Positions 1-64,000 of a stretch of DNA of 64,000 nt are shown here, in pieces. Each line of letters begins with the position of its first letter. Position 1 is the first letter of the stretch. A program made the translations under genes and the position numbers. The notes below the pieces were generated by a model. It saw only the letters and a program-made list of their open reading frames with translations, made no database searches and was not told the DNA's origin. This stretch comes from Streptomyces aquilus (GTDB lineage: Bacteria > Actinomycetota > Actinomycetes > Streptomycetales > Streptomycetaceae): the NCBI RefSeq assembly GCF_003955715.1, contig NZ_CP034463.1, positions 8,928,001 through 8,992,000 of the forward strand, given 5' to 3'.

Positions 1-210
1 GGCCGCGACTACGACACGATCCGCAAGACCGTCGCCTACTCCGGCGAGGCGCTGGCCACCGGCGATCTGGACGCCTTCACCCGGGACATCACCGGCTACA
101 CCAAACTCGGCATCGAGACGGTGATCCTCTCGCCCCGGACCGCCGAACCGGCGGCGTTCATCGAGCGCTTCGCGGCCCAGGCCGTCGAGCGGCTCGCCGG
201 CCTCGACTGA
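1..210 (+). CDS. LLM-class (F420/FMN-dependent) oxidoreductase, C-terminal fragment
   Basis: Only the last 69 codons are present; the start lies left of the window. The fragment reads GRDYDTIRKTVAY near its start and TGYTKLGIETVILSP in the middle, ending in a long acidic/alanine helix before TGA at 208-210. This is the usual C-terminal strand-helix of luciferase-like TIM-barrel monooxygenases, which use F420 or FMN. The family call rests on the TGYTKLGIE-type segment and is moderate. The substrate cannot be told. It ends just before a convergent zinc-ribbon gene. Confidence 0.6.
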   Translation, partial: GRDYDTIRKTVAYSGEALATGDLDAFTRDITGYTKLGIETVILSPRTAEPAAFIERFAAQAVERLAGLD

Positions 211-223
211 ACCCGGCGCAGCA

Positions 224-418
224 CTACTGGGCGGGGCCGCTGCGCGAGACGATGCGCGTCCCGCGGTCGTCGACGGTGCGGACCTGCAGGGAACCGCAGC
301 CGCACCGCGTCCACAGCGTGCTGCCCGCGGCGGTCGCGTGCCGGGACACCACCTGGAACGGCTCGGCGTCGTCCGGCCATCCGCAGTGCGGGCAGCCGGT
401 GCGGGTCGTGCTGGTCAT
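224..418 (-). CDS. small zinc-ribbon-like protein (64 aa)
   Basis: This is a 64-residue cytoplasmic protein with one CPHCGW pair near residues 9-14 and a second CGCGS pair near residues 39-43, spaced as in a small zinc ribbon. No enzyme domain is visible. I chose the ATG at 418 because it has AGGAG a few bases upstream; the open frame runs further up but the extension is arginine-rich and lies over the promoter of the divergent LysR gene. Its position back to back with LysR suggests it may be a target, but this is only inference. Confidence 0.5.
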   Translation of the reverse strand: MTSTTRTGCPHCGWPDDAEPFQVVSRHATAAGSTLWTRCGCGSLQVRTVDDRGTRIVSRSGPAQ

Positions 419-548
419 GGGAACTCCTCGTACGTCGTGGCCGGTTGGCCGGCGCGGATGGGACCGTCGCGACACGATCCAGGGTGCGGCATCGCTTTCG
501 TACACGTCCAGGTTGACTTTCTGGACGGCACCTTGAAGCGTGGGCTTC

Positions 549-1454
549 ATGATTGACCTGCGCCGGCTTCATGTCCTGCGAGCGGTCGCGCACTACGGCA
601 CGGTCACCGCGGCCGCCCGCGCCCTGCACTTCACGCCGTCCGCCGCCTCGCAGCAGATCCGTCAGCTCGCCCGCGACCTGGGCGTCGACCTCCTCGAACC
701 GCAGGGCCGGGGGGTACGTCTCACCCCGGCCGCCGAGAGTCTGCTCACGCACGCCGACGCCATCCAGGCCCGCTGGGAGCAGGCCGAGCTCGATCTGCGT
801 GCCGAACGGGGCGCCCCGGCCGGGCCGTTGCGGGTGAGCGGGTACCCGGTGGCGATCTCGGTGCTGCTGGCGCCGATGGCGGTCCGGCTCCAGGAGCGGT
901 ATCCGCGGCTGGCCGTGCGTATCCGGGAGGCGGATGTGCCGGAGAGCTTCGACCTGCTCTTCGAGGGGGAGGCCGACCTGGCGATCGTGGAGGCGACCCC
1001 GTCCAACCCGCCGCTGAGCGACGCCCGCTTCGATCAACGGCCGCTCCTGGACGACCCGTTCGACCTCGTCGTGCCCGCCGATCACCCGCTGGCCGGCAGG
1101 GAACGCGTCGACCTCTCGGAGGCGGCGCACGAGGACTGGATCGCGCCCGTGCCGGAGAGCCCCTGCCGTACCCATGTCATCTCCGCCTGCGGGGAGGCCG
1201 GGTTCAGCCCCGAGGTGGTGCACCAAGCCGTGGACTGGAACGTCACCGCCCAGCTCGTCGCCCATCGGCTCGGCGTCGCCCTTATCCCGCGGCTGGCCCA
1301 GCTCACCCCGCACCTGCCCATCACCCGGGTGCCGTGCACGCGCAACCCGCACCGCAGGTTCCTGACCTGCACCCGGCGCGGCGGCCATGAGCGTCCCGCG
1401 GTGGAGGCCGCGTTGGCCCAGCTCAGGGAACTGGCCCCGACGGCGGTCGCCTGA
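549..1454 (+). CDS. LysR family transcriptional regulator
   Basis: The protein (301 aa) has an N-terminal winged helix-turn-helix (residues about 3-62, with the LysR signature TVTAAARALHFTPSAASQQI) followed by a periplasmic-binding-protein-like effector domain from about residue 90 (GPLRVSGYP onward). Length is normal for the family. An in-frame GTG at 540 is also possible, but the ATG at 549 starts directly at the conserved MIDLRRLHVL. It is divergent from the zinc-ribbon gene with 130 bp between them, where its own operator would be expected. The effector is unknown. Confidence 0.9.
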   Translation: MIDLRRLHVLRAVAHYGTVTAAARALHFTPSAASQQIRQLARDLGVDLLEPQGRGVRLTPAAESLLTHADAIQARWEQAELDLRAERGAPAGPLRVSGYPVAISVLLAPMAVRLQERYPRLAVRIREADVPESFDLLFEGEADLAIVEATPSNPPLSDARFDQRPLLDDPFDLVVPADHPLAGRERVDLSEAAHEDWIAPVPESPCRTHVISACGEAGFSPEVVHQAVDWNVTAQLVAHRLGVALIPRLAQLTPHLPITRVPCTRNPHRRFLTCTRRGGHERPAVEAALAQLRELAPTAVA

Positions 1455-1475
1455 GGTGCCGAAGGGCATGCGCGA

Positions 1476-1505
1476 GGGGCCGGAGCGCCAAATGGCTCCG
1501 GCCCC
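1476..1505. terminator. bidirectional hairpin terminator after the LysR gene
   Basis: A perfect 11-bp stem, GGGGCCGGAGC (1476-1486) against GCTCCGGCCCC (1495-1505), has an 8-nt loop and is followed by TTT. It lies 21 bp past the LysR stop, between two convergent genes, and would work on both strands. It is also the first unit of the 47-bp tandem repeat described separately. Confidence 0.75.
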
Positions 1506-1617
1506 TTTCGAGGTGGTGCGGAGGAGGTCGTAGCTTCGACGGCTCCGGCCCCCTGCGAGGTGGTGCGGACGAGGCCGGAGCTTCAGCGGCTCCGGCCCCC
1601 GCGAGGTGTGCGGACGA
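1476..1617. repeat. three tandem 47-bp repeats carrying hairpins
   Basis: GGCTCCGGCCCC occurs at 1494, 1541 and 1588, an exact 47-bp period, and each copy is followed by (C/G)GAGGTG(GT)GCGGA. The first and third units form hairpins of 11 bp and 9 bp (GGCCGGAGC 1573-1581 with GCTCCGGCC 1589-1597). In the middle unit the left arm has decayed. The array fills the whole space between the LysR hairpin and the FMN-reductase stop codon. Confidence 0.85.
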
Positions 1618-2181
1618 TCAGGCGGCGACCGTCTCGCCGGCGTGGCCGTGCAGACGGGCGACGACCTCGGTCAGCTGCTCGGCGACCTCGGTGTCGTCGG
1701 CCGGGTGGGTCTCGGCGAAGCGGACCACGGAACCGGGGATGGAGAGCTTGACGTCCTCCAGCACCTTGGCACCGGCGATGCCCAGGGCCTTGCGGGTCTC
1801 GTCCTGCGCCCACACGCCGCCGAACTGGCCGAACGCGGTGCCGACCACGGCGGCCGGCTTGCCGCCGAAGGCGCCGGCGCCGTACGGGCGGGACAGCCAG
1901 TCGATGGCGTTCTTCAGGACGGCCGGGATGGTGCCGTTGTACTCGGGGACGAAGAACAGGAAGCCGTCGGCGGCCTGGGCGGCGGCACGCAGCTTGGCGG
2001 CGGGGGCCGGGACGTTGCCCTCGACGTCGATGTCCTCGTTGTAGAACGGGATGTCGGCCAGGCCCTCGAAGAGCTCCACGGTCGCACCCTCGGGAGCGAA
2101 CTTGACGGCCGCCTCGGCGAGCTGACGGTTGTGCGAACCGGCGCGAAGGCTGCCGACGAGCGCAAGGATACGAACAGACAT
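1618..2181 (-). CDS. NADPH-dependent FMN reductase (flavodoxin-fold)
   Basis: This 187-residue protein has the FMN-reductase family layout: an N-terminal strand and phosphate-binding loop (LVGSLRAGSHNRQL, residues 8-21) and the flavin/partner motif FFVPEYNGTIPAVLKNAIDW near residues 76-95. Such enzymes use NAD(P)H to reduce FMN, quinones or azo/chromate compounds in the cytoplasm. It lies divergently from a TetR regulator, with two GGACC-N2-GGTCC dyads between them, so it is probably the TetR target induced by quinones or similar electrophiles (inference). Confidence 0.88.
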   Translation of the reverse strand: MSVRILALVGSLRAGSHNRQLAEAAVKFAPEGATVELFEGLADIPFYNEDIDVEGNVPAPAAKLRAAAQAADGFLFFVPEYNGTIPAVLKNAIDWLSRPYGAGAFGGKPAAVVGTAFGQFGGVWAQDETRKALGIAGAKVLEDVKLSIPGSVVRFAETHPADDTEVAEQLTEVVARLHGHAGETVAA

Positions 2182-2219
2182 GCTAACTCCAGGGATGCTG
2201 AAACACTGCCGTCACAATC

Positions 2220-2267
2220 CGGACCGGGGTCCGTTTATTGTGTATCACCCTAACCGGACCGCGGTCC
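2220..2267. promoter_or_regulatory. two probable TetR operators (GGACC dyads)
   Basis: Between the divergent FMN-reductase and TetR genes sit CGGACCGGGGTCCG (2220-2233) and the 12-bp perfect palindrome GGACCGCGGTCC (2256-2267). Their starts are 35 bp apart and each is flanked by an A/T-rich run. One dyad would cover each promoter. The link to the neighbouring TetR is inferred from position. Confidence 0.6.
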
Positions 2268-2298
2268 AGTTTCATTCCCGATGCTTTACGCTGTCGTC

Positions 2299-2961
2299 AT
2301 GTCCGCCGATCTGCCACCGCTCCCGCGGTCCCAAGATCCTCTTCGGGAGACCGAGTTGTTCCAGCTCGGTACCCGCGAGGAGGAGCAGTGCCTGCGCGCC
2401 GACGCCGCGCGCAACCGGGCCCGGCTGCTGGAGGCCGCCGCCAAACTGATCGCCGAGCACGGCGCGGCCGGGGTCACCATGGAGGCCGTGGCCGCCGCCG
2501 CCCAGGTCGGCAAGGGCACCGTCTTCCGCCGCTTCGGCGACCGCACCGGACTGCTCATGGCGCTGCTCGACCACTCGGCGCGGCAGCTCCAGGCGGACTT
2601 CATGAGCGGCCCGCCGCCCCTCGGGCCCGGCGCACCGCCCCTGGAGCGGCTGCGCGCCTTCGGCATGGCCCTGCTGTACCGCTTGGAGGAGCAGCTCGAC
2701 CTCCAGCTGGCCGCCGAGCCGGAGCCCACCCGCCGGTACTCCCACCCCACGTACCGGGCCATGGGCATGCATGTGGCGATCCTGCTGCGCCAGATCGTGC
2801 CGGACGCCGACTGCGAGCTGCTGGCCCGGACGTTGCTGGCGTACCTCGACCCGGCCCAGATCCATCACCTGACCAGGGAGTGCGGGATGCCCATGGAGCG
2901 GCTGGAGGCCGGCTGGACCGACCTCGTCGCCCGGGTCACCCGGACCGCGCCGCCCGCCTGA
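2299..2961 (+). CDS. TetR family transcriptional regulator
   Basis: The protein is 220 aa, with a TetR helix-turn-helix at about residues 40-85 (RLLEAAAKLIAEHGAAGVTMEAVAAAAQVGKGTVFRRFG) and a variable C-terminal ligand domain. The ATG at 2299 is preferred to one at 2281, which sits too close to the operator dyads. It probably represses itself and the divergent FMN reductase. It ends 50 bp before a LacI gene, which has its own start region. Confidence 0.9.
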   Translation: MSADLPPLPRSQDPLRETELFQLGTREEEQCLRADAARNRARLLEAAAKLIAEHGAAGVTMEAVAAAAQVGKGTVFRRFGDRTGLLMALLDHSARQLQADFMSGPPPLGPGAPPLERLRAFGMALLYRLEEQLDLQLAAEPEPTRRYSHPTYRAMGMHVAILLRQIVPDADCELLARTLLAYLDPAQIHHLTRECGMPMERLEAGWTDLVARVTRTAPPA

Positions 2962-3011
2962 GAGCCCCGCCGGGAGCGGTCTCCACAGGTTCTGCAAAGA
3001 TGCCGTACGTC

Positions 3012-4046
3012 ATGGTGCAGATACCGAAAACGCCCGCCCCCGGGGCCCCCGCACCGCGCTCCGTGCCCACGAGCGCCGATGTGGCCCGCCTGGCAGGCGT
3101 CTCGCGCGCGACCGTCTCCTACGTCCTGAACAACACCAGCGCCGTCCGGATCAGCGAACCCACCCGCCGCCGGGTCCACGAGGCCGCCAAGGAGCTGGGA
3201 TACGTGCCGCACGCGGCCGCCCGCAGCCTGCGCGCCGGACACAGCCGCCTGGTCCTGATGCCCGCCCCGACCATCCCCGTCGGCCGGCTCTACGGCCAGT
3301 TCATCAACGAGCTCCAGTGGGCCCTCAGCCGCCTCGACTACACCGTCGTCCAGCACGGCAGCGTCGGCCTCCACGGCGACGAGGCCGCCCGTGCCTGGGC
3401 CGAGCTGCGGCCCGTCGCCGTCCTGGTGCCCGGCGCCGGACTCGGCCCGAAGGGCGTCGCGGTCCTCAAGCGCTCCGGCGCCCGGGCCGTCGTCACCCTC
3501 GGCCCCGAGACCGTCGACGGCGCCCATGCCCTGCTCATGGACCACGAGGTCGTCGGCCACCGCGCCGGACGCCATCTGTACGAGCGCGGCAGGCGCCGGA
3601 TCGGCGTGGTCGTCCCCGAGGAGACGGGCCTCGAGGCCTTCTCGCAGCCCCGCCTCGCCGGCGTCCGCGCCGCCCTGCGCGGCACCGACGCCACCGTCAC
3701 CGACCTGCCCCTCGCGTACACCGAGGAGGCCGGCGCCCGGCTCGCCGCCCGCTGGCGCGAGCTCGGCCTCGACGCGGTGTTCGCGTACAACGACGAGTAC
3801 GCGATGCTGCTGACGCGCGCCCTGCTGGACCAGGGGATCGGCGTCCCCGGCGAGACCGCCGTGATCGGCGCCGACGACCTCATGCTCGGCCGGCTGCTGC
3901 GTCCCCGGCTCAGCACGGTCCGCCTGGAGCTGCCCTCCGGCCGCGACCTCGCCGAACTCGTCGACCGCGCGGTGCGCAACCCCGCCGCCGCCCCCGAGAC
4001 CCACAAGGTGCTGGAAGCCACGGTGGTGCACCGCGAGTCCAGCTGA
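3012..4046 (+). CDS. LacI family transcriptional regulator next to pobA
   Basis: This is a 344-residue LacI/GalR protein: helix-turn-helix TSADVARLAGVSRATVSYVLNN at about residues 18-40, hinge helix RRRVHEAAKELGYVPHAAARSLR, then a periplasmic-binding-like effector domain containing DAVFAYNDEYA and a VIGADDL strand. The start could also be the in-frame ATG at 3000; no clear ribosome site decides it. The gene lies 32 bp upstream of pobA in the same direction, so the two are probably co-transcribed. A LacI-type partner for a hydroxybenzoate hydroxylase would be unusual. Confidence 0.88.
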   Translation: MVQIPKTPAPGAPAPRSVPTSADVARLAGVSRATVSYVLNNTSAVRISEPTRRRVHEAAKELGYVPHAAARSLRAGHSRLVLMPAPTIPVGRLYGQFINELQWALSRLDYTVVQHGSVGLHGDEAARAWAELRPVAVLVPGAGLGPKGVAVLKRSGARAVVTLGPETVDGAHALLMDHEVVGHRAGRHLYERGRRRIGVVVPEETGLEAFSQPRLAGVRAALRGTDATVTDLPLAYTEEAGARLAARWRELGLDAVFAYNDEYAMLLTRALLDQGIGVPGETAVIGADDLMLGRLLRPRLSTVRLELPSGRDLAELVDRAVRNPAAAPETHKVLEATVVHRESS

Positions 4047-4078
4047 CAATCTGGGTCGCAGCCACGGGAGGTGGGCCC

Positions 4079-5257
4079 ATGCGCACGACGGTCGGCATCA
4101 TCGGCGGCGGCCCCGCCGGACTGCTCCTCGCCCGTCTGCTGCACCAAGAGGGCATCGACTGCGTCGTCCTTGAGGCCAGGGCACGGGACTACGTCGAGCG
4201 GCGCCAGCGGGCCGGGATGCTGGAGCAGGGCACGGTCGACGCCCTGCGCGCGTGCGGCGCGGCCGACCGGCTGGCGGCGCGGGGCCTGGTCCACCAGGGC
4301 ATCGAGCTGCGCTTCGACGGGGAACGCCACCACATCGACTTCCCGGTCCTCACCGGCGGCCGCACCGTCACGATCTACGCCCAGACCGAGATCGTGAAGG
4401 ACCTCGTCGCGCTCCAACTGGCCGACGGGCCGCCGCTGTTGTTCGAGGCGGAGGCGCTCACGATCGAGAAGCCGGAGTCCGGGACGCCCGTCGTACGGTT
4501 CCGGCACGAGGGCCATGAGCAGACTCTGAGCTGCGACTGGGTCGTCGGCTGCGACGGCTTCCACGGCATCGCCCGCGACACCTTCCCGGCCGGGACGGGA
4601 CGGACGTACGCCCACGACTACCCGTACTCCTGGCTCGGCGTTCTCGCCGATGTCGCCCCGTCCTGCGACGAGTTGATCTACGCGCGCGGCGAAGGCGGCT
4701 TCGCCCTGCACAGCATGCGCTCGGCGCAGGTGTCCCGCCTCTACCTCCAGGTACCCAACGGCACCGACCCCGAGGACTGGCCCGACGACCGCATCTGGGA
4801 CGAACTCGCCGCGCGCTTCGCCATCGACGCCGACTGGACGCTGAACCGCGGCCCGATCACCGCCAAGTCCGTGACCCCGATGCGCAGTTACGTCCACGAA
4901 CCCATGCGGCACGGCCGGCTCCTGCTCGCGGGCGACGCCGCCCACATCGTCCCGCCGACCGGCGCCAAGGGCCTCAACCTCGCGGTCTCCGACGTCCGGC
5001 TGCTCGCCCGCGCCTTCGCGGAACTGCACCGCACCGGCTCCGAGCAACTCCTCGACCGCTACTCCGCGTCCTGCCTCGCCCGGGTCTGGCAGGCCACCCG
5101 GTTCTCGTACGACATGACGACGATGCTGCACACCCGCCCGGACGCCGACCCCTTCGACGACCGGCTCCAGCTCGCCCGGCTGCGGCGGATCACCGCGTCC
5201 CGGCACGCCGCCGCCGAACTGGCCGCGAACTACACGGGACTTCCCCTGGAGCGGTGA
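4079..5257 (+). CDS. pobA: 4-hydroxybenzoate 3-monooxygenase
   Basis: This FAD enzyme (392 aa, normal for PobA) hydroxylates 4-hydroxybenzoate to protocatechuate with NAD(P)H and oxygen, feeding the beta-ketoadipate pathway. Visible are the N-terminal dinucleotide fold GIIGGGPAGLL, the flavin contact RQRAGMLEQGTVD, the DG motif VVGCDGFHG, and the second flavin motif LLAGDAAHIVPPTGAKGLNLA. GGAGGTGGG is well placed before the ATG at 4079. No other protocatechuate genes occur in this window. Confidence 0.93.
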   Translation: MRTTVGIIGGGPAGLLLARLLHQEGIDCVVLEARARDYVERRQRAGMLEQGTVDALRACGAADRLAARGLVHQGIELRFDGERHHIDFPVLTGGRTVTIYAQTEIVKDLVALQLADGPPLLFEAEALTIEKPESGTPVVRFRHEGHEQTLSCDWVVGCDGFHGIARDTFPAGTGRTYAHDYPYSWLGVLADVAPSCDELIYARGEGGFALHSMRSAQVSRLYLQVPNGTDPEDWPDDRIWDELAARFAIDADWTLNRGPITAKSVTPMRSYVHEPMRHGRLLLAGDAAHIVPPTGAKGLNLAVSDVRLLARAFAELHRTGSEQLLDRYSASCLARVWQATRFSYDMTTMLHTRPDADPFDDRLQLARLRRITASRHAAAELAANYTGLPLER

Positions 5258-5282
5258 GCACCCCAGGGCAAGTCCCGCCGCA

Positions 5283-5669
<387 letters not shown>

Positions 5670-5791
5670 GGCGTGCATCCCTCTTCCTGATGTCGGGGCC
5701 TAGCCATGCGCACAAACACGGCCTGCCGGGTAGGTATTCCGCGCGCGTACCCATGTGGCCCGAGCGCACACCACCCAGCAGACTGGCCCCT

Positions 5792-7216
5792 ATGACGGAA
5801 ACGGAATCCACTGTGTACTCCTCCTACGATGTAGTGGTGCTCGGAGCCGGGCCCGTGGGGGAGAACGTCGCCGACCGCACGCGCGCGGCCGGCCTCTCCA
5901 CCGCGGTCGTGGAGAGCGAACTGGTCGGCGGCGAGTGTTCGTACTGGGCGTGCATGCCCAGCAAGGCCCTGCTGCGCCCGGTCATCGCCCAGGCCGACGC
6001 CCGCCGACTGCCGGGCCTCGCCCCCGCCGTACAGGGCCCCCTCGACACCGCCGCGGTCCTCGCCCGCCGTGACGAGTACACCTCCCACTGGAAGGACGAC
6101 GGCCAGATCCGGTGGCTCGACAGCATCGGGGCCGACCTCTACCGCGGCCACGGCCGCCTGACCGGCCCGCGCACCGTGACCGTGGGCGACAAGGTCCTCA
6201 CCGCCCGGCACGCCGTCGCCGTCTGCACCGGCACCCGCGCCGTGCTGCCCGGCCTGCCCGGACTCGACGCGGTCAAGCCCTGGACCAGCCGCGAGGCCAC
6301 CAGCGCCAAGGCCGCGCCCGGCCGGCTGATCGTCGTCGGCGGGGGAGTGGTCGCCACCGAGATGGCCACCGCCTGGCAGGCCCTCGGCTCCCGGGTCACC
6401 CTCCTCGTGCGCGGCAAGGGGCTGCTCAACCGCATGGAGCCCTTCGCCGGCGAACTGGTCGCCGAGGCGCTCACCGAGGCGGGCGTCGACGTCCGCACCG
6501 GCACCTCGGTCCAGTCGGTGACCCGGGAGAACGGCACCGTCGTGGCCGTCACCGACGCCGGCGACCGCATCGAGGCCGACGAGATCCTCTTCGCCACCGG
6601 TCGCGCCCCGCGCACCGACGACATCGGCCTGGACACCGTAGGCCTCGAACCCGGCTCGTGGCTCGACGTCGACGACAGCCTCCGCGTCACCGGCACCGAC
6701 TGGCTCTACGCCGTCGGCGACGTCAACCACCGCGCGCTCCTCACCCACCAGGGCAAGTACCAGGCCCGCATCGCCGGCGCCGCCATCGCCGCCCGCGCCT
6801 CCGGGACCGACGTCCAGGCCGACCCGTGGGGCGCGCACACCGCGACCGCCGACCACTCCGCCGTGCCCCAGGTCGTCTTCACCGACCCGGAGGCGGCCGC
6901 CGTCGGCCTCTCCCTCGCCGAGGCCGAACAGGCCGGCCACCGCGTCCGCGCGGTCGACTACGACCTCGCCAACGTCGCCGGCGCCGGCCTGTACGGCGAG
7001 GGCTACCGCGGCCGGGCCCGCATGGTCGTCGACCTCGAACGCGAGATCCTTCTCGGCGTCACCTTCGTCGGCCCGGGCGTCGGCGAGCTCATCCACTCAG
7101 CGACCGTCGCCGTCGCCGGCGAGGTGCCGATCGGCAGGCTGTGGCACGCCGTCCCGGCCTACCCGACGATCAGCGAGGTGTGGCTGCGCCTGCTGGAGAC
7201 GTTCCGGGACAGCTGA
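5792..7216 (+). CDS. dihydrolipoyl dehydrogenase-like NAD(P)/FAD disulfide oxidoreductase
   Basis: A class I pyridine-nucleotide-disulfide oxidoreductase of 474 aa. It shows the FAD fold DVVVLGAGPVGEN, the redox disulfide GGECSYWACMPSK (Cys49 and Cys54), a second Rossmann motif IVVGGGVVATEMA, the FAD-binding LYAVGDVN and a C-terminal dimer segment with HAVPAYPTISEVW carrying the active-site base. It may be a lipoamide, mycothione or other disulfide reductase; no 2-oxoacid dehydrogenase genes are adjacent. Its last codons (FRDS and TGA) lie inside the first partial unit of a 39-bp repeat array. Confidence 0.88.
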   Translation: MTETESTVYSSYDVVVLGAGPVGENVADRTRAAGLSTAVVESELVGGECSYWACMPSKALLRPVIAQADARRLPGLAPAVQGPLDTAAVLARRDEYTSHWKDDGQIRWLDSIGADLYRGHGRLTGPRTVTVGDKVLTARHAVAVCTGTRAVLPGLPGLDAVKPWTSREATSAKAAPGRLIVVGGGVVATEMATAWQALGSRVTLLVRGKGLLNRMEPFAGELVAEALTEAGVDVRTGTSVQSVTRENGTVVAVTDAGDRIEADEILFATGRAPRTDDIGLDTVGLEPGSWLDVDDSLRVTGTDWLYAVGDVNHRALLTHQGKYQARIAGAAIAARASGTDVQADPWGAHTATADHSAVPQVVFTDPEAAAVGLSLAEAEQAGHRVRAVDYDLANVAGAGLYGEGYRGRARMVVDLEREILLGVTFVGPGVGELIHSATVAVAGEVPIGRLWHAVPAYPTISEVWLRLLETFRDS

Positions 7217-7396
7217 CGCTCAGCCCGGCAGCCGGTGACTGTTCGGGGGCGGGTGAGCTTGTGCCCGGCAGCTGGTGACCTTTCGGGGCTAGTGAGCCCC
7301 TGCCCGGCAGCCGGAGCCGTTCGGGGACAGCTGAGCCTCCGCCCGGCAGCCGGAGCCGTTCGTGGACAGCTGACCGTCACTCCGGCAGCCGGAACC
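7198..7396. repeat. 39/40-bp tandem repeat array spanning two convergent gene ends
   Basis: CCGGCAGC recurs with starts at 7225, 7265, 7304, 7343 and 7382, at periods of 40, 39, 39 and 39 bp. A partial unit before the first copy (GGGACAGCTGA, 7205-7215) encodes the last residues and stop of the flavoprotein gene, and the last copy encodes the C-terminus of peptide deformylase on the other strand. Since 39 is a multiple of three, each unit keeps frame and most carry an in-frame GACAGCTGA stop. Confidence 0.88.
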
Positions 7397-8024
7397 CCAG
7401 GGAGGCAGCCGCCTCCCTGGGGGTCGGCTGGGTCCAGCGCTCCGCCATCGCCTGGTTCGAGGACAGCGAGCGCAGCTCCGCCCGGTCCAGGTACAGCGTG
7501 CCGTCCAGGTGGTCCGTCTCGTGCTGCACGATCCGGGCGGGCCACCCGGAGAACACCTCGTCCACCGACCGCCCGTGCTCGTCCTCGGCCGTCAGCCGCA
7601 CCCGGTCGAACCGCTCCACGACCGCCTGCCAGCCCGGCACGCTGAGACAACCTTCGAAGAACGCGGCCCGCACGGCGCCGACCCCGTCGTACGACGGATT
7701 GACCAGCACCCGGAAGGGCTGCGGCACCCGCCCCCGCGCGAGGCGCACCTCGTCCGGCACCGGCGCCGGGTCCTCGATCACCGCGATCCGCAGCGGCACC
7801 CCCACCTGCGGCGCCGCGAGGCCCACGCCGGGGGCCGCGTGCATGGTGACGCGCATCGCCTCGACGAACCGGGCCAGCAGCGCGGAGTCCAGCTGGCCCT
7901 CGAAACGCTCGGTGCCGCGCCGCAGCACCGGATCGCCGGCCGCCACGATCGGCAGCGGGCCGCCGGTGGCGAGGAGTTCCTCGACCAGCTCGGCAAGGGG
8001 CAGGTCATCAGGGGGAGTTGCCAT
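7377..8024 (-). CDS. def: peptide deformylase
   Basis: This metallohydrolase (215 aa) removes the N-formyl group from nascent proteins. All three family motifs are intact: GVGLAAPQVG (66-75), EGCLSVPG (124-131) and QHETDHLDG (167-175), giving the Cys and two His metal ligands and the catalytic Glu169. The ATG at 8024 is chosen because the upstream extension is arginine-rich and lacks family similarity. No fmt gene is adjacent, so this is probably one of the several accessory deformylases common in Streptomyces. Its last codons lie in the 39-bp repeat array. Confidence 0.93.
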   Translation of the reverse strand: MATPPDDLPLAELVEELLATGGPLPIVAAGDPVLRRGTERFEGQLDSALLARFVEAMRVTMHAAPGVGLAAPQVGVPLRIAVIEDPAPVPDEVRLARGRVPQPFRVLVNPSYDGVGAVRAAFFEGCLSVPGWQAVVERFDRVRLTAEDEHGRSVDEVFSGWPARIVQHETDHLDGTLYLDRAELRSLSSNQAMAERWTQPTPREAAASLGFRLPE

Positions 8025-8160
8025 CGCGCCAGGATGCCATGCCGTCCACCGGTGTGACGCAGACCACTTCAACCTCCGGGAACTCAGGGCGGGTTTCCTC
8101 CGACTACTGCACCGACCGGAACAAGCCACGCACGTCCCCACCCTCCGGAGTACACCGCCG

Positions 8161-9546
8161 ATGACCTCCGCTCCCCCGACGACCGCCGACGAGACCCCGA
8201 AAGCCGCCGACCCGCCGCCGAAACCCGGCAGTTGGGCGCCGCTGCGCCCGCTGGTGCTGCGCCTGCACTTCTACGCCGGGCTGTTCGTCGCGCCCTTCCT
8301 GCTGGTGGCCGCGGTCACCGGATTCCTGTACGCCACCTCGTTCCAGGCCGAGAAGATCCTGTACGCCGACGAGATGACCGTCTCCGCCGTCGGCGACGCC
8401 AAGCTGCCGATATCCGAGCAGGTCACCGCCGCCCGCGAGGCCCACCCCGAAGGTTCCGTCGCGGCCGTCCGGCCCTCCCCGACGGACGACGCGACCACGA
8501 GGGTCCTGCTGTCCGGCGTCAAGGGCGTCGACGCCGACCACACCCTCGCCGTCTTCGTCGACCCGTACACCGGCAAGGTCGAGGGCGCCCTCGAACAGTA
8601 CGGCTCCACGGGCGCGTTGCCGTTGCGCACCTGGATCTCCGAGCTGCACCGCAATCTGCACCTCGGCGAAACCGGCCGCCTCTACTCGGAGTTCGCGGCG
8701 AGCTGGCTGTGGGTCATCGCCGGGGCCGGCCTGGTGCTGTGGTTCACCCGGCGCCGGGCCCGGCGCAAGGTGCGCGGCACCGAAGGGCGGCGCCGCACGC
8801 TCGGGCTGCACGCCACCGTCGGCGCCTGGGCCGCCCTCGGCTTCTTCTTCCTGTCGGTGACCGGTCTGACCTGGTCCACCTACGCCGGCGCGAGCATCGA
8901 CGACCTGCGCGGCTCGCTCGGCCAGACCACACCCTCGGTGTCGGCGGCCGCCGGTGGCGACCACTCCGGGCACGGCGCCGCCACCTCGACCGGGGCCGCC
9001 GAGCACGGCGTCGGCCTCGACAAGGTCCTGGCCGCGGCCCGTGCCGAAGGCCTCGGCGATCCCGTCGAGATCGTGCCGCCGGCCGACGCGTCGTCGGCGT
9101 ACGTCGTGAAGCAGATCCAGCGCGGCTGGCCCGAGAAGCAGGACGCGGTCGCCGTCGACCCGGCCACCGGCCAGGTCACCGACGTGCTGCGGTTCGACGA
9201 CTACCCGGTGCTCGCCAAGCTCACCCGCTGGGGCATCGACCTGCACACCGGCACCCTCTTCGGCCTCGGCAACCAGATCGTCCTCATGCTCGTGGCGCTC
9301 TCCCTGATCCTGCTGATCGTGTGGGGCTACCGCATGTGGTGGATGCGCGGTCGCGGCAACGCCTTCGGCCGTCCGATCCCGCGCGGCGCCTGGCAGAAGG
9401 TGCCCCCGCAGATCCTGCTGCCGTGCGTCGCGGTCATCGCGGTCCTCGGCTACTTCGTGCCGCTGCTCGGCATTCCGCTGGCCGCGTTCCTCGTCGTCGA
9501 CGTCGTGCTGGGCGAGATCGCGCACCGGCGGCAGAGCCACGCCTGA
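8161..9546 (+). CDS. PepSY-associated transmembrane protein
   Basis: This 461-residue integral membrane protein belongs to the PepSY/PiuB-type group. Predicted membrane segments lie near residues 37-58 (FYAGLFVAPFLLVAAVTGFLYA), 180-197, 220-238, 380-396 and 416-445, with PepSY-like extracytoplasmic domains between them. The second contains a His-rich HSGHGAA patch. Family members are linked to metal or flavin electron transfer, or to control of extracellular peptidases; the role here is not settled. CTCCGGAG lies upstream. No iron box is seen. A strong hairpin follows the stop. Confidence 0.82.
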   Translation: MTSAPPTTADETPKAADPPPKPGSWAPLRPLVLRLHFYAGLFVAPFLLVAAVTGFLYATSFQAEKILYADEMTVSAVGDAKLPISEQVTAAREAHPEGSVAAVRPSPTDDATTRVLLSGVKGVDADHTLAVFVDPYTGKVEGALEQYGSTGALPLRTWISELHRNLHLGETGRLYSEFAASWLWVIAGAGLVLWFTRRRARRKVRGTEGRRRTLGLHATVGAWAALGFFFLSVTGLTWSTYAGASIDDLRGSLGQTTPSVSAAAGGDHSGHGAATSTGAAEHGVGLDKVLAAARAEGLGDPVEIVPPADASSAYVVKQIQRGWPEKQDAVAVDPATGQVTDVLRFDDYPVLAKLTRWGIDLHTGTLFGLGNQIVLMLVALSLILLIVWGYRMWWMRGRGNAFGRPIPRGAWQKVPPQILLPCVAVIAVLGYFVPLLGIPLAAFLVVDVVLGEIAHRRQSHA

Positions 9547-9560
9547 CGCGGGTACGACGA

Positions 9561-9594
9561 CGGGGCCCGGTTCCTTTCACGGAACCGGGCCCCG
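9561..9594. terminator. bidirectional terminator hairpin
   Basis: A 14-bp perfect stem, CGGGGCCCGGTTCC with GGAACCGGGCCCCG and a 6-nt loop TTTCAC, lies between the convergent PepSY and TPR genes. It is followed by AGGTGGTGCGG (9598-9608), the same tail that follows the hairpins at 1494-1568. Confidence 0.85.
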
Positions 9595-9614
9595 GTCAGG
9601 TGGTGCGGGTTCGT

Positions 9615-9962
9615 CTACAGCTCGTCGAAGTCGCCGGCCAGCGCGGACGCGAGGCGCAGATGCGGCTCGGCCTCCTCGTGCCGGCTCTGCCGCTCCAGCG
9701 TGCGGCCCAGCATCAGACGGGCGTAGTGCTCCACCGGGTCGCGCTCCACGATGATGCGCAGCTCCGCCTCCGCACGGCGCAGTTGGGCCGAGTGGTAGTA
9801 GGAGCGGGCCAGCAGCAGCCGCGGTCCGGTCTGCTCCGGCACCTCCTCGACCAGCTTGCCCAGGACGCGCGCCGCGGCGGCGTAGTCCTTGGCGTCGAAG
9901 AACATCCGCGCGCGCTCCCAGCGCTCCGCCGGCGTTCCGTGGTCGTAGTACGTCATGTCCAC
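9615..9962 (-). CDS. tetratricopeptide-repeat protein
   Basis: A 115-residue soluble protein made of about two and a half TPR units (AKDYAAAARVLGKLVEEVPEQ, then LLARSYYHSAQLRRAEAELRIIVERDP, then ARLMLGRTLERQSRHEEAEPHLRLA). Such repeats bind partner proteins; no partner can be named. The GTG at 9962 has an ideal AAGGAGGT at 5-nt spacing; the ATG at 9956 is the alternative. It shares the direction of the coupled MarR pair upstream, separated by 49 bp. Confidence 0.85.
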   Translation of the reverse strand: MDMTYYDHGTPAERWERARMFFDAKDYAAAARVLGKLVEEVPEQTGPRLLLARSYYHSAQLRRAEAELRIIVERDPVEHYARLMLGRTLERQSRHEEAEPHLRLASALAGDFDEL

Positions 9963-10011
9963 TCTGACCTCCTTCGACGCCGTCAACGGAGCGCGGTGAT
10001 TGAATATTCCA

Positions 10012-10461
10012 CTAACCGTTCAGGGTGGCGAGTTCGGTGTTCGCCCGCTCGGTGATGAGCGTCAGCACCCGTCCGGCGACGGCGAGATCCTCCACTGGGA
10101 TGTCGGCGTAGACGCGGGCGCTGATGGGGGCGGTCTCGGCGGACGTCGTGTCGTACAGCTCCCGTCCGGCGTCCGTGATCCGCACCCGTGAGGGCTCCTG
10201 GGGGGCCAGTAGTTGCGCGGCGATCAGCTCGTCGACGACGGCCGAGGCCTCCGCGGCGTCGATCTTCAGCGAGCCGACGACACCGTCGACGAGGTGTTCC
10301 CGCTCCATCGGCCCGTCGGCAACGGCGGCGAGGCGGAGGGAGACGGACTGCTGGAACGTCACGTCGTGGCGGGCCAGTACCTGCTCCAGGACCGCTCGGG
10401 CCGCGTAGTGCGCCAGGGCTATGACGCGCGGGTTCAGCAGGGGAGGTGTGGTGGTGGTCAT
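10012..10461 (-). CDS. winged-helix (MarR-like) regulator, second gene of a coupled pair
   Basis: A 149-residue protein whose middle reads as a winged helix: TFQQSVSLRLAAVADGPMEREHLVDGVVGSL, a recognition-helix region, then a wing at SRVRITDAGRELYDTTSAETAP. It fits a MarR-like fold but lacks the usual DxRxxxxxLT wing signature, so sensing or dimer partners may differ. Its ATG overlaps the stop of the upstream MarR gene (ATGA at 10458-10461), implying translational coupling and perhaps a joint complex. Confidence 0.7.
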   Translation of the reverse strand: MTTTTPPLLNPRVIALAHYAARAVLEQVLARHDVTFQQSVSLRLAAVADGPMEREHLVDGVVGSLKIDAAEASAVVDELIAAQLLAPQEPSRVRITDAGRELYDTTSAETAPISARVYADIPVEDLAVAGRVLTLITERANTELATLNG

Positions 10462-10949
10462 GACTGCTCCTTGTCGGACTCACTGATGCCGGCGAGTGGA
10501 TCGAGAGGTGCGTCGAGCAGTGTCGCGAGTTCGGCGCTGAACTCCCGGGTGCGTGGGCTGTCGAGCCCGCCGAGCGGTGCGAGGAGCTGCTCCAGCAGCC
10601 CCTGGACGACCTTGATGGCCTGCCGGGTGGTGTCGCGGCCCTGCTCGGTCAGCGCCAGCTGGACGGCGCGCGGGTCGCGCGGGTCCCGGGTGCGTTCGAT
10701 CAGGCCCGCCGACTCCAGGGAGCGCGCCAGCTTGGACACGTACAGCGGTTCCAGGCCGGTCCGGTCGGCCAGGCGCCGCTGGCTGGGGCGCTCGCCGGCG
10801 CGCTGCATGCCGTACAGGGACGCGGTCAGCGAGTACTGCGCGTGCGTGAGGCCCAGCGGGGCCACGGCGCGGTCGACCGCGGTCCGCCACTTCATCGACA
10901 GTCGCCACACCAGGAAGCCGGGTGTCGCCTTCTCGTACTCCTTGCTCAT
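10458..10949 (-). CDS. MarR family transcriptional regulator
   Basis: This 163-residue regulator has the MarR winged helix with SQRRLADRTGLEPLYVSKLARSLESAGLIER and the wing DPRDPRAVQLALTEQG. Family members dimerise and bind palindromes, and are released by phenolic or oxidative signals. Its promoter region, shared with the divergent pirin, holds three AT-rich 15-bp direct repeats at 10961-11007 that are probable binding sites. AAGGAG lies upstream of the ATG. Confidence 0.92.
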   Translation of the reverse strand: MSKEYEKATPGFLVWRLSMKWRTAVDRAVAPLGLTHAQYSLTASLYGMQRAGERPSQRRLADRTGLEPLYVSKLARSLESAGLIERTRDPRDPRAVQLALTEQGRDTTRQAIKVVQGLLEQLLAPLGGLDSPRTREFSAELATLLDAPLDPLAGISESDKEQS

Positions 10950-10962
10950 GACGGATACAGTA

Positions 10963-11007
10963 CATGGCTACTATGTCTATAGCTACTATGTTCATGGCTA
11001 CTATTTT
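10963..11007. promoter_or_regulatory. three 15-bp direct repeats between marR and pirin genes
   Basis: GCTACTAT occurs at 10967, 10982 and 10997, an exact 15-bp period, within units of consensus CAT(G/A)GCTACTATGTY. The middle unit contains ATAG-CTA-CTAT, an inverted repeat. The block is about 40% GC in a roughly 70% GC genome and overlaps where both divergent promoters must be. It is probably the MarR operator array. Confidence 0.7.
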
Positions 11008-11072
11008 TGGAAGCGTCCCCAGCCCGGACGACGGACTGACGCGACGCCGTCCGCAGGGCTAGGTTGGGCGGC

Positions 11073-12038
11073 ATGAGCAATCTTGATCGCGAGGCGGCTC
11101 CCGCCCTGTGCGGCGGCCGCGGCTTCGTGGTGGCGGAGCCTGTTCGCGAACTCCTCAGCCCGCGCACCGTCAAACTCGGCGAGTCCAGCGAGGTCCGTCG
11201 ACTGCTGCCCAACCTGGGGCGCCGCATGGTGGGCGCCTGGTGCTTCGTCGACCACTACGGCCCCGACGACATCGCCGACGAGCCCGGCATGCAGGTGCCC
11301 CCGCACCCGCACATGGGCCTCCAGACGGTCAGCTGGCTGCACGAGGGCGAGGTCCTGCACCGCGACTCGACCGGCAGCCTCCAGACGATCCGCCCGCGCG
11401 AACTGGGCCTCATGACCTCCGGACGGGCCATCAGCCACTCCGAGGAGAGCCCCAAGTCGCACGCCCGGTTCCTGCACGGCGCCCAGCTGTGGGTCGCCCT
11501 CCCGGACGGCCACCGCCACACCGACCCGCGCTTCGAGCACCACGCCGAGCTGCCGCAGATCAGCGCGCCCGGCCTGACCGCCACCCTCATCCTCGGCGAC
11601 CTCGACGGCGCGACCTCGCCCGGGACGACGTACACCCCGATCGTCGGCGCCGACCTGGCGCTCGCCGCCGGCGCGGACGTACGCCTCCCGCTGGAACCGG
11701 ACTTCGAGTACGCCGTGCTGTCCATGTCCGGCGAGGCCCACGTGGACGGTGTCCCGGTCCTGCCCGGCTCCATGCTCTACCTCGGCTGCGGCCGCACCGA
11801 ACTGCCGCTGCGCGCCGCGTCGGACGCGGGTCTGATGCTGCTGGGCGGTGAGCCGTTCGAGGAGGAACTGATCATGTTCTGGAACTGGATCGGACGGTCC
11901 CAGGAGGAGATCGAGCAGGCGCGCCGGGACTGGATGGAGGGATCGCGCTTCGGTGAGGTGAAGGGGTACGACGGGGCGCCGCTGCCGGCTCCGGAACTGC
12001 CCCCGTTGCCGTTGAAGCCACGCGGACGGGTGCGGTGA
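11073..12038 (+). CDS. pirin family protein
   Basis: This bicupin of 321 aa has the pirin iron site: HPH at residues 78-80 and H-S-E at 122-124 (GRAISHSEES), the equivalents of the three His and one Glu ligands. Pirins act as redox-sensitive iron proteins; some have quercetinase activity, and in streptomycetes one has been tied to control of central metabolism. The C-terminal cupin ends with a 40-residue charged tail. It is divergent from marR, with an operator array between them, so oxidative or phenolic induction is likely. Confidence 0.92.
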   Translation: MSNLDREAAPALCGGRGFVVAEPVRELLSPRTVKLGESSEVRRLLPNLGRRMVGAWCFVDHYGPDDIADEPGMQVPPHPHMGLQTVSWLHEGEVLHRDSTGSLQTIRPRELGLMTSGRAISHSEESPKSHARFLHGAQLWVALPDGHRHTDPRFEHHAELPQISAPGLTATLILGDLDGATSPGTTYTPIVGADLALAAGADVRLPLEPDFEYAVLSMSGEAHVDGVPVLPGSMLYLGCGRTELPLRAASDAGLMLLGGEPFEEELIMFWNWIGRSQEEIEQARRDWMEGSRFGEVKGYDGAPLPAPELPPLPLKPRGRVR

Positions 12039-12045
12039 AGCGTAT

Positions 12046-12080
12046 TGGACTGTACGTCCAGGGGTTAGACCCGTAGTCTA
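12046..12080. promoter_or_regulatory. twin palindromes TGGAC-N5-GTCCA and TAGAC-N5-GTCTA
   Basis: Two 15-bp dyads, 12046-12060 and 12066-12080, have perfect 5-bp arms and centres exactly 20 bp apart, about two helical turns. They end 36 bp before the start of the YheO-type regulator gene, so cooperative autoregulation is likely. Confidence 0.6.
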
Positions 12081-12116
12081 GGCGTGCTGGTCGGTCGCGA
12101 GAACCGGGAGTACGTC

Positions 12117-12791
12117 ATGACGTCCGAGCGAGCCCTGGAAGCCGAGCGGGACGCGATCGTCGCCGCGTTGACGCCGGTCGTCGACGGGCTGGTGGCGACG
12201 TTCGGGCCGTTGTGCGAAGTCGTGCTGCACGACTACCGGAACCCCGAGAAGTCCGTGGTCGCCCTCGCCGGATCGGTGACCGGGCGCGCGGTGGGCGGGG
12301 CGATGAGCGAGATCGGCCTGCGGATCGTGGCCCGCGGCGACGAGGCACGCGACGAGTTGAACTACGTCACGCGCACAGGGACCGGCACCACCGTCAAGTC
12401 GTCCACGATGGTGCTGCGCGACTCCACGGGCACCGTGTTCGGTGCCCTGTGCGTCAACCTCGACGTGACCGCGGTCAGCGAGGCGCACGCCCTGCTCGGC
12501 GCCCTGGCCCGGGGCGCCTCAGCCCCCGCCCCCGCCGAACTGCCGGTCACCACCTTCGGCGACGACATCGACTCCGTCGTCGACGTCATCCTCGAAAGCC
12601 ACCGGCACCAGCCGTGGGGCGCGCTCGACCGCGCCGGCCGGCTCGCGCTGTTCCGCAGCCTCGACGAACGCGGCGTATTCGCCGTGCGCCGGGCCATCGA
12701 GCAGGTCGCCGCCCGCCTCGGCATCTCCCGCGCCTCCGCCTACAGCTACCTCTCCCAGGCCCGCGCCACGACTCCCGGAGGATCCGCGTGA
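12117..12791 (+). CDS. YheO-type PAS plus helix-turn-helix regulator
   Basis: This 224-residue protein has an N-terminal PAS-like YheO domain (CEVVLHDYRNPEKSVVALAGSVTGRAVGG, then TVKSSTMVLRDSTGTVFGALCVNLD) and a C-terminal helix-turn-helix (AIEQVAARLGISRASAYSYL). In Gram-negative bacteria related proteins control D-amino-acid catabolism. The gene is coupled by a 4-base GTGA overlap to a PLP enzyme of the threonine/serine dehydratase group, so amino-acid sensing is a sensible inference. CGGGAG is spaced 6-7 bases before the ATG. Confidence 0.85.
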   Translation: MTSERALEAERDAIVAALTPVVDGLVATFGPLCEVVLHDYRNPEKSVVALAGSVTGRAVGGAMSEIGLRIVARGDEARDELNYVTRTGTGTTVKSSTMVLRDSTGTVFGALCVNLDVTAVSEAHALLGALARGASAPAPAELPVTTFGDDIDSVVDVILESHRHQPWGALDRAGRLALFRSLDERGVFAVRRAIEQVAARLGISRASAYSYLSQARATTPGGSA

Positions 12792-13768
12792 CCGCCACGC
12801 CCCCGCCCGTCACCCTCGACGACATCCGCTCCGCCGCCGACCGGCTCAAGGGCGTCGCCCACCGCACCCCCGTACTGCGCTCGCGCACGCTCGACGCGCG
12901 CGTGGGCGCCGAGGTCTTCCTCAAGTGCGAGAACTTCCAGCGGGTGGGCGCCTTCAAGTTCCGCGGCGCCTACAACGCGGCCTCCCGCCTCACCCCCGAG
13001 CAGCTCGCCCGCGGGATCGCCGCCTACTCCTCCGGCAACCACGCCCAGGCGGTCGCCCTCGCCGCCCGTGAGCTCGGCAGCACCGCGGTGATCGTCATGC
13101 CGGAGGACGCCCCGCCCGCCAAGCGGGCCGCCACCGCCGGCTACGGCGCCGAGATCGTCTCGTACGACCGCTACACCGGCGACCGCGTGGCCATCGCCGA
13201 AGCCCTGGCCGCCGAGCGCGGGCTCGCCCTGATCCCGCCGTACGACCATCCGCACGTCATGGCCGGGCAGGGCACGGCCGCCCTGGAACTCCTGGAGGAG
13301 ACAGGGGGGCTGGACGCCCTGCTGGTGCCCGTCGGCGGGGGCGGGCTGATCGCCGGGTGTGCCACGGCGGCCAAGGGCCTGCATCCCGGCGTCCGGATCG
13401 TCGGCGTCGAGCCGGAGGCCGGGGACGACACCAAGAGGTCGCTGGAGGCGGGGCGGCGCGTCGAGATCCCGGTGCCCCGCACCATCGCCGACGGGCAGGC
13501 CCTCCACATCCCCGGGGAGCTGACCTTCCCCGTGAACCAGCGGCTGGTCGACGGGATCTCGCTGGTGACCGACGACGAGATCCGGGACGCGATGCGCTTC
13601 GCCTTCGAGCATCTGAAGATCGTCGTCGAGCCGAGCGGCGCGACACCGCTGGCCGCGCTGCTGTCCGGCCGGGTGGCGGGGCTGCCGCGCCGCGTCGGGG
13701 TGATCGTCTCCGGCGGGAACGTCGACGCGGCGCGGTTCGCCGAGCTCTGCGGCACCGCGGGGGAGTGA
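12788..13768 (+). CDS. threonine/serine dehydratase family PLP enzyme
   Basis: A fold-type II PLP enzyme of 326 aa. The PLP lysine lies in the conserved GAFKFRGAYNA, with the substrate loop SSGNHAQ and the phosphate-binding VPVGGGGLIAG. It lacks the C-terminal ACT-like regulatory domain of biosynthetic IlvA, so it resembles catabolic threonine ammonia-lyase, hydroxyaspartate dehydratase or serine racemase. The GTG start at 12788 overlaps the regulator stop. The exact substrate is not fixed by sequence; the YheO-type partner favours an unusual or D-amino acid. Confidence 0.88.
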   Translation: MTATPPPVTLDDIRSAADRLKGVAHRTPVLRSRTLDARVGAEVFLKCENFQRVGAFKFRGAYNAASRLTPEQLARGIAAYSSGNHAQAVALAARELGSTAVIVMPEDAPPAKRAATAGYGAEIVSYDRYTGDRVAIAEALAAERGLALIPPYDHPHVMAGQGTAALELLEETGGLDALLVPVGGGGLIAGCATAAKGLHPGVRIVGVEPEAGDDTKRSLEAGRRVEIPVPRTIADGQALHIPGELTFPVNQRLVDGISLVTDDEIRDAMRFAFEHLKIVVEPSGATPLAALLSGRVAGLPRRVGVIVSGGNVDAARFAELCGTAGE

Positions 13769-13842
13769 CGCCTCACTCGAATGGCGGCGCCGAGTGGACA
13801 GGCGGACGATGGAGTGGGGCGTGTGGTGAAGGGAGAGCCGAC

Positions 13843-14208
13843 ATGCTGGAGACGAAAACCCTCGACAAGCCGGACGAGCGGCGGGACTTCCCCCGAGGCC
13901 ATCTGGAAGCGGTCCACCTCACCGGCCTCGACTTCGCGGTGGGGACCTTCGAACCGGGATGGCGCTGGTCGGAGTCCGTGGCACCCCTCGCCGGGACCAC
14001 GAGCTGCGAAGTGCACCACAACGGCTACGTCGTCCAGGGCCGCATGCACGTCGTCATGGACGGCGGCGGCGAGACCGAGGTGGGACCCGGCGACGTCTTC
14101 GTGATCTCGCCCGGCCACGACGCCTGGGTGGTCGGCGACGAGCAGTGCGTGGTCTACGACTTCGCGGGAAGCATGGCCAACGAGTACGCCAAGCCCGCCG
14201 AGGGGTGA
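13843..14208 (+). CDS. small cupin-domain protein
   Basis: A 121-residue single cupin with the barrel motifs CEVHHNGYVVQGRMHVVMDGG and GPGDVFVISPGHDAWVVGDE. The two His of the first motif and the late His could bind a metal. GAAGGGAG is spaced well before the ATG at 13843. It stands 74 bp after the dehydratase and may be transcribed separately. Function is not identifiable beyond the fold. Confidence 0.85.
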   Translation: MLETKTLDKPDERRDFPRGHLEAVHLTGLDFAVGTFEPGWRWSESVAPLAGTTSCEVHHNGYVVQGRMHVVMDGGGETEVGPGDVFVISPGHDAWVVGDEQCVVYDFAGSMANEYAKPAEG

Positions 14209-14237
14209 CGGGCGCGGCCCGCCGGACGGAAGAAGGG

Positions 14238-14262
14238 CTGCTGCCGGCTAGATCGGCAGCAG
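14238..14262. terminator. hairpin at the convergent cupin/CoxE junction
   Basis: CTGCTGCCG (14238-14246) pairs with CGGCAGCAG (14254-14262) across a 7-nt loop. The right arm lies in the last codons of the VWA gene, whose TAG is in the loop. It could terminate both convergent transcripts. Confidence 0.5.
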
Positions 14263-15600
14263 TCGTCCGACCAGCGCGCCCAACTGCCGTACGTTGCGGC
14301 ACTCGTGCATCTCCACCAGCTCGGCGTACTCGGGCGCCGCGGAGTCGCCCGTGCCCCACTGGGAGCGCTGCTCGGGGTTCAACCAGTAGACTCGGCGGGC
14401 CCGTTCGGTGATGTGCCGGACGGCCGCCAGGTTCGGGTCGCTCATGTTCGTCCGGGCGTCACCGAGGACGAACACCGTCGTACGGGGCCCGACGGCGTCG
14501 CCGTGCCGCTCCGCGAACTCCCCGAGGGCGACGCCGTAGTCACTGCTGCCGTGCCAGCCGGTGAGCGTCGCCTCCGCCTGGATACGGGCGCCGAGTCCCG
14601 CCGCGTCGGCCGCGCCGTGTTCCAGGAGCCCCGTCACCTCGTCGATGCGGTTGACGAAGGCGAACACCCGCACCTTGCTGAACTGGTCGTGCAGCGCCTG
14701 CACCAGCAGCATCGTGAAGTCGGAGAACCCGGACACCGAGCCCGAGACATCGCACAGCAGCACCAGTTCGGGCCGGGCCGGCCGGCGCCGGCGCAGTACC
14801 GGCCGCATCGGCACCCCACCCGTGGACAGCGAGCCGCGCAGGGTCCGCCGCAGATCGATGCTGCCCCGGGCGGCCCGACGCCGGCGGGCGGCGAGACGCG
14901 TCGCCAGCTTCCGGGCGAGCGGCTGAACCGTCCGGCGCAGCTCGGCCAGCCGGTCCTTCCCGGCGAACAGGAAGTCGACCCGGTCCGCCGTCGGCGCCAC
15001 CGCGCGGCGGGCGATCTGGTCCCGGTCGCGCCGCTCGGCGACCCGCCGCCGCGCCTCCGTCGCCACCAGCCCCCGGAACGCCTCGATCCGGCGCCGGATC
15101 TCGTCGTCGAGCAGCCGGTCCGCGAACCCCGAACTCCCGTTCTGTGCCCGGACGTCGGCCCGGACCCGCGCGAGCAGCGTCTGCGGGCGGACCCGGTCGA
15201 GGGTCTGGTACGACGACCAGCCGTCCGAGCCGGGGGAGGAGCCGTAGCCGCCGAAGCCGTCGACGGCCTCGGCCGCGAGCCGTGCCAGCAGCGCCTCGTC
15301 GTCCGCCGCGAGCGCTGCCGCGAGCCGGTCACGCAGGTCGTCCCGGTCCGCCGTCCCGGGCTCCGGCGCGCCGACACCGCGCGGGAAGTACAGGTCGAAG
15401 ACCGGGTCGAACACCGGCCGTTGGGCGGTGCCGTGCAGCAGCGTCGCGGCCAGCCCCTCGCGCAGCAGCTCCCGGTCCTCGAACCCGAGCGCCGCCATGG
15501 CCTGGGCCGCGTCCACGGTCTCGCCCGTCCCGACCCGGATGCCGTGGGCGCGCAGCGCGGCGACGAGCGAGGTGAGCCGCTCGGCGACGGGCGTGGTCAC
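14248..15600 (-). CDS. VWA/CoxE-like protein
   Basis: The protein (450 aa) has an N-terminal alpha-helical part and a C-terminal von Willebrand A domain with the metal-site signature LLCDVSGSVSGFS (DxSxS). Genes of this kind pair with MoxR ATPases, and the pair is thought to act as a metal-insertion or maturation chaperone, as CoxD/CoxE do for CO dehydrogenase. Here the GTG start at 15600 overlaps the moxR stop by four bases. No target enzyme is adjacent. Confidence 0.87.
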   Translation of the reverse strand: MTTPVAERLTSLVAALRAHGIRVGTGETVDAAQAMAALGFEDRELLREGLAATLLHGTAQRPVFDPVFDLYFPRGVGAPEPGTADRDDLRDRLAAALAADDEALLARLAAEAVDGFGGYGSSPGSDGWSSYQTLDRVRPQTLLARVRADVRAQNGSSGFADRLLDDEIRRRIEAFRGLVATEARRRVAERRDRDQIARRAVAPTADRVDFLFAGKDRLAELRRTVQPLARKLATRLAARRRRAARGSIDLRRTLRGSLSTGGVPMRPVLRRRRPARPELVLLCDVSGSVSGFSDFTMLLVQALHDQFSKVRVFAFVNRIDEVTGLLEHGAADAAGLGARIQAEATLTGWHGSSDYGVALGEFAERHGDAVGPRTTVFVLGDARTNMSDPNLAAVRHITERARRVYWLNPEQRSQWGTGDSAAPEYAELVEMHECRNVRQLGALVGRLLPI

Positions 15601-16454
15601 AGCGCGTCCAGGTCGAGCTTCGCGGCCGCCTTCAGGACGTCGTCCTGATGCTTGAGCAGGACGCCCAGGGTGTCCCGTACGACGGTCTCGTCCAACGCGT
15701 CGGCGCCGAGCGCGAGCAGGGTGCGCGCCCAGTCGATGGTCTCCGCGACCGACGGCACCTTGCGCAGGTCCATCGCGCGCAGCGCACCGACCACGCGGAC
15801 CACCGACTCGGCCAGCGCCGCGTCCAGGCCGGGCACCTTCAGCCGGACGATCCGGCGCTCCAACTCCTCCTCGGGGAAGCCGATGTGGAGGAACAGACAA
15901 CGGCGGCGCAGCGCCTCGGACAGCTCACGGCTCGCGTTGGAGGTGAGCACGACGAAGGGGCGCCGGGTGGCGGTGATCGTGCCCAGTTCGGGCACCGTCA
16001 CCTGGAAGTCGCTGAGCACCTCCAGGAGCAGGCCCTCCACCTCGACGTCCGCCTTGTCGGTCTCGTCGATCAGCAGGACCTTCGGCTCGTCGCCCCGGAT
16101 CGCCGTCAGCAGCGGGCGGGTGAGCAGGAACTCCTCGCTGAAGATGTCGGTGCGGGTCTCGTCCCAGGTCTCGTCGCGGCCCGCGCTGATGCGCAGCAGC
16201 TGCTTGGCGTGGTTCCACTCGTACAGCGCCCGGGACTCGTCGACGCCCTCGTAGCACTGCAACCGCACCAGCTCGGCCCCCGCGATCTCGGCGACGGCCT
16301 TGGCGAGCTCGGTCTTGCCGACCCCGGCGGGGCCCTCGACCAGGAGCGGCTTGCCGAGGCGGTCCGCGAGGAAGACGGTGGTGGCGACCGCGGGCGAGGC
16401 GAGGTAGCCGGTCTCGGCGAGGCGTGCGGAGACGTCGTCGACGGAAGTGAACAA
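15597..16454 (-). CDS. MoxR-type AAA+ ATPase
   Basis: This AAA+ ATPase of 285 aa has Walker A GPAGVGKT, Walker B VLLIDETDKAD, sensor VLTSNASRELSEALRRRC and the MoxR lid domain. The start is inferred as TTG at 16454: CAGGAGG is spaced 4-5 bases before it, whereas upstream in-frame codons lack a ribosome site and encode no family sequence. It works with the downstream CoxE-like VWA protein. Confidence 0.88.
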   Translation of the reverse strand: MFTSVDDVSARLAETGYLASPAVATTVFLADRLGKPLLVEGPAGVGKTELAKAVAEIAGAELVRLQCYEGVDESRALYEWNHAKQLLRISAGRDETWDETRTDIFSEEFLLTRPLLTAIRGDEPKVLLIDETDKADVEVEGLLLEVLSDFQVTVPELGTITATRRPFVVLTSNASRELSEALRRRCLFLHIGFPEEELERRIVRLKVPGLDAALAESVVRVVGALRAMDLRKVPSVAETIDWARTLLALGADALDETVVRDTLGVLLKHQDDVLKAAAKLDLDAL

Positions 16455-16555
16455 CGGGGCCTCCTGGGCGGTGGCGAGGTTCCTGGACCATGCGGTGGTC
16501 CACCTATCTAAGCGCTTGTTCACCGCTCCTGTCACCCGGTGTCCCGAGGCGCAGA

Positions 16556-16589
16556 AGGAGGGGCGGCCACCGAAGCAGCCGCCCCTCCT
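16556..16589. terminator. hairpin after the FtsX-type permease
   Basis: AGGAGGGGCGGC (16556-16567) pairs perfectly with GCCGCCCCTCCT (16578-16589) across a 10-nt loop, just beyond the permease stop. It separates the ABC exporter operon from the moxR-coxE operon. Confidence 0.7.
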
Positions 16590-16603
16590 CGCCCGCACAC
16601 CGC

Positions 16604-17914
16604 TCACGCCGCCAGCGCCACGGCCTCCGTCGCCGGTGTGCGCAGCACCTTCCGGGCCGTCGCCAGGCCCGTCCCCACCGTCACCGCCGCCGCGACGGAC
16701 ACGACCGCGAGCCAGATGCCGACGACCTGCCCCGGCAGCACCCCGTCGCTGCGGACCATGGTGAACGGGACGATCCCCGCCAGCGCCGCGACCGTGCCGA
16801 AGAAGACCCCCGCGACCGTGAGGACCAGCCCCTCGGCGCCCACCATGCCGAGCACCTGACCGGGCGTCGCACCCGCCAGCCGCTGCTGGCCGAACTCCCG
16901 GCTGCGGTACGTGGTCGCCGCGTACAGCGAGTTGACCAGCATCACGCAGACGAAGACCACGATGATCCCGACGACCGTGAAGTTCAGCGTCTCCAGGTTC
17001 TTCGCGTCCACCGACTTCACCAGCCCGGAGGCCGCGACCTCGTCGCTCTCCACGGCCTGCACGGTGAGCGTGGTCGTGGCCACCGCCGTGAACAGGATCA
17101 GCGACATCAGGATCCCGGCGAGCTCCCCGGCCCGCTCCCGCAGATTGCGCACCGCGAGCCAGCCGCTCGCCCCGGACAGCGCCAGCCGGTCCAGCAGCCC
17201 CTTCAGCAGCCGCGGCGACAGCAGCGCGAAGCCCACCGACAGCAGGATCGCCCCGTACGCGGGCGGCGCCATGAGCGCCTCGTCCGTCGCCTTCATGAGG
17301 AAGGTGCTGCACACCGCCAGGGTGCCGGTCGCCAGTGCGGCGTACGCGAGGACCGTCCGCGCCCCGCCCCGTCGCCGCTGCCCCCGCGTCGCCCGCCGCA
17401 CGGCGAGGAACGCGGCGCCCACCGCCGCGACCAGGGTGATATCGACGCCCGTCAGCAGCGCGATCGGGCCGAACGAGTAGTCCACCGACTCCGCCACCTG
17501 CCCGCTGTCCTGGAACACCTCCAGCAGCGCCCGCCCGCCGAGCATCGCGGGTCCGATCGCCAGCGCCGCGCCCACCAGGGCGACGGCCAGTGCCTCACCG
17601 ACGACCATCCGCTTCAGCTGCGCCGGAGTCGCCCCCGAGCAGCGCAGCAGCTCCAGCTCGGCGGCCCGCTGACGGACGTTCACCGTCAGCGTGGAGGCGA
17701 CGGCGAAGAACACCAGCAGCGAGCCGTAACCGCCCACCACGCTCGCCGCGGTCGTCAGCGTGTTCGAGCTCACCGAGTCGACGCCGCTCCCGGCCGCCGT
17801 GTCGTGCATCGAGTTGAACGTCATGATGATCGCCGCGCCGAGGAAGGCGGACAGCAGCGTCGCGAGGAACCGTCCGGGCCGTCGCCGGATCGACCGCAGG
17901 GCCAGTACGAACAT
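16604..17914 (-). CDS. FtsX-like ABC transporter permease
   Basis: The protein (436 aa) has two FtsX units with membrane spans near residues 17-35, 60-80, 105-130, 150-175, 185-205, 215-235, 265-290, 325-345 and 365-430. FtsX repeats RCSGATPAQLKRMVVGEAL and RLAGATPGQVLGMVGAEGL mark the cytoplasmic coupling loops. It follows the ATPase gene with 3 bp between them. Such MacB/LolCDE-like exporters in streptomycetes usually handle peptides, lipids or antibiotics. Confidence 0.88.
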   Translation of the reverse strand: MFVLALRSIRRRPGRFLATLLSAFLGAAIIMTFNSMHDTAAGSGVDSVSSNTLTTAASVVGGYGSLLVFFAVASTLTVNVRQRAAELELLRCSGATPAQLKRMVVGEALAVALVGAALAIGPAMLGGRALLEVFQDSGQVAESVDYSFGPIALLTGVDITLVAAVGAAFLAVRRATRGQRRRGGARTVLAYAALATGTLAVCSTFLMKATDEALMAPPAYGAILLSVGFALLSPRLLKGLLDRLALSGASGWLAVRNLRERAGELAGILMSLILFTAVATTTLTVQAVESDEVAASGLVKSVDAKNLETLNFTVVGIIVVFVCVMLVNSLYAATTYRSREFGQQRLAGATPGQVLGMVGAEGLVLTVAGVFFGTVAALAGIVPFTMVRSDGVLPGQVVGIWLAVVSVAAAVTVGTGLATARKVLRTPATEAVALAA

Positions 17915-17917
17915 CGC

Positions 17918-18703
17918 TCACACCCCCGCCGTCACGTCGTCGCCCAGGTGCGCGAGACGTTCGGCGACCGCGTCCGCGGTCGGCGCGTGCAGTTGACCGG
18001 CCAGCCGGCCGTCCGCGAGGAACAGCACCGAGTCGGCGTAACTGGCCGCGACCGGGTCGTGCGTCACCATCACCACGGTCCGCCCGTGCACCCGTACCGC
18101 CTCCTGGAGCAGCCGCAGCACCGTGCGCGCACTGCGCGTGTCCAGAGCGCCCGTCGGCTCGTCGGCGAAGATCACCCGGGGTTCGCAGACCAGCGCCCGG
18201 GCGATCGCGACCCGCTGCCGCTGACCGCCGGACAGCTGGTCGGGGCGGTGGCCCAGCCGGTCGCCGAGCCCGACCTGGGTCAGGATCTCCCGGGCCCGCC
18301 CGCGGTCGAAGCGCCGCCCGGCCAGCTTCAGCGGCAGCACCGTGTTCTGCGCGACGGTCAACGTGTCCAACAGGTTGTACTGCTGGAACACGAAGCCGAC
18401 CCGCCCGCGCCGGAACTTCGTCAGCTCCGCCTCCGTGCCGCCGGTCAGCTCGGTGCCGTCCACGACCACGATGCCGTGATCGGGCCGGTCGAGTCCGGCC
18501 GCGCACTGGAGCAGCGTGGACTTCCCCGATCCCGACGGCCCCATCACCGCGGTGAAGGTGCCCCGGGCCAGCCCGAGCGTGACCCCGTCCAGGGCGGTCA
18601 CGGCGCTGTCGTCGCTGCCGTAGGTCTTGCTGACCTTCACCAGCCGCAGCGCCTCGGCGGCGGGTCCCGTGTCGTGCCTGCGTCGCGAGCCTGTGCGAAA
18701 CAT
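17918..18703 (-). CDS. ABC transporter ATP-binding protein (LolD/MacB type)
   Basis: An ATPase of 261 aa: Walker A GPSGSGKST, Q-loop VFQQYNLLDTLTV, signature LSGGQRQRVAIARAL, Walker B VIFADEPTGALD and H-loop VTHDP. The YNLLDTLTVAQN segment is typical of exporters of the LolD type. The ATG at 18703 has GAGAGG at 8-nt spacing and is preferred over one at 18709. It pairs with the FtsX permease. Confidence 0.92.
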   Translation of the reverse strand: MFRTGSRRRHDTGPAAEALRLVKVSKTYGSDDSAVTALDGVTLGLARGTFTAVMGPSGSGKSTLLQCAAGLDRPDHGIVVVDGTELTGGTEAELTKFRRGRVGFVFQQYNLLDTLTVAQNTVLPLKLAGRRFDRGRAREILTQVGLGDRLGHRPDQLSGGQRQRVAIARALVCEPRVIFADEPTGALDTRSARTVLRLLQEAVRVHGRTVVMVTHDPVAASYADSVLFLADGRLAGQLHAPTADAVAERLAHLGDDVTAGV

Positions 18704-18726
18704 CGTCATCACCTCTCGGTCGGACA

Positions 18727-18779
18727 CCCCGTGTGCCCCGCCAACGAAGCTACGGAGACGAAGGCCAGGCCACACGGGG
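18727..18779. promoter_or_regulatory. inverted repeat in the exporter/osmoprotectant divergent promoter
   Basis: CCCCGTGTG (18727-18735) is matched by CACACGGGG (18771-18779), 35 bp apart, just upstream of the LolD-type gene. It could be a regulator site or form looped half-sites. This rests on sequence symmetry alone. Confidence 0.35.
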
Positions 18780-18871
18780 CGCAGAACCCGTATCCGAGGG
18801 TGTACTCAGCACCACCCCGTACGGGTCACCACAACGCGCCGACCCCTGGCCCGGCCCGGTCCAATGGCCCC

Positions 18872-19552
18872 ATGACCGCGCCCCCGGACGACTGCCTCGC
18901 GCGCAACGAGTGGATCTGCGGCGAGTATCTGAGCACCCGCCGCCAGATCCTCATGGACGCCGTCGTCCAGCACCTCCAACTGACCGCGGTCTCGGTGCTC
19001 ATCGGCCTCGTCATCGCCCTGCCGCTCGCCGTCCTGGCGCGCCGCTGGGGCTGGGCGGCCGGACCCGTCCTCGCCGTCACGACGATCCTCTACACGATCC
19101 CGTCCCTGGCGATGTTCTCCCTGCTCCTGCCCGTGTACGGGCTCTCCGCGAGCCTGGTCGTCGCGGGCCTCGTCCTCTACTCGCTCACCCTGCTGGTCCG
19201 GAACATCCTGGCCGGCCTGCGGGCCGTTCCCGAGGAGACCCGGCAGGCCGCGCGGGGCATGGGCTACGGTCCGATCCGCCTCCTGCTCACCGTGGAACTC
19301 CCCCTCGCCCTGCCCGCCGCGATGGCCGGACTCCGCATCGCCATGGTGTCCGCGGTGTCGCTGGTGACGGTCGGCGCGATCGTCGGCCACGGCGGACTCG
19401 GCAACCTCATCTACGCCGGTATGAACACCTACTTCAAGGCCCAGGTCCTGACCGCCTCCGTCCTGTGCGTCGTCATCGCGATCCTCGCCGACGTCCTGCT
19501 CCTCGGCGTGCAGCGCCTGCTCACCCCCTGGACGAGGGCGACGCGCGGATGA
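18872..19552 (+). CDS. osmoprotectant ABC transporter permease (OpuB/OpuC type)
   Basis: An inner-membrane permease of 226 aa with about five to six spans and the binding-protein-dependent transport loop ETRQAARGMGYGPIRLLLTVELPLALPAAMAGLRI (EAA motif). It belongs to the glycine betaine/choline/carnitine permease group. It is the first gene of a three-gene operon; the next gene starts at an ATGA overlap. The matching ATPase gene is absent from the operon. Confidence 0.88.
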   Translation: MTAPPDDCLARNEWICGEYLSTRRQILMDAVVQHLQLTAVSVLIGLVIALPLAVLARRWGWAAGPVLAVTTILYTIPSLAMFSLLLPVYGLSASLVVAGLVLYSLTLLVRNILAGLRAVPEETRQAARGMGYGPIRLLLTVELPLALPAAMAGLRIAMVSAVSLVTVGAIVGHGGLGNLIYAGMNTYFKAQVLTASVLCVVIAILADVLLLGVQRLLTPWTRATRG

Positions 19553-20220
19553 CGACCCTCACCGACGCCTGGGACTGGCTCACCGACTCCGCGCACTGGG
19601 CGGGCGACGACGGCATCTGGCACCGGCTGCTGCAACACCTCGTCCTCACGGTCGTCTGCCTGGTGATCAGCTGTCTGATCGCCCTGCCGATCGCCCTGGT
19701 GCTGGGCCACCTCGGCAAGGGCGGCGCGCTCGCGGTCAACATCTCCAACATCGGCCGCGCGGTCCCCACCTTCGCCGTGCTGGTCCTGCTGCTCCTGACC
19801 CCGATCGGCGACTGGGGAGAAGGCCCCACGGTCGTGGCGCTCGTCCTGTTCGCCCTGCCGCCGCTGCTGACCAACGCGTACGTCGGCATGCGCGAGGTGG
19901 ACCGGAGCGTCGTCCAGGCCGCGCGCGGCATGGGCATGACGGGGCGGCAGACGATGGTCCAGGTGGAACTGCCCCTGGCGCTCCCGATGATCCTCAACGG
20001 GGTCCGGATCGCCGCCGTCCAGCTCGTCGCGACCGCCACGATCGCCGCGTTGGCGGGCGGGGGAGGACTGGGCCGGATCATCACGGCCGGCTTCAACCTC
20101 GCCAGTACGCCGCAGGTGGTGGCCGGCGCGGTGCTGGTCGCCGCGTTCGCGCTGATCGTCGAGGGCGTCTTCGAGATCGCGGAACGGCTCGCGCCGCACT
20201 GGGCGAGGGGCAGCCGATGA
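19549..20220 (+). CDS. osmoprotectant ABC transporter permease, second subunit
   Basis: A 223-residue permease, paralogous to the preceding one. Its EAA loop is SVVQAARGMGMTGRQTMVQVELPLALPMILNGVRI, and spans near 31-55, 68-90, 95-115, 145-170 and 185-210 can be drawn. Both ends overlap neighbouring genes by four bases (ATGA), a sign of stoichiometric translation. Two different permeases plus one binding protein is the OpuB/OpuC plan. Confidence 0.88.
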   Translation: MTTLTDAWDWLTDSAHWAGDDGIWHRLLQHLVLTVVCLVISCLIALPIALVLGHLGKGGALAVNISNIGRAVPTFAVLVLLLLTPIGDWGEGPTVVALVLFALPPLLTNAYVGMREVDRSVVQAARGMGMTGRQTMVQVELPLALPMILNGVRIAAVQLVATATIAALAGGGGLGRIITAGFNLASTPQVVAGAVLVAAFALIVEGVFEIAERLAPHWARGSR

Positions 20221-21152
20221 GGCGGCTGTGGGCAGTACTGGTCGCGCTGCTCCTGGCGGGCTGTTCCACCGGCCCGTCCCTGGAGAACCAGGACGCCGTC
20301 ACCGCCGCACCCGGCGACAGTCACCATCTGACCATCGGCTCCGCCGGGTTCACCGAGAGCGACCTGCTCGCCCAGATGTACGCCCTGCTGCTGGACCAGG
20401 CCGGCTACCGGACGTCCCTGCTGACCGTCGCCAACCGCGAACTGTACGAACCCGCCCTGGAGTCCGGCCAGATCGACGTCGTCCCCGAATACGCGGCCAC
20501 CTTCGCCGACTGGCTCAACGCCAAGACCAACGGCGCCGACGCGGCCCCGGTCGGCTCACCGGACCTCGACGCCACGATGACCGCCCTGCGCCGGCTGGCC
20601 ACGCCCCGCGGTCTGACGGTCCTCGACCCCGGCAGGGCCGTGGACCAGAACGCCTTCGCGGTGAGCGCGGCGTACGCCCGCGAGCACGACCTGAAGACCC
20701 TGAGCGACCTCGGCGCCTCGGGACTGAAGGTGCGGCTGGCCGCGGGCGACGAGTGCGTCCAACGGCCGTACTGCGAACCGGGGTTGAAGAAGACCTACGG
20801 CATCGACATCACCGGCGTCGACCCGAAGGGGGTCGGCACCACGCAGGCCAAGCGGGCCGTGCAGAGCGGCCACGACCAGATGGTGCTGACCACCACGACC
20901 GACGCCACGCTGGGCGACTTCGGGCTGGTGCTGCTGGCCGACGACAAGCATCTCCAGAACGCCGACTACGTGGTGCCGGTCGTCAACCGCGCCCGCGCCG
21001 GCAGCGAGGGCGTCACCAAGGCGCTGGGCGGACTGAACGACGTCCTGACGACGGCCGACCTCGCGTCGATGAACCAACAGGTCGACAGCTGGCGGCGGTT
21101 GGCCCGGGACGTGGCGCGGGCCTATCTGGAGGACAAAGGGCTGCTGAAGTGA
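20217..21152 (+). CDS. osmoprotectant-binding lipoprotein (OpuBC-like)
   Basis: A lipoprotein of 311 aa: signal peptide MRRLWAVLVALLLAGC with lipobox LLAGC (Cys16). The mature domain has the family features GSAGFTESDLLAQMYALLL, QIDVVPEYAATFADWL and MVLTTTTDATLGDFGLVLLADD. It delivers glycine betaine, choline or related solutes to the two permeases. Starts within ATGA at 20217. Confidence 0.88.
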   Translation: MRRLWAVLVALLLAGCSTGPSLENQDAVTAAPGDSHHLTIGSAGFTESDLLAQMYALLLDQAGYRTSLLTVANRELYEPALESGQIDVVPEYAATFADWLNAKTNGADAAPVGSPDLDATMTALRRLATPRGLTVLDPGRAVDQNAFAVSAAYAREHDLKTLSDLGASGLKVRLAAGDECVQRPYCEPGLKKTYGIDITGVDPKGVGTTQAKRAVQSGHDQMVLTTTTDATLGDFGLVLLADDKHLQNADYVVPVVNRARAGSEGVTKALGGLNDVLTTADLASMNQQVDSWRRLARDVARAYLEDKGLLK

Positions 21153-21182
21153 AGTGTCAGTGGGGCGTCGTAGATTGCCGCC

Positions 21183-21752
21183 ATGGGTGTCTATCTGGTG
21201 GATGTCGGCGCGGCGGACTGGCGCGCCGAGTACGAGGGCGGGTACGGCGAGATCGCCTCCGCCCTCGACGAGAAGCTGACCGCGCGAGGCCTGCCGGCGT
21301 ACGAGGTTCCGGCGGCATGGAGGGGGCTGGAGTTCGGGGAGAAGCTCAGCCCCTCCATGGACGGCTTCGTCGAGCTGTGCCGCGCGCATCTGACCCGCGA
21401 CGAGGAGGAGACGCTCTGCGGCTGGTCGGTGCTGGTGCCGGTCCCGCTCGACGAGACGGTCGAACTGCCCGTGGGTTCCGCCTACACCGATATGACCGTG
21501 GTCGCGGGAGCGCCCCAAGTCCTCGCCCTCGCCCAGCGGTTGGCGGCGGCGATCGGGCTGCCGCCGATGCCGCCCGTCTCGCGCGCGAACCTCGACCTGA
21601 CCAACTGGTTCCTCGACGGGCAGGCCGAGGAGACCGCCGCCGCCCGCCCCGGCCCCTGGGCCGAGGACCTGGACGCCGCCTTCTACGTCGCCCTCTACCT
21701 CCGCGCCGCCCAGCACTCCCTGCGCCGCGGCTGCCCGATCGTCTTCAGCTGA
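21183..21752 (+). CDS. hypothetical protein (189 aa)
   Basis: I do not recognise this family. The protein is soluble and acidic, starts MGVYLVDVGAADWRAEYEGGYG and has no membrane span or signal peptide. A central WSVLVPVPLDETVELPVGSAYTDM strand-rich part is followed by a helix with ALAQRLAAAIGLPP. It follows the transporter operon by 30 bp in the same direction. Third-position GC is typical, so it is a real gene. Confidence 0.65.
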   Translation: MGVYLVDVGAADWRAEYEGGYGEIASALDEKLTARGLPAYEVPAAWRGLEFGEKLSPSMDGFVELCRAHLTRDEEETLCGWSVLVPVPLDETVELPVGSAYTDMTVVAGAPQVLALAQRLAAAIGLPPMPPVSRANLDLTNWFLDGQAEETAAARPGPWAEDLDAAFYVALYLRAAQHSLRRGCPIVFS

Positions 21753-21835
21753 CGTGACGGGTCCGTGACGTCGGTGACCGTACTGGTGCGGCGGCGGGCC
21801 TTCCCGACGCCCGCCCGGGCGGGTACACCGAGTCC

Positions 21836-22762
21836 ATGGGGGACAACGGGGGATACCGTCACCCGTGGTGGCGGGGAACGCGTACATCGGTCGTCCGGGC
21901 GGACAGCGAGCTGCGGCCCGAGGGACTCATGGATGTGGTGCCGGTCGGACTGGACCGGGCCTATGTGCAGTTCGGTGATCTCTATCCCGAACAGCAGCTT
22001 CAGCTTCAACTGCTCTACGGCGCCTCGCAGAGCGCCTTCGAGCCGCACACGAGAGTGTCGGCTCGCGTCACCGTGCTGCGGGTGCTCGGCAACGCGCTGA
22101 GCGACCCACGGCTCGGCGACGCCAAGCCCAACGAGCACCTCACCGAGTATCTCGACCAGGAGATCGCCGACCTGCGGGGCCGACTGGCGCAGGACAGCGC
22201 GACGGCCGTCAGCCGGGGCCTGAACATCGGCCTCGGCCTGGGCTCCGCCGCGAGCCTCGTGCTGCTCGCGGTGCCGCTGCTGGGCGGCGTCGGTCTGCTC
22301 GGCGCGCTCGACGTCACCCTCAACTGCACCAATCGCTGGAGCCTGTTGGGTGCCGTGGTGTGCGGTGGGGTCGGCGCGTTCGGCGCGGTGCTCAGTGTGC
22401 TGGTACGGCTGCGGGGCAGCGCGGACCAGTTGGCGCGGCGGCAGACGGACGGCCGGGAGGGCGTGGCCGTCCCGGGGCAGATGGCCCGCAGCATGCGGCA
22501 CGAGGGCCTCTACCGGGTGTTCGTCGGCTGGGTGCTCGCCCTGGCCGTGTACTTCCTGTTCAGCGGCGGAATCGTGCCGATCTTCGAGGTGCCCGCCACG
22601 GCGGCCGACATCTGCCCGGCGCCCGGGAAGCCGGGGTCCCCGGTCAAGGGCACGGACTTCTGGGGCTTCTGGTGTGCCGTCGGTTTCGTGGCGGGCTTCA
22701 ACGAACGGTGGGCGTTCGGCATCCTGGGGCGGGACGCGGCGCGGCGGCAGAGCAAGGGGTAG
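21836..22762 (+). CDS. hypothetical membrane protein (308 aa)
   Basis: Not recognised. A soluble N-terminal region of about 130 residues, including a helix-forming EHLTEYLDQEIADLRGRL, precedes four probable membrane spans at about 131-158, 169-191, 229-250 and 274-290. The loop between spans 3 and 4 has two cysteines (ICPAPG, and FWCAV in span 4) that might form a disulfide. An internal ATG (residue 32) is an alternative start. It may be co-transcribed with the preceding unknown gene. Confidence 0.65.
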   Translation: MGDNGGYRHPWWRGTRTSVVRADSELRPEGLMDVVPVGLDRAYVQFGDLYPEQQLQLQLLYGASQSAFEPHTRVSARVTVLRVLGNALSDPRLGDAKPNEHLTEYLDQEIADLRGRLAQDSATAVSRGLNIGLGLGSAASLVLLAVPLLGGVGLLGALDVTLNCTNRWSLLGAVVCGGVGAFGAVLSVLVRLRGSADQLARRQTDGREGVAVPGQMARSMRHEGLYRVFVGWVLALAVYFLFSGGIVPIFEVPATAADICPAPGKPGSPVKGTDFWGFWCAVGFVAGFNERWAFGILGRDAARRQSKG

Positions 22763-22798
22763 GTCGCAGAGGGCCGTTGGGATCGGGTCGGGCAAGGG

Positions 22799-23224
22799 CT
22801 AGGCGTCGGACGTCCGTTGAGCGTCCAGGTCGTACTCGAACCACACCCGGTGGGTGCCGTCCGCGTCGATCGCCATGCCGCCCGAACCGGTGATCCCGGC
22901 CAGCGCACCCGTGCCGCTGCCCGGGACGATCACGAAGAACTCGCTCTCTCGGTCCGTGCCCAGGGTCGTCGCCGAGTGGGCGAAGTTGAACGCGCCCGCT
23001 CGGCCGCCGAGCGAGCCCTCGAAGGACTCCATCGCGACATACGTACCGACCCCGGTGCCCTGGTCGTACGCGGCGGTGAACAGGGTCGCCGAGCGCCCCG
23101 CGACCTCACCCTCGTACGTCTTCTCCATCGTGGCGACCCCGACCGGCACCGCCGTCTCGATGCCCGGCGCCGGCACCGGGGCCGGTGTGAAGTCCGCGAC
23201 CTTGAACGTTCCCGAAGCTCTCAT
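22799..23224 (-). CDS. DUF3224 domain-containing protein
   Basis: This 141-residue beta-rich protein matches the DUF3224 pattern: N-terminal KVADFTPAP, central KTYEGEVAGRSATLFTAAYD and TYVAMESFEGSLGGRAGAFNFAHSAT, then the conserved GSGTGALAGITGSGGMAIDADGTH. The family is thought to form a barrel related to allene-oxide-cyclase-like folds; function is unknown. It is convergent with the membrane protein gene. Confidence 0.85.
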   Translation of the reverse strand: MRASGTFKVADFTPAPVPAPGIETAVPVGVATMEKTYEGEVAGRSATLFTAAYDQGTGVGTYVAMESFEGSLGGRAGAFNFAHSATTLGTDRESEFFVIVPGSGTGALAGITGSGGMAIDADGTHRVWFEYDLDAQRTSDA

Positions 23225-23315
23225 GTCCCGAGCCTAGGACGGCCCACTGACAACGGCCCTTCGCGACAGCCTCGGGACACCACGGACGACCGCACCGGCC
23301 CGGTACCGGCGTCCC

Positions 23316-24551
23316 TCACGCCGGCACGGGCGGCCTCTCCCGGCCGATCTCCTCGATCAGCAGCTTCGCCGCGACCATCGCCCCGTCGGTGCGCATCCTG
23401 CCCGCCACGGCCTCGGCCCGCTCGCGGGTCTCCGGGGACAGCGCCGTCTCCAACGCGGCCGACAGGGACTCCAGAGTGGGCTTCGGACCGTCGTGCGCCA
23501 CGCCGATGCCCAGTTCGGCCACCTGGGCCGCCCACAGCGGCTGGTCGGCGACCTGCGGCACGATCACCTGCGGAGCGCCCGCCCGCGCCGCCGTCGTGGT
23601 CGTCCCCGCGCCACCGTGATGGACGACGACGGCCACCCGGGGGAAGAGCAGCTGGTGGTTGACGTCACCGACGGCGAAGCAGTCGTCCTGGCCGTCCACC
23701 AGCGCCAGCTCGGCCCAGCCACGCCCCACCAGCACCCGGCGGCCCTGCGCGCGGACCGCCTCGATCGCCACCGGTCCGACATCGCTCGCGGCATGCATGG
23801 CCATGCTGCCGAACCCCACGTACACCGGCGGCGCACCGGCGGCGAGGAACGCCTCCAGGTCGGCCGGCAGCGGCCGGTCGTCCGGCCGGATCCACGCGCC
23901 GGTCGGCACGAGTTCGAGGTCCGTCATCTCCTGCCACGGGCCCAGCGCCGGGTCGGCCGCCAGCCACGGCCGCTCGGTGAGGACGTGGTCGCGGACGTTG
24001 TCCACCGGCGGCATCCCGAGGGCGGCCCGGTGGGTGTTCAGGGCCTCGCCGTACAGCGCGTTCACGCGCTCCGCGTCCAGGCGCCACAGCTCCTTGAGGT
24101 CGGTCACGCCCGGCGGGTTCGGCTTGCCCGGCCGCTTCAGCGGCGCGTACCGCGACGACGGCAGCCCGCACGGATGGAAACAGGCGAGCACGTAGGGGAT
24201 GCCCAGATGCTCGGCCACCGACCGCGCCCCGGCCGGCATCAGGCCGGTCGCCAGCAGCGCGTCACACCCTTCGGCCGCCTTGGCGACCTCCCCGAAATGA
24301 CCGGCGACCAACTCGGCCGCGACCTTGAACGCGAGATCGGGGGACGGCCCCCGCGCCCCCGTCACCAGCGCCCGCACCGACGAGCCGAACGACACCACCT
24401 CCGCCCCGGCACCGGTCAACAGCGCCGCGAGCTCCTCGTCCGGAGGCACACACGCCCGCACCTCCACATCGAGCTCCCGCAGCGCCGCCGTCAGCCCCGC
24501 AAGCGGTTCGACGTCCCCACGCGACCCGTACGACATCAGCAACACACGCAC
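23316..24551 (-). CDS. GT1-family glycosyltransferase (GtfA/UGT-like)
   Basis: This glycosyltransferase of 411 aa has a GT-B fold: N-terminal acceptor domain starting MRVLLMSYGSRGDVEPL, and C-terminal donor domain with PPVYVGFGSM and the nucleotide-sugar motif VVVHHGGAGTTTTAARAGAPQVIVPQVADQ. Related enzymes glycosylate antibiotics, macrolides or sterols. No natural-product genes are adjacent, so it may modify a xenobiotic, as macrolide-inactivating enzymes do; the acceptor is unknown. Confidence 0.88.
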   Translation of the reverse strand: MRVLLMSYGSRGDVEPLAGLTAALRELDVEVRACVPPDEELAALLTGAGAEVVSFGSSVRALVTGARGPSPDLAFKVAAELVAGHFGEVAKAAEGCDALLATGLMPAGARSVAEHLGIPYVLACFHPCGLPSSRYAPLKRPGKPNPPGVTDLKELWRLDAERVNALYGEALNTHRAALGMPPVDNVRDHVLTERPWLAADPALGPWQEMTDLELVPTGAWIRPDDRPLPADLEAFLAAGAPPVYVGFGSMAMHAASDVGPVAIEAVRAQGRRVLVGRGWAELALVDGQDDCFAVGDVNHQLLFPRVAVVVHHGGAGTTTTAARAGAPQVIVPQVADQPLWAAQVAELGIGVAHDGPKPTLESLSAALETALSPETRERAEAVAGRMRTDGAMVAAKLLIEEIGRERPPVPA

Positions 24552-24608
24552 TTCGACACTCCCGTTTCCGCTGGTCCAGGCGGTCAGGCCGGAGATTCTG
24601 CGGCATGA

Positions 24609-24679
24609 GGGGGGCCTTGCGGCAAGCCCCCCAGTGCGCTATAGGTTGATAGTGGCGGGGAGTTGATGAACTCCCTGCC
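24609..24679. terminator. two hairpins between the glycosyltransferase and ATPase genes
   Basis: Hairpin one is GGGGGG-C-CTTG, loop CGG, CAAG-CCCCCC (24609-24632). Hairpin two is GGCGGGGAGTT, loop GATG, AACTCCCTGCC (24654-24679) with one mismatch. On the minus strand they lie after the transporter ATPase stop and before the glycosyltransferase start, so they probably terminate the first and insulate or attenuate the second. Confidence 0.5.
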
Positions 24680-24751
24680 TTTCGTATGTCGGCCTGCTTT
24701 TCGTGTGTCGGCCTGCTTTTCGTGTGTCGGCCTGCCTTGCGTGTGCCGGCC
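24676..24751. repeat. four 19-bp tandem repeats
   Basis: CTTTTCGTGTGTCGGCCTG-type units recur with TCGGCC at 24689, 24708 and 24727 and CCGGCC at 24746, an exact 19-bp period. The array sits between the ATPase stop codon and the hairpins. It is non-coding and its role is unknown. Confidence 0.8.
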
Positions 24752-24769
24752 GGGCCCGTCCGCTTCCGC

Positions 24770-25924
24770 CTACGCGTCCGCCACCGAATCGAACCGCACC
24801 TGATCCCGCGCCACTCCCAGCGCGTCCGCGTCCACCGACCGTCGCAGCGCCTCGTGCAGCTTCGCCGGGGTGAGGACGCCCAGGAAGCGCGCCCCGTCAA
24901 GGACCGCGACCCACCCGGCGTCGTGCTGGAGCATCACGCCGAAGGCCTGCTTGAGAGGCGCTCCGACCGGCACCCAGGCGTTCATCCGGTGCGCGTGGTC
25001 ACCGACCGTCCCGTCCGCCGCGAGGTCGTCGGCGCCGACCCAGCCGTGCAGGGTGCCGCTGTCGTCGAGCACGACGGCCCAGCGCGCCCCCTCCGCCCCG
25101 AGCCGTCGCGCCGCCTCCCCGGTCGGCTCGTCCAGGCGGGCCAGCGGCGGCTGCTCCAGGTCGGCGGCCTCGATCTCGGTGACCGACAGCCGCTTCAGCC
25201 CACGGTCGGCGCCGACGAACTCGGCCACGTACGGCGTCGCCGGCGCCCCCAGCACCGCCCCGGGCGTGTCGAACTGCTCGATGCGGCCCTGCCCGTACAC
25301 GGCGATACGGTCGCCCAGCCGCACCGCCTCCTCGATGTCGTGCGTGACCAGCAGCACCGTCTTGCGCACGGCGGCCTGCATCCGCAGGAACTCGTCCTGC
25401 AACTGCTCCCGCACCACGGGGTCGACGGCGCCGAACGGCTCGTCCATCAGCAGCACCGGCGGATCGGCGGCCAACGCCCGCGCCACGCCGACCCGTTGCC
25501 GCTGGCCGCCGGACAACTGGTCGGGGTAGCGCGGCCCGTACCGCTTGGGGTCGAGGCCCACCAGGTCGAGCAGTTCGGCGGCGCGCGCCCGCGCCTTCGT
25601 CCTCTTCCAGCCGACGAGCGCCGGCACGGTCGCCGTGTTGTCGAGGATCGTGCGGTGCGGGAAGAGCCCGACCTGCTGGATCACGTAGCCGATGCGGCGC
25701 CGCAGGCGTACCGGGTCGACCGTGGAGATGTCGTCGCCGTCGACGAAGATCCGGCCCGAGGTCGGCTCGATCAGCCGGTTGACCATCATCATGGTCGTCG
25801 TCTTCCCGCAGCCGGACGGGCCCACGAGCGTGACGAGTTCCCCTTCGGACACCTCGAAGCTGAGGTCGTCCACGGCCGTCGTACCGTCCGGATACCGCTT
25901 GCTGACCTGCTCGAACCGGATCAT
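24770..25924 (-). CDS. osmoprotectant ABC transporter ATP-binding protein with CBS domains
   Basis: This 384-residue protein has an ATPase domain (Walker A GPSGCGKT at 35-42, Q-loop YVIQQVGLFPHRT, signature LSGGQRQRVGVARAL, Walker B VLLMDEPFGAVD, LVTHDIEEA) followed by two CBS-like units at about 255-370. This is the OpuAA/OpuCA layout, in which CBS domains sense ionic strength. It is the natural partner of the permease operon at 18872-21152 although it lies on the opposite strand 3.6 kb away. Confidence 0.9.
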   Translation of the reverse strand: MIRFEQVSKRYPDGTTAVDDLSFEVSEGELVTLVGPSGCGKTTTMMMVNRLIEPTSGRIFVDGDDISTVDPVRLRRRIGYVIQQVGLFPHRTILDNTATVPALVGWKRTKARARAAELLDLVGLDPKRYGPRYPDQLSGGQRQRVGVARALAADPPVLLMDEPFGAVDPVVREQLQDEFLRMQAAVRKTVLLVTHDIEEAVRLGDRIAVYGQGRIEQFDTPGAVLGAPATPYVAEFVGADRGLKRLSVTEIEAADLEQPPLARLDEPTGEAARRLGAEGARWAVVLDDSGTLHGWVGADDLAADGTVGDHAHRMNAWVPVGAPLKQAFGVMLQHDAGWVAVLDGARFLGVLTPAKLHEALRRSVDADALGVARDQVRFDSVADA

Positions 25925-25999
25925 GACCTCACGCTAAGGGCGCGCGTCCGATCACGCCCTCCAGCAGGGTCCCACCGGTTGGTGAATTGGCGATTCCAG

Positions 26000-26017
26000 T
26001 TTTGAACGGTTTCAAAA
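26000..26017. promoter_or_regulatory. probable rhamnose-regulon operator upstream of GH78
   Basis: TTTTGAA-CGGT-TTCAAAA is an 18-bp dyad with perfect 7-bp arms, 157 bp before the rhamnosidase start. Its core TGAA-N4-TTCA is shared with sites at 36964-36975 and 37130-37141 in the divergent rha promoter, and fits a LacI-family site. Confidence 0.65.
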
Positions 26018-26173
26018 ATCGACTTCACGCCATGCATCGCAGCTGGGCGGTTCTGTTGGAATCTGGCAGGAACTCGCGACGCTGCGGCGGTAGACACCCG
26101 TCCCATCCGCCACTAACTTCAACCGCCGAGTGAGCTGAATCGATACAACTCCGAACGCCGAAGGGACAACGGC

Positions 26174-29100
26174 ATGACAGACGGAGTCGACAGCACAAAC
26201 GACAGCACAAACGGCAGGGCGGTGCGCCGCAGGACGGTGCTCACCACGGCGCTGGGTGCCGTACCGGTGGCCATGGCGGGCGGGACCGCCGGTGCGGGAC
26301 CGGCCTCGGCGGCACCGGCCGGGGACCGCGACACCGTCGAGGGCCTCACCGTCGAGCACCGCACCGACCCGCTCGGCGTGGACGCCCCCCGGCCGAGATT
26401 CGGCTGGCGCACCGCCTCCGCCACTCGTGGCCGACGCCAGACGGCGTATCAGATCCTGGTGGCCTCCACCCCCGACCGCCTCACCGCCGGCCACGCGGAC
26501 GTGTGGAACAGCGGCCGGGTCGCGTCCGCCGACTCGGTGGCGGTGCGCTACGCGGGACCCGAGCTGCGCCCTTCGACCCGCTACCACTGGACCGTGCGGG
26601 TCTGGGACGAGACCGGCCGCGCGCTCCCGGGCGCCCCGGCCGCCCACTTCGAGACCGGCCTCCTCGGCACCGACGGCGTCACCGGCTGGGACGGCGCCCG
26701 CTGGATCACCATGGCCGGCAAGGCCCCGAACAGCCCCGGCGCGCCCCTCCTCAGGCGACAGACGGAGCTGACCGGCCGCCGGGTGCGCGAGGCCCGCCTG
26801 TACGTGTCCGCGCTCGGCGTGTACGACGCCTACGTCAACGGCCGCCGGGTCGCGGTGCCGCACGGCACGTCATCGACCCACGAGCTGCTCACCCCCGGGT
26901 GGACGAACTACGACGCCCGCGTCAGCTACCTGACCTACGACGTCACGTCCCTCGTCGCGGGGGAGCGGCAGGTCACCCTCGCCGCCGTGCTGGGCAACGG
27001 CTGGTACAACAGCCGGGTCTCGGAGGCGAGTTCGTACTACTCGGCGGACGGCAACCGGCTCGCCCTCAAGGCCAAGCTGCTGATCCGGTACACCGACGGC
27101 TCGACCCAGACCGTGGTGACGGCTCCCGGCGCCGACTGGAAGGCCACGGACACCGGTCCCTACCGCGCCGACGACATCTACGACGGGCAGACCTACGACG
27201 CCCGCAAGGAACTGCCCGGCTGGACCGGGAACGGCTTCGACACGGCCGGTTGGGCCGGTGTGGAGGAGCACGGTTTCGCCGCCGAGTTCCCGGACTCGCG
27301 GCTCGTGGCCTACCCGGGCGAGAGCGCCCGGCTGATCCCGGAGTGGGACCGCACCCCGGAGTCGGTCACGGTGTACACCGGCGAGCACCGCAAGGCCGCC
27401 ACCCTGCCCGTCACCCTCCGCCCGGGCGAGACGGCCGTCATCGACCTCGGCCAGAACATGGTCGGCGTCCCCCGCTACGCGCTGCGCGGCCCTGCGGGTG
27501 CTCAAGTCGCCTTCAAGCCCGGCGAGATGCTCAACGACGACAGCGCGGGTGCCGATGGCCCGGTCGGCTCCGTCTACCGCGCCAACCTCCGCTCGGCCAA
27601 GGCCACCAGCACCTACATCCTGAAGGGCGCCCCGGAGGGCGAGACCCACCAGGACTCCCTGACCTTCTACGGCTTCCGCTACGTGTCCGTCACCACGACC
27701 GACACCGTGACCCTGACCGGCTTCACCGGCCGGGTCGCCACCTCCGCCATCCGTGACATCGGCGCGGTCACCACGGACGACGCCGACGTCAACCAGCTGA
27801 TCAGCAACGTCCGTTGGGGCCAGCGCGGCAACTACCTGTGGGTGCCGACCGACTGTCCCCAGCGCGACGAGCGGCTCGGCTGGACCGGCGACACCCAGCT
27901 GTTCTCCAACACGGGCCTCTACAACGCCGACGCGGTGAATTTCCTCAGCCACTTCGAGGAGAGTCTCATCGACTCGCAGCGCATCTACGGCCAGGACGGC
28001 GCCCAGTTCACCTGGGTCGCCCCCGGCAACCGCTACAACCACCCCGTCCCGGCGAGCGGTTGGGCGGACTGCGGAGTCGTCGTGCCGTGGACCGTGTGGC
28101 AGATGTCCGGCGACCCGACCGTCATCGACCGCAGTTGGCCGGCGATGACCAAGTACCTGGACTGGATCCAGCGGCGCACCGGCGACACCTACGCCGGACA
28201 GGGCGCCATCTTCGGCGACTGGCTGGCCTTCCAGAACACCGGCACCCAGCTGATGAGCGACGTCTACTACGGCTACAGCGCCCGCCTCATGGCCGACATG
28301 GCCCGCGCCACCGGCCGCACCGCCGAGGGCCGCGCCTACGACGAGCTCTTCGCCCGCATCAAACGGGCCTTCATCGCCAAGTACCTGAGCACCGAGAACG
28401 GCACCCTCACCGTCCGCTCCAGCCTCGGCGACCCGCCGCCCACCCCCGGCGACACCCCCACCAAGACCGAGGACAACACCCAGACCGCGCTGCTGTGGAT
28501 CCTCAAACTCGGCTTCCACGACACCGAGGCCCAGCGCCGCCAACTGATCACCATGCTGGCGGAGAACATCGGCAACGACGCCGCCTACAAGGCCGCCCAC
28601 CCCGACAGCACCCGGGTGAACTACCCGGAGAACACCCTCTCCGTCGGCTTCCTCGGCGTGAACGTGCTCGCGCCGGTGCTGACCGACGCCGGCCGCGCCG
28701 ACCTCGCGTACCGGCTGCTGCACCAGGACGCGATGCCGTCCTGGCTGTTCTCGGTGAGGAACGGCGCCACCACGGTCTGGGAGCGCTGGAACTCGTACTC
28801 GACGAAGGACGGCTTCGGGCCGGTGGAGATGAACTCGTTCAACCACTACTCCTACGGCGCGATCATGGAGTGGATGTACGAGAGCATGGCCGGGATCGCC
28901 AAGGACCCCGCCCACCCGGGTTTCCGGCACTTCTTCCTCAGGCCGCATCTCGACCCGACCGGCAGGATCACCCGGGTCAAGGGCTCGCACCTCTCGCCGT
29001 ACGGCGAGATCGTCAGCCAATGGTCGGTCCGGGGCGGGGAGTTGACCTACCGGGCCACGGTGCCCGCGAACAGCACCGCGACCCTGCTCATCCCCGCGTC

Positions 29101-29236
29101 CGACCCGGACACCGTCCGCGAGGGCCGCACCCCGCTGGCACGCGTCCGGGGTGTGCGGTTCCTGGACTTCGCGGACGGCACCGCCTCCTACCGACTTCCC
29201 TCCGGGCGCTACGAGTTGGCCTCAGCGCTGGGCTGA
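26174..29236 (+). CDS. secreted alpha-L-rhamnosidase (GH78)
   Basis: This enzyme (1020 aa) removes terminal alpha-L-rhamnose from plant glycosides or polysaccharides outside the cell. A twin-arginine signal (AVRRRTVLTTALG) with a cleavage region GPASAAPAG opens it. Then come the beta-sandwich N-domains and the (alpha/alpha)6 catalytic barrel with CPQRDERLGWTGDTQ near residues 560-572, holding the general acid, and VWERWNSY near 869. Length is usual for bacterial GH78. An operator-like dyad lies upstream. Its 3' end overlaps the convergent lutC by 28 bp. Confidence 0.95.
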   Translation: MTDGVDSTNDSTNGRAVRRRTVLTTALGAVPVAMAGGTAGAGPASAAPAGDRDTVEGLTVEHRTDPLGVDAPRPRFGWRTASATRGRRQTAYQILVASTPDRLTAGHADVWNSGRVASADSVAVRYAGPELRPSTRYHWTVRVWDETGRALPGAPAAHFETGLLGTDGVTGWDGARWITMAGKAPNSPGAPLLRRQTELTGRRVREARLYVSALGVYDAYVNGRRVAVPHGTSSTHELLTPGWTNYDARVSYLTYDVTSLVAGERQVTLAAVLGNGWYNSRVSEASSYYSADGNRLALKAKLLIRYTDGSTQTVVTAPGADWKATDTGPYRADDIYDGQTYDARKELPGWTGNGFDTAGWAGVEEHGFAAEFPDSRLVAYPGESARLIPEWDRTPESVTVYTGEHRKAATLPVTLRPGETAVIDLGQNMVGVPRYALRGPAGAQVAFKPGEMLNDDSAGADGPVGSVYRANLRSAKATSTYILKGAPEGETHQDSLTFYGFRYVSVTTTDTVTLTGFTGRVATSAIRDIGAVTTDDADVNQLISNVRWGQRGNYLWVPTDCPQRDERLGWTGDTQLFSNTGLYNADAVNFLSHFEESLIDSQRIYGQDGAQFTWVAPGNRYNHPVPASGWADCGVVVPWTVWQMSGDPTVIDRSWPAMTKYLDWIQRRTGDTYAGQGAIFGDWLAFQNTGTQLMSDVYYGYSARLMADMARATGRTAEGRAYDELFARIKRAFIAKYLSTENGTLTVRSSLGDPPPTPGDTPTKTEDNTQTALLWILKLGFHDTEAQRRQLITMLAENIGNDAAYKAAHPDSTRVNYPENTLSVGFLGVNVLAPVLTDAGRADLAYRLLHQDAMPSWLFSVRNGATTVWERWNSYSTKDGFGPVEMNSFNHYSYGAIMEWMYESMAGIAKDPAHPGFRHFFLRPHLDPTGRITRVKGSHLSPYGEIVSQWSVRGGELTYRATVPANSTATLLIPASDPDTVREGRTPLARVRGVRFLDFADGTASYRLPSGRYELASALG

Positions 29237-29865
29237 GCGCCGACCAGCACCACCTCCAGGGTGCGCGGACCGTGCACCCCCTCGACCCGGTCCAGTTCGA
29301 TGTCGCTGGTCGCCGAAGGACCGGAGATCCACGTCAACGGGCGGACCGGGTCGAGGCGTTCGAGGGCCTGCGGCACCGAGCCGACGACCTGGTCCGGGAC
29401 CCGGACGACACAGATGTGGTGGTCGGGCACGAGCGTGATCCGGCGGCGGCCCTGGTCCGGGCCGCCGTCCAGCACGATCGTGCCGGTCTCGGCGACGGCC
29501 ACCGCGCAGGCCGTGACCACGCTGTCGATCCGGTCCAGTTCGTGCGGGGTGCTCTCCAGCCGGTCGGGGACCTGCTCGGCGTCGGCGTCCGCGAGCCACG
29601 CCGGGTCGAGTCCCGGCGGCACGAGCACCGTCTTCGCGCCGCGCGCGGCCAGCATCCCGGCGAGCGTCACCGCGAGGTCGTCCGGGGAGCAACGGTGCAC
29701 GATCGCACGGTAGTCGGCGAGGTTCTCGGCGAGGAGATCGGTGGTCTCCTCGACGGAGCGATCACCATGCTCACGCAGATACGCGCGCTCGATCGGCGTG
29801 TCCTCGCCCGGGGCGTCGGCCAGCGCGCGCCGCACCCGGCCCAGAATCCGTTCCCTGCTGCTCAC
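29209..29865 (-). CDS. lutC: L-lactate utilization protein LutC
   Basis: A 218-residue protein of the LutC/YkgG family (LUD domain), with VAETGTIVLDGGPDQGRRRITLVPDHHICVV and the C-terminal GPSATSDIELDRVEGVHGPRTLEVVLV typical of the group. LutA, LutB and LutC together oxidise L-lactate to pyruvate. The GTG start overlaps the lutB stop (GTGA at 29862-29865). It is the last gene of the rhaI-rhaEW-rhaB-lutABC run, so it would consume the L-lactate made by RhaW. Confidence 0.93.
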   Translation of the reverse strand: MSSRERILGRVRRALADAPGEDTPIERAYLREHGDRSVEETTDLLAENLADYRAIVHRCSPDDLAVTLAGMLAARGAKTVLVPPGLDPAWLADADAEQVPDRLESTPHELDRIDSVVTACAVAVAETGTIVLDGGPDQGRRRITLVPDHHICVVRVPDQVVGSVPQALERLDPVRPLTWISGPSATSDIELDRVEGVHGPRTLEVVLVGAQPSAEANS

Positions 29866-31337
29866 TTGGCACCGCCCTGAGTCCGCTGCCACCAGTCACG
29901 GAACGGCTCCGCGGGAACAGGTGGCAGGTCCCGTGTCTCGCTCCACGCCTTGCCGGGCCCCGGCAGCGGCAGACGGCGCGGATGCAGCCGACGGGTGCGG
30001 GAGGCGAGACGCTGGCCCGCGCGCACCGCGCCGGGACGCGCGAACGCCCAGCGGGCCGCCCGCATCGCCGCCCGCTCGGCGGCATGCCCCTTGGCCGGCT
30101 TGAGCACCACCTTGTTGCCCTCGCGGGTCACCTCGCCGCCCTGCACGACCCGCTCCCGCAGATGCACCAGCACCTCGGGGATGTCGATGGCGACCGGGCA
30201 CACCTCGTAGCAGGCACCGCACAGCGACGACGCGTACGGCAGCGAGGCGTCGATCTCGCTTGCCGTGCCCCTCAGTTGGGGACTGAGGATGGCGCCGATC
30301 GGCCCCGGGTACACCGAGCCGTAGGCGTGGCCGCCGGCCCGCTCGTACACGGGGCAGACGTTCAGACAGGCCGAGCAGCGGATGCAGCGCAGGGCCTGGC
30401 GGCCGACCTCGTCGGCGAGGGTGTCGGTGCGGCCGTTGTCGAGCAGTACCAGGTGGAAGGTCTTCGGTCCGTCGCCGTCGGTGGTGCCGGTCCACGTCGA
30501 CGTGTACGGGTTCATGCGCTCGGCGGTCGAGGAGCGGGGGAGGGTCTGGAGGAAGACCTCCAGGTCCCGCCAGGTCGGCACGATCTTCTCGATGCCGACC
30601 ACCGAGATCAGCGTCTCGGGCAGGGTCAGGCACATCCGTCCGTTGCCCTCGGACTCCACGACCACCAGGGTGCCGGTCTCGGCGACCATGAAGTTGGCGC
30701 CGGAGACGCCGACCTTGGCACGCAGGAACTTCTCACGGAGGTGGAGGCGGGCGGCCTCGGCGAGTTCGGCGGGCGTGTCGGTCAGGCCCTCGGGGGCCGG
30801 GCGCCCCCACTCGCTCATCTCCTTCGCGAAGATGTCCCGGATCTCGCCCCGGTTGCGGTGGATGGCGGGAACGAGGATGTGCGAGGGCCGGTCCTTGCCC
30901 AACTGCACGATGAGTTCGGCGAGATCGGTCTCGTAGGCGTGGATGCCCGCCGCCTCCAGCGCCTCGTTGAGCCCGATCTCCTGTGTGGCCATCGACTTGA
31001 CCTTCACGACCTCCGATTCGCCGGTGGCCTTGACCAGTTCGGTGACGATCCGGTTGGCCTCGTCGGCGTCGGCCGCCCAGTGGACGATGCCGCCCGCCGC
31101 CGTCACCGACTCCTCCAACTGGACGAGGTAGTCGTCGAGATGGCGCAGCGTGTGGTCCTTGATCCGCTTGCCCGCCTCGCGCAGCTCGGCCCAGTCGGAG
31201 ACCTCGGCGACGGCCTTCTCGCGCTTGGCGCGGATGGTGTGCGTGGCATGCCGCAGATTGCCGCGCAGGGTCGGGTTGTTGACGGCTTCGTGCGCGGCCT
31301 TCGGAAAGGCCGGCATTCCTACGAACGTGCCGCTCAT
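29862..31337 (-). CDS. lutB: L-lactate utilization iron-sulfur protein LutB
   Basis: The protein (491 aa) has an N-terminal LUD domain, with GANFMVAETGTLVVVESEGNGRM near residues 205-230, and a C-terminal ferredoxin-like part with two clusters: CIRCSACLNVCPVY and CGACYEVCPV, eight cysteines for two 4Fe-4S centres. It carries electrons from L-lactate within the LutABC complex. Its ATG overlaps the lutA stop (ATGA), and it couples the same way to lutC. Confidence 0.94.
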   Translation of the reverse strand: MSGTFVGMPAFPKAAHEAVNNPTLRGNLRHATHTIRAKREKAVAEVSDWAELREAGKRIKDHTLRHLDDYLVQLEESVTAAGGIVHWAADADEANRIVTELVKATGESEVVKVKSMATQEIGLNEALEAAGIHAYETDLAELIVQLGKDRPSHILVPAIHRNRGEIRDIFAKEMSEWGRPAPEGLTDTPAELAEAARLHLREKFLRAKVGVSGANFMVAETGTLVVVESEGNGRMCLTLPETLISVVGIEKIVPTWRDLEVFLQTLPRSSTAERMNPYTSTWTGTTDGDGPKTFHLVLLDNGRTDTLADEVGRQALRCIRCSACLNVCPVYERAGGHAYGSVYPGPIGAILSPQLRGTASEIDASLPYASSLCGACYEVCPVAIDIPEVLVHLRERVVQGGEVTREGNKVVLKPAKGHAAERAAMRAARWAFARPGAVRAGQRLASRTRRLHPRRLPLPGPGKAWSETRDLPPVPAEPFRDWWQRTQGGAK

Positions 31338-32089
31338 GCCGCCGGCTCCTCCTCGGTGCTCGCCAGGATCTCCGCGATGTGCACCGGCCGCATCTCGGTG
31401 CTCAGCCGGGCCATCGTCCCGCCGATGTGCATCAGACAGGAGTTGTCGGCCGCGCACAGCACCTCGGCGCCGGTCGACTCGGCGTTGCGCACCTTGTCCG
31501 CGCCCATCGCCGCCGAGACGTCGGCGTTCTTCAGGGAGAAGGTGCCACCGAAACCACAGCACTCCTCCGCCCCCGGCAGCTCCACCAACTCCAGCCCCTT
31601 CACGGCCTGGAGCAGCCGCCGGGGCCGGTCGCCGAGCCCCAGCCCGCGCAGTCCGTGACAGGTCGGGTGGTAGGTCACCTTGTGCGGGTAGCAGGCGCCC
31701 ACGTCGGTCACCCCCAGCACGTCCACCAGGAACTCGGTCAGCTCGTAGGTCTTCGGCACCACGGGCGCCAGCGCGGTCGCGAGCCCGTCCCCGCGCCCCT
31801 CCGCCCGCGCCCGCTCACCCAGCCGCGGATACAGCTCCCGCACCATCGCCCCGCACGAACCGGACGGCGTCACGATCGCCTCGTACTCCCCGAAGACATC
31901 GGAGAAATGCCGGGCCATCGGCTCCGTCTCATGCCGGTATCCGGTGTTGTAGTGGGCCTGCCCGCAGCAGGTCTGGGCCATCGGGAAGTCGACCTCGACG
32001 CCCAGCCTGGTCAGCAGTTTCACCACGGCGCGCCCGGTGTCCGGATAGAGCGTGTCGTTGACGCAGGTCAGGAACAGGGCGACACGCAT
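31334..32089 (-). CDS. lutA: L-lactate utilization protein LutA (CCG-type Fe-S oxidoreductase)
   Basis: This 251-residue subunit has two cysteine-rich CCG domains: TCCGQAHYNTGY near residue 41 and EECCGFGGTFSLKNADVSAAMGADK near residue 174, with matching CVND and THPTCHGLR-like ligand segments. AAGGAGCC is well placed. Only 72 bp separate it from rhaB, without a clear terminator, so the lut genes are probably read through from the rhamnose operon. Confidence 0.94.
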   Translation of the reverse strand: MRVALFLTCVNDTLYPDTGRAVVKLLTRLGVEVDFPMAQTCCGQAHYNTGYRHETEPMARHFSDVFGEYEAIVTPSGSCGAMVRELYPRLGERARAEGRGDGLATALAPVVPKTYELTEFLVDVLGVTDVGACYPHKVTYHPTCHGLRGLGLGDRPRRLLQAVKGLELVELPGAEECCGFGGTFSLKNADVSAAMGADKVRNAESTGAEVLCAADNSCLMHIGGTMARLSTEMRPVHIAEILASTEEEPAA

Positions 32090-32161
32090 CGCGGCTCCTT
32101 GTGATCGATCATCGGATGAGTGCAGGGTAATGCGGACGCGCGGCCGAGGGGAGACCCTCGC

Positions 32162-33601
32162 TCACCCTGTGGCGAGCCGGGCCTCCGCCGCGCGCCACGG
32201 CGCCGTGTCACCCTGGGGCTCGTACCGGGTCAGCGGCTGGGTACGGGTGAGCAGCGTCCGCCCGTCCGCGAGGTCGCCGACCAGCCCGTGCGTCCGCGCC
32301 TGGACCAGCACGTTCCCGAGAGCCGCGGCCTCCGTCGGGCCCGCCACCACCGGCAGCCCGCAGGCGTCGGCGGTGAGCTGGCACAGCAGCGCGTTGCGGG
32401 TGCCGCCGCCGACGACGTGGACGACGTCGACGGGACGGTCGGCAAGCCGTTGGGCCTCCTCGATCGCCCTGCGGTGCGCGAGCGCCAGCGAGTCGAGGAT
32501 GCAGCGCGTGGTCTCCCCGGGCGTCCGAGGCACCGGCTGCCCCGAGGCACGGCACGCCTCGGCGATCCGCTCCGGCATCCGGCCCGGCGCGAGAAACACC
32601 GGGTCGGAGGCGTCCACCACCGACCGCAGCGCCGGCGCCTTCGCCGCGTCGAGGAGCAGCGCCCCCAACTCCGGCTCGCCCCAGGCCCGTACGCACTCCT
32701 GGAGCAGCCACAGCCCCATGATGTTGCGCAGATACCGGACCGTACCGTCGAGCCCCAGCTCGTTGGTGAAGTTGGCGGCCCGGCTCTTCTCCGTCAGCAC
32801 GGGGGCGTCGAGTTCGAGCCCCGCCAGCGACCAGGTGCCGGTGCAGATGTACGCGAACCGTTCGCCGGCCGCGGCCGGGACGGCGGCCACCGCGGACGCG
32901 GTGTCGTGCGAACCCACCGTGGTCACCGGCACCGGCCCGCTCAGCCCGGTCCCCTCCAGCACCTCGGGCCGCAGCACCCCGGCAGGGTCACCGGGCTGCC
33001 GCAGCGGCGCGAACAGCCCGAGGTCGATCCCCAGCCGGGAGGCGATGTCGTACGACCAGTCGCGCGTCCGGGGATCGATGAGCTGGGTCGTCGAGGCGTT
33101 GGTGAGCTCGGTGCCCTGCTCGCCGGTCAGCCAGTAGGTGAGCAGGTCGGGGATGAGCAACAGCCGCTCCGCGCCGGTGACGTGCTCGGCGACGAGCTGG
33201 TACAGCGTGTTGAAGGGCGCGTACTGGAGCCCGGTCGCGGCGTAGAGATCGGCTGCGGGCACGGTCGCCCACACCTTCTCCGCGACACCCTCGGTGCGGG
33301 AGTCGCGGTAGTGCACCGGGTTGCCGAGCAGTGCCCCGTCGGCGTCCAGCAGGCCGTAGTCCACGGCCCAGCTGTCGATGCCGACGGAGTCGACCTGCCC
33401 CGCCGCCTTCAGCCCGTCCAACACCCCGGCGTACAGCGCGAGAACGTCCCACCGCAGCCCCTCCGGCACCCGCACCGGCCGGTTCACGAACCGGTGCGCC
33501 TCCGCCAGCTCCAGGCTGTCGGGGCCGACGCGGCCGACCATGACACGTCCGCTGGACGCGCCGAGGTCGACCGCGGAGTACGACTTCACGGGCGCGCTCA
33601 C
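32162..33601 (-). CDS. rhaB: L-rhamnulokinase
   Basis: This FGGY-family kinase (479 aa) phosphorylates L-rhamnulose at C1. It shows the N-terminal phosphate loop AVDLGASSGRVM, the sugar-binding GIDSWAVDYGLL, the ATPase motif TTVGSHDTASAVAAVP and the adenosine motif VVGGGTRNALLCQLTADACG. The GTG start at 33601 overlaps the rhaEW stop (GTGA), so it is translated with it. Confidence 0.95.
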   Translation of the reverse strand: MSAPVKSYSAVDLGASSGRVMVGRVGPDSLELAEAHRFVNRPVRVPEGLRWDVLALYAGVLDGLKAAGQVDSVGIDSWAVDYGLLDADGALLGNPVHYRDSRTEGVAEKVWATVPAADLYAATGLQYAPFNTLYQLVAEHVTGAERLLLIPDLLTYWLTGEQGTELTNASTTQLIDPRTRDWSYDIASRLGIDLGLFAPLRQPGDPAGVLRPEVLEGTGLSGPVPVTTVGSHDTASAVAAVPAAAGERFAYICTGTWSLAGLELDAPVLTEKSRAANFTNELGLDGTVRYLRNIMGLWLLQECVRAWGEPELGALLLDAAKAPALRSVVDASDPVFLAPGRMPERIAEACRASGQPVPRTPGETTRCILDSLALAHRRAIEEAQRLADRPVDVVHVVGGGTRNALLCQLTADACGLPVVAGPTEAAALGNVLVQARTHGLVGDLADGRTLLTRTQPLTRYEPQGDTAPWRAAEARLATG

Positions 33602-35637
33602 CGCAGGAAGGCGGCCGCGACGCCGGCGTCGACGGGGACATGCAGACCGGTGGTGTGGGTCAACTCCCCACCGGTCAGCGCGAAAACGGCGTTGGCGACG
33701 TGCTCGGGCAGCACCTCGCGCTTGAGGATGGTCCGCTGCGCGTAGAACTCGCCCAGCTTCTCCTCCTCCACGCCGTACACGGCCGCCCGCTGGGCACCCC
33801 AGCCACCGGCGAAGATCCCGGAACCGCGCACCACGCCGTCCGGGTTGACGCCGTTGACGCGGATGCCGTGCTCACCCAACTCGGCGGCCAGCAGGCGCAC
33901 CTGATGGGCCTGGTCGGCCTTGGTGGCGGAGTAGGCGATGTTGTTGGGCCCGGCGAACACGGCGTTCTTCGAGGCGATGTAGACGATGTCGCCGCCCAGT
34001 TGCTGCGCGATCATCACCCGGGCCGCCTCGCGCGAGACGAGGAAGGAGCCGCGGGCCATGATGTCGTGCTGGAGGTCCCAGTCCTTGCTCGTCGTCTCCA
34101 GCAGCGGCTTGGAGATGGAGATGCCGGCGTTGTTGACGACCAGGTCCACCCCGCCGAAGCCGAGCGCGGCAGCTTTGAAGGCCTCGGCGATCTGCTCCTC
34201 GGAGGTCACGTCGACGGTCACGGCGACGGCCTTGTCCGGCCCGCCCAGCTCCTCCGCGACCGCGGCCGCGTTGTCACCGTTGAGATCGGCGACCACGACA
34301 CACGCACCCTCGGCGACCAGCCGCCGCGCGATCGCCTTGCCGATCCCGCTGCCCGCACCCGTCACCAGCGCCACCCGGGTGGCCAGCGGCTTCGGCTTCG
34401 GCATCCGCTGAAGCTTGGCCTCCTCCAGTGCCCAGTACTCGATCCGGAACTTCTCGGACTCCTCGATCGGGGCGTACGACGACACGGCCTCCGCGCCCCG
34501 CATCACGTTGATGGCGTTGACGTAGAACTCGCCGGCCACCCGGGCGGTCTGCTTGTCCTTGCCGAAGGAGAACATGCCCACACCGGGGATCAGCACGATC
34601 GCCGGGTCCGCACCGCGCATCGCGGGGGAGTCGGGCAGGGCGTGCCGCTGGTAGTAGGCGGCGTACTCCTCGCGGTAGGCGGCGTGCAGTTCCTTCAGCC
34701 GCGCGATCGCCTCCTCCAGCGGGGCGGCCGGCGGCAGGTCGAGGACGAGCGGGGCCACCTTGGTGCGCAGGAAGTGGTCCGGGCAGGAGGTGCCCAGCGC
34801 GGCGAGCCGCGGGTGCTCGGCACGGGACAGGAACTCCAGCACCACGTCCGAGTCGTTGAAGTGCCCGACCTGGGGCCGGTCCTGCGAGGCGATGGCCCGT
34901 ACATGGGGAGCGAGCGCGGCGGCCCGCTCCCGCCGCTCCCGCTCGCCCAGCGCCTCGTACCCCTCGATCACCGGCCCGAAGGGCTCGGCCTTGCCGCGCT
35001 CCTCCAGGAACTTCTCGGCGGTACGGATGATGTGCAGCGAGTTGCGCTCGCACTCCTCGGCGGTCGCACCCCACGCCGTGATCCCGTGTCCGCCCAGGAC
35101 GACACCGATCGCCCGCGGGTTGGCCTCCTTGATCGCGGCGATGTCCAGCCCCAGCTGGAACCCGGGCCGCCGCCACGGCACCCAGGCCACGGTGTCGCCG
35201 AAACACTCCGCGGTCAGCTTCTCGCCGTCGGCGGCACAGGCGAGCGCGATCCCGGAGTCCGGGTGCAGATGATCGACATGGGCGGCGTCGACGAGCCCGT
35301 GCATGGCGGTGTCGATGGAGGGGGCGGCTCCGCCCTTGCCGTGCAGGCAGTAGTCGAACGCGGCGACCATCTCGTCCTCGCGCTCGACACCCGGGTAGAC
35401 GTCGACGAGGGCCCGCAGCCGGTCCAGCCGCAACACGGCAAGCCCCGCCTCGGTGAGCGTCCCGAGATCCCCACCGGACCCCTTGACCCACATCAGCTCC
35501 ACATCACCCCCGGTGACGGGGTCACTGTCGATACCTTTCGCCGACGCGTTGCCACCGGCGTAGTTGGTGTTGCGGGGGTCGGAGCCCAGGCGATGGGAGC
35601 GGGCCAGCAGGGCGGCGGCTTCGTGATGGGTAGCCAT
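33598..35637 (-). CDS. rhaEW: bifunctional L-rhamnulose-1-phosphate aldolase / L-lactaldehyde dehydrogenase
   Basis: This fusion of 679 aa has a class II aldolase domain (residues about 1-400; metal-binding HLHPDSG and GGHGITAW) and a short-chain dehydrogenase domain (about 415-679; VTGAGSGIGKA near 424, NNAGIS, and YSATKADQ with the catalytic Tyr/Lys). It splits L-rhamnulose-1-phosphate into DHAP and L-lactaldehyde and oxidises the aldehyde to L-lactate. The fusion replaces the separate RhaD and AldA of enterobacteria, and explains the lactate-oxidation genes downstream. Confidence 0.93.
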   Translation of the reverse strand: MATHHEAAALLARSHRLGSDPRNTNYAGGNASAKGIDSDPVTGGDVELMWVKGSGGDLGTLTEAGLAVLRLDRLRALVDVYPGVEREDEMVAAFDYCLHGKGGAAPSIDTAMHGLVDAAHVDHLHPDSGIALACAADGEKLTAECFGDTVAWVPWRRPGFQLGLDIAAIKEANPRAIGVVLGGHGITAWGATAEECERNSLHIIRTAEKFLEERGKAEPFGPVIEGYEALGERERRERAAALAPHVRAIASQDRPQVGHFNDSDVVLEFLSRAEHPRLAALGTSCPDHFLRTKVAPLVLDLPPAAPLEEAIARLKELHAAYREEYAAYYQRHALPDSPAMRGADPAIVLIPGVGMFSFGKDKQTARVAGEFYVNAINVMRGAEAVSSYAPIEESEKFRIEYWALEEAKLQRMPKPKPLATRVALVTGAGSGIGKAIARRLVAEGACVVVADLNGDNAAAVAEELGGPDKAVAVTVDVTSEEQIAEAFKAAALGFGGVDLVVNNAGISISKPLLETTSKDWDLQHDIMARGSFLVSREAARVMIAQQLGGDIVYIASKNAVFAGPNNIAYSATKADQAHQVRLLAAELGEHGIRVNGVNPDGVVRGSGIFAGGWGAQRAAVYGVEEEKLGEFYAQRTILKREVLPEHVANAVFALTGGELTHTTGLHVPVDAGVAAAFLR

Positions 35638-35676
35638 GACTTTCAGTTCCTATCTGGAGAAGAGTGGGGAGGTTTC

Positions 35677-35709
35677 CCTAGGGGCGCGGGGAACTGCGCG
35701 ACCAGCCAC
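35677..35709. repeat. dispersed Streptomyces intergenic repeat, copy 1
   Basis: The 33-bp stretch opens CCTAGGGGCGCGGGGAACTG and continues to GACCAGCCAC. The same core occurs in the opposite direction at 40760-40810. I recognise this as a repeat scattered through many Streptomyces genomes. It sits in the 114-bp gap between rhaI and rhaEW. Confidence 0.7.
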
Positions 35710-35751
35710 ATCCGGCCCGCCCCCCGCGTCAGACAGCAACCAGGCAGACGC

Positions 35752-36912
35752 TTACGCCCCCCACCCGGCCTGCTGCCCCCCAACCCGCTCGGCCACGATC
35801 TTCTCGGCCCACCCGGACCGCTTGTACGCGGCGATGGGGTTCGCGTCGAGTCCCATCTCCTCGCGCACCTCCGCAAGCAACGGCCGCACATCCGTGTTGT
35901 ACGCGTCCATGATCACGGCGTTGGCCTCAAGGACATCCCCGGAAGCCTGCGCCGCGCTCAACGCATCCCGGTCGACCAGCAGCGCCTTCGCCGTGGCCTC
36001 CTGCACGTTCATCACCGACCGGATGATCGCCGGGATCTTCGCCTCGATGTTGTGGCACTGGTCGAGCATGAACGCGACCTCGGGCGTGAACCCACCCCCG
36101 CGCACCACCTCGTACATGATCCGGAACAGCTGGAACGGATCGGCGGCCCCGACCATGAGGTCGTCGTCGGCGTAGAACCGGGAGTTGAAGTCGAACCCGC
36201 CGAGCTTCCCCTCCCGCAGCAGCGTCGCGACGATGAACTCGATGTTGGTCCCCGGCGCGTGGTGGCCCGTGTCGACCACGACCTGCGCCTTCTCGCCGAG
36301 CTTGAGGCAGTGGGCGTACGCGGTGCCCCAGTCCGGCACGTCCGTCGAGTAGAAGGCCGGCTCGAAGAACTTGTACTCCAGCAGCATCCGCTGCCCGTCA
36401 CCCAGCCGCTCGTACACCTCGGCGAGGCCCTCGGCGAGCCGGTCCTGGCGGGCCCGGATGTCGTCCTGCCCGGGATAGTTCGTGCCGTCCGCGAACCACA
36501 GCTTCAGGTCCCTCGACCCGGTCGCGTCCATGATGTCGACGCATTCCAACAAATGATCGACGGCCTTACGGCGCACCGCCGCATCCGGATGGCAGATGCT
36601 GCCCAGCTTGTAGTCGTCGTCCTGGAAGGTGTTGGAGTTGATCGCGCCGAGCTTCACCCCGCGCTCCTGCGCGTGCTTCGCCAACGCCGCATAGTCCTCC
36701 ACCTTGTCCCACGGGATGTGCAGCGCCACGGTCGGCGCGACCCCGGTGAACGCGTGCACCTGTGCGGCGTCGTCGAGCTTCTCCCAGGGATCGCGCGGGA
36801 CGCCCTGTTGCGCGAACACCTTGAAGCGCGTTCCCGAGTTCCCGTACGCCCACGACGGCGTCTCGACTGCCTGTGTCTTGAGCGCGGCCTTCACCGCGGC
36901 GAGCTCGGTCAC
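35752..36912 (-). CDS. rhaI: L-rhamnose isomerase (RhaI type)
   Basis: This TIM-barrel, metal-dependent enzyme (386 aa) converts L-rhamnose to L-rhamnulose. It resembles the Pseudomonas stutzeri-like RhaI group rather than E. coli Rha[63 protein letters not shown] and [12 protein letters not shown] supply the metal and substrate residues. It is the first gene of the minus-strand operon and has a strong promoter and operator just upstream. Confidence 0.94.
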
Positions 36913-36963
36913 TTGAGGGCTCCTGTGACGTCGGGTCCGAAGGGTTTCCGAACAGGTTCACTG

Positions 36964-36975
36964 TGAAACGATTCA
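36964..36975. promoter_or_regulatory. rhaI operator, TGAAACGATTCA
   Basis: TGAA-ACGA-TTCA differs at one position from the symmetric TGAAACGTTTCA. It starts about 8 bases downstream of the -10 element of the rhaI promoter on the minus strand, the place for a blocking repressor. It is one of three similar sites in the rhamnose island. Confidence 0.68.
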
Positions 36976-36982
36976 AGACGGG

Positions 36983-37011
36983 AAAGTATGAGCCGCCTGG
37001 TGAGGTGTCAA
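36983..37011 (-). promoter_or_regulatory. rhaI promoter, TTGACA-N17-TACTTT
   Basis: On the minus strand, TTGACA (37011-37006) and TACTTT (36988-36983) are 17 bases apart, a near-ideal SigA/HrdB-type promoter. Transcription would start near 36975, on top of the operator, and run through rhaI, rhaEW, rhaB and probably lutABC. Confidence 0.65.
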
Positions 37012-37060
37012 CCCCTGCGACCAAGGCTGTTGCCCGTGACCCGGCTGTGACCTATGAGTC

Positions 37061-37075
37061 TCGAAATTTTTTCGA
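37061..37075. promoter_or_regulatory. 15-bp AT-rich palindrome between the divergent rha promoters
   Basis: TCGAAA-TTT-TTTCGA has perfect 6-bp arms and a 3-nt centre. It lies upstream of both rha promoters, 50 bp from each -35 at most, where an activator or a second repressor could act. It does not match the TGAA-N4-TTCA sites. Confidence 0.45.
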
Positions 37076-37085
37076 CACGAACCCA

Positions 37086-37115
37086 TTGACGTGACATGGG
37101 CGCCGTGCCTAACGT
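37086..37115 (+). promoter_or_regulatory. rha transporter promoter, TTGACG-N18-TAACGT
   Basis: TTGACG (37086-37091) and TAACGT (37110-37115) are 18 bp apart on the plus strand. The start point would be near 37122, directly before the operator at 37130-37141. Confidence 0.58.
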
Positions 37116-37129
37116 CCCGGCAACCAAGT

Positions 37130-37141
37130 TGAAACCTTTCA
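37130..37141. promoter_or_regulatory. rha transporter operator, TGAAACCTTTCA
   Basis: TGAA-ACCT-TTCA differs at one position from symmetric TGAAACGTTTCA. It lies just downstream of the transporter promoter, mirroring the arrangement at rhaI. Confidence 0.68.
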
Positions 37142-37185
37142 CGACGCCGTGAGGGCAGTCCCCGGGCGTTGTCGAGGAGTCCCTC

Positions 37186-38703
37186 ATGACCCACCCGTCC
37201 GACGCGGGACCGGCCCCGGTGCTGGCGCTCAAGGCCATCTCGAAGTCCTTCGGAGCCGTACGCGCCCTGCGGGACGTCTCCCTGGAGCTGTTTCCCGGTG
37301 AGGTCCACGCCCTCGCCGGCGAGAACGGCGCGGGCAAGTCGACTCTCATCAAGACCCTTGCGGGGGTGCACCGACCGGACGCCGGTCAGGTACTCCTCGA
37401 CGGCGAGCCCGTCGTCTTCCACGGCCCCGGTGACGCCCGCGACGCCGGTATCGCCGTGATCTACCAGGAGCCCACGCTCTTCCCCGACCTCTCGATCGCC
37501 GAGAACATCTTCATGGGGCGTCAGCCCCGGAAGGCCCTCGGCCGGATCGACCACAAGGCCACCCACGCGGCCACCGCCGCCCTGATGCGGCGCCTCGGCG
37601 TCGAGCTCGACCCCGACCGCCCCGCGCGCGGCCTGTCCATCGCGGACCAGCAGATCGTCGAGATCGCCAAGGCGCTCTCCTTCGAGGCCCGCGTCCTGAT
37701 CATGGACGAGCCGACCGCCGCCCTCACCGGCAGCGAGGTCGCCCGCCTCTTCGGCGTCGTGCGCACCCTGCGCGAACAGGGCGCGGCCGTCCTGTTCATC
37801 TCCCACCGCCTGGAGGAGATCTTCCAGATCTGCCGGCGGGTCACCACCCTCCGCGACGGCGCCTGGATCTCCAGCGAGCCCATCGACGGCATGACCGAGG
37901 ACGACCTCGTGCGCCGCATGGTCGGCCGCGACCTCGATGAGCTCTACCCCAAGCAGGAGGTACGCCCCGGCGAGGTCGCCCTGACGGTGAACCGCCTGAC
38001 CCGGGAGGGTGTCTTCACCGACGTCTCCTTCCAGGTGCGGCGCGGAGAGATCGTCGGACTGGCCGGGCTCGTCGGGGCGGGCCGCACCGAGGTCGCCCGG
38101 GCGGTGTTCGGTATCGACCGCTGGGACGCGGGCGACGTCTCCGTGGACGGCAAGCCACTGACCAACGGCGCCCCCTCCACCGCCATGGCCGCGGGCCTCG
38201 CCCTCGTCCCCGAGGACCGGCGCGCCCAGGGCCTGGTGATGGACATGTCCATCGAGCGCAACATCGGCCTCACCGGACTTCGTACGACCGTGAAGGCCGG
38301 CCTGATGGACCGCGGCGCCGAACGCAGCCGGTCCCTCGACTGGGCCGTCAAGCTCCAGGTCAAGTACGCCCGTATCGCCGACACGGTCAACACCCTGTCC
38401 GGCGGCAACCAGCAGAAGGTCGTCCTCGCCAAGTGGCTGGCCACCGGCCCCAAGGTGCTGATCGTCGACGAGCCCACCCGCGGCATCGACGTCGGCACCA
38501 AGGCCGAGGTGCACCGGCTGCTCAGCGAACTCGCCGCCGACGGCGTCGCCGTACTGATGATCTCCTCCGACCTGCCCGAGATCCTCGGCATGGCCGACCG
38601 CGTGCTCGTCATGCACGAGGGCCGGCTCACCGCCGAGATCCCGCGCTCCGAAGCCACCGAGGAAACCGTGATGGCCGCAGCCACCGGGAGGACCGCCGCA
38701 TGA
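37186..38703 (+). CDS. rhaT: rhamnose ABC transporter ATP-binding protein
   Basis: This 505-residue protein has two ABC units. Unit 1 has [21 protein letters not shown], a degenerate signature [15 protein letters not shown] and [10 protein letters not shown]. Unit 2 has a weak Walker A ([11 protein letters not shown]) and [17 protein letters not shown] with [13 protein letters not shown]. This is the RbsA/RhaT-type double ATPase of CUT2 sugar importers. It is the first gene of the import operon, divergent from rhaI. Confidence 0.94.
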
Positions 38704-38747
38704 GGCCCACCACGACGTCCCCTGTCCTGCGGAGGGCCGCCGCATGA
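38700..38747 (+). CDS. 15-codon mini-ORF bridging rhaT and rhaP
   Basis: [15 protein letters not shown] begins at an ATGA shared with the rhaT stop and ends at a TGA shared with the rhaP start. GGGAGG-N8-ATGAGG at its start closely mirrors the GGAGG-N8-ATGACGG of rhaP. It is probably a partial duplication of the rhaP start region that still couples translation. Whether the peptide is made is unknown. Confidence 0.35.
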
Positions 38748-39784
38748 CGGTCACCACCCCCGACAAGGCGCCCGTCGCCGAGGTGCCCAGGTCCAGCGGC
38801 ACCCGGCTCGTCGACCGCGTCTTCAAGATGCGCGAACTCGCCATCCTGGTCGTCTTCCTGGTGATGATCGTCATCACCCAGGCCGGCAACAGCGAGTTCC
38901 TGTCCGAACAGGGCATCAAGGACCTGCTGCTCAACGCGACGATCCTGGTGCTGGTCGCCACCGGGCAGTCCCTGGTCGTGATCACGCGGAACGTCGACCT
39001 GTCGGTCGGCTCGACCCTCGGCATCAGCGCCTTCGCCGCCGGCGACTACCTCCAGGGCGGCGGGAACCCGGTCGTGGCGATCGCCCTCGCCGTCCTCATG
39101 GGCATCGGGTTCGGCCTGCTGAACGGCCTCCTGGTCAGCCTCGGCCAGGTGCCCGCCCTCGTCGTCACCCTCGGCACGCTCTACATCATCCGCGGCATCG
39201 ACTCGATCTGGGTCGGCTCCCGGCAGATCACCGCGGCGGGCCTCCCGGACGGCTTCATCGACTTCGGCTCCGGCGGCATCTCCGCCGTGCCCTACCTCGC
39301 ACTGATCGCGCTGGTGGTCCTGGTGGTCACCGCGTACTACCTCAAGCACTTCGGCAGCGGCCGCGAGCTCTACGCCCTCGGCTCCAACCCCGAGGCCGCC
39401 CGCCTCGCCGGCATCCCGGTCCGCAAGCGCATCCTCGCCGCCTACACCTTCTGCGGGGCCCTGGCCGGTCTCGCCGGCGCGATGTACCTGGCCCGGTTCG
39501 GCAACGTCGACTCCGGCACCGGCACCGGCTACGAGATGACCGTCGTCAGCGCGGTCGTGGTCGGCGGCGTCGTCTTCACCGGCGGCTCCGGCAGCGTCTA
39601 CGGAGCGGCCCTCGGCGCCATGCTGCTGACCTCCATCAACAGCATGCTGCCCGCGCTCGGCGTCAGCTCCGTGTGGGTGCTCGCCATCAACGGCATCCTG
39701 CTCATCCTCGCCATCGCGGTCGACCGGATCGTCGCGCTGCGCGTGGCCTCGGCCCTGAAGAAGAGGAACGCCCGCCATGCCTGA
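38744..39784 (+). CDS. rhaP: rhamnose ABC transporter permease, subunit 1
   Basis: A 346-residue CUT2 permease with about ten membrane spans. After a 30-residue cytoplasmic N-terminus, spans can be drawn from LAILVVFLVMIVITQ onward. The motifs TRNVDLSVGSTLGIS, ALVVTLGTLYIIRGI, ALGSNPEAARLAGI and VVVGGVVFTGGSGS are diagnostic of RbsC-type permeases. Its end overlaps rhaQ by 8 bases. Confidence 0.93.
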   Translation: MTVTTPDKAPVAEVPRSSGTRLVDRVFKMRELAILVVFLVMIVITQAGNSEFLSEQGIKDLLLNATILVLVATGQSLVVITRNVDLSVGSTLGISAFAAGDYLQGGGNPVVAIALAVLMGIGFGLLNGLLVSLGQVPALVVTLGTLYIIRGIDSIWVGSRQITAAGLPDGFIDFGSGGISAVPYLALIALVVLVVTAYYLKHFGSGRELYALGSNPEAARLAGIPVRKRILAAYTFCGALAGLAGAMYLARFGNVDSGTGTGYEMTVVSAVVVGGVVFTGGSGSVYGAALGAMLLTSINSMLPALGVSSVWVLAINGILLILAIAVDRIVALRVASALKKRNARHA

Positions 39785-40751
39785 GTCTCTGACGCGAGCC
39801 GTCCGCTGGGACACGGTCGTCGGTGCCGTTCTGATCGTCGTGCTCCTGCTGTCCTTCGGAACGGTCGACGGTTTCGGGAACGCTCTCAACCTGTCGTTCC
39901 TGATCGGCAACACCCTTCCGATCGCCCTGGTCGCCCTCCCGATGACCCTTCTGGTCGTCTCGGGCGAGATCGATCTCTCCGTCGCCTCCACCGCCGGACT
40001 CTCCGGCGCCGTCATGGGCTACCTGTGGAACCAGGGCATGACGATCGAGACGATCATCCCGATCTGCCTGCTGCTCGGCGTGGTCTGCGGCCTCGTCAAC
40101 GGCCTGCTCGTCACCCGGCTCGGGCTGCCCTCCCTCGCCGTCACCATCGGCACCCTCGCCGCCTACCGGGGCATCGCGCAGATCGTGCTCGGCTCCGACT
40201 CGGTGACCGACTTCCCCACCCAGTACCTGGACTTCGCGGCCGGCCGGATCGGCGACACGTTCGTCCCGCGGGCCTTCGTGCCCTTCCTCGTGCTGCTCGT
40301 GATCGCCGTGATCGTTCTGCACGCCACGGCGTTCGGGCGGGCCACGTTCGCGATCGGCGCGAGCGAGGAGGCCGCGCGGTTCGCCGGCATCCGTGTCAAG
40401 CGGCAGAAGCTCATCCTGTTCACGGTGACGGGCCTGATGGCCTCGCTCACCGGCGTCTTCTGGGCGCTGCACTACGCGTCCGCTCGGTATGACAACGCGA
40501 CCGGGCTTGAACTGTCCGTCATCGCGGCAGTGTTGCTCGGTGGCATCGACTTCGACGGGGGCAAGGGGACGCTCGGCGGGGCCATTGCCGGGGTGTTCCT
40601 GCTGGGGGCTTTGCAGAACGTGATGAGCCTCCAGGACGTCTCGGCGCAGTCGCAGATCGTCGTCACGGGTGTGTTGCTGGTGCTGTCCGTGCTTGGGCCG
40701 CGAGTTGCCAAGCAGATCGCAGTGGCCAGGGCACGAAGGCTCACGTCGTAG
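39777..40751 (+). CDS. rhaQ: rhamnose ABC transporter permease, subunit 2
   Basis: The second CUT2 permease has 324 aa, with VVSGEIDLSVASTAGLSGA, LPSLAVTIGTLAAYRGI, AIGASEEAARFAGI and AAVLLGGIDFDGGKGTLGG. Paired distinct permeases (RhaP and RhaQ) are typical of rhamnose importers, as against ribose importers with one. The 96-bp gap to rhaS holds a dispersed repeat. Confidence 0.93.
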   Translation: MPESLTRAVRWDTVVGAVLIVVLLLSFGTVDGFGNALNLSFLIGNTLPIALVALPMTLLVVSGEIDLSVASTAGLSGAVMGYLWNQGMTIETIIPICLLLGVVCGLVNGLLVTRLGLPSLAVTIGTLAAYRGIAQIVLGSDSVTDFPTQYLDFAAGRIGDTFVPRAFVPFLVLLVIAVIVLHATAFGRATFAIGASEEAARFAGIRVKRQKLILFTVTGLMASLTGVFWALHYASARYDNATGLELSVIAAVLLGGIDFDGGKGTLGGAIAGVFLLGALQNVMSLQDVSAQSQIVVTGVLLVLSVLGPRVAKQIAVARARRLTS

Positions 40752-40759
40752 GCCGTCTT

Positions 40760-40810
40760 GAGACTGCGGGCTCGTTGTGGTTGCTCGCGTAGTTCCCCGC
40801 GCCCCTTAGG
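40760..40810. repeat. dispersed Streptomyces intergenic repeat, copy 2 (reverse)
   Basis: The stretch from GAGACTGCGGG through GTAGTTCCCCGCGCCCCTTAGG is the reverse complement of the element at 35677-35709, and is longer at one end. It lies between rhaQ and rhaS and could form a stem or processing site that sets extra rhaS expression (inference). Confidence 0.68.
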
Positions 40811-40847
40811 TATCTCCACTCACCCTTCTTCCAAAGGAACCCTCGCC

Positions 40848-41927
40848 ATGCGCAAGTCATCCCTCCGCCGTGCCTGCGCGGCCCTCGCCGCCGGAACCTC
40901 GCTCGCCCTGGCGCTCACCGCCTGTGGCGGCACCACCAAGAAGGACGTGGAGAACGAGGGCGCCTCCGCGGCCACCACCGCCAAGGCCGACCCGAACGCG
41001 GCCACCAAGAAGGGCCTGACCGTCGGCTTCCTGCCCAAGCAGGTCAACAACCCCTACTTCACCTCCGCCGACAAGGGCGGCGAGGCGGCCCTGAAGGAGC
41101 TCGGCTCCAGCTACAAGGAGGTCGGCCCCTCCAGCGCCACCGACACCGCGGGCCAGGTCTCCTACGTCAACACCCTCACCCAGCAGCAGGTCGACGCGAT
41201 GGCCGTGTCCGCGCAGGACCCGGGCGCCCTGTGCACCGCGCTGAAGCAGGCCATGAAGAACGACATCAAGGTCGTCACCTACGACTCCGACACCAAGCCG
41301 GAGTGCCGCAACGCCTTCGTCTCGCAGGCCTCCGCCGAGGACCTCGGCCGCACCGAGGTGCAGCTGCTCGCCGAGCAGATCGGCTACAAGGGCGAGATCG
41401 CGATCCTGTCGGCCGCGCAGACCGCGACGAACCAGAACGTCTGGATCGACTTCATGAAGGAGGAGCTGAAGGACCCGAAGTACAAGGACATCAAGCTCGT
41501 CAAGGTCGCCTACGGCGACGACGACGCCCAGAAGTCCTTCCAGCAGACCCAGGGCCTGCTCCAGGAGTACCCGAACCTGAAGGGGATCATCTCCCCGACC
41601 ACCGTCGGCATCAAGGCCGCCGCCCAGTACCTGTCGGGCTCCAAGTACAAGGGCAAGGTCAAGCTGACCGGCCTCGGTACCCCCAACGACATGCGCAAGT
41701 ACGTCAAGAACGGCACCGTCGAGGGCTTCGAGCTGTGGGACCCGGCGAAGCTCGGCGACCTCGCCGCCCGCACCGCCGTCGCCCTGGCGTCCGGTCAGAT
41801 CACCGGCAAGGAGGGCGAGACCTTCAAGGCCGGCGACACCACGTACACCATCGGCAAGGACGGCGTGATCAACCTCGGCAAGCCGACCGTGTTCGACGCC
41901 AAGAACATCGACCAGTTCAACTTCTAG
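40848..41927 (+). CDS. rhaS: rhamnose-binding lipoprotein
   Basis: A substrate-binding protein of 359 aa, with a lipoprotein signal ending LALALTACGG (Cys27). The mature part follows the type I sugar-binding fold (TVGFLPKQVNNPYFTSADKGGEAALKELG, then VVTYDSDTKPECRNAFVSQ and LKGIISPTTVGIKAAAQYL). It captures L-rhamnose for RhaTPQ. AAAGGAA is well placed before the ATG at 40848. Unusually rich in lysine for the region, as expected for an abundant secreted binding protein. Confidence 0.92.
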   Translation: MRKSSLRRACAALAAGTSLALALTACGGTTKKDVENEGASAATTAKADPNAATKKGLTVGFLPKQVNNPYFTSADKGGEAALKELGSSYKEVGPSSATDTAGQVSYVNTLTQQQVDAMAVSAQDPGALCTALKQAMKNDIKVVTYDSDTKPECRNAFVSQASAEDLGRTEVQLLAEQIGYKGEIAILSAAQTATNQNVWIDFMKEELKDPKYKDIKLVKVAYGDDDAQKSFQQTQGLLQEYPNLKGIISPTTVGIKAAAQYLSGSKYKGKVKLTGLGTPNDMRKYVKNGTVEGFELWDPAKLGDLAARTAVALASGQITGKEGETFKAGDTTYTIGKDGVINLGKPTVFDAKNIDQFNF

Positions 41928-41944
41928 GCCCTGGAGGGTCGTTG

Positions 41945-42265
41945 ATGCAGCGCGTGTGCTTCCTTCTGAAGGTCCGTGCGGACCGCCTGGACGAGTACCG
42001 CGAGCGGCACGCCGCCGTGTGGCCGGAGATGCTGGACGCGCTCTCGGCCACCGGCTGGCACAACTACTCGCTCTTCCTCAGAGAGGACGGCCTGCTGGTC
42101 GGCTATCTGGAGACCGAGGACTTCGCCGCCGCCCAGGCCGGCATGGAGGCCACCGAGGTCAACGCCCGCTGGCAGCGGGAGATGGCGCCGTTCTTCGAGT
42201 CGCTGGACGGCGCCCGCCCCGACGAGGCCATGAAACCGCTCACCGAAGTGTTCCACCTCGCCTGA
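41945..42265 (+). CDS. rhaM: L-rhamnose mutarotase
   Basis: This small ferredoxin-like-fold protein (106 aa) interconverts alpha- and beta-L-rhamnose. Characteristic are CFLLKVRADRLDEYRERHAAVWPEML (active-site His), GWHNYSLFLREDGLLVGYLE and NARWQREMAPFFE. GGAGG sits 7 bases before the ATG. It lies between the binding protein gene and the propeller gene. Confidence 0.95.
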   Translation: MQRVCFLLKVRADRLDEYRERHAAVWPEMLDALSATGWHNYSLFLREDGLLVGYLETEDFAAAQAGMEATEVNARWQREMAPFFESLDGARPDEAMKPLTEVFHLA

Positions 42266-42296
42266 CTTCCCCCTCAGGATCATCTGGAGCCGCGCC

Positions 42297-43721
42297 ATGA
42301 GAAGACGCACCCTGCTCACCGGTGCCATCGTGACCGCCATGTCCACCTCCGCACTCACCGGCGGCACCGCCCGCGCCGCCGTCCCCGGCCCCTCGGTCAC
42401 CAAGGCCGGCACCACCACGCTCGACAGCCAGGCCGTCTTCTTCGTGTCCTACGACGGCCTGGTCAACAACAACTCGTTCCAGAAGAACGGCCTGCTGACC
42501 TACAAGGGCTACCAGTACGCCGTCTGGTACACGGCCGACAAGAACGCCGTCGTCGGCCGCCGCGTCCTCGGCGGCAGCACCTGGTCCACCGTCCAGGTCG
42601 GCCACACCCTCAAGGCGAGCGACTCCCACAACGTCATCTCCATGGGCGTCTCCAAGGTGGACGGCCGCCTCCACCTCAACATGGACTCGCACAGCGACGG
42701 CTTCACCTACGTCAAGTCGGTCGCCGGCCTCATGGACAACCCGTCCGGACTGAGCTGGACGGCCGCCCGTTTCGGCGCGCCCCAGTCCACGCTCGACGGT
42801 CTCGCCCTCACGTCGCAGTTCACCTACCCCCAGTTCATCTCCACCCCCGACGGCAAGCTCCAGCTCAGCTACCGGGTCGCGGTCTCCGGCAACGGCCGCA
42901 ACGCCCTCGCGGAGTACGACGGTTCGACCTGGACCGACCTCGGGGAGTGGTCCAGCTCCACCGGCACCTACACCAGCGAGCACGGCTCCTCGACGGCCCG
43001 CAACATGTATCTGCACGGCATCGACTACGACAGGAACGGCCGGCTGCACTCCTTCTTCACCTGGCGTGAGCAGAACGGCGCCGTGATGTGCTCCTCCGGC
43101 GGCATCACCAACCACGACACCGGCTACGTCTACTCCGACGACCGCGGCCGCACCTGGCGCAACAACGCGGGCACCGTCGTCGGCACCACCGGCGGCGCCG
43201 ACAAGGTCGCCGTCACCGACAGCGGCCTGGTGATCGACGCGCTGAACCCGGACCACTCCCTGATGAACCAGGAGAGCCAGTTCACCGACTCCGCCGGCCT
43301 GCCGCACGCGATCATCAGCTACGTCCCCGGCCGCTTCGGCCAGTGCACCACCAACTACGTCACCGACCGCACCGCCAACGGCCGCGCCTTCCACGTCCGC
43401 AAGAACTCCGCGGGCACCTGGCAGAAGACCGAGATCCCGGTCCCGCTCAACTCCAGCCAGCGCACCAAACTGGTCCTGGACAAGTACGACAACGCCTACG
43501 CGATCTTCCCGTTCGGCCGGATCGCCGGCGCCTCCAAGGCGTCCGGCCACACCGACTGGACGCTCCTGTACGACGGCAGCGGCCTCAACGCCTTCGGCGA
43601 GGTCGTGATCGACGAGACGCGCATCGCCCAGGACAACGTCCTGTCGGTGATGTACCAGGAGAAGTCCACCGGTACGACGCCGTCGGCGCTCCATGTCGTC
43701 GACTTCGCGCTGCCCGCCTGA
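42297..43721 (+). CDS. secreted BNR-type beta-propeller protein, candidate polysaccharide lyase
   Basis: A 474-residue exported protein: twin-arginine signal MRRRTLLTGAIV with a likely cut after TARAA. The rest looks like a seven-bladed propeller of the BNR_4 class, with SHNVISMGVSKVDGRLHLNMDSHS, YPQFISTPDGKLQLSYR, RNMYLHGIDYDRNGRLHSFFTWRE and YVYSDDRGRTWRNNAG. Ulvan lyases and rhamnose-glucuronate lyases share this fold and keep such His-containing blades. Its place in the rhamnose operon suggests cleavage of a rhamnose-containing polysaccharide. The activity is inferred, not shown. Confidence 0.75.
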   Translation: MRRRTLLTGAIVTAMSTSALTGGTARAAVPGPSVTKAGTTTLDSQAVFFVSYDGLVNNNSFQKNGLLTYKGYQYAVWYTADKNAVVGRRVLGGSTWSTVQVGHTLKASDSHNVISMGVSKVDGRLHLNMDSHSDGFTYVKSVAGLMDNPSGLSWTAARFGAPQSTLDGLALTSQFTYPQFISTPDGKLQLSYRVAVSGNGRNALAEYDGSTWTDLGEWSSSTGTYTSEHGSSTARNMYLHGIDYDRNGRLHSFFTWREQNGAVMCSSGGITNHDTGYVYSDDRGRTWRNNAGTVVGTTGGADKVAVTDSGLVIDALNPDHSLMNQESQFTDSAGLPHAIISYVPGRFGQCTTNYVTDRTANGRAFHVRKNSAGTWQKTEIPVPLNSSQRTKLVLDKYDNAYAIFPFGRIAGASKASGHTDWTLLYDGSGLNAFGEVVIDETRIAQDNVLSVMYQEKSTGTTPSALHVVDFALPA

Positions 43722-43734
43722 CCGGGATCGATTC

Positions 43735-43775
43735 GGGGCGGCGTGCCGGTAATGTGATGGCCTGCCCGCCGCCCC
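43735..43775 (+). terminator. hairpin between the propeller gene and the LacI gene
   Basis: GGGGCGGCG (43735-43743) and CGCCGCCCC (43767-43775) form a 9-bp perfect stem around a 23-nt loop, followed by TCTTT. It could end most import-operon transcripts and leave the repressor at low level, or mark a separate promoter. Confidence 0.5.
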
Positions 43776-43800
43776 TCTTTCACCTGGAGGTTCCTGTCCG

Positions 43801-44826
43801 ATGGCCCAGTCGGTGGGTATCAAGGACGTGGCCCGCGCCGCCGGAGTGTCGGTGGGCACGGTCTCCAACGTCATCAACCGCCCGGACTCCGTCGCGACCG
43901 AGACACGCGCGCGCGTGCTCTCCGCGATCGACCGGCTCGGCTACGTCCGCAGCGAGTCCGCCCGCCAGCTGCGCGCCGGACGCAGCCGGATCATGGGGCT
44001 GCTCGTCCTCGACATGGGCAACCCCTTCTTCGTCGACGTCGCGCGCGGCGCCGAACGGGCCGCCCGCGACGCCGGGCTCGGCGTGATGGTCTGCAACAGC
44101 GCGGAGAGCGCGGGGGAGGAGGCCGAGTACCTCTCGCTCTTCGCCGAGCAGCGGGTCCGCGGCGTGCTGCTGACCCCGGCCGACGCGACCGGCCGCAACA
44201 TCCAGAGCTTCCGGCGCCACGGCATCCCCTTCGTCCTCGTCGACCGGGTCGCCGAGGGCACCACCGAGTGCTCGGTCTCCGTCGACGACGTCGCCGGCGG
44301 CGCCCTGGCCGTACGGCATCTCATCGACGCCGGACACCGCACCATCGCGTACGTCAGCGGTCCGCCCGGCTTCAACCAGGTCCGCGACCGCCGCACCGGC
44401 GCCCTCAACGCCCTCGCCGAGGCCGGCCTGAGCCCCGACGTGCTGCGCGAGCTGCCCACCGAGCGCCTCGACGTCGCCGCGGGCCGCGACGCCGGCGCCC
44501 GCCTGCTCGGCCTCGCCGACCGCCCCACTGCCGTCTTCTGCGCCAACGACCTGCTAGCCCTGGGCGTCCTCCAGGCCATGTACGCGGCCGGGATCAACGT
44601 CCCCGACGACCTCGCCATCGTCGGCTACGACGACATCGAGTTCGCCGCCGCCGCGGCCGTCCCGCTCACGTCGGTCCGCCAGCCCGCCGTCACCATGGGC
44701 GCCCTGGCCGCCGAACTGCTGCTGGAGGAGACGGAAGCGGAGACCGCGCCGCGCCGGCACGAGCACCGCCGGGTCGTGCTCCAGCCCGAACTGGTCGTAC
44801 GCCGCTCCAGCCTGTCCGCCCGCTGA
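43801..44826 (+). CDS. LacI family regulator, probable rhamnose repressor
   Basis: This 341-residue regulator has the helix-turn-helix GIKDVARAAGVSVGTVSNVINRPDSV, hinge helix residues YVRSESARQLRAG, and an effector domain with GLLVLDMGNPFFVDVARGAERAA, FVLVDRVAEGTTECSVSVDDVAGG and AIVGYDDIEFAAAAAVPLTSVRQP. It is the last gene of the import operon. The TGAA-N4-TTCA sites before all three rhamnose units are of the form LacI proteins bind, so it is the best candidate repressor. CTGGAGG precedes the ATG. Confidence 0.88.
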   Translation: MAQSVGIKDVARAAGVSVGTVSNVINRPDSVATETRARVLSAIDRLGYVRSESARQLRAGRSRIMGLLVLDMGNPFFVDVARGAERAARDAGLGVMVCNSAESAGEEAEYLSLFAEQRVRGVLLTPADATGRNIQSFRRHGIPFVLVDRVAEGTTECSVSVDDVAGGALAVRHLIDAGHRTIAYVSGPPGFNQVRDRRTGALNALAEAGLSPDVLRELPTERLDVAAGRDAGARLLGLADRPTAVFCANDLLALGVLQAMYAAGINVPDDLAIVGYDDIEFAAAAAVPLTSVRQPAVTMGALAAELLLEETEAETAPRRHEHRRVVLQPELVVRRSSLSAR

Positions 44827-44927
44827 TCCGCCGTTCAGTCCGATTTCATGATCCCAGGCATCGGATATCGGACGGGCATGTGCTGAACTGGGACGCGTCC
44901 GCACGTCCGTCCGTCCCGGGAGCCCCG

Positions 44928-46229
44928 TTGACCGCGACCTACCGCCAGCCCGGCGTCGTCCTCACCGACCACCACTTCACCGTGCCGCTCGACCACGACA
45001 CCCCCGAGGGGGAGACGATCGAGCTCTACGCCCGTGAGGTGGTCGCCGGTGACAAGGCGCGGCAGGACCTGCCATGGCTGGTCTATCTCCAGGGCGGCCC
45101 GGGCTTCGGCGCCAACCGTTTCGTCGGCAGGCCGGCCTGGCTCGGCCGCGCCCTGAAGGAGTTCCGGGTCCTCCTGCTCGACCAGCGCGGCACCGGCCAC
45201 TCCACGCCCGCCAACCGGCAGACGCTCCCGCTGCGCGGCGGCCCCGCCGAACAGGCCGACTACCTCACGCACTTCCGCTCCGACTCGATCGTCCGCGACT
45301 GCGAGACCATCCGCCCGCAGCTCACCGGCGGCGCCCCCTGGACCGTCCTCGGCCAGAGCTTCGGCGGCTTCTGCGCGGTCAACTACCTCTCGACCGCCCC
45401 CGAGGGCCTCAGCGCCGCCGTGATCACCGGCGGCCTGCCCTCCCTCGACGCCCACGCCGACGACGTCTACCGGGCGGCCTACCCGCGCATCGAGCGCAAG
45501 GTCGCCGCCCACTACGCCCGTTACCCGCAGGACGTCGAGCGCGCCCGCCGTATCGCCGACCACCTCCTCAACCACGAGGTGGTCCTCCCCAACGGCTATC
45601 GCCTCACCGTCGAGGCCTTCCAGTCCCTCGGCATCCTCCTCGGCGGCGGCGAGGGCAGCCACCGCCTGCACTTCCTCCTGGAAGAGGCCTTCGTCCGCAC
45701 CCCGCAGGGCCCGGCTCTCTCCGACGCCTTCCAGGAAGAGGTCCAGGGCCTCCTGTCGTTCGCGGGCCATCCCCTCTACGCGCTCGTCCACGAGGCGATC
45801 TACGGCCAGGACGACCGCCCCACCGCATGGTCGGCGGAACGCGTCCGCGCCGAGTTCCCGCAGTTCGACGCGGCGAAGACGCTCACGGGCGACGGACCGC
45901 TGCTGTTCACCGGCGAGTCGATCCACCCCTGGATGTTCGAGACGGACCCGGCCCTGCGCCCCCTGCGGGAGACCGCCGAACTCCTCGCCGCCCGCACCGA
46001 CTGGAAGCCGCTCTACGACAGCGCCCGCCTCGCCGCCAACGCGGTCCCGGTCGCCGCGGCGGTCTACCACGACGACATGTACGTCGACACGACCCACTCC
46101 CTCCAGACCGCCCGCGCCATCCGCGGCCTGCGCACCTGGGTCACCGACGAGTTCGAGCACGACGGCGTCCGGGCCGGCGGCCCGCGCGTCCTCGACCGGC
46201 TGCTGGCGCTGACGCGCGACGAGGTGTGA
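44928..46229 (+). CDS. alpha/beta hydrolase, proline iminopeptidase-like
   Basis: A serine hydrolase of 433 aa: oxyanion motif LQGGPGFGANR, RVLLLDQRGTGHS, and nucleophile GQSFGGFCAVNYLS. It fits the prolyl aminopeptidase S33 group that removes N-terminal proline or acts on small peptides. The start is set at TTG 44928, which follows CGGGAG by five bases; an in-frame GTG at 44880 without a ribosome site is the alternative. Confidence 0.87.
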   Translation: MTATYRQPGVVLTDHHFTVPLDHDTPEGETIELYAREVVAGDKARQDLPWLVYLQGGPGFGANRFVGRPAWLGRALKEFRVLLLDQRGTGHSTPANRQTLPLRGGPAEQADYLTHFRSDSIVRDCETIRPQLTGGAPWTVLGQSFGGFCAVNYLSTAPEGLSAAVITGGLPSLDAHADDVYRAAYPRIERKVAAHYARYPQDVERARRIADHLLNHEVVLPNGYRLTVEAFQSLGILLGGGEGSHRLHFLLEEAFVRTPQGPALSDAFQEEVQGLLSFAGHPLYALVHEAIYGQDDRPTAWSAERVRAEFPQFDAAKTLTGDGPLLFTGESIHPWMFETDPALRPLRETAELLAARTDWKPLYDSARLAANAVPVAAAVYHDDMYVDTTHSLQTARAIRGLRTWVTDEFEHDGVRAGGPRVLDRLLALTRDEV

Positions 46230-46244
46230 CGTTACTGTGCGGGC

Positions 46245-46988
46245 ATGACCGAGCCGACGATCACTCAGCTCCAGCCCATGCCCGAGGACTGGCAGCGCGC
46301 CCTCGCCGTCGTGGCCCACCCGGACGACCTCGAGTACGGCTGCTCCGCGGCGATCGCCGCCTGGACCGACGCCGGACGCGAGGTCGCCTACGTCCTGGCG
46401 TCCCGTGGCGAGGCGGGCATCGACACCCTGGAGCCGGCGAAGTGCGGCCCGCTGCGCGAGCAGGAGCAGCGGGCCAGTGCCGCGGTCGTGGGGGTGTCGA
46501 CGGTCGAGTTCCTCGACCACAAGGACGGCGTGATCGAGTACGGCCTCGCCCTGCGCCGCGACATCGCCGCCGCGATCCGCCGGCACCGGCCCGAGCTGGT
46601 GATCACCCTCAACCACCGCGACACCTGGGGAGGCGTCGCCTGGAACACCCCTGACCATGTCGCGGTGGGCCGGGCCACACTCGACGCGGCCGGCGACGCG
46701 GGCAACCGCTGGATCTTCCCAGAGCTGACGGAACAGGGCCTGGAGCCGTGGAACGGCGTCCGCTGGGTGGCCGTGGCCGGCTCGTCCTCACCCACCCACG
46801 CCGTGGACGCGACGCCCGGCATGGAACGCGCGGTGCGCTCGCTCCTCGAACACCGCGCGTACATCGAGGCGTTGACGACAGAGGATCCGGAGACGTACGC
46901 CCGCACATTCCTCACCGGAGTGGCGGAGCAGACCGCGGAACGCTTCGGCGGGACACCTGCCGTGGCTTTCGAACTGTTCAGCAGATGA
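46245..46988 (+). CDS. PIG-L family deacetylase
   Basis: A zinc deacetylase of 247 aa with the metal motif VVAHPDDLEYG (His, Asp, Asp near residues 25-28) and a later NTPDHVAVGRATLDAA holding the third ligand. Members deacetylate N-acetylglucosaminyl lipids, mycothiol precursors (MshB, Mca) or antibiotics. It follows the peptidase gene by 15 bp in the same direction, so the two probably form an operon. The substrate is unknown. Confidence 0.88.
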   Translation: MTEPTITQLQPMPEDWQRALAVVAHPDDLEYGCSAAIAAWTDAGREVAYVLASRGEAGIDTLEPAKCGPLREQEQRASAAVVGVSTVEFLDHKDGVIEYGLALRRDIAAAIRRHRPELVITLNHRDTWGGVAWNTPDHVAVGRATLDAAGDAGNRWIFPELTEQGLEPWNGVRWVAVAGSSSPTHAVDATPGMERAVRSLLEHRAYIEALTTEDPETYARTFLTGVAEQTAERFGGTPAVAFELFSR

Positions 46989-47043
46989 CAGCAGTTGAGC
47001 AGCCGACGCTGTTCAGCGGATGACGATGACAACGGGGGAGAAC

Positions 47044-47937
47044 ATGACCGACACCGACGTCCTGGCGGACCGCTTCGAGGAGTACCGGCCGCATCTCAAG
47101 GCGGTCGCCTACCGGATGCTCGGCTCGCTCGCCGAGGCCGAGGACGCTGTGCAGGAGGCCTGGCTGAAGCTCGGCCGGAGCGAGGCCGACGACATCCGCA
47201 ACCTCGGGGGCTGGCTCACCACGGTCGTCGGCCGGGTCTGCCTCGACATGCTGCGCTCCCGCACCACGCGCCGCGAGGACCCGCTGGACGACACCTTCGT
47301 CCCCGACCCGCTCCTCACACCCCTGTCGCGCATCGACCCCGAGCAGGAAGTGCTCCAGGCGGACTCCGTCGGCCTCGCCCTGCTCGTCGTCCTGGAGACG
47401 CTGGAGCCCGCCGAACGGCTCGCGTTCGTGCTGCACGACATGTTCGCCGTGCCGTTCGACGACATCGCCGCGATCGTGGAGAAGACTCCGGCCGCCACCC
47501 GGCAGCTCGCCAGCCGTGCCCGGCGCCGGGTCAAGGGCGCCGCCCCGTCCGCCGAGCCCGACCTCGGGCGGCAGCGGCAGGTCGTCGAGGCCTTCATGAG
47601 CGCCGCCCGCGGCGGGGACTTCGAGGCCCTGCTCGCGGTCCTGGACCCGGATGTCGTGCTGCGGGCCGACTCCGGTGCGCTGGTCGGCGGGGCGGCGGTG
47701 TCCAAGCTGGTGCGCGGTGCCAGGCCGGTCGCCGAACAGGCCATGCTCTTCCGGCAGTTCGCGCAGTTCGCGGAGCTGGCGCTGGTCAACGGCGCGATCG
47801 GGGTGTTCAACGCGCAGGAGGGGCAGCTGCTCTCCGTCATGGGCGTCACCGTCGTGGACGGCCGGATCACCGAACTGCACATCCTGGCCGACCCCGAGCG
47901 GCTCGCCCGTCTCGACGTGCCGGGCACCGAGGGCTGA
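47044..47937 (+). CDS. ECF RNA polymerase sigma factor with SnoaL-like C-terminal domain (ECF41/SigJ type)
   Basis: This 297-residue sigma factor has region 2 (YRPHLKAVAYRMLGSLAEAEDAVQEAWLKL), region 4 (LEPAERLAFVLHDMFAVPFDDIAAIVEKTPAATRQLASRARRRV) and a C-terminal NTF2/SnoaL-like domain from about residue 180 that in this group tunes activity in place of an anti-sigma factor. GGGGGAG precedes the ATG at 47044. The carboxymuconolactone-decarboxylase or oxidoreductase gene that usually accompanies this group is not adjacent. Confidence 0.92.
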   Translation: MTDTDVLADRFEEYRPHLKAVAYRMLGSLAEAEDAVQEAWLKLGRSEADDIRNLGGWLTTVVGRVCLDMLRSRTTRREDPLDDTFVPDPLLTPLSRIDPEQEVLQADSVGLALLVVLETLEPAERLAFVLHDMFAVPFDDIAAIVEKTPAATRQLASRARRRVKGAAPSAEPDLGRQRQVVEAFMSAARGGDFEALLAVLDPDVVLRADSGALVGGAAVSKLVRGARPVAEQAMLFRQFAQFAELALVNGAIGVFNAQEGQLLSVMGVTVVDGRITELHILADPERLARLDVPGTEG

Positions 47938-47938
47938 G

Positions 47939-48139
47939 TCAGGCGGCCACCAGCGTCGCGCCGACCGGGCGGTGCGGGCTCACCGCCCGCCCGTCCGGGA
48001 GGAGTTCACCGGTGTCGTCGAAGACGATGGTGCCGTTGCACAGCAGGCTCCAGCCCTGTTCGGGGTGGGCCGAGACGATCACCGCGGCGTGGTGGTCGGG
48101 GCTCTCGGCGGTGGGGCACGCGGGCTGGTGGCTGCACAT
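47939..48139 (-). CDS. DUF5999 family small protein
   Basis: A 66-residue protein beginning MCSHQPACPTAES, with EQGWSLLCNGTIVFDDTGELLPDG, the hallmark of this actinomycete family. Two early Cys and His residues could bind metal. Function is unknown. It converges on the sigma factor gene with one base between the stops. AGGAGAG lies upstream of the ATG. Confidence 0.85.
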   Translation of the reverse strand: MCSHQPACPTAESPDHHAAVIVSAHPEQGWSLLCNGTIVFDDTGELLPDGRAVSPHRPVGATLVAA

Positions 48140-48279
48140 GACGTCTCTCCTCGATGCGGTGTGGCTCCTGCTTCCGTCGGCTGCATCTCAGTGGTAGCCG
48201 AGTTTGTTTTCTTCTGTATGTGGAGACCCCCACACCGCGGAAAATTCATCGGTGAGTTTTCGTTCCGTATCCTGGACAC

Positions 48280-49095
48280 ATGCAAGATCACACAGCCCTG
48301 CGCGGGGACTGCGGGAACTGCTTCGGGCTGTGCTGCGTCGCCCTGCCCTTCACGGCCTCGACGGACTTCGCCGTGGACAAGCCGGCCGGCAAGCCCTGCG
48401 CCAACCTCCAGGACGACCACCGGTGCGGCATCCATGCCCGGCTGCGGCAGCAGGGCTTCACCGGTTGCACGGTCTACGACTGTTTCGGCGCCGGCCAGAA
48501 GGTCTCGCAGGTGACCTTCGGCGGCGCGGACTGGCGGACCGGCGGGCGTGAGCACGCGCGCCGCATGTTCGACGTCTTCCCGGTCGTGCGCCAGCTGCAC
48601 GAACTGCTCTGGTATCTCACGGAGGCGCTCACCCTCCCCGCCGCCCGCCCGGTCCACGCCGACCTGCGCCGCATGCTGGAGCGGACGGAGGAACTCACCC
48701 TCCGGGGCCCCGAGGAGCTGGGCGCCCTGGATGTGGGCGCGCATCGCCAGGAGGTCAACGTGCTCCTGCTGCGGACCAGCGAACTGGTCCGGGCCGGCAC
48801 CCGCGGCAAGAAGAAGGACCGCCGGGGCGCGGACCTCATGGGCGCCCGCCTCCGCAACGCCGACCTGCGCGGCGCGAACCTCCGCGGCGCCTACCTCATC
48901 GCCGCCGACCTCACCGGCGCCGACCTGCGCGGCGCGGACCTGATCGGCGCCGACCTCCGCGACACCGACCTCACGGACGCGGACCTCACCGACGCCTTCT
49001 TCCTGACCCAGCCGCAGGTCAACGCGGCACGGGGCAGCGCGGGCACCCGGTTGCCGACGTCGGTCACGCGCCCGGGGCACTGGACGCAGGGCTGA
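48280..49095 (+). CDS. CxxCxxxCC-type cysteine cluster plus pentapeptide-repeat protein
   Basis: This 271-residue protein joins two parts. Residues 11-68 carry eight cysteines (C11, C14, C18, C19, C40, C49, C63, C68), reminiscent of the CxxCxxxCC zinc/iron-binding family. Residues about 181-240 are A(D/N)LxG(A)-type pentapeptide repeats such as [16 protein letters not shown] that fold as a right-handed beta-helix. A linker of about 100 residues is helical. Pentapeptide proteins often mimic DNA or bind partners. The promoter region just upstream is AT-rich (48195-48260). Confidence 0.83.
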
Positions 49096-49570
49096 GTCCC
49101 CGGACCGGAATCCCCATCTGAGTCCCGCCGAACCGGGATGCCCATCTGAGGCCGGTCGGCGTCGGGACGCCGGGTGAGGCCGGACGGGGCCGCGGACGCA
49201 TGAGCCACCGCGGCGGGGTCCGGCCGCCCGTACCCAGGCGTGCCTGCCGGCCGTCCGGGGGTCACACCGCCCACACCCAGGCGACCCGCCGGCCCCGGCC
49301 GAGCCCGCCCCGGCTTCCGGACGTGCCCGGCGGCCGCGGCCCCGTCCCTCGTATCAGTCACGCACGTCGCGCACCGGACACCGCGGCCCCGCACCCGGGC
49401 TCTCGGCCCCGCGAGCCCCCGCTTCCGCCGACTGTGCCGTCTCCGCCCGCTCGGCCCCCGAGGCCGCTTCGGCCTCCGTGGCCGCCCCAATCCCCAAGCC
49501 AACCGGTACCCCCGCTCCGGCCCCCGAGTTCGCCTCACCCCCCAAGCCAACCGGCACCCCCGCCCCAGCC
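49096..49570. other. 475-bp non-coding interval with decayed copy of the P450 3' end
   Basis: No gene is supported here. A 28-bp tandem pair opens it (ACCGG-ATNCCCATCTGAG at 49104 and 49132). From 49354 to 49562 the minus strand holds a second, diverged copy of the P450 tail module, out of frame with the P450 and past its stop: VPVGLG twice, SGAE-type repeats and a terminal CPVRDVRD like the P450's CPVHGVGD. Codon structure outside this is unconvincing. Confidence 0.6.
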
Positions 49571-49739
49571 TCAGTCCCCCACTCCGTGCACCGGGCACCG
49601 CCCCTCCGCCCCGGACGCCACCTCCGCCTCCGCCCCCGACGCCACCTCCGCCTCCGCCCCCGACGCCACCTCCGCCTCGGTCCCCGAGGCCGCCCCAACC
49701 CCCGAGTTCGCCTCACTCCCCAAGCCAACCGGCACCCCC
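49521..49739. repeat. 41-bp near-identical direct duplication flanking the P450 stop codon
   Basis: Bases 49521-49561 and 49699-49739 match at 40 of 41 positions (CCCCCGAGTTCGCCTCA onward), offset 178 bp. One copy lies inside the P450 reading frame and the other beyond its stop. A third shorter copy of the AAGCCAACCGG core is at 49492-49512. The near identity implies a recent event. Confidence 0.85.
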
Positions 49740-51172
49740 ACCCGTCGCCGCTCCAACCCCAGCCGCAATCCCTCCGGCATCAAGGTCAACCGCTCCGTCA
49801 CCCGCAGCCGGTAGGCCGGGTCGGCGTGCAGGTCGTAGCGGCGCAGCAGCAGGCCCAGCACCAGCGTGGCCTCGTGGAGGGCGAACTGGCGGCCGATGCA
49901 GGCCCGCGCGCCTGTGCCGAACGGCTTGAAGGTGTGCGGGGCGCGCTGCCGTACCGCCTTCGGGTCGAAGCGGTCCGGGTCGAACCGTTCGGCGTCCGCG
50001 CCCCACACCTCGGGGTCGCGGTGCAGCATCGGCGTGAGGACGAGCGTCCACGCGCCCCGTCGCATCGGGTGTTCCCCGGCCAGCACCGTGTCCTCGACGG
50101 CCTCCCGGGCGAAGGCGGGCGCCGTCGGCCACAGCCGCAGCGACTCGTCGAGGATCCGGCGGACGTAGCGGAGCCGGGCCACCTGGTCGTAGCCGGGTGA
50201 CTCCACGTCGCCCCACACCCGGTCCACCTCCGCGCGGGCGCGCGCCGCGACGTCGGGGTGGCGGGAGAGGTAGTGCAGGGCGAAGGACAGCGCGCCCGAG
50301 GTGGTCTCGTGCCCGGCCACCAGGAACGTGATCACCTGACGGCGGACGTTCTCCGCGGACAGCCGCTCACCGGTCTCCGGATGGGCGGTCCGCAGCATCC
50401 GGTCGAGGAGATCCCCGTCGCCGCCGTCGGTCTTGCGGCGCTCCCGCACCAGGTCGTCGACCGTGCGGTTCAGATAGGAGATGTCGGCTTCGTTCCGCCG
50501 GCCCGCCCGGCGCAACAACCCCGGCCACGGCACCGAGTTGAGCCGCTGCGCATAGGTCAGCGTGCCCACCATCGCGGTGATGAACGGATGCGGACGCGAG
50601 CGTTCGAAGGAGCCGAAGTCGTGGCCGAAACCGGTCCGCGCGATCGTCTCCAGTGTCAGCTTGGTCATGTCGCCGGGCACGTCCACCGTGCGGCCCGCCG
50701 CCAGCTCCGCGTCCCAGTGGTCCGTGAGCTGCCCGGCCACGGCCAGCATCATCGGGTGGTAGCCCGCCATCGCCTCCCGGCTGAAGCCAGGCGCGAGCAC
50801 GTCGTGCGCCAGCTGCCAGTTCGGCTCGTGGTTGTACGCCGTGAACAGCCCGTCCCCGGCGACCGGCCGCAGATTGGCCACCCCGAGCCCCACATGCTTC
50901 GCGAACCGCGTCTCGTCCGCGAGGTCGGCCGCCAACTTCGCGCCCCAGACGAACACGAACTCCCGGTCGAAGGCCTTGCGCCGGTAGATCGGCCCCAGCT
51001 GACGGGCGTACTTCAGGGAGTCCTGGAGCGGGGTGCGCCGGTTCGCCCCGAGCACATCGCCGAGAAGGGGCAGCCGCCGCGGCGGATGCGGGATGCGGTG
51101 CAGCTCGGGCCAGCCCTGCTCGGCGCTGCGGAACCCCTTCGGCAGCGCCGCCTGGTTGCTCGTCTCCGCCAT
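49571..51172 (-). CDS. cytochrome P450, CYP102 (BM3 haem domain)-like, unfused, with repeat tail
   Basis: A P450 of 533 aa. The N-terminal 470 residues follow the fatty-acid hydroxylase CYP102 haem domain: LPLLGDVLGANRRTPLQ, VAGDGLFTAYNHEPNWQLAHDVLAPGFS, oxygen-binding FLVAGHETTSG and haem-binding FKPFGTGARACIGRQ with Cys425. The reductase found fused in BM3 is absent; streptomycete CYP102B-type proteins are known in this haem-only form. The last 60 residues are low-complexity, with three EVASGAEA units, ending RCPVHGVGD. GGGAG precedes the ATG. Divergent from a TetR gene. Confidence 0.9.
   Translation of the reverse strand: MAETSNQAALPKGFRSAEQGWPELHRIPHPPRRLPLLGDVLGANRRTPLQDSLKYARQLGPIYRRKAFDREFVFVWGAKLAADLADETRFAKHVGLGVANLRPVAGDGLFTAYNHEPNWQLAHDVLAPGFSREAMAGYHPMMLAVAGQLTDHWDAELAAGRTVDVPGDMTKLTLETIARTGFGHDFGSFERSRPHPFITAMVGTLTYAQRLNSVPWPGLLRRAGRRNEADISYLNRTVDDLVRERRKTDGGDGDLLDRMLRTAHPETGERLSAENVRRQVITFLVAGHETTSGALSFALHYLSRHPDVAARARAEVDRVWGDVESPGYDQVARLRYVRRILDESLRLWPTAPAFAREAVEDTVLAGEHPMRRGAWTLVLTPMLHRDPEVWGADAERFDPDRFDPKAVRQRAPHTFKPFGTGARACIGRQFALHEATLVLGLLLRRYDLHADPAYRLRVTERLTLMPEGLRLGLERRRVGVPVGLGSEANSGVGAASGTEAEVASGAEAEVASGAEAEVASGAEGRCPVHGVGD
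49614..49685 (-). repeat. three 24-bp coding repeats in the P450 tail
   Basis: GACGCCACCTCCGCC starts at 49614, 49638 and 49662, an exact 24-bp period. On the coding strand each unit adds eight residues (EVASGAEA). Copy number is likely to differ between strains. Confidence 0.88.
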
Positions 51173-51220
51173 GACGCGATCTCCCTTGGTACGGGGGCGG
51201 GTTGGGGCGTGTTGTACGTC

Positions 51221-51260
51221 GGTTCAATAACGTGCTCAAGTCTGGTCCCGCTGTTGAACC
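51221..51260. promoter_or_regulatory. inverted repeat in the P450/TetR promoter region
   Basis: GGTTCAA (51221-51227) and TTGAACC (51254-51260) are perfect arms, extended by similar flanks (ACGTC-GGTTCAATAACG against ACGCC-GGTTCAACAGCG read in reverse). They fall between the divergent P450 and TetR genes and are probable TetR half-sites or two operators. Confidence 0.5.
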
Positions 51261-51301
51261 GGCGTCAAGTAAAGGAACCGTGGTCGGGATAAGGTGCGGT
51301 C

Positions 51302-51910
51302 ATGGCCGCCAACCAGGGGGAGCGCACCCGCCGCCGGCTCAGCACCGAGGAGCGCCGGGAGCAACTCCTCGCCGTCGGCGCGCGGCTGTTCTCGGAGAGC
51401 CCGTACGACGACGTGTGGATCGAGCGCGTCGCCGAGATCGCCGGTGTCTCGCGCGGGCTGCTCTACCACTACTTCCCGACCAAGCGGGATTTCTTCGCGG
51501 CCGTCGTCGAGCGCGAGAGCGGCCGGATGCTGCGGATGACCGCGGCGGTCCCCGGTGTCCCGGTGCGCGAGCAACTGGCCGCGGGGCTCGACACGTTCCT
51601 GGAGTACGTCGAGGCCCACGCGCACGGCTTCCGTGCCTTCCACCGGGCCGACGCGGCCGGGGACCAGGCCGTGCGCAAGGTCTATCAGCAGGCGCTGGCC
51701 GCGCAGGAGCGCCAGATCCTGGCGGCGCTGGCCGCGGACCCCGAGTTCGGCGCCGGGTTCGAGGCGCGGCCCGAGACCACTCTCGCCGTGCGCGGCTGGC
51801 TGGCGTTCATCACGGCGGTCTGTCTGGAGTGGCTGAGAGGTTCGGAGTTGTCCCGGGAGCAGGTGCGCGACCTGTGTGCTCGCGCGCTGCTGGGCGTCCT
51901 CGGCGTCTGA
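51302..51910 (+). CDS. TetR family transcriptional regulator
   Basis: This 202-residue regulator has the helix-turn-helix RREQLLAVGARLFSESPYDDVWIERVAEIAGVSRGLLYHYFPTKRDFFAAVV at residues about 18-67, and a helical ligand domain. It is divergent from the CYP102-like gene and probably represses it until a fatty acid or related ligand binds (inference from position and from fatty-acid induction known for this P450 family). Confidence 0.92.
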   Translation: MAANQGERTRRRLSTEERREQLLAVGARLFSESPYDDVWIERVAEIAGVSRGLLYHYFPTKRDFFAAVVERESGRMLRMTAAVPGVPVREQLAAGLDTFLEYVEAHAHGFRAFHRADAAGDQAVRKVYQQALAAQERQILAALAADPEFGAGFEARPETTLAVRGWLAFITAVCLEWLRGSELSREQVRDLCARALLGVLGV

Positions 51911-51965
51911 ACTTTCGCGAAGGGGCAGGGGGTGGTGGTTGGCGTGCACCCCGATCTCCGATAGG

Positions 51966-51984
51966 TTAGGCAAGGCTTACCTAA
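51966..51984. promoter_or_regulatory. iron box (DmdR1/IdeR/DtxR operator)
   Basis: TTAGGCAAGGCTTACCTAA matches the 19-bp consensus TTAGGTTAGGCTAACCTAA at 16 of 19 positions with near-perfect symmetry. It overlaps the AAGGAGG ribosome site of the DUF2470 gene, so iron-loaded DmdR1 would block transcription close to the start. Confidence 0.85.
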
Positions 51985-51995
51985 GGAGGTCTGGA

Positions 51996-52733
51996 ATGGG
52001 TGCTGGGATGGGTGACAGCCACAGCTGGGCGGCCGCGCCTTCCGCGGCGGAGCGGGCGCGCTCGGTGCTCGCCACCGCGTGGTCGTGCGCCGTGACCGCG
52101 GACGGCGGTCGCGAGGAGCTCGTCGGCGCGCACACGGTCGCCGAGGACGGCCGGGTGCACCTCGACGTCCCGGACGACAGCGCGCTGCTCGCGGCCGCGA
52201 TCTGCGCGCCGCGCGGAGAGCCGTCCGCCGTGCTGGAGTTCGCCGACGTCTCGCCCGTTCCCGTGCGCAACCGTATCCGGGCCCGGCTGTGGCTCGCCGG
52301 CTGGTTCGCCCCAGAGGACGACCGGCTGGCGTTCACCGCGACCCGGGTCGTGCTGCGGCAGCCGTCCGGCGCCGTCGTCGTCGGCCTCGACGAGTTCGCC
52401 GCCGCCGCGCCCGACCCCCTGGCCACGGCTGAGGCCCGGCTGCTGACGCATCTCGCCGACTGCCACTCCGACGCGGTCGAGCGCCTCACCCGGCTCGTCG
52501 AAGCCGACAGCCTGCACGGCGCCGTCAAGGTCCAGCCCGTCGCGATCGACCGGCACGGACTGACCCTGCGCATCGAACGCGCCCGCGCCCACGGCGACGT
52601 ACGCCTGCCCTTCCACCGGCCCGCCGACGACGTCGGACAGCTCACCGAGCGCATGCACGTCCTGCTCGGCCAGGCCGCCTCGGCCTCCTGCCCGCGTGCG
52701 CTACAGCGGCAGCGCACAGACGGCGACGGGTGA
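51996..52733 (+). CDS. DUF2470 domain protein under iron control
   Basis: A 245-residue protein, with ARSVLATAWSCAVTADG and PVRNRIRARLWLAGWF in the N-terminal split-barrel-like part and a DUF2470 region at about 140-235 (EARLLTHLADCHSDAVERLTRLVE, then GLTLRIERARAHGDVRLPFHRPADD). DUF2470 occurs at the C-terminus of HugZ-like haem-degrading proteins. With an iron box directly upstream, a role in haem or iron use is a fair inference. AAGGAGG sits 6 bases before ATG 51996. Its 3' end overlaps the convergent lactonase gene by 33 bp. Confidence 0.85.
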   Translation: MGAGMGDSHSWAAAPSAAERARSVLATAWSCAVTADGGREELVGAHTVAEDGRVHLDVPDDSALLAAAICAPRGEPSAVLEFADVSPVPVRNRIRARLWLAGWFAPEDDRLAFTATRVVLRQPSGAVVVGLDEFAAAAPDPLATAEARLLTHLADCHSDAVERLTRLVEADSLHGAVKVQPVAIDRHGLTLRIERARAHGDVRLPFHRPADDVGQLTERMHVLLGQAASASCPRALQRQRTDGDG

Positions 52734-53906
52734 CGCGAACGGCCTGCCCGCGAGCCGCAGCCGACCGCTGCCCGTGTCCACGCGGAACACGCTCACCGTG
52801 CCCGACCGCTGGTTCGCCGCGAACAGCAGCGTGCCGTCCGGCGACAGGGCGATCTGCCGCGGGAAGTCGCCGGCCACCGGCACCGTGTCGAGGAGCCTGA
52901 GCCGGGCGCCGTCCGCCTCCACCGCGTAGCGCGTGAGGCTGTTGTGGCCGCGGTTGGCGAGGTAGGCGTACCGGCCGTCCGGCGTCACCGCGAACTGCGC
53001 CGGATAGCTGGTCCCCGAGCCGGTCCCCGTGGACTGCGCCCCGCCGATGGTGAGGCGCCCGGTGTCGGCGTCGTAGGCGCAGACGGCGACGGTGTTGTCG
53101 ACCTCGTTGGCGAGGTAGGCGTACCGGCCGCCGGGATGGAACGTGAGATGCCGCGGACCGGCCCCCGGCCGGGTGTGGGCCTGCGCGACCTGGGTGAGCC
53201 GTCCGGTCCGTTCGTCGAGGCGGTACGTGTAGACCGTGTCCGTGCCCAGGTCGACGGCGAGGAGATGACGGCCGTCCGGGCTGGTCACGAACTGGTGGGC
53301 GTGCGGGCCCTCCTGCCCCGGCCCCGGTTCGGGTGTGGAGTGCGTGACGAGGTCGGCGCGCTCGCCGATCGCCCCCGAGGCGTCGAGGGGATGCACGGCC
53401 ACACTGCCGTCGCCGTAGTTCGCGCTCAGCAGCCAGCGTCCACCAGGATGCACCGACAGATGACAGGGCGCCCCGCCGCCGGTGCTCCGGCTGCCCAGCA
53501 CCTCGCGGTCGGAGAGCCGTACGGCGGTCACGGCGCCCTTCTCGCGCTCGTTCACCGCGTACAGCGTGCGGCCGTCGGGGTGCAGGGCGAGATACGACGG
53601 GTCGCCGACGCCGGTGAGCGTGCCGCCCCGGGTCACTTCGCCGGTCTCGGTGTCGTACGTGGCGAAGGCGATGCCGGTGCCGCCGTCCTCGACGGAGGTG
53701 TACGTGCCGAGGGCCAGGGGGCGGGGGCCGGACGGGGTGGGGGAGGGTGCCGTGGTGGCGGTGCTCGGACCTGCCTCCGGTGCTACGGACCGAGGGCTCC
53801 GGGCCGCCTCCGGCCCGGCGTCGTCGCACGAGGAAAGCACCGTCACCGTGGCCGTCCCCGCGAGCGCGCCGACGAACCGGCGCCTGCTCCAGTCGCCCCT
53901 GCCCAT
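52701..53906 (-). CDS. lactonase-family seven-bladed propeller, exported lipoprotein
   Basis: A 401-residue protein of the 6-phosphogluconolactonase-like (Lactonase/YbhE) family. Twin-arginine signal WSRRRFVGALAG is followed by a lipobox-like VLSSC (Cys27) and a proline/serine linker. The blades repeat YLALHPDGRTLYAVNE, HLSVHPGGRWLLSANYGDGSVAVH, HQFVTSPDGRHLLAVDLGTDTVY, HLTFHPGGRYAYLANE and FAVTPDGRYAYLANRGHN. Because it is exported, a cytoplasmic pentose-phosphate role is unlikely; a lactone or related carbohydrate ligand outside the membrane fits better. Confidence 0.88.
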   Translation of the reverse strand: MGRGDWSRRRFVGALAGTATVTVLSSCDDAGPEAARSPRSVAPEAGPSTATTAPSPTPSGPRPLALGTYTSVEDGGTGIAFATYDTETGEVTRGGTLTGVGDPSYLALHPDGRTLYAVNEREKGAVTAVRLSDREVLGSRSTGGGAPCHLSVHPGGRWLLSANYGDGSVAVHPLDASGAIGERADLVTHSTPEPGPGQEGPHAHQFVTSPDGRHLLAVDLGTDTVYTYRLDERTGRLTQVAQAHTRPGAGPRHLTFHPGGRYAYLANEVDNTVAVCAYDADTGRLTIGGAQSTGTGSGTSYPAQFAVTPDGRYAYLANRGHNSLTRYAVEADGARLRLLDTVPVAGDFPRQIALSPDGTLLFAANQRSGTVSVFRVDTGSGRLRLAGRPFASPVAVCALPL

Positions 53907-53997
53907 GCACGCACCTCAGGTCGGTTGCTCGGTCGCAAGCCACCATGACCCGGACGGCGTCCCGTACGCAAACACGGGCACGCCACTGTCGGTCACC

Positions 53998-55275
53998 TCA
54001 CCTGGAGCGCCTGGCGGGAGCGAGCCGGTTCCTGCGTACGCGCTCCTGGAACTTGGTGAGCCGCGGCAGCCGTTCGCGCTGCTCCTGGGAGGTGCGGTCC
54101 AGCTCCTCCAGGAGCCGCCGCGAGCGGTGCTCGGTGTCCAGCTCGTCGAGGATGCGGTTGACCTCGGTCAGCACCGCCCCGTGCAGCTGCCACTGGCGGG
54201 CGTCGCGCTGCACCTCCTCCAGGAGCAGCTGGGCGAGCTTGTCGCGGGTGGCCGCGGCCTGCCGCAGCTCGGAGGCGAGCCGCTCCTCGGCCGACTCGGC
54301 GCTCTGGCTGACATGGGCGGTGACCAGCACCGCGAAGCTGACGATGGCGTCCGCGATCTCGGACAGCAACTGGTCCACGGCGGCGCCCGACTGCGCGCCG
54401 AACAGCGGCTCGGGGTCGCGTTCCTTGGCGAGGTCGGCGAAGGTGCGGGCGAGGACCCGCAGCACGACCGTGCAGATCTCCAGCGTGTCCAGGCCGGTGC
54501 GCAGCACCACCCGGTGCAGCAGCCCCTCACGGACGCGCGGATTGAGCCGCAGGCTGTCCTCGGCCTGCCGCAGCGCGGCGTCCACCTCGACGATGTCGTG
54601 GTCGAGCTGGCGTGCCTCGTGCAGCCGCTGCCTCGCGCGCTCCACGGGGGTGCGGCCCGCGGCCTCCTCGCCCATGCGCAGCATCAACTGCCGTACCCGG
54701 CGGGCCAGCCCCTCGATCGACTCGCCCGCCTCGTCCACCCACACCGGCGGCGCGAACAGCAGGTTGAAGCCGAGGCCGACGACCGCCCCGATCAGGGTCT
54801 CCAGCACTCGCGCCCACGCGGTGTCCCCGACCGTCGTCACCCCGAGGACCAGCATCGCGCTGATCGCCACCTCGGGCACGTACTCGTCGACCTTCACCAG
54901 ATGCCCCACCGCCAGCGAGGCCAGGATCAGCAGCGCGAGGCTCCACCACGTCAGGCCGACCAGCAGGCTGAAGGCGATGGCGACCAGCACACCGGCCACC
55001 ACGGAGTTGACCCGGCGGATGCCGTTGGTGAGCGTCGCGTAGAGGGTGACCTGGACGACCAGCAGCGCGGTCAGGGGCGCGGTGAGCGGGGCCGGCTCCG
55101 GGCTCAGGCGCAGCGCGATGACGTACGCGATCGTCGCCGCGGCAGCGGACCGCAGCGCATGGACGACCGCGGGGTCCCTGCGGCGCTTCACGAAGCGCAC
55201 CAGGGACGTCATCCACTCACGTACATCCAGCATCCTCAGGCTGTTCCTCTTCCACATGTGCGGGGTGGTACCCAT
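53998..55275 (-). CDS. aromatic acid exporter (ArAE/FUSC) family membrane protein
   Basis: About 425 aa. Six hydrophobic spans lie in the first 180 residues (SAAAATIAYVIALRL, LTALLVVQVTLYATL, VVAGVLVAIAFSLLVGLTWW, ALLILASLAVGHLV, ISAMLVLGVTTVG, LIGAVVGLGFNLLFAPPVW), followed by a long cytoplasmic helical part with coiled-coil character. This is the FUSC half-protein plan linked to export of aromatic acids. The start is uncertain: ATG at 55275, 55257 or 55233 are all in frame, and none has an ideal ribosome site. Confidence 0.82.
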   Translation of the reverse strand: MGTTPHMWKRNSLRMLDVREWMTSLVRFVKRRRDPAVVHALRSAAAATIAYVIALRLSPEPAPLTAPLTALLVVQVTLYATLTNGIRRVNSVVAGVLVAIAFSLLVGLTWWSLALLILASLAVGHLVKVDEYVPEVAISAMLVLGVTTVGDTAWARVLETLIGAVVGLGFNLLFAPPVWVDEAGESIEGLARRVRQLMLRMGEEAAGRTPVERARQRLHEARQLDHDIVEVDAALRQAEDSLRLNPRVREGLLHRVVLRTGLDTLEICTVVLRVLARTFADLAKERDPEPLFGAQSGAAVDQLLSEIADAIVSFAVLVTAHVSQSAESAEERLASELRQAAATRDKLAQLLLEEVQRDARQWQLHGAVLTEVNRILDELDTEHRSRRLLEELDRTSQEQRERLPRLTKFQERVRRNRLAPARRSR

Positions 55276-55350
55276 TGCGGACCGTAGCTGTCCGCAAGGA
55301 TGCCTAGATTGTTGGTACCAGCAGGTCGGCGGCAAGAGGGGAGACCAGTG

Positions 55351-55935
55351 ATGGCGGACACCCGAGGGTTCGAGGTTCTCACAGGTGCGCACGACTATCT
55401 CCGTGAGGTGGTCGCGGGGGTGCCGGCGGGGGCCTGGGGAGCGGCGACGCCGTGCAGCGAGTGGACGGCACGCCAGGTGCTCAACCACGCGCGGATCGAC
55501 CAGCAGGGCTACGGTCTCGCGATCACCGGCGGGCGCCCCGACTCCGACCCCTTCCACCCCGAGGACGCCCTCGCCGCGGACCCGTCCGCGCAGCTCGACG
55601 AGGTGCTGCGGATGGTGGCGGCCGCGTACGCGGGGCTGCCCGCGGACAGCGAGGCGGTGCCCACGCCCCTCGGCCCGCTGCCCCTGCCGTTCGCCGCCGC
55701 GGCGGCCGCGATGGACGCGGCCGTGCACGCCTGGGACATCGCCGTCGCGACGGGCCAGGACCTACCGCTCACGGAGGAGCTGGCCGAGGGCATCCGGCCG
55801 CTCGCGGACCACCTCGTGGACCATCTCCGCGACTCCTACCAGGTGTTCGCCCCCGCCCGGCAGGTGCCGGCCGGCGCCGGCCAGGCCGAGTCCCTGCTCG
55901 CCTTCCTCGGCCGCGACCCGCACTGGAAGCCCTGA
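55351..55935 (+). CDS. TIGR03086-type DinB/maleylpyruvate-isomerase-like metal-binding protein
   Basis: This 194-residue four-helix protein has the family features GAWGAATPCSEWTARQVLNHA (first His ligand), and AAAAMDAAVHAWDIAVATGQDLPL with the second His. The DinB/MDMPI fold binds a divalent metal and in some members acts as a thiol-dependent isomerase or transferase (mycothiol in actinomycetes). GAGGGGAG precedes the ATG at 55351. Function here is open. Confidence 0.87.
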   Translation: MADTRGFEVLTGAHDYLREVVAGVPAGAWGAATPCSEWTARQVLNHARIDQQGYGLAITGGRPDSDPFHPEDALAADPSAQLDEVLRMVAAAYAGLPADSEAVPTPLGPLPLPFAAAAAAMDAAVHAWDIAVATGQDLPLTEELAEGIRPLADHLVDHLRDSYQVFAPARQVPAGAGQAESLLAFLGRDPHWKP

Positions 55936-55945
55936 ACCCCCGAGG

Positions 55946-56527
55946 TCAGGCGCTGCCGACGGCCCGGCTGCGGGACCGGTAGCCGGCGATCTTCGCGAGG
56001 TTGCCGCACCGCTCCATCGAGCACCAACGCCGCCGCCGGGCCTGGGAGTCGTCGAGGAACAGCAGGGAACACTCCGGGTTCTCGCACTCCTTGACCCGCG
56101 CCATCAGCGGCCCGCTCGCCAGCAGTACGGCGTCCCGCGCGACGGTGGCCAGGGCCGCGCGCGCGGGATGCCTCGCCGTCCAGCGCACCGCGCCCCACTG
56201 GGGGGCCAGATCCGGGCGCGCCGCCGTGGCGTTGATCAGCTCGACGTCGGCCGCGTCCGGCGCCTGCCCCGCCATGGCGGCCCGCACGAAGCGATGGACG
56301 GCCTCGCGCAGCAGCCGGGCGTCCGCGAGATCCCGCGCGCTCACCCGCACCGGCTCCTCGCCCGCGGCCAGCTCCGCCTGGGTCAGCCAGCGCGCCAGGG
56401 CGGCGGTGTCCGGCAGCCGCTCCTTGGGCGTGGCGTGCCGTTTGCCGAGCGTGGCGACGAAGTTCAGACAGGGGCGGCCCCCGATGAACGGGAAGACGAG
56501 ATCGGGGTCGGGGCTGTGGGCGGTCAC
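55946..56527 (-). CDS. CGNR zinc-finger regulator (ABATE domain)
   Basis: This 193-residue protein has an N-terminal ABATE-like stress domain (FIGGRPCLNFVATLGKRHATPKERL) and a C-terminal CGNR zinc finger: CENPECSLLFLD, then RRRWCSMERCGNLAKIAGYR. The finger's four cysteines bind zinc and the CGNR segment is thought to contact DNA. GTG at 56527 is chosen because the upstream extension enters the palindromic promoter region. It is divergent from a quinone reductase with a 51-bp palindrome between them. Confidence 0.9.
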   Translation of the reverse strand: MTAHSPDPDLVFPFIGGRPCLNFVATLGKRHATPKERLPDTAALARWLTQAELAAGEEPVRVSARDLADARLLREAVHRFVRAAMAGQAPDAADVELINATAARPDLAPQWGAVRWTARHPARAALATVARDAVLLASGPLMARVKECENPECSLLFLDDSQARRRRWCSMERCGNLAKIAGYRSRSRAVGSA

Positions 56528-56559
56528 GACGTCGAGCCTACCCGCAGCGGACCAGCCCT

Positions 56560-56610
56560 TGACACCCCTTGAACCAGTGTCGCAGGGTGACACCTGTTCA
56601 AGTGGTGTCA
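56560..56610. promoter_or_regulatory. 51-bp near-perfect palindrome, probable CGNR operator
   Basis: Left arm TGACACCCCTTGAACCAG-TGTC (56560-56581) and right arm (56589-56610, read in reverse) agree at 19 of 22 positions around a 7-bp centre. The left edge also supplies a TTGACA -35-like hexamer (56559-56564). It fills the gap between the divergent CGNR gene and quinone reductase gene. Confidence 0.7.
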
Positions 56611-56633
56611 GCGACGTGTGAAAGCGGTGGGGT

Positions 56634-57635
56634 ATGCGTGCGGTGCGGATCGACGAGTTCGGCGGGCCCGAGGTGCTGGTCGAGGTCGAGGTGCCGGAGC
56701 CGGTGCCGGGACCGGGGGAGGTGCTCGTACGGGTCGCGGCGGCCGGCGTGAACCGCGCCGACGCCCTCGTGAGGCGGGGTGTCTACCATCGCGCCGGCAA
56801 GCCCCCGCTGATTCCGGGCGCCGAGGCGTCCGGTGTGATCGCCGAGGTGGGGGAGGGGGTGGAGGGGCTCGCGGTCGGGCAGCGGGTCGTCGCCCTGGAC
56901 GCCGGGAAGTCCCCCGGCTTCTATGCCGAGTTGGCTGTGGTGCCCGCCACCCAGGTGGTCGTGCTGCCCGACGGCGTGGGCCTGGTCGAGGCGGCCGCGC
57001 TGCCCGTCGCGTGGCTCTCCGCCTGGTACTGCGTACGGCATCTCGCCCAGGTCGGCAAGGGCGACACCGTGGTGGTGAAGGCGGCGGCGAGCGGGGTCGG
57101 TACCGCGGCCGTGCAGATCGCCGCCGACGCGGGGGCCCGGGTGATCGCGCTCGCCGGATCGGCCGAGAAGGCCGCCTGGGCGGCGGAGTTCGGGGCGGAC
57201 GCCGTCGTCGACACCTCCGTGCACCCCGGTGACGCCGAGGTCGAGGAGGTGCTGCGGCTGACCGACGGGCGCGGTGCCGAGGTCGTCCTCGACACCGTCG
57301 GGGGCGCGTCCTTCGGCCGGAGTCTGCGCCAGGTCGCGCAGGGCGGCCGGGTCGTCGCGCTCGCCAACGTGGCGCTGGAGCCCAGCACGATCGACACCCG
57401 CGACTTCTACCCGAAGAACGTGACGATCCACGGCTTCCAGCTCACCAACCGGCAGTTGCAGGGCTACGACCCCCGGGCCGACCTGCGGGAACTGGCCGAC
57501 CGGGTCGCCGCGGGCGTCTACCGCGTGCCGGTCGAGACGGTGCTGCCGCTCGCGCAGGCGCGCGCGGCGCACGAGCGGCTGGAGAACAGGGCGAACCGCG
57601 GCAAGATCGTGCTGGCCGTGGGCGCCCTGGACTGA
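56634..57635 (+). CDS. NADPH:quinone reductase-like zinc-free MDR oxidoreductase
   Basis: A medium-chain dehydrogenase/reductase of 333 aa: N-terminal GroES-like fold with AGVNRADALVRRGVYHRAGKPPLIPGAEASG, and a Rossmann domain with VVKAAASGVGTAAVQIAADAGARVIALAGS. It lacks the cysteine cluster for structural zinc, as quinone oxidoreductases do. It would reduce quinones or enones with NADPH. The divergent CGNR protein and shared palindrome suggest induction by its substrate. Confidence 0.9.
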   Translation: MRAVRIDEFGGPEVLVEVEVPEPVPGPGEVLVRVAAAGVNRADALVRRGVYHRAGKPPLIPGAEASGVIAEVGEGVEGLAVGQRVVALDAGKSPGFYAELAVVPATQVVVLPDGVGLVEAAALPVAWLSAWYCVRHLAQVGKGDTVVVKAAASGVGTAAVQIAADAGARVIALAGSAEKAAWAAEFGADAVVDTSVHPGDAEVEEVLRLTDGRGAEVVLDTVGGASFGRSLRQVAQGGRVVALANVALEPSTIDTRDFYPKNVTIHGFQLTNRQLQGYDPRADLRELADRVAAGVYRVPVETVLPLAQARAAHERLENRANRGKIVLAVGALD

Positions 57636-57636
57636 G

Positions 57637-58131
57637 TCAGGCGTCCAGTTTGTCGAGGAAGGCGGACAGATTGCCCGTGGTGCGGGCGATCTGCTCCTCC
57701 AGCGTCAGGCTCTCCTCGATCCGCAGCGTGCTCTGCGGCACCTTCTTGCCCCGGACGTAGAGCGAACAGGCCAGGTCGGAGCACATGTACAGGCCGACCG
57801 AGTTGCCGTCGCGGCCGGCCGCGCCCGCCTTGCGGGCGGTCATCAGCGCGACGCCGCCGCCCGGGTGGGTCGTCAGGCACAGCGAGCACATGCTGCGGTG
57901 CAGGAAGCCGCGGTGCGCGGACGCGAGCCGCATGCTCAGGGCGACGGGCCGCCCTCGCCGCTCGGTGACCAGGTAACTGCGGTCCGGCGCTCCGGGATCT
58001 CGCCAGCCGAGGAAGTCCAGGTCGTCCCAAGGGCGTTCGTCGAGATCGCGCGGCACGGCCAGGCGCTTGGCCTCTCCTTTGGAGCAGTTGACGAAAGCAT
58101 TGCGGATGTCGTGCTCGGTCAGTGATCTCAT
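57637..58131 (-). CDS. FBP-domain (treble-clef zinc finger) protein
   Basis: This 164-residue protein starts MRSLTEHDIRNAFVNCSKGEAKRLAVP, the pattern of actinobacterial FBP-domain proteins, and has a C-terminal zinc finger with CSLCLTTH and CSDLAC. The domain is related to the FusB-type elongation-factor-G-binding fold linked to fusidic acid resistance, so an EF-G or ribosome role is possible (inference). AAGGAGG is ideally placed before ATG 58131. Its stop is one base from the convergent quinone reductase stop. Confidence 0.87.
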   Translation of the reverse strand: MRSLTEHDIRNAFVNCSKGEAKRLAVPRDLDERPWDDLDFLGWRDPGAPDRSYLVTERRGRPVALSMRLASAHRGFLHRSMCSLCLTTHPGGGVALMTARKAGAAGRDGNSVGLYMCSDLACSLYVRGKKVPQSTLRIEESLTLEEQIARTTGNLSAFLDKLDA

Positions 58132-58182
58132 GGAAGAGCCTCCTTGGGAGTCTTGCTTTAGGTGAAATGTGGGGGCGAATTG

Positions 58183-58197
58183 CCTAGTGACCCTAGG
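58183..58197. promoter_or_regulatory. small dyad CCTAG-N5-CTAGG in a divergent promoter
   Basis: CCTAG (58183-58187) and CTAGG (58193-58197) form a 15-bp dyad between the divergent FBP-domain and DUF3626 genes. CTAG is rare in this genome type, which makes the pair stand out. No regulator is adjacent. Confidence 0.4.
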
Positions 58198-58234
58198 TTC
58201 TGCCAGGGTAGTCGACCCCACCGAGGAGGAGCCA

Positions 58235-59179
58235 GTGAATTTCGAGGGCGTTCGGTCACCCCGGGCGCGGGCGGCGCTGCGGCACGTGGCGGCACTGTCG
58301 TCGGGGCCGGCCGTCGACCCCGACGTACGCATCACGCTGAACTTCCACCCCGACCGGCTGACCGGCGGGCTGCCCATCCTGGAGGCGCTGCTGCGGGACG
58401 GCACCTACCACTCCCAGTTCGTGACGGGCACGAGCAACGGCGGCCTGACTGCGCACCCCGGCGGCGACCGCTGGCGCTGGGAGAGCCGCATCTTCGGCGG
58501 CGCCTACGACGAGGCCGCGCCGCACGACCGGCCCGTGTACGGCGCGCTGAACTTTCGCCGGCAGGTCGTCGGCGCGGCCCCGCGGTTCGGCTCCTCGCAC
58601 TTCCGGCTGACCGGCGCCGCGCTGCCCCGGGCCACCTTCTGCTACCCCGACAGTGCCGCCGAGCCCGCCCACTTCGGTGTGGCCGCCGGGATGTCCCTGA
58701 TCGCCCTGGCCGAGGCGGACGACCAGGACGCCCTCAACGACTACATCGAGGCCCAGATCCACGGCGGCGTCACCCTCGCCGGGGACGTGGAGGCGCTAGT
58801 GCTGGACGCCTGCTACCGCGGCACGCCCGTCGAGGCGGCGGCCCGGCTGCTGCCCTGCCCCGTCGAGTGGCACCCCGGATACCGGCTGAGCGTGCCGGAG
58901 CTGCGCCGGCGCGCGCATTACCGGGGTGAGGAGTACGCGGAACTGGGCGCCCGGATCGCCGAGGGCGGCCACATCGACCCGAGGCTCATCGGCGACGCCG
59001 CCCGCACCGGCGGCCACGACCTCCAGGACCTGAAGATGGTCTGGCACACCCTCGCCCGCTACGGCGCCCCGGAGGGTGCGGGCACCGCCAGCGGCGTCGG
59101 TGACGACCGCGCGTCGGCCGGCCACACCCCGGACGGCACCACCCCGGAGGCCCCCGTCATAGTTCACATCGTGAATTAA
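58235..59179 (+). CDS. DUF3626 domain-containing protein
   Basis: A 314-residue protein matching the DUF3626 pattern: VDPDVRITLNFHPDRL, LRDGTYHSQFVTGTSNGGLTAHPGGDRWRWESRIFGGAYD, RPVYGALNFRR, and ARFGSSHFRLT-like and EAQIHGGVTLAGDVEALVLDACYRGT segments. The family is thought to resemble ADP-ribosyltransferase-like toxins in some reports, but I cannot confirm that from sequence. GTG at 58235 has GAGGAGGAG upstream. A 50-residue low-complexity tail ends it. Confidence 0.82.
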   Translation: MNFEGVRSPRARAALRHVAALSSGPAVDPDVRITLNFHPDRLTGGLPILEALLRDGTYHSQFVTGTSNGGLTAHPGGDRWRWESRIFGGAYDEAAPHDRPVYGALNFRRQVVGAAPRFGSSHFRLTGAALPRATFCYPDSAAEPAHFGVAAGMSLIALAEADDQDALNDYIEAQIHGGVTLAGDVEALVLDACYRGTPVEAAARLLPCPVEWHPGYRLSVPELRRRAHYRGEEYAELGARIAEGGHIDPRLIGDAARTGGHDLQDLKMVWHTLARYGAPEGAGTASGVGDDRASAGHTPDGTTPEAPVIVHIVN

Positions 59180-59254
59180 GAGGGTGGGGAAAGTCGCCTT
59201 CCGTGCCCCCGCAGCGGTATGTTGCAGGTCGGACAGGGGTCGGAGGGGAGCCAC

Positions 59255-60544
59255 ATGGCGGGGCGGAACGGGCGTACGGTACGCGATCTGAGGCGGGCCA
59301 ACCGGACAGCCGTGCTGCAACGGCTCTACTTCGACGGGCCCCTCAGCCGCTTCGAACTCGGCCCGGCGACCGGCCTCAGCTCCGGCTCGGTCAGCAACGT
59401 CGTCGCCGATCTCGTCGCCGACGGCCTGCTGGAGGAGGCGGGCAGCGTCGACTCCGACGGCGGCCGCCCCCGCACCCTGCTGCGCGTGGCCCCCGGCAGC
59501 GGCCACATGATCGGCGTCGACGTCGGCGAGACCCGGGTCCGCGTCGAGCTGTTCGACCTGACCCTCACCGAACTGGCCCGCGCCGAACGGCCGTTGACCC
59601 AGCAGCGCTACGACGTCGAGGTCATCGTCGGCCACATCCGCGACGGCGTCGCCGAGGTCCTCGCCGACGCGGGCATCGCCCCCGAGCAGCTCCTCGGCGT
59701 CGGCATCGGTGTCCCCGGCATCGTGGAGCGCACCCCGGAGCGCGGAGCGGTGGTGCACGGCCAGACCATCGGCTGGGACGCGGTCCCGCTGGAGGCACTG
59801 CTGCGCTCGACCTCCCGACTCCCCGACACCGTCCGCTACTTCATCGACAACGGCGCCAAGACCCTCGGCCAGGCCGAGATGTGGTTCGGCGGCGGACGCG
59901 GCGCGCACAACGCGGTCGTCGTCCTCTTCGGCTCCGGCGTCGGCGCCTGCCTGGTCACGCCCGAGGTGGAGAACGGCCGGGCGGTCGAGTGGGGGCATCT
60001 GACGGTACGGGTGCGGGGCCGCCGCTGCCGGTGCGGCGCGCTCGGCTGCCTGGAGGCGTACGCGGGCGCCGAGTCGCTGCTCGACCGCTGGCGCGAGGAG
60101 GGCGGCCGGCCCCCCGAGGGCACCGACGAGGAGACGGCACTGACCGCGATGCTCGCCGCCGCCTACCCGGCCGACGACAGCGCCGCCGACCCGGTCGCGC
60201 TGGCCGTGCTGGAGGAGACCGCCGAGTACCTGGGCGCGGGCCTGTCCGACCTGATCAACCTCTTCCAGCCCGAGCGCATCCTCATCGGCGGCTGGGCGGG
60301 CCTCCAGCTGGGCACCCGCTTCCTGCCCGCCGTGCGCCGCCACGCGGCCTCGTACGCCCTGCGGCACCCGGCCGAGAAGGTCACCATCGACCTCGGCCGG
60401 CTCGGCCCCGACGCGGTCACCGTCGGCGCCGCGATCCTGCCGCTGGCGGACTTCTTCGCCCGCGGCGGGCGCCGCCCCGAACCCGCCCCCGAGGGCCCGC
60501 ACCCCGCCTGGCGCACGGCCCTGGAGGAGCGGAGTCCGCACTGA
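59255..60544 (+). CDS. ROK family transcriptional regulator
   Basis: This 429-residue regulator has an N-terminal winged helix (TVRDLRRANRTAVLQRLYFDGPLSRFELGPATGLSSGSVSNVVADLVADGLL) and a ROK sugar-kinase-like domain: GVDVGETRVRVELFDL, GVGIGVPGIVE, and the zinc/ROK signature CRCGALGCLEAYAG. The sugar-binding region suggests it senses a hexose or amino sugar. GGAGGGGAG precedes the ATG at 59255. No sugar genes are adjacent, so it may act in trans. Confidence 0.92.
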   Translation: MAGRNGRTVRDLRRANRTAVLQRLYFDGPLSRFELGPATGLSSGSVSNVVADLVADGLLEEAGSVDSDGGRPRTLLRVAPGSGHMIGVDVGETRVRVELFDLTLTELARAERPLTQQRYDVEVIVGHIRDGVAEVLADAGIAPEQLLGVGIGVPGIVERTPERGAVVHGQTIGWDAVPLEALLRSTSRLPDTVRYFIDNGAKTLGQAEMWFGGGRGAHNAVVVLFGSGVGACLVTPEVENGRAVEWGHLTVRVRGRRCRCGALGCLEAYAGAESLLDRWREEGGRPPEGTDEETALTAMLAAAYPADDSAADPVALAVLEETAEYLGAGLSDLINLFQPERILIGGWAGLQLGTRFLPAVRRHAASYALRHPAEKVTIDLGRLGPDAVTVGAAILPLADFFARGGRRPEPAPEGPHPAWRTALEERSPH

Positions 60545-60668
60545 CGGCCCGTACGCCGGTCACCTGGGGGAGCTGCCCCGCACTGAGGCCCGCGGGCCGG
60601 TCACCGGGTTTCACCGGCGACCGGCGGAGGTACTCGCGTGTCTCCGTACGACGCGAAGGGAGGACGCC

Positions 60669-60902
60669 ATGGCCGACAAGCACCGCCGAGGTCCGGACGG
60701 CGAACCCGTCCCGAGGGATCTGCCGGACCAGGTGGCCGGTGAGGGCGAGGACCGCTGGGACGCGACCCCCGACCTGTCCGACGAGGACGAACCCGCCACC
60801 GACGTCCCCGACACGGACGAGGCGGGCACGGGCCGCCAGGGCGCCCCGCACTCCACCAACGTCCACCCCGAGCATCCGGAACCGCAGGAGCCCTCGGGCT
60901 GA
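60669..60902 (+). CDS. small acidic hydrophilic protein (77 aa)
   Basis: This 77-residue protein is highly charged and probably disordered, rich in Asp, Glu and Pro (DLSDEDEPATDVPDTDEAG), and ends HPEHPEPQEPSG. No domain is recognised. GAAGGGAGG is well placed before the ATG at 60669, which supports translation. It is convergent with the epimerase gene. Confidence 0.6.
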   Translation: MADKHRRGPDGEPVPRDLPDQVAGEGEDRWDATPDLSDEDEPATDVPDTDEAGTGRQGAPHSTNVHPEHPEPQEPSG

Positions 60903-60937
60903 GGGCGGCCGTCAGCCCGTGCGGGGCGGGTACGGGC

Positions 60938-61966
60938 TCAGCCCGCCTTGCGCCCCCGCATCGGCTCCGTGCCCGCGCCGGCTCCCTGCTGGAGCCCCTT
61001 CAGGAACTCCTCCAGCACCTCGGTCGCCGTGTGGTCCGGGCGCCAGCGGAGTTCTGTGCGGGCGCGGGTGCAGTCCATCAGGGGCAGGCGCAGGACCGCG
61101 TCGAAGAGGTGCGGGGAGGCGGGCAGCAGGTGCAGGCCCCAGGCCGCGGCGATCGCCGAGCGGGCCGCGGTGCGGGGCAGGCGGACCGGGCGGGCGCCGA
61201 GCAGCTCGCCCAGCAGCTCCGCGTCCACCAGCGGCTCCGCCGCGAGGTTGAAGGCGCCTCGGGCCTCTGAGCGCAGGGCGAGCCGGTACGCCTTGGCCGC
61301 GTCGTCCGTGTGCAGGGCCTGCACCCGCAGGCCCGGGATGTCCGGCAGGAACGGCAGCAGCTCCGGGCGGACCAGCGGCCCGGGCAGGAAACGGCCGCCG
61401 AAGATGCGGCGCTGCTCGCTCGCCGACTCCCGTTTGAACAGGAACGCCGGCCGCATCCGCACCACCCGCACCTCCGGGTGGTCGCGCTCGAACGTGTCCA
61501 GGGCCCGCTCCAGATAGGCCTTCTCCCGGCAGTACGCGGCGTCCGGCCAGCCGTGCGTCGGCCACGACTCGTCCACGGCCTCGTCCTTCGGACCCGGCGA
61601 GTACGCACCGACCGACGACGTGTGCACCAGCGTCGGCACCTTGGCCGCGGCCACCGCCTCGAACACCCGGATGGACCCCAGGACGTTGGTGCGCCAGGTC
61701 GCCGCCGGATCGTGCGTCGGCTGGAACGCCCAGGCCAGATGCACCACGGCGGACGCACCGGTGAACTCCGCCGCCAGATCCGTCTCCTCGGCGGACAGGT
61801 CGACCGTGACCCAGTCCGTCTTCGGCGGCGACCACTCAGGGGCCCGACGCGCCAGCCCCACCACGGAACCGACGTCCGGATCCTCCGACAGGAGCCGCAC
61901 CACACTGGTGCCGACGTTGCCGGTGGCGCCCGTGACGACGATCCTGCTGCCCGTTGTGCTGCTCAC
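60938..61966 (-). CDS. NAD-dependent epimerase/dehydratase family protein
   Basis: An extended short-chain dehydrogenase of 342 aa: VVTGATGNVGTSVVRLL binds NAD(P), AVVHLAWAFQPTHDP and TSSVGAYSPG follow the core, and YCREKAYLE carries the catalytic Tyr-x3-Lys. The start is GTG 61966, with GAGAGGAG six bases upstream. It could be a sugar-nucleotide epimerase or a hydroxysteroid or flavonol-type reductase. It is divergent from the HTH/Tap-like operon. Confidence 0.88.
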   Translation of the reverse strand: MSSTTGSRIVVTGATGNVGTSVVRLLSEDPDVGSVVGLARRAPEWSPPKTDWVTVDLSAEETDLAAEFTGASAVVHLAWAFQPTHDPAATWRTNVLGSIRVFEAVAAAKVPTLVHTSSVGAYSPGPKDEAVDESWPTHGWPDAAYCREKAYLERALDTFERDHPEVRVVRMRPAFLFKRESASEQRRIFGGRFLPGPLVRPELLPFLPDIPGLRVQALHTDDAAKAYRLALRSEARGAFNLAAEPLVDAELLGELLGARPVRLPRTAARSAIAAAWGLHLLPASPHLFDAVLRLPLMDCTRARTELRWRPDHTATEVLEEFLKGLQQGAGAGTEPMRGRKAG

Positions 61967-62033
61967 CTTCGGCTCCTCTCGGGCCTGCGCTGCGGGGGAG
62001 CACCCGAGTACCCGGGCAGCCGCACCCGACGCG

Positions 62034-62074
62034 CTCATGCGCCAATGGCATGCTTCATACGATGAACGCATGAG
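62034..62074. promoter_or_regulatory. nested inverted repeats upstream of the HTH/Tap-like operon
   Basis: CTCATGCG (62034-62041) and CGCATGAG (62067-62074) are perfect outer arms. Inside are GCATGC (62048-62053) and TTCAT-ACG-ATGAA (62054-62066). The block ends 19 bases before the HTH gene start and is probably its autoregulatory site. Confidence 0.55.
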
Positions 62075-62093
62075 GCCGGGTAGGGTTGGCGGG

Positions 62094-62375
62094 GTGGGAC
62101 TGTCCTTGGGAGAACGGGTGAGGTCGTCGGTGGCCGCGTTGATGCACGCGACGGGTGAGTCACAGGCGGACGTCGCCGTCGCGCTCGGCGTGAGCCAGGC
62201 CCAGGTGAGCCGCCGCCAGTCCGGCAGCGCCGCCTGGAGCCTGGCCGACTGCGACGCGCTCGCCGCGCACTTCGGCATCGACGTCCTCGACCTCCTCGCC
62301 GGACCCACCCGGGCCTGCGAGACCCTGCCCGTACGCAAGCGCCGCGCCGGTGGCCCGAGGGCGGTGGCCCGATGA
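62094..62375 (+). CDS. small XRE-like helix-turn-helix protein
   Basis: A 93-residue DNA-binding protein: LGERVRSSVAALMHATGESQADVAVALGVSQAQVSRRQSGSAAWSLADCDALAAHFGI is an XRE-type helix-turn-helix, followed by a basic tail (VRKRRAGGPRAVAR). GTG 62094 is chosen; an in-frame ATG at 62070 lies within the inverted repeat. The stop overlaps the start of the next gene (ATGA at 62372-62375), so the two proteins are probably made together and may form a complex or share a site. Confidence 0.82.
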   Translation: MGLSLGERVRSSVAALMHATGESQADVAVALGVSQAQVSRRQSGSAAWSLADCDALAAHFGIDVLDLLAGPTRACETLPVRKRRAGGPRAVAR

Positions 62376-63952
62376 CGGACTTCGACGCGATCGACGCCCT
62401 GCTGGCCGGCGCCCGCCAGGAAGTGCCGCTGCCGCCGGTCGACGTACGGCGCGCCCTGCGCGAAGGCCTCAGCCTCTCCCGCGCCCAGGTGGCCCAGGCC
62501 CTCGGGGTGAGCCCCTCGACCGTCGGCGGCTGGGAGGCGGGGCGGGACCCGAGCGGGGAGGTGCGCGAGAAGTACGCGTACTTCCTGGAAGGTGCCCAGG
62601 CCAAGCTGGCGGACCGGTCGGAGGAGGCGGCGGCCGAGGAGGACGTGGAGCCCGCGACCGCCGAGGACGAGACGGGCGAGTCCGACGACGTCGAGTCCGA
62701 CGAGGTCGAGGCCCTCGCCGCGCCCCGGCCCTGCGTTCTGTGCGGCACGCCCGCCCACCAAGAGGTCGCCGGATTCCCGCAGCATCTCGATCCGGCCGAC
62801 TGCGGTACGACGACACCGGCGGCGCCCGCTCCGGAACCCGAGCCGGAGAAAGAGCCCGCCCAAGCCACCGAGCCCGCTCACGCCGCCAAACCTGCTTACG
62901 CCGCCAAGCCCGCCCACGCCACCAAGCCAGCCCACGCCGCCAAGCCCGTCCGCGTCGTCCCCGTAGGACGCCGTATGCAGGCCGCCTCCCAGGAACCCGA
63001 CCTCATCGCCTCCGCCGTCGCGGGCGCCCTCGCCCAGCACGGCGGGGACCTGGAGGCCGCGACCGCGGCGCTGGTGAAGAAGGCCATCCCGGACGCCATG
63101 GCGCTGCTGGACGAGACCCGCAAGGGCGGCCGGTACGACGTCGTCGCGCACCCCTGGATCCCGGACATCCTGCGCAAGCAGACCGCCCGGGGCGCCGACC
63201 GCATCTGGGAGGCCCGCCCCAAGTGGGCCCGCACCGAACTCCCCCCGGGCCTGCACGAGGTGACCGCGCTCGACATCAACGGCGCGTACCTGTCGGCGCT
63301 CAAGACCCATCTGCCGATCGGCCAGTTGGAGCACTCCACCGGCTTCGACCACGACCGCCGCCGCGCGGGCGTCCATCTGATCACCCCGCCGGCCTGGGAC
63401 CACGAGGCCGAGCTGCCGAACCCGATCGGCAACCGCGACGAGCCCGGCCCGCTCTGGGTCACCGAACCGACCCTGCGGCTGCTGCTGCGCCTGTCGGGGC
63501 CGAAGTACGGGCTGTGCGACCCGCCGGAGATCCACGAGTCGTTCACCTCGGGCGCCACCGAGGGCCTGCTGGAGAAGTTCCGGGTCGCGTTGAAGGAGGC
63601 CCGGGACCGGGCGATCGCCGAGGGCGACGACGTGACGCTGGAGTACGTGAAGGCGATGTACTCCAAGTTCGTCTCCACCATGGGGGAGTCGAACTACAAC
63701 CGGGAGCTGTACCGCCCCGACTGGATGCACCTCATCCGCTCGCAGGCCTTCGCCAACCTCTGGATGAAGGCGTTCAAGGCCCACGAGGAGGGCCTCACGG
63801 TCGTCCGCGCCATGGGCACCGACGAGCTCCATGTGATCGGTGACTGGCGGCGGGTCTTCCCGGAGGGCCGCGGGGTCTCCGAGGTGAAGGTCAAGGACAC
63901 GTACACCGTCGGCGAGGAACCCGACCCCGCGGCCGCGGGAGAGGACGACTGA
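62372..63952 (+). CDS. Tap-like protein with helix-turn-helix and B-family-polymerase-like palm motifs
   Basis: A 526-residue protein. Residues 25-75 form a helix-turn-helix (LSLSRAQVAQALGVSPSTVGGWEAG). Next come an acidic stretch, a CxxC-H-H-C cluster (C121, C124, H129, H138, C144) and five A-x-A-x-x-P hexapeptides (163-192). The C-terminal half has D301-INGAYLS, YVKAMYSKFVS (425-435) and GTD484-ELHVIG, which line up in order with motifs A, B and C of phi29-type protein-primed DNA polymerases (DVNSLYP, NSLYGKFAS, DTDSIHLTG). The overall plan also resembles the streptomycete telomere protein Tap. No exonuclease domain is seen. Activity is unproven. Confidence 0.7.
   Translation: MTDFDAIDALLAGARQEVPLPPVDVRRALREGLSLSRAQVAQALGVSPSTVGGWEAGRDPSGEVREKYAYFLEGAQAKLADRSEEAAAEEDVEPATAEDETGESDDVESDEVEALAAPRPCVLCGTPAHQEVAGFPQHLDPADCGTTTPAAPAPEPEPEKEPAQATEPAHAAKPAYAAKPAHATKPAHAAKPVRVVPVGRRMQAASQEPDLIASAVAGALAQHGGDLEAATAALVKKAIPDAMALLDETRKGGRYDVVAHPWIPDILRKQTARGADRIWEARPKWARTELPPGLHEVTALDINGAYLSALKTHLPIGQLEHSTGFDHDRRRAGVHLITPPAWDHEAELPNPIGNRDEPGPLWVTEPTLRLLLRLSGPKYGLCDPPEIHESFTSGATEGLLEKFRVALKEARDRAIAEGDDVTLEYVKAMYSKFVSTMGESNYNRELYRPDWMHLIRSQAFANLWMKAFKAHEEGLTVVRAMGTDELHVIGDWRRVFPEGRGVSEVKVKDTYTVGEEPDPAAAGEDD
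62858..62947 (+). repeat. five 18-bp coding repeats (AHAAKP linker)
   Basis: Hexapeptides AQATEP, AHAAKP, AYAAKP, AHATKP and AHAAKP are encoded in tandem (residues 163-192). They form a rigid Ala/Lys/Pro linker between the cysteine cluster and the palm-like half of the Tap-like protein. Confidence 0.88.
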
Positions 63953-63958
63953 GGTTGC

Positions 63959-64000
63959 CTAGAAGGCGTTCACGCCCGTCAGCTCCGCCGACAGCTCCCA
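63959..64000 (-). CDS. C-terminal fragment, possibly a short-chain dehydrogenase
   Basis: The minus strand reads WELSAELTGVNAF then TAG at 63961-63959; the rest lies beyond the window. A LW-(D/E)-LS-AE ending is common at the C-terminus of retinol-dehydrogenase-like SDR proteins, but 13 residues are too few for a firm call. Confidence 0.35.
   Translation of the reverse strand, partial: WELSAELTGVNAF

Follow-up and report, generated by a model that had tools for sequence, protein, structure and literature searches.

A predicted phi29-type polymerase fold in a Tap-linked helix-turn-helix protein of the Streptomyces aquilus chromosome, with a putative terminal-protein partner encoded elsewhere in most of its closest relatives

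Near the end of the window, that is, the whole 64,000-nucleotide stretch of Streptomyces aquilus DNA analysed here, two forward-strand genes form a small operon. The first (62094..62375, GTG start) encodes a 93-aa XRE-type helix-turn-helix (HTH) protein with BetR and HTH_31 matches among the Pfam profiles, and the second (62372..63952, ATG start) encodes a 526-aa protein that joins an HTH to a phi29-type polymerase-like domain. The bases ATGA (62372..62375) are common to both genes as a start-stop overlap, in keeping with the translational coupling claimed in the initial annotation, and a relative of the 93-aa protein was found in 57 of the best 80 of 325 loci (tblastn E ≤ 1e-5). An epimerase-like open reading frame (ORF; 60938-61966) lies upstream in the opposite direction, and the next gene downstream is an opposite-facing short-chain-dehydrogenase-like (SDR-like) ORF, which begins or ends 6 bases after the stop codon of the 526-aa gene on its near side and extends out of the window; as had been stated, no tpg gene adjoins. 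The S. aquilus genome is a single contig of 10.39 Mb; the 526-aa gene belongs to the chromosome and lies 1.40 Mb short of its right end. Because the two contig ends (L016:1-12000 and L017:1-12000) form inverted repeats that show no difference across the 12,000 bases read, the chromosome looks linear. An NCBIfam model search of the genome returned no Tap or Tpg above the curated cut-off. A 38-aa stretch some 241 kb inside the right end (G000:C1 10152852-10152965, minus strand; equivalent to L015:4853-4966) was 61% identical to Tap residues 495-532 and is seemingly a decayed Tap remnant.

Along the 526-aa protein, the features proposed from its sequence were recovered in the order given, all on the forward strand. 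The HTH at residues 27-64 (62450..62563) matched PF01381 (HTH_3, E 2.1e-8); it is followed by a C121-C124-H138-C144 cluster (62732..62803), possibly a zinc site, with each residue conserved in 78-79 of the 81 proteins aligned, and by an Ala/Lys/Pro/His repeat linker at about residues 156-197 (62837..62962), modelled with low confidence (pLDDT <50 at 156-189). The polymerase-like domain (about residues 209-515; 62996..63916) carries motifs A, B and C as D301-INGAYLS, YV-K427-AMYSKFVS and GTD484-ELHVIG, placing the motif A aspartate at 63272..63274, the motif B lysine at 63650..63652 and the motif C aspartate at 63821..63823. The first Asp of DTD is indeed Gly, and the full DTD motif is also absent from relatives, among which GTD, STD, ATD and NVD occur. 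When the residues of the protein were shuffled 20,000 times, the motif order D.N..Y, K..Y.KF and TD never appeared. Its C-terminal domain had no Pfam or PHROGs match, and the NCBIfam Tap model covered only residues 4-197 (62.9 bits; cut-off 600), the other NCBIfam matches being weak (YacG, E 0.014; Pol III subunit, E 0.75). A PDB sequence search gave one match (E 0.52), within the HTH. A proofreading exonuclease domain is absent: about 120 residues, partly with pLDDT <50, separate the HTH helices (to residue 89) from the polymerase match (from about residue 209). The public names seen were 'helix-turn-helix', 'transcriptional regulator' and similar.

The initial annotation had seen in these motifs a phi29-type polymerase within a Tap-like layout, a reading now upheld by a template-free structure model, by the invariance of D301, K427 and D484, and by sequence similarity to Tap through a bridge family. 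Phi29 polymerase was the top-ranked match to the model (pTM 0.62; TM-score on the whole model a modest 0.36), and family B palms were matched, with D301 placed on a strand and D484 at the turn of a hairpin. For a prediction, the phi29-type fold is close to certain. Neither a fold without a palm nor homologues lacking both aspartates, the outcomes named beforehand as telling against it, were seen, D301, K427 and D484 each being kept in 81/81 and 74/74 rows. In the 81-row alignment, which consists of the S. aquilus protein and the best 80 of 325 loci and hence of close relatives in the polymerase domain, R287, D301, G333, W362, K427, D484 and K506 were each invariant. The 74-row alignment takes in a bridge family, 22-29% identical, and there R287, D301, G333, W362, K427 and D484 alone were invariant, the expected catalytic positions making up three of these six columns. 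A nine-row alignment with DnaB-fused proteins and Tap kept the motif A and C aspartates invariant, and its motif B lysine column varied. The 526-aa protein thus shares with phi29 DNA polymerase the predicted palm and fingers fold, the motif A Asp, the motif B Lys, the second Asp of motif C and a similar A-to-B spacing (126 residues here vs 134 in phi29), whereas it has GTD in place of DTD, lacks the exonuclease domain, is encoded on a cellular chromosome and bears its own HTH. Comparison by hhalign with 28 phi29-like polymerases detected no recognisable profile similarity for the 526-aa family (0.3%), the bridge family (2.5%) or Tap (0.2%). With no DTD and no profile match, the protein, judged by its sequence, is not a canonical phi29-type polymerase.

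Tap patches Streptomyces chromosome ends, reportedly through very short synthesis of 13 nt, and we know of no polymerase motif previously found in it. The bridge family scored 82.9 bits to the 526-aa protein and 159.8 bits to Tap, which supports homology of the two C-terminal domains. Direct hhalign of the 526-aa family failed for Tap (0.1%) as for the phi29-like polymerases, and Tap was reached through the bridge family. Because direct profile comparisons fail, the links to Tap and phi29 are drawn through this family and the predicted models. Without the bridge row, the family model scored no stretch of Tap above 7.3 bits, and E-values from the small home-made sets used for the Tap, bridge, terminal-protein and profile comparisons are indicative only. 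A comparison of alignments A3 and A4 was discarded as worthless, because both contain the same 25 bridge rows. The 526-aa protein and Tap have in common an HTH at the N-terminus (49% identical across 71 aa), the invariant R-D-G-W-K-D set and, in most relatives examined, partnership with a gene of about 185-190 aa. Tap (NCBIfam NF047542) differs in its length (748 aa vs 526 aa), and the 526-aa protein in having a Cys/His cluster and in lacking both an exonuclease-like region and a neighbouring terminal-protein gene, none lying downstream in the S. aquilus genome. Since it misses the NF047542 cut-off, it is not a member of Tap proper. In a separate observation, Tap (P0146, model m40896e1b7fbe) from residue 170 aligned with phi29 polymerase from phi29 residue 3 onwards, and because the alignment begins there, Tap may keep an exonuclease-like domain, unlike the 526-aa protein; Tap D183 is kept in 49/71 rows, and position 185 varies. 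Across the literature covered (titles and abstract starts, with preprint servers and subscription journals outside its scope), Tap was nowhere named a family B polymerase, and priority is not claimed. Passages of PMC7205883 and PMC8743542 describe non-archetypal pairs of a telomere-associated and a terminal-protein gene, namely GtpB/GtpA of Streptomyces griseus and Tac/Tpc of SCP1; as described there, these are gene pairs of the same kind, and the 526-aa family may prove to be GtpB- or Tac-like.

Plasmid matches were also found, in 183 records (the best 60 and a spread of 60 listed). At nine closely read plasmid loci with the domain (L010, L011, L012, L020-L024 and L027), a 187-196-aa gene came next downstream, at most 114 bp away; at a tenth, L025, the next gene encodes 156 aa and is weakly alike. 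These small proteins fall into two groups, with 41-85% identity inside each; between the groups mostly shorter stretches align, at about 27-44%. One of three tested matched the NCBIfam Tpg model, weakly (E 0.0077). Among the best 80 of 325 loci, a match to this small gene lay downstream in 61, at a gap of -7 to 152 bp (median 10). Plasmid copies were over-represented in the outer 20% of the record (19 of 42 vs 8.4 expected, P = 2e-4) and within 15 kb of an end (9 vs 4.5 expected; 133 of 5,000 simulations were as high), the 42 rows being the best 60 minus near-copies by our own rule. This is an enrichment rather than a rule, because mid-plasmid copies are common and the topology of most records is unchecked. 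At least five plasmid loci carry other N-terminal parts, including a DnaB-like helicase on Streptomyces plasmids in L020, L021 and L023 (by annotation, with PF03796 in L021 and L023) and in L024 (by 78% identity to L023), and in L022 the domain lies within an unknown 1073-aa protein. The domain was further seen joined to a primase-like N-terminus in the Pseudonocardia protein P0122 and to DUF927 in P0136-P0138. There was no sign of a phage origin, with no tblastn match in 50,697 phage records and none confirmed in viral contigs.

At the remaining 19 of the 80 loci, no small gene lay within 3.4-6.0 kb downstream, and whole-genome searches found a full-length one in 16 of these genomes (7/8 and 9/11 in two batches, only the small gene, and not the polymerase, being mapped in the latter). 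The exceptions were L097, with fragments, and L034 and L055, where none was found. One of the 16, L102, probably has its small gene 7 kb from the polymerase, judged from the coordinates of what is apparently the same genome under two handles. Seven genomes with both genes placed had one full polymerase each and the small gene on another contig or, in one case, 1.87 Mb away; the L035 genome had three small-gene copies, of which one adjoins a polymerase fragment. Polymerase and small gene stood side by side in the four linked genomes used as controls. None of the 15 same-genus genomes without a polymerase match, all such genomes in the survey, had the small gene, and among the polymerase-bearing relatives added as comparison (5 of 22), four had it in full length and one in pieces (co-occurrence, Fisher P = 4.5e-7, or 1.9e-6 counting S. 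aquilus as a miss; the statistic ignores kinship). On the tree, which counts L102 as split, the state 'terminal protein adjacent' needs 11 changes, at least seven of them forced by well-supported branches, and the split is therefore recurrent. Polymerase-domain dN/dS was 0.14 in the S. aquilus clade (HTH 0.30, linker 0.43; ratio of pairwise means) and 0.09-0.17 in five clades with an adjacent small gene; split copies are as constrained as linked ones.

None of the eight rows of the S. aquilus clade (support 100/99) has an adjacent small gene, and the gene was found elsewhere in six of seven clade-mate genomes, or in eight of nine when L035 and L036 are added; the idea of a clade wholly without a primer was dropped because of these whole-genome results. 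No terminal-protein remnant was found downstream of ten split copies (S. aquilus and L028-L036; best E 0.08), the positive control, L037 searched with the L059 protein, giving E 3e-107. In L028-L036 the SDR-like neighbour (82-98% identity) follows downstream at a distance of no more than about 2 kb, and the epimerase lies upstream in L028, L029, L030, L032 and L034. Because L037 and L059, both outside the clade, have the small gene and then an SDR relative (83% and 79%), their gene order points to an earlier presence of the small gene at this site. In five clade-mates (loci L147-L151), the unlinked small gene adjoins one common upstream stretch, and the S. aquilus genome gave only scattered matches of <70 bases to it. 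In L147 this stretch (L147:2805-6787, with matching parts in L148-L151) encodes a Prim-Pol and a D5-type helicase. The S. aquilus genome itself gave no small-gene match (best E 1.69): no partner was found, so that here it is lost, has diverged beyond recognition or is absent from the assembled sequence.

This last result, together with the HTH in both operon proteins and the lost first Asp of DTD, would suit a retired polymerase fold serving as a DNA-binding regulator, its HTH on promoters or telomeres and its polymerase domain a scaffold only, an option raised in the initial annotation. That option is now disfavoured, because constraint within the protein is strongest on the polymerase domain (0.14 against 0.30 and 0.43 in the same clade); D301, K427 and D484 are moreover invariant in 81/81 rows, and Tap, which carries this residue set too, has polymerase activity in vitro (PMC4513846), so that we consider it quite unlikely. 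An active polymerase that needs no terminal protein in this lineage, and that would serve repair or defence by self-priming, DNA priming or de novo initiation, would also accord with the S. aquilus, L034 and L055 genomes, where the domain is intact and under selection in S. aquilus's clade and no small gene was found. The 16 of 19 genomes that lack an adjacent small gene yet encode one elsewhere speak against it, draft gaps and plasmid loss could account for the absences, and a defence role had no support in the defence library beyond weak HTH-type matches, of which the small XRE protein gave the best (E 0.0018); this account is unlikely. Chance motifs in an ordinary XRE regulator are highly improbable: the public names, the lack of a Pfam match beyond the HTH and the sole PDB match within it would fit, but the shuffles never reproduced the motif order and the template-free model ranks phi29 polymerase first.

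Our preferred reading, held at a probability of about 0.67, is that the 526-aa protein has a predicted phi29-like fold, is linked to Tap and would prime from a protein that most of its closest relatives encode elsewhere. Protein priming is likely for the family; catalysis, the small protein as primer and telomere binding are what we infer. Telomere recognition would fall to the HTH and the Cys/His cluster, and the binding of metal ions and nucleotide to the palm (D301, D484) and the fingers (K427). The protein leaves no space for an exonuclease domain of phi29 size or a thumb, which would fit the 13-nt synthesis ascribed to Tap. In the S. aquilus clade the pair is split, with the polymerase keeping its chromosomal neighbours and the terminal-protein-like gene lying elsewhere in most of the clade-mate genomes. 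Counting against this reading are the lack of a small-gene match in the S. aquilus, L034 and L055 genomes, the failed direct profile comparisons, the Gly in motif C, the modest model scores and the 1.4 Mb between the gene and the chromosome end, plasmid copies being only enriched towards ends. A broader and rather improbable view takes a Tap superfamily as the bacterial chromosomal branch of phi29-type polymerases, often reduced to palm and fingers that would combine freely with HTH, DnaB-like or primase-like modules, and the S. aquilus orphan as a self-sufficient polymerase that would start DNA at chromosome ends with no separate protein primer. If the preferred, protein-primed reading is true, Tap and the 526-aa family would be distant kin of phi29-type polymerases, and residues for mutation are at hand in Tap (D438, K598, D668) and in the 526-aa protein (D301, K427, D484). 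Linear replicons without archetypal Tap and Tpg are named as a gap in a passage of PMC8743542, and the family would offer candidate end-patching proteins for them.
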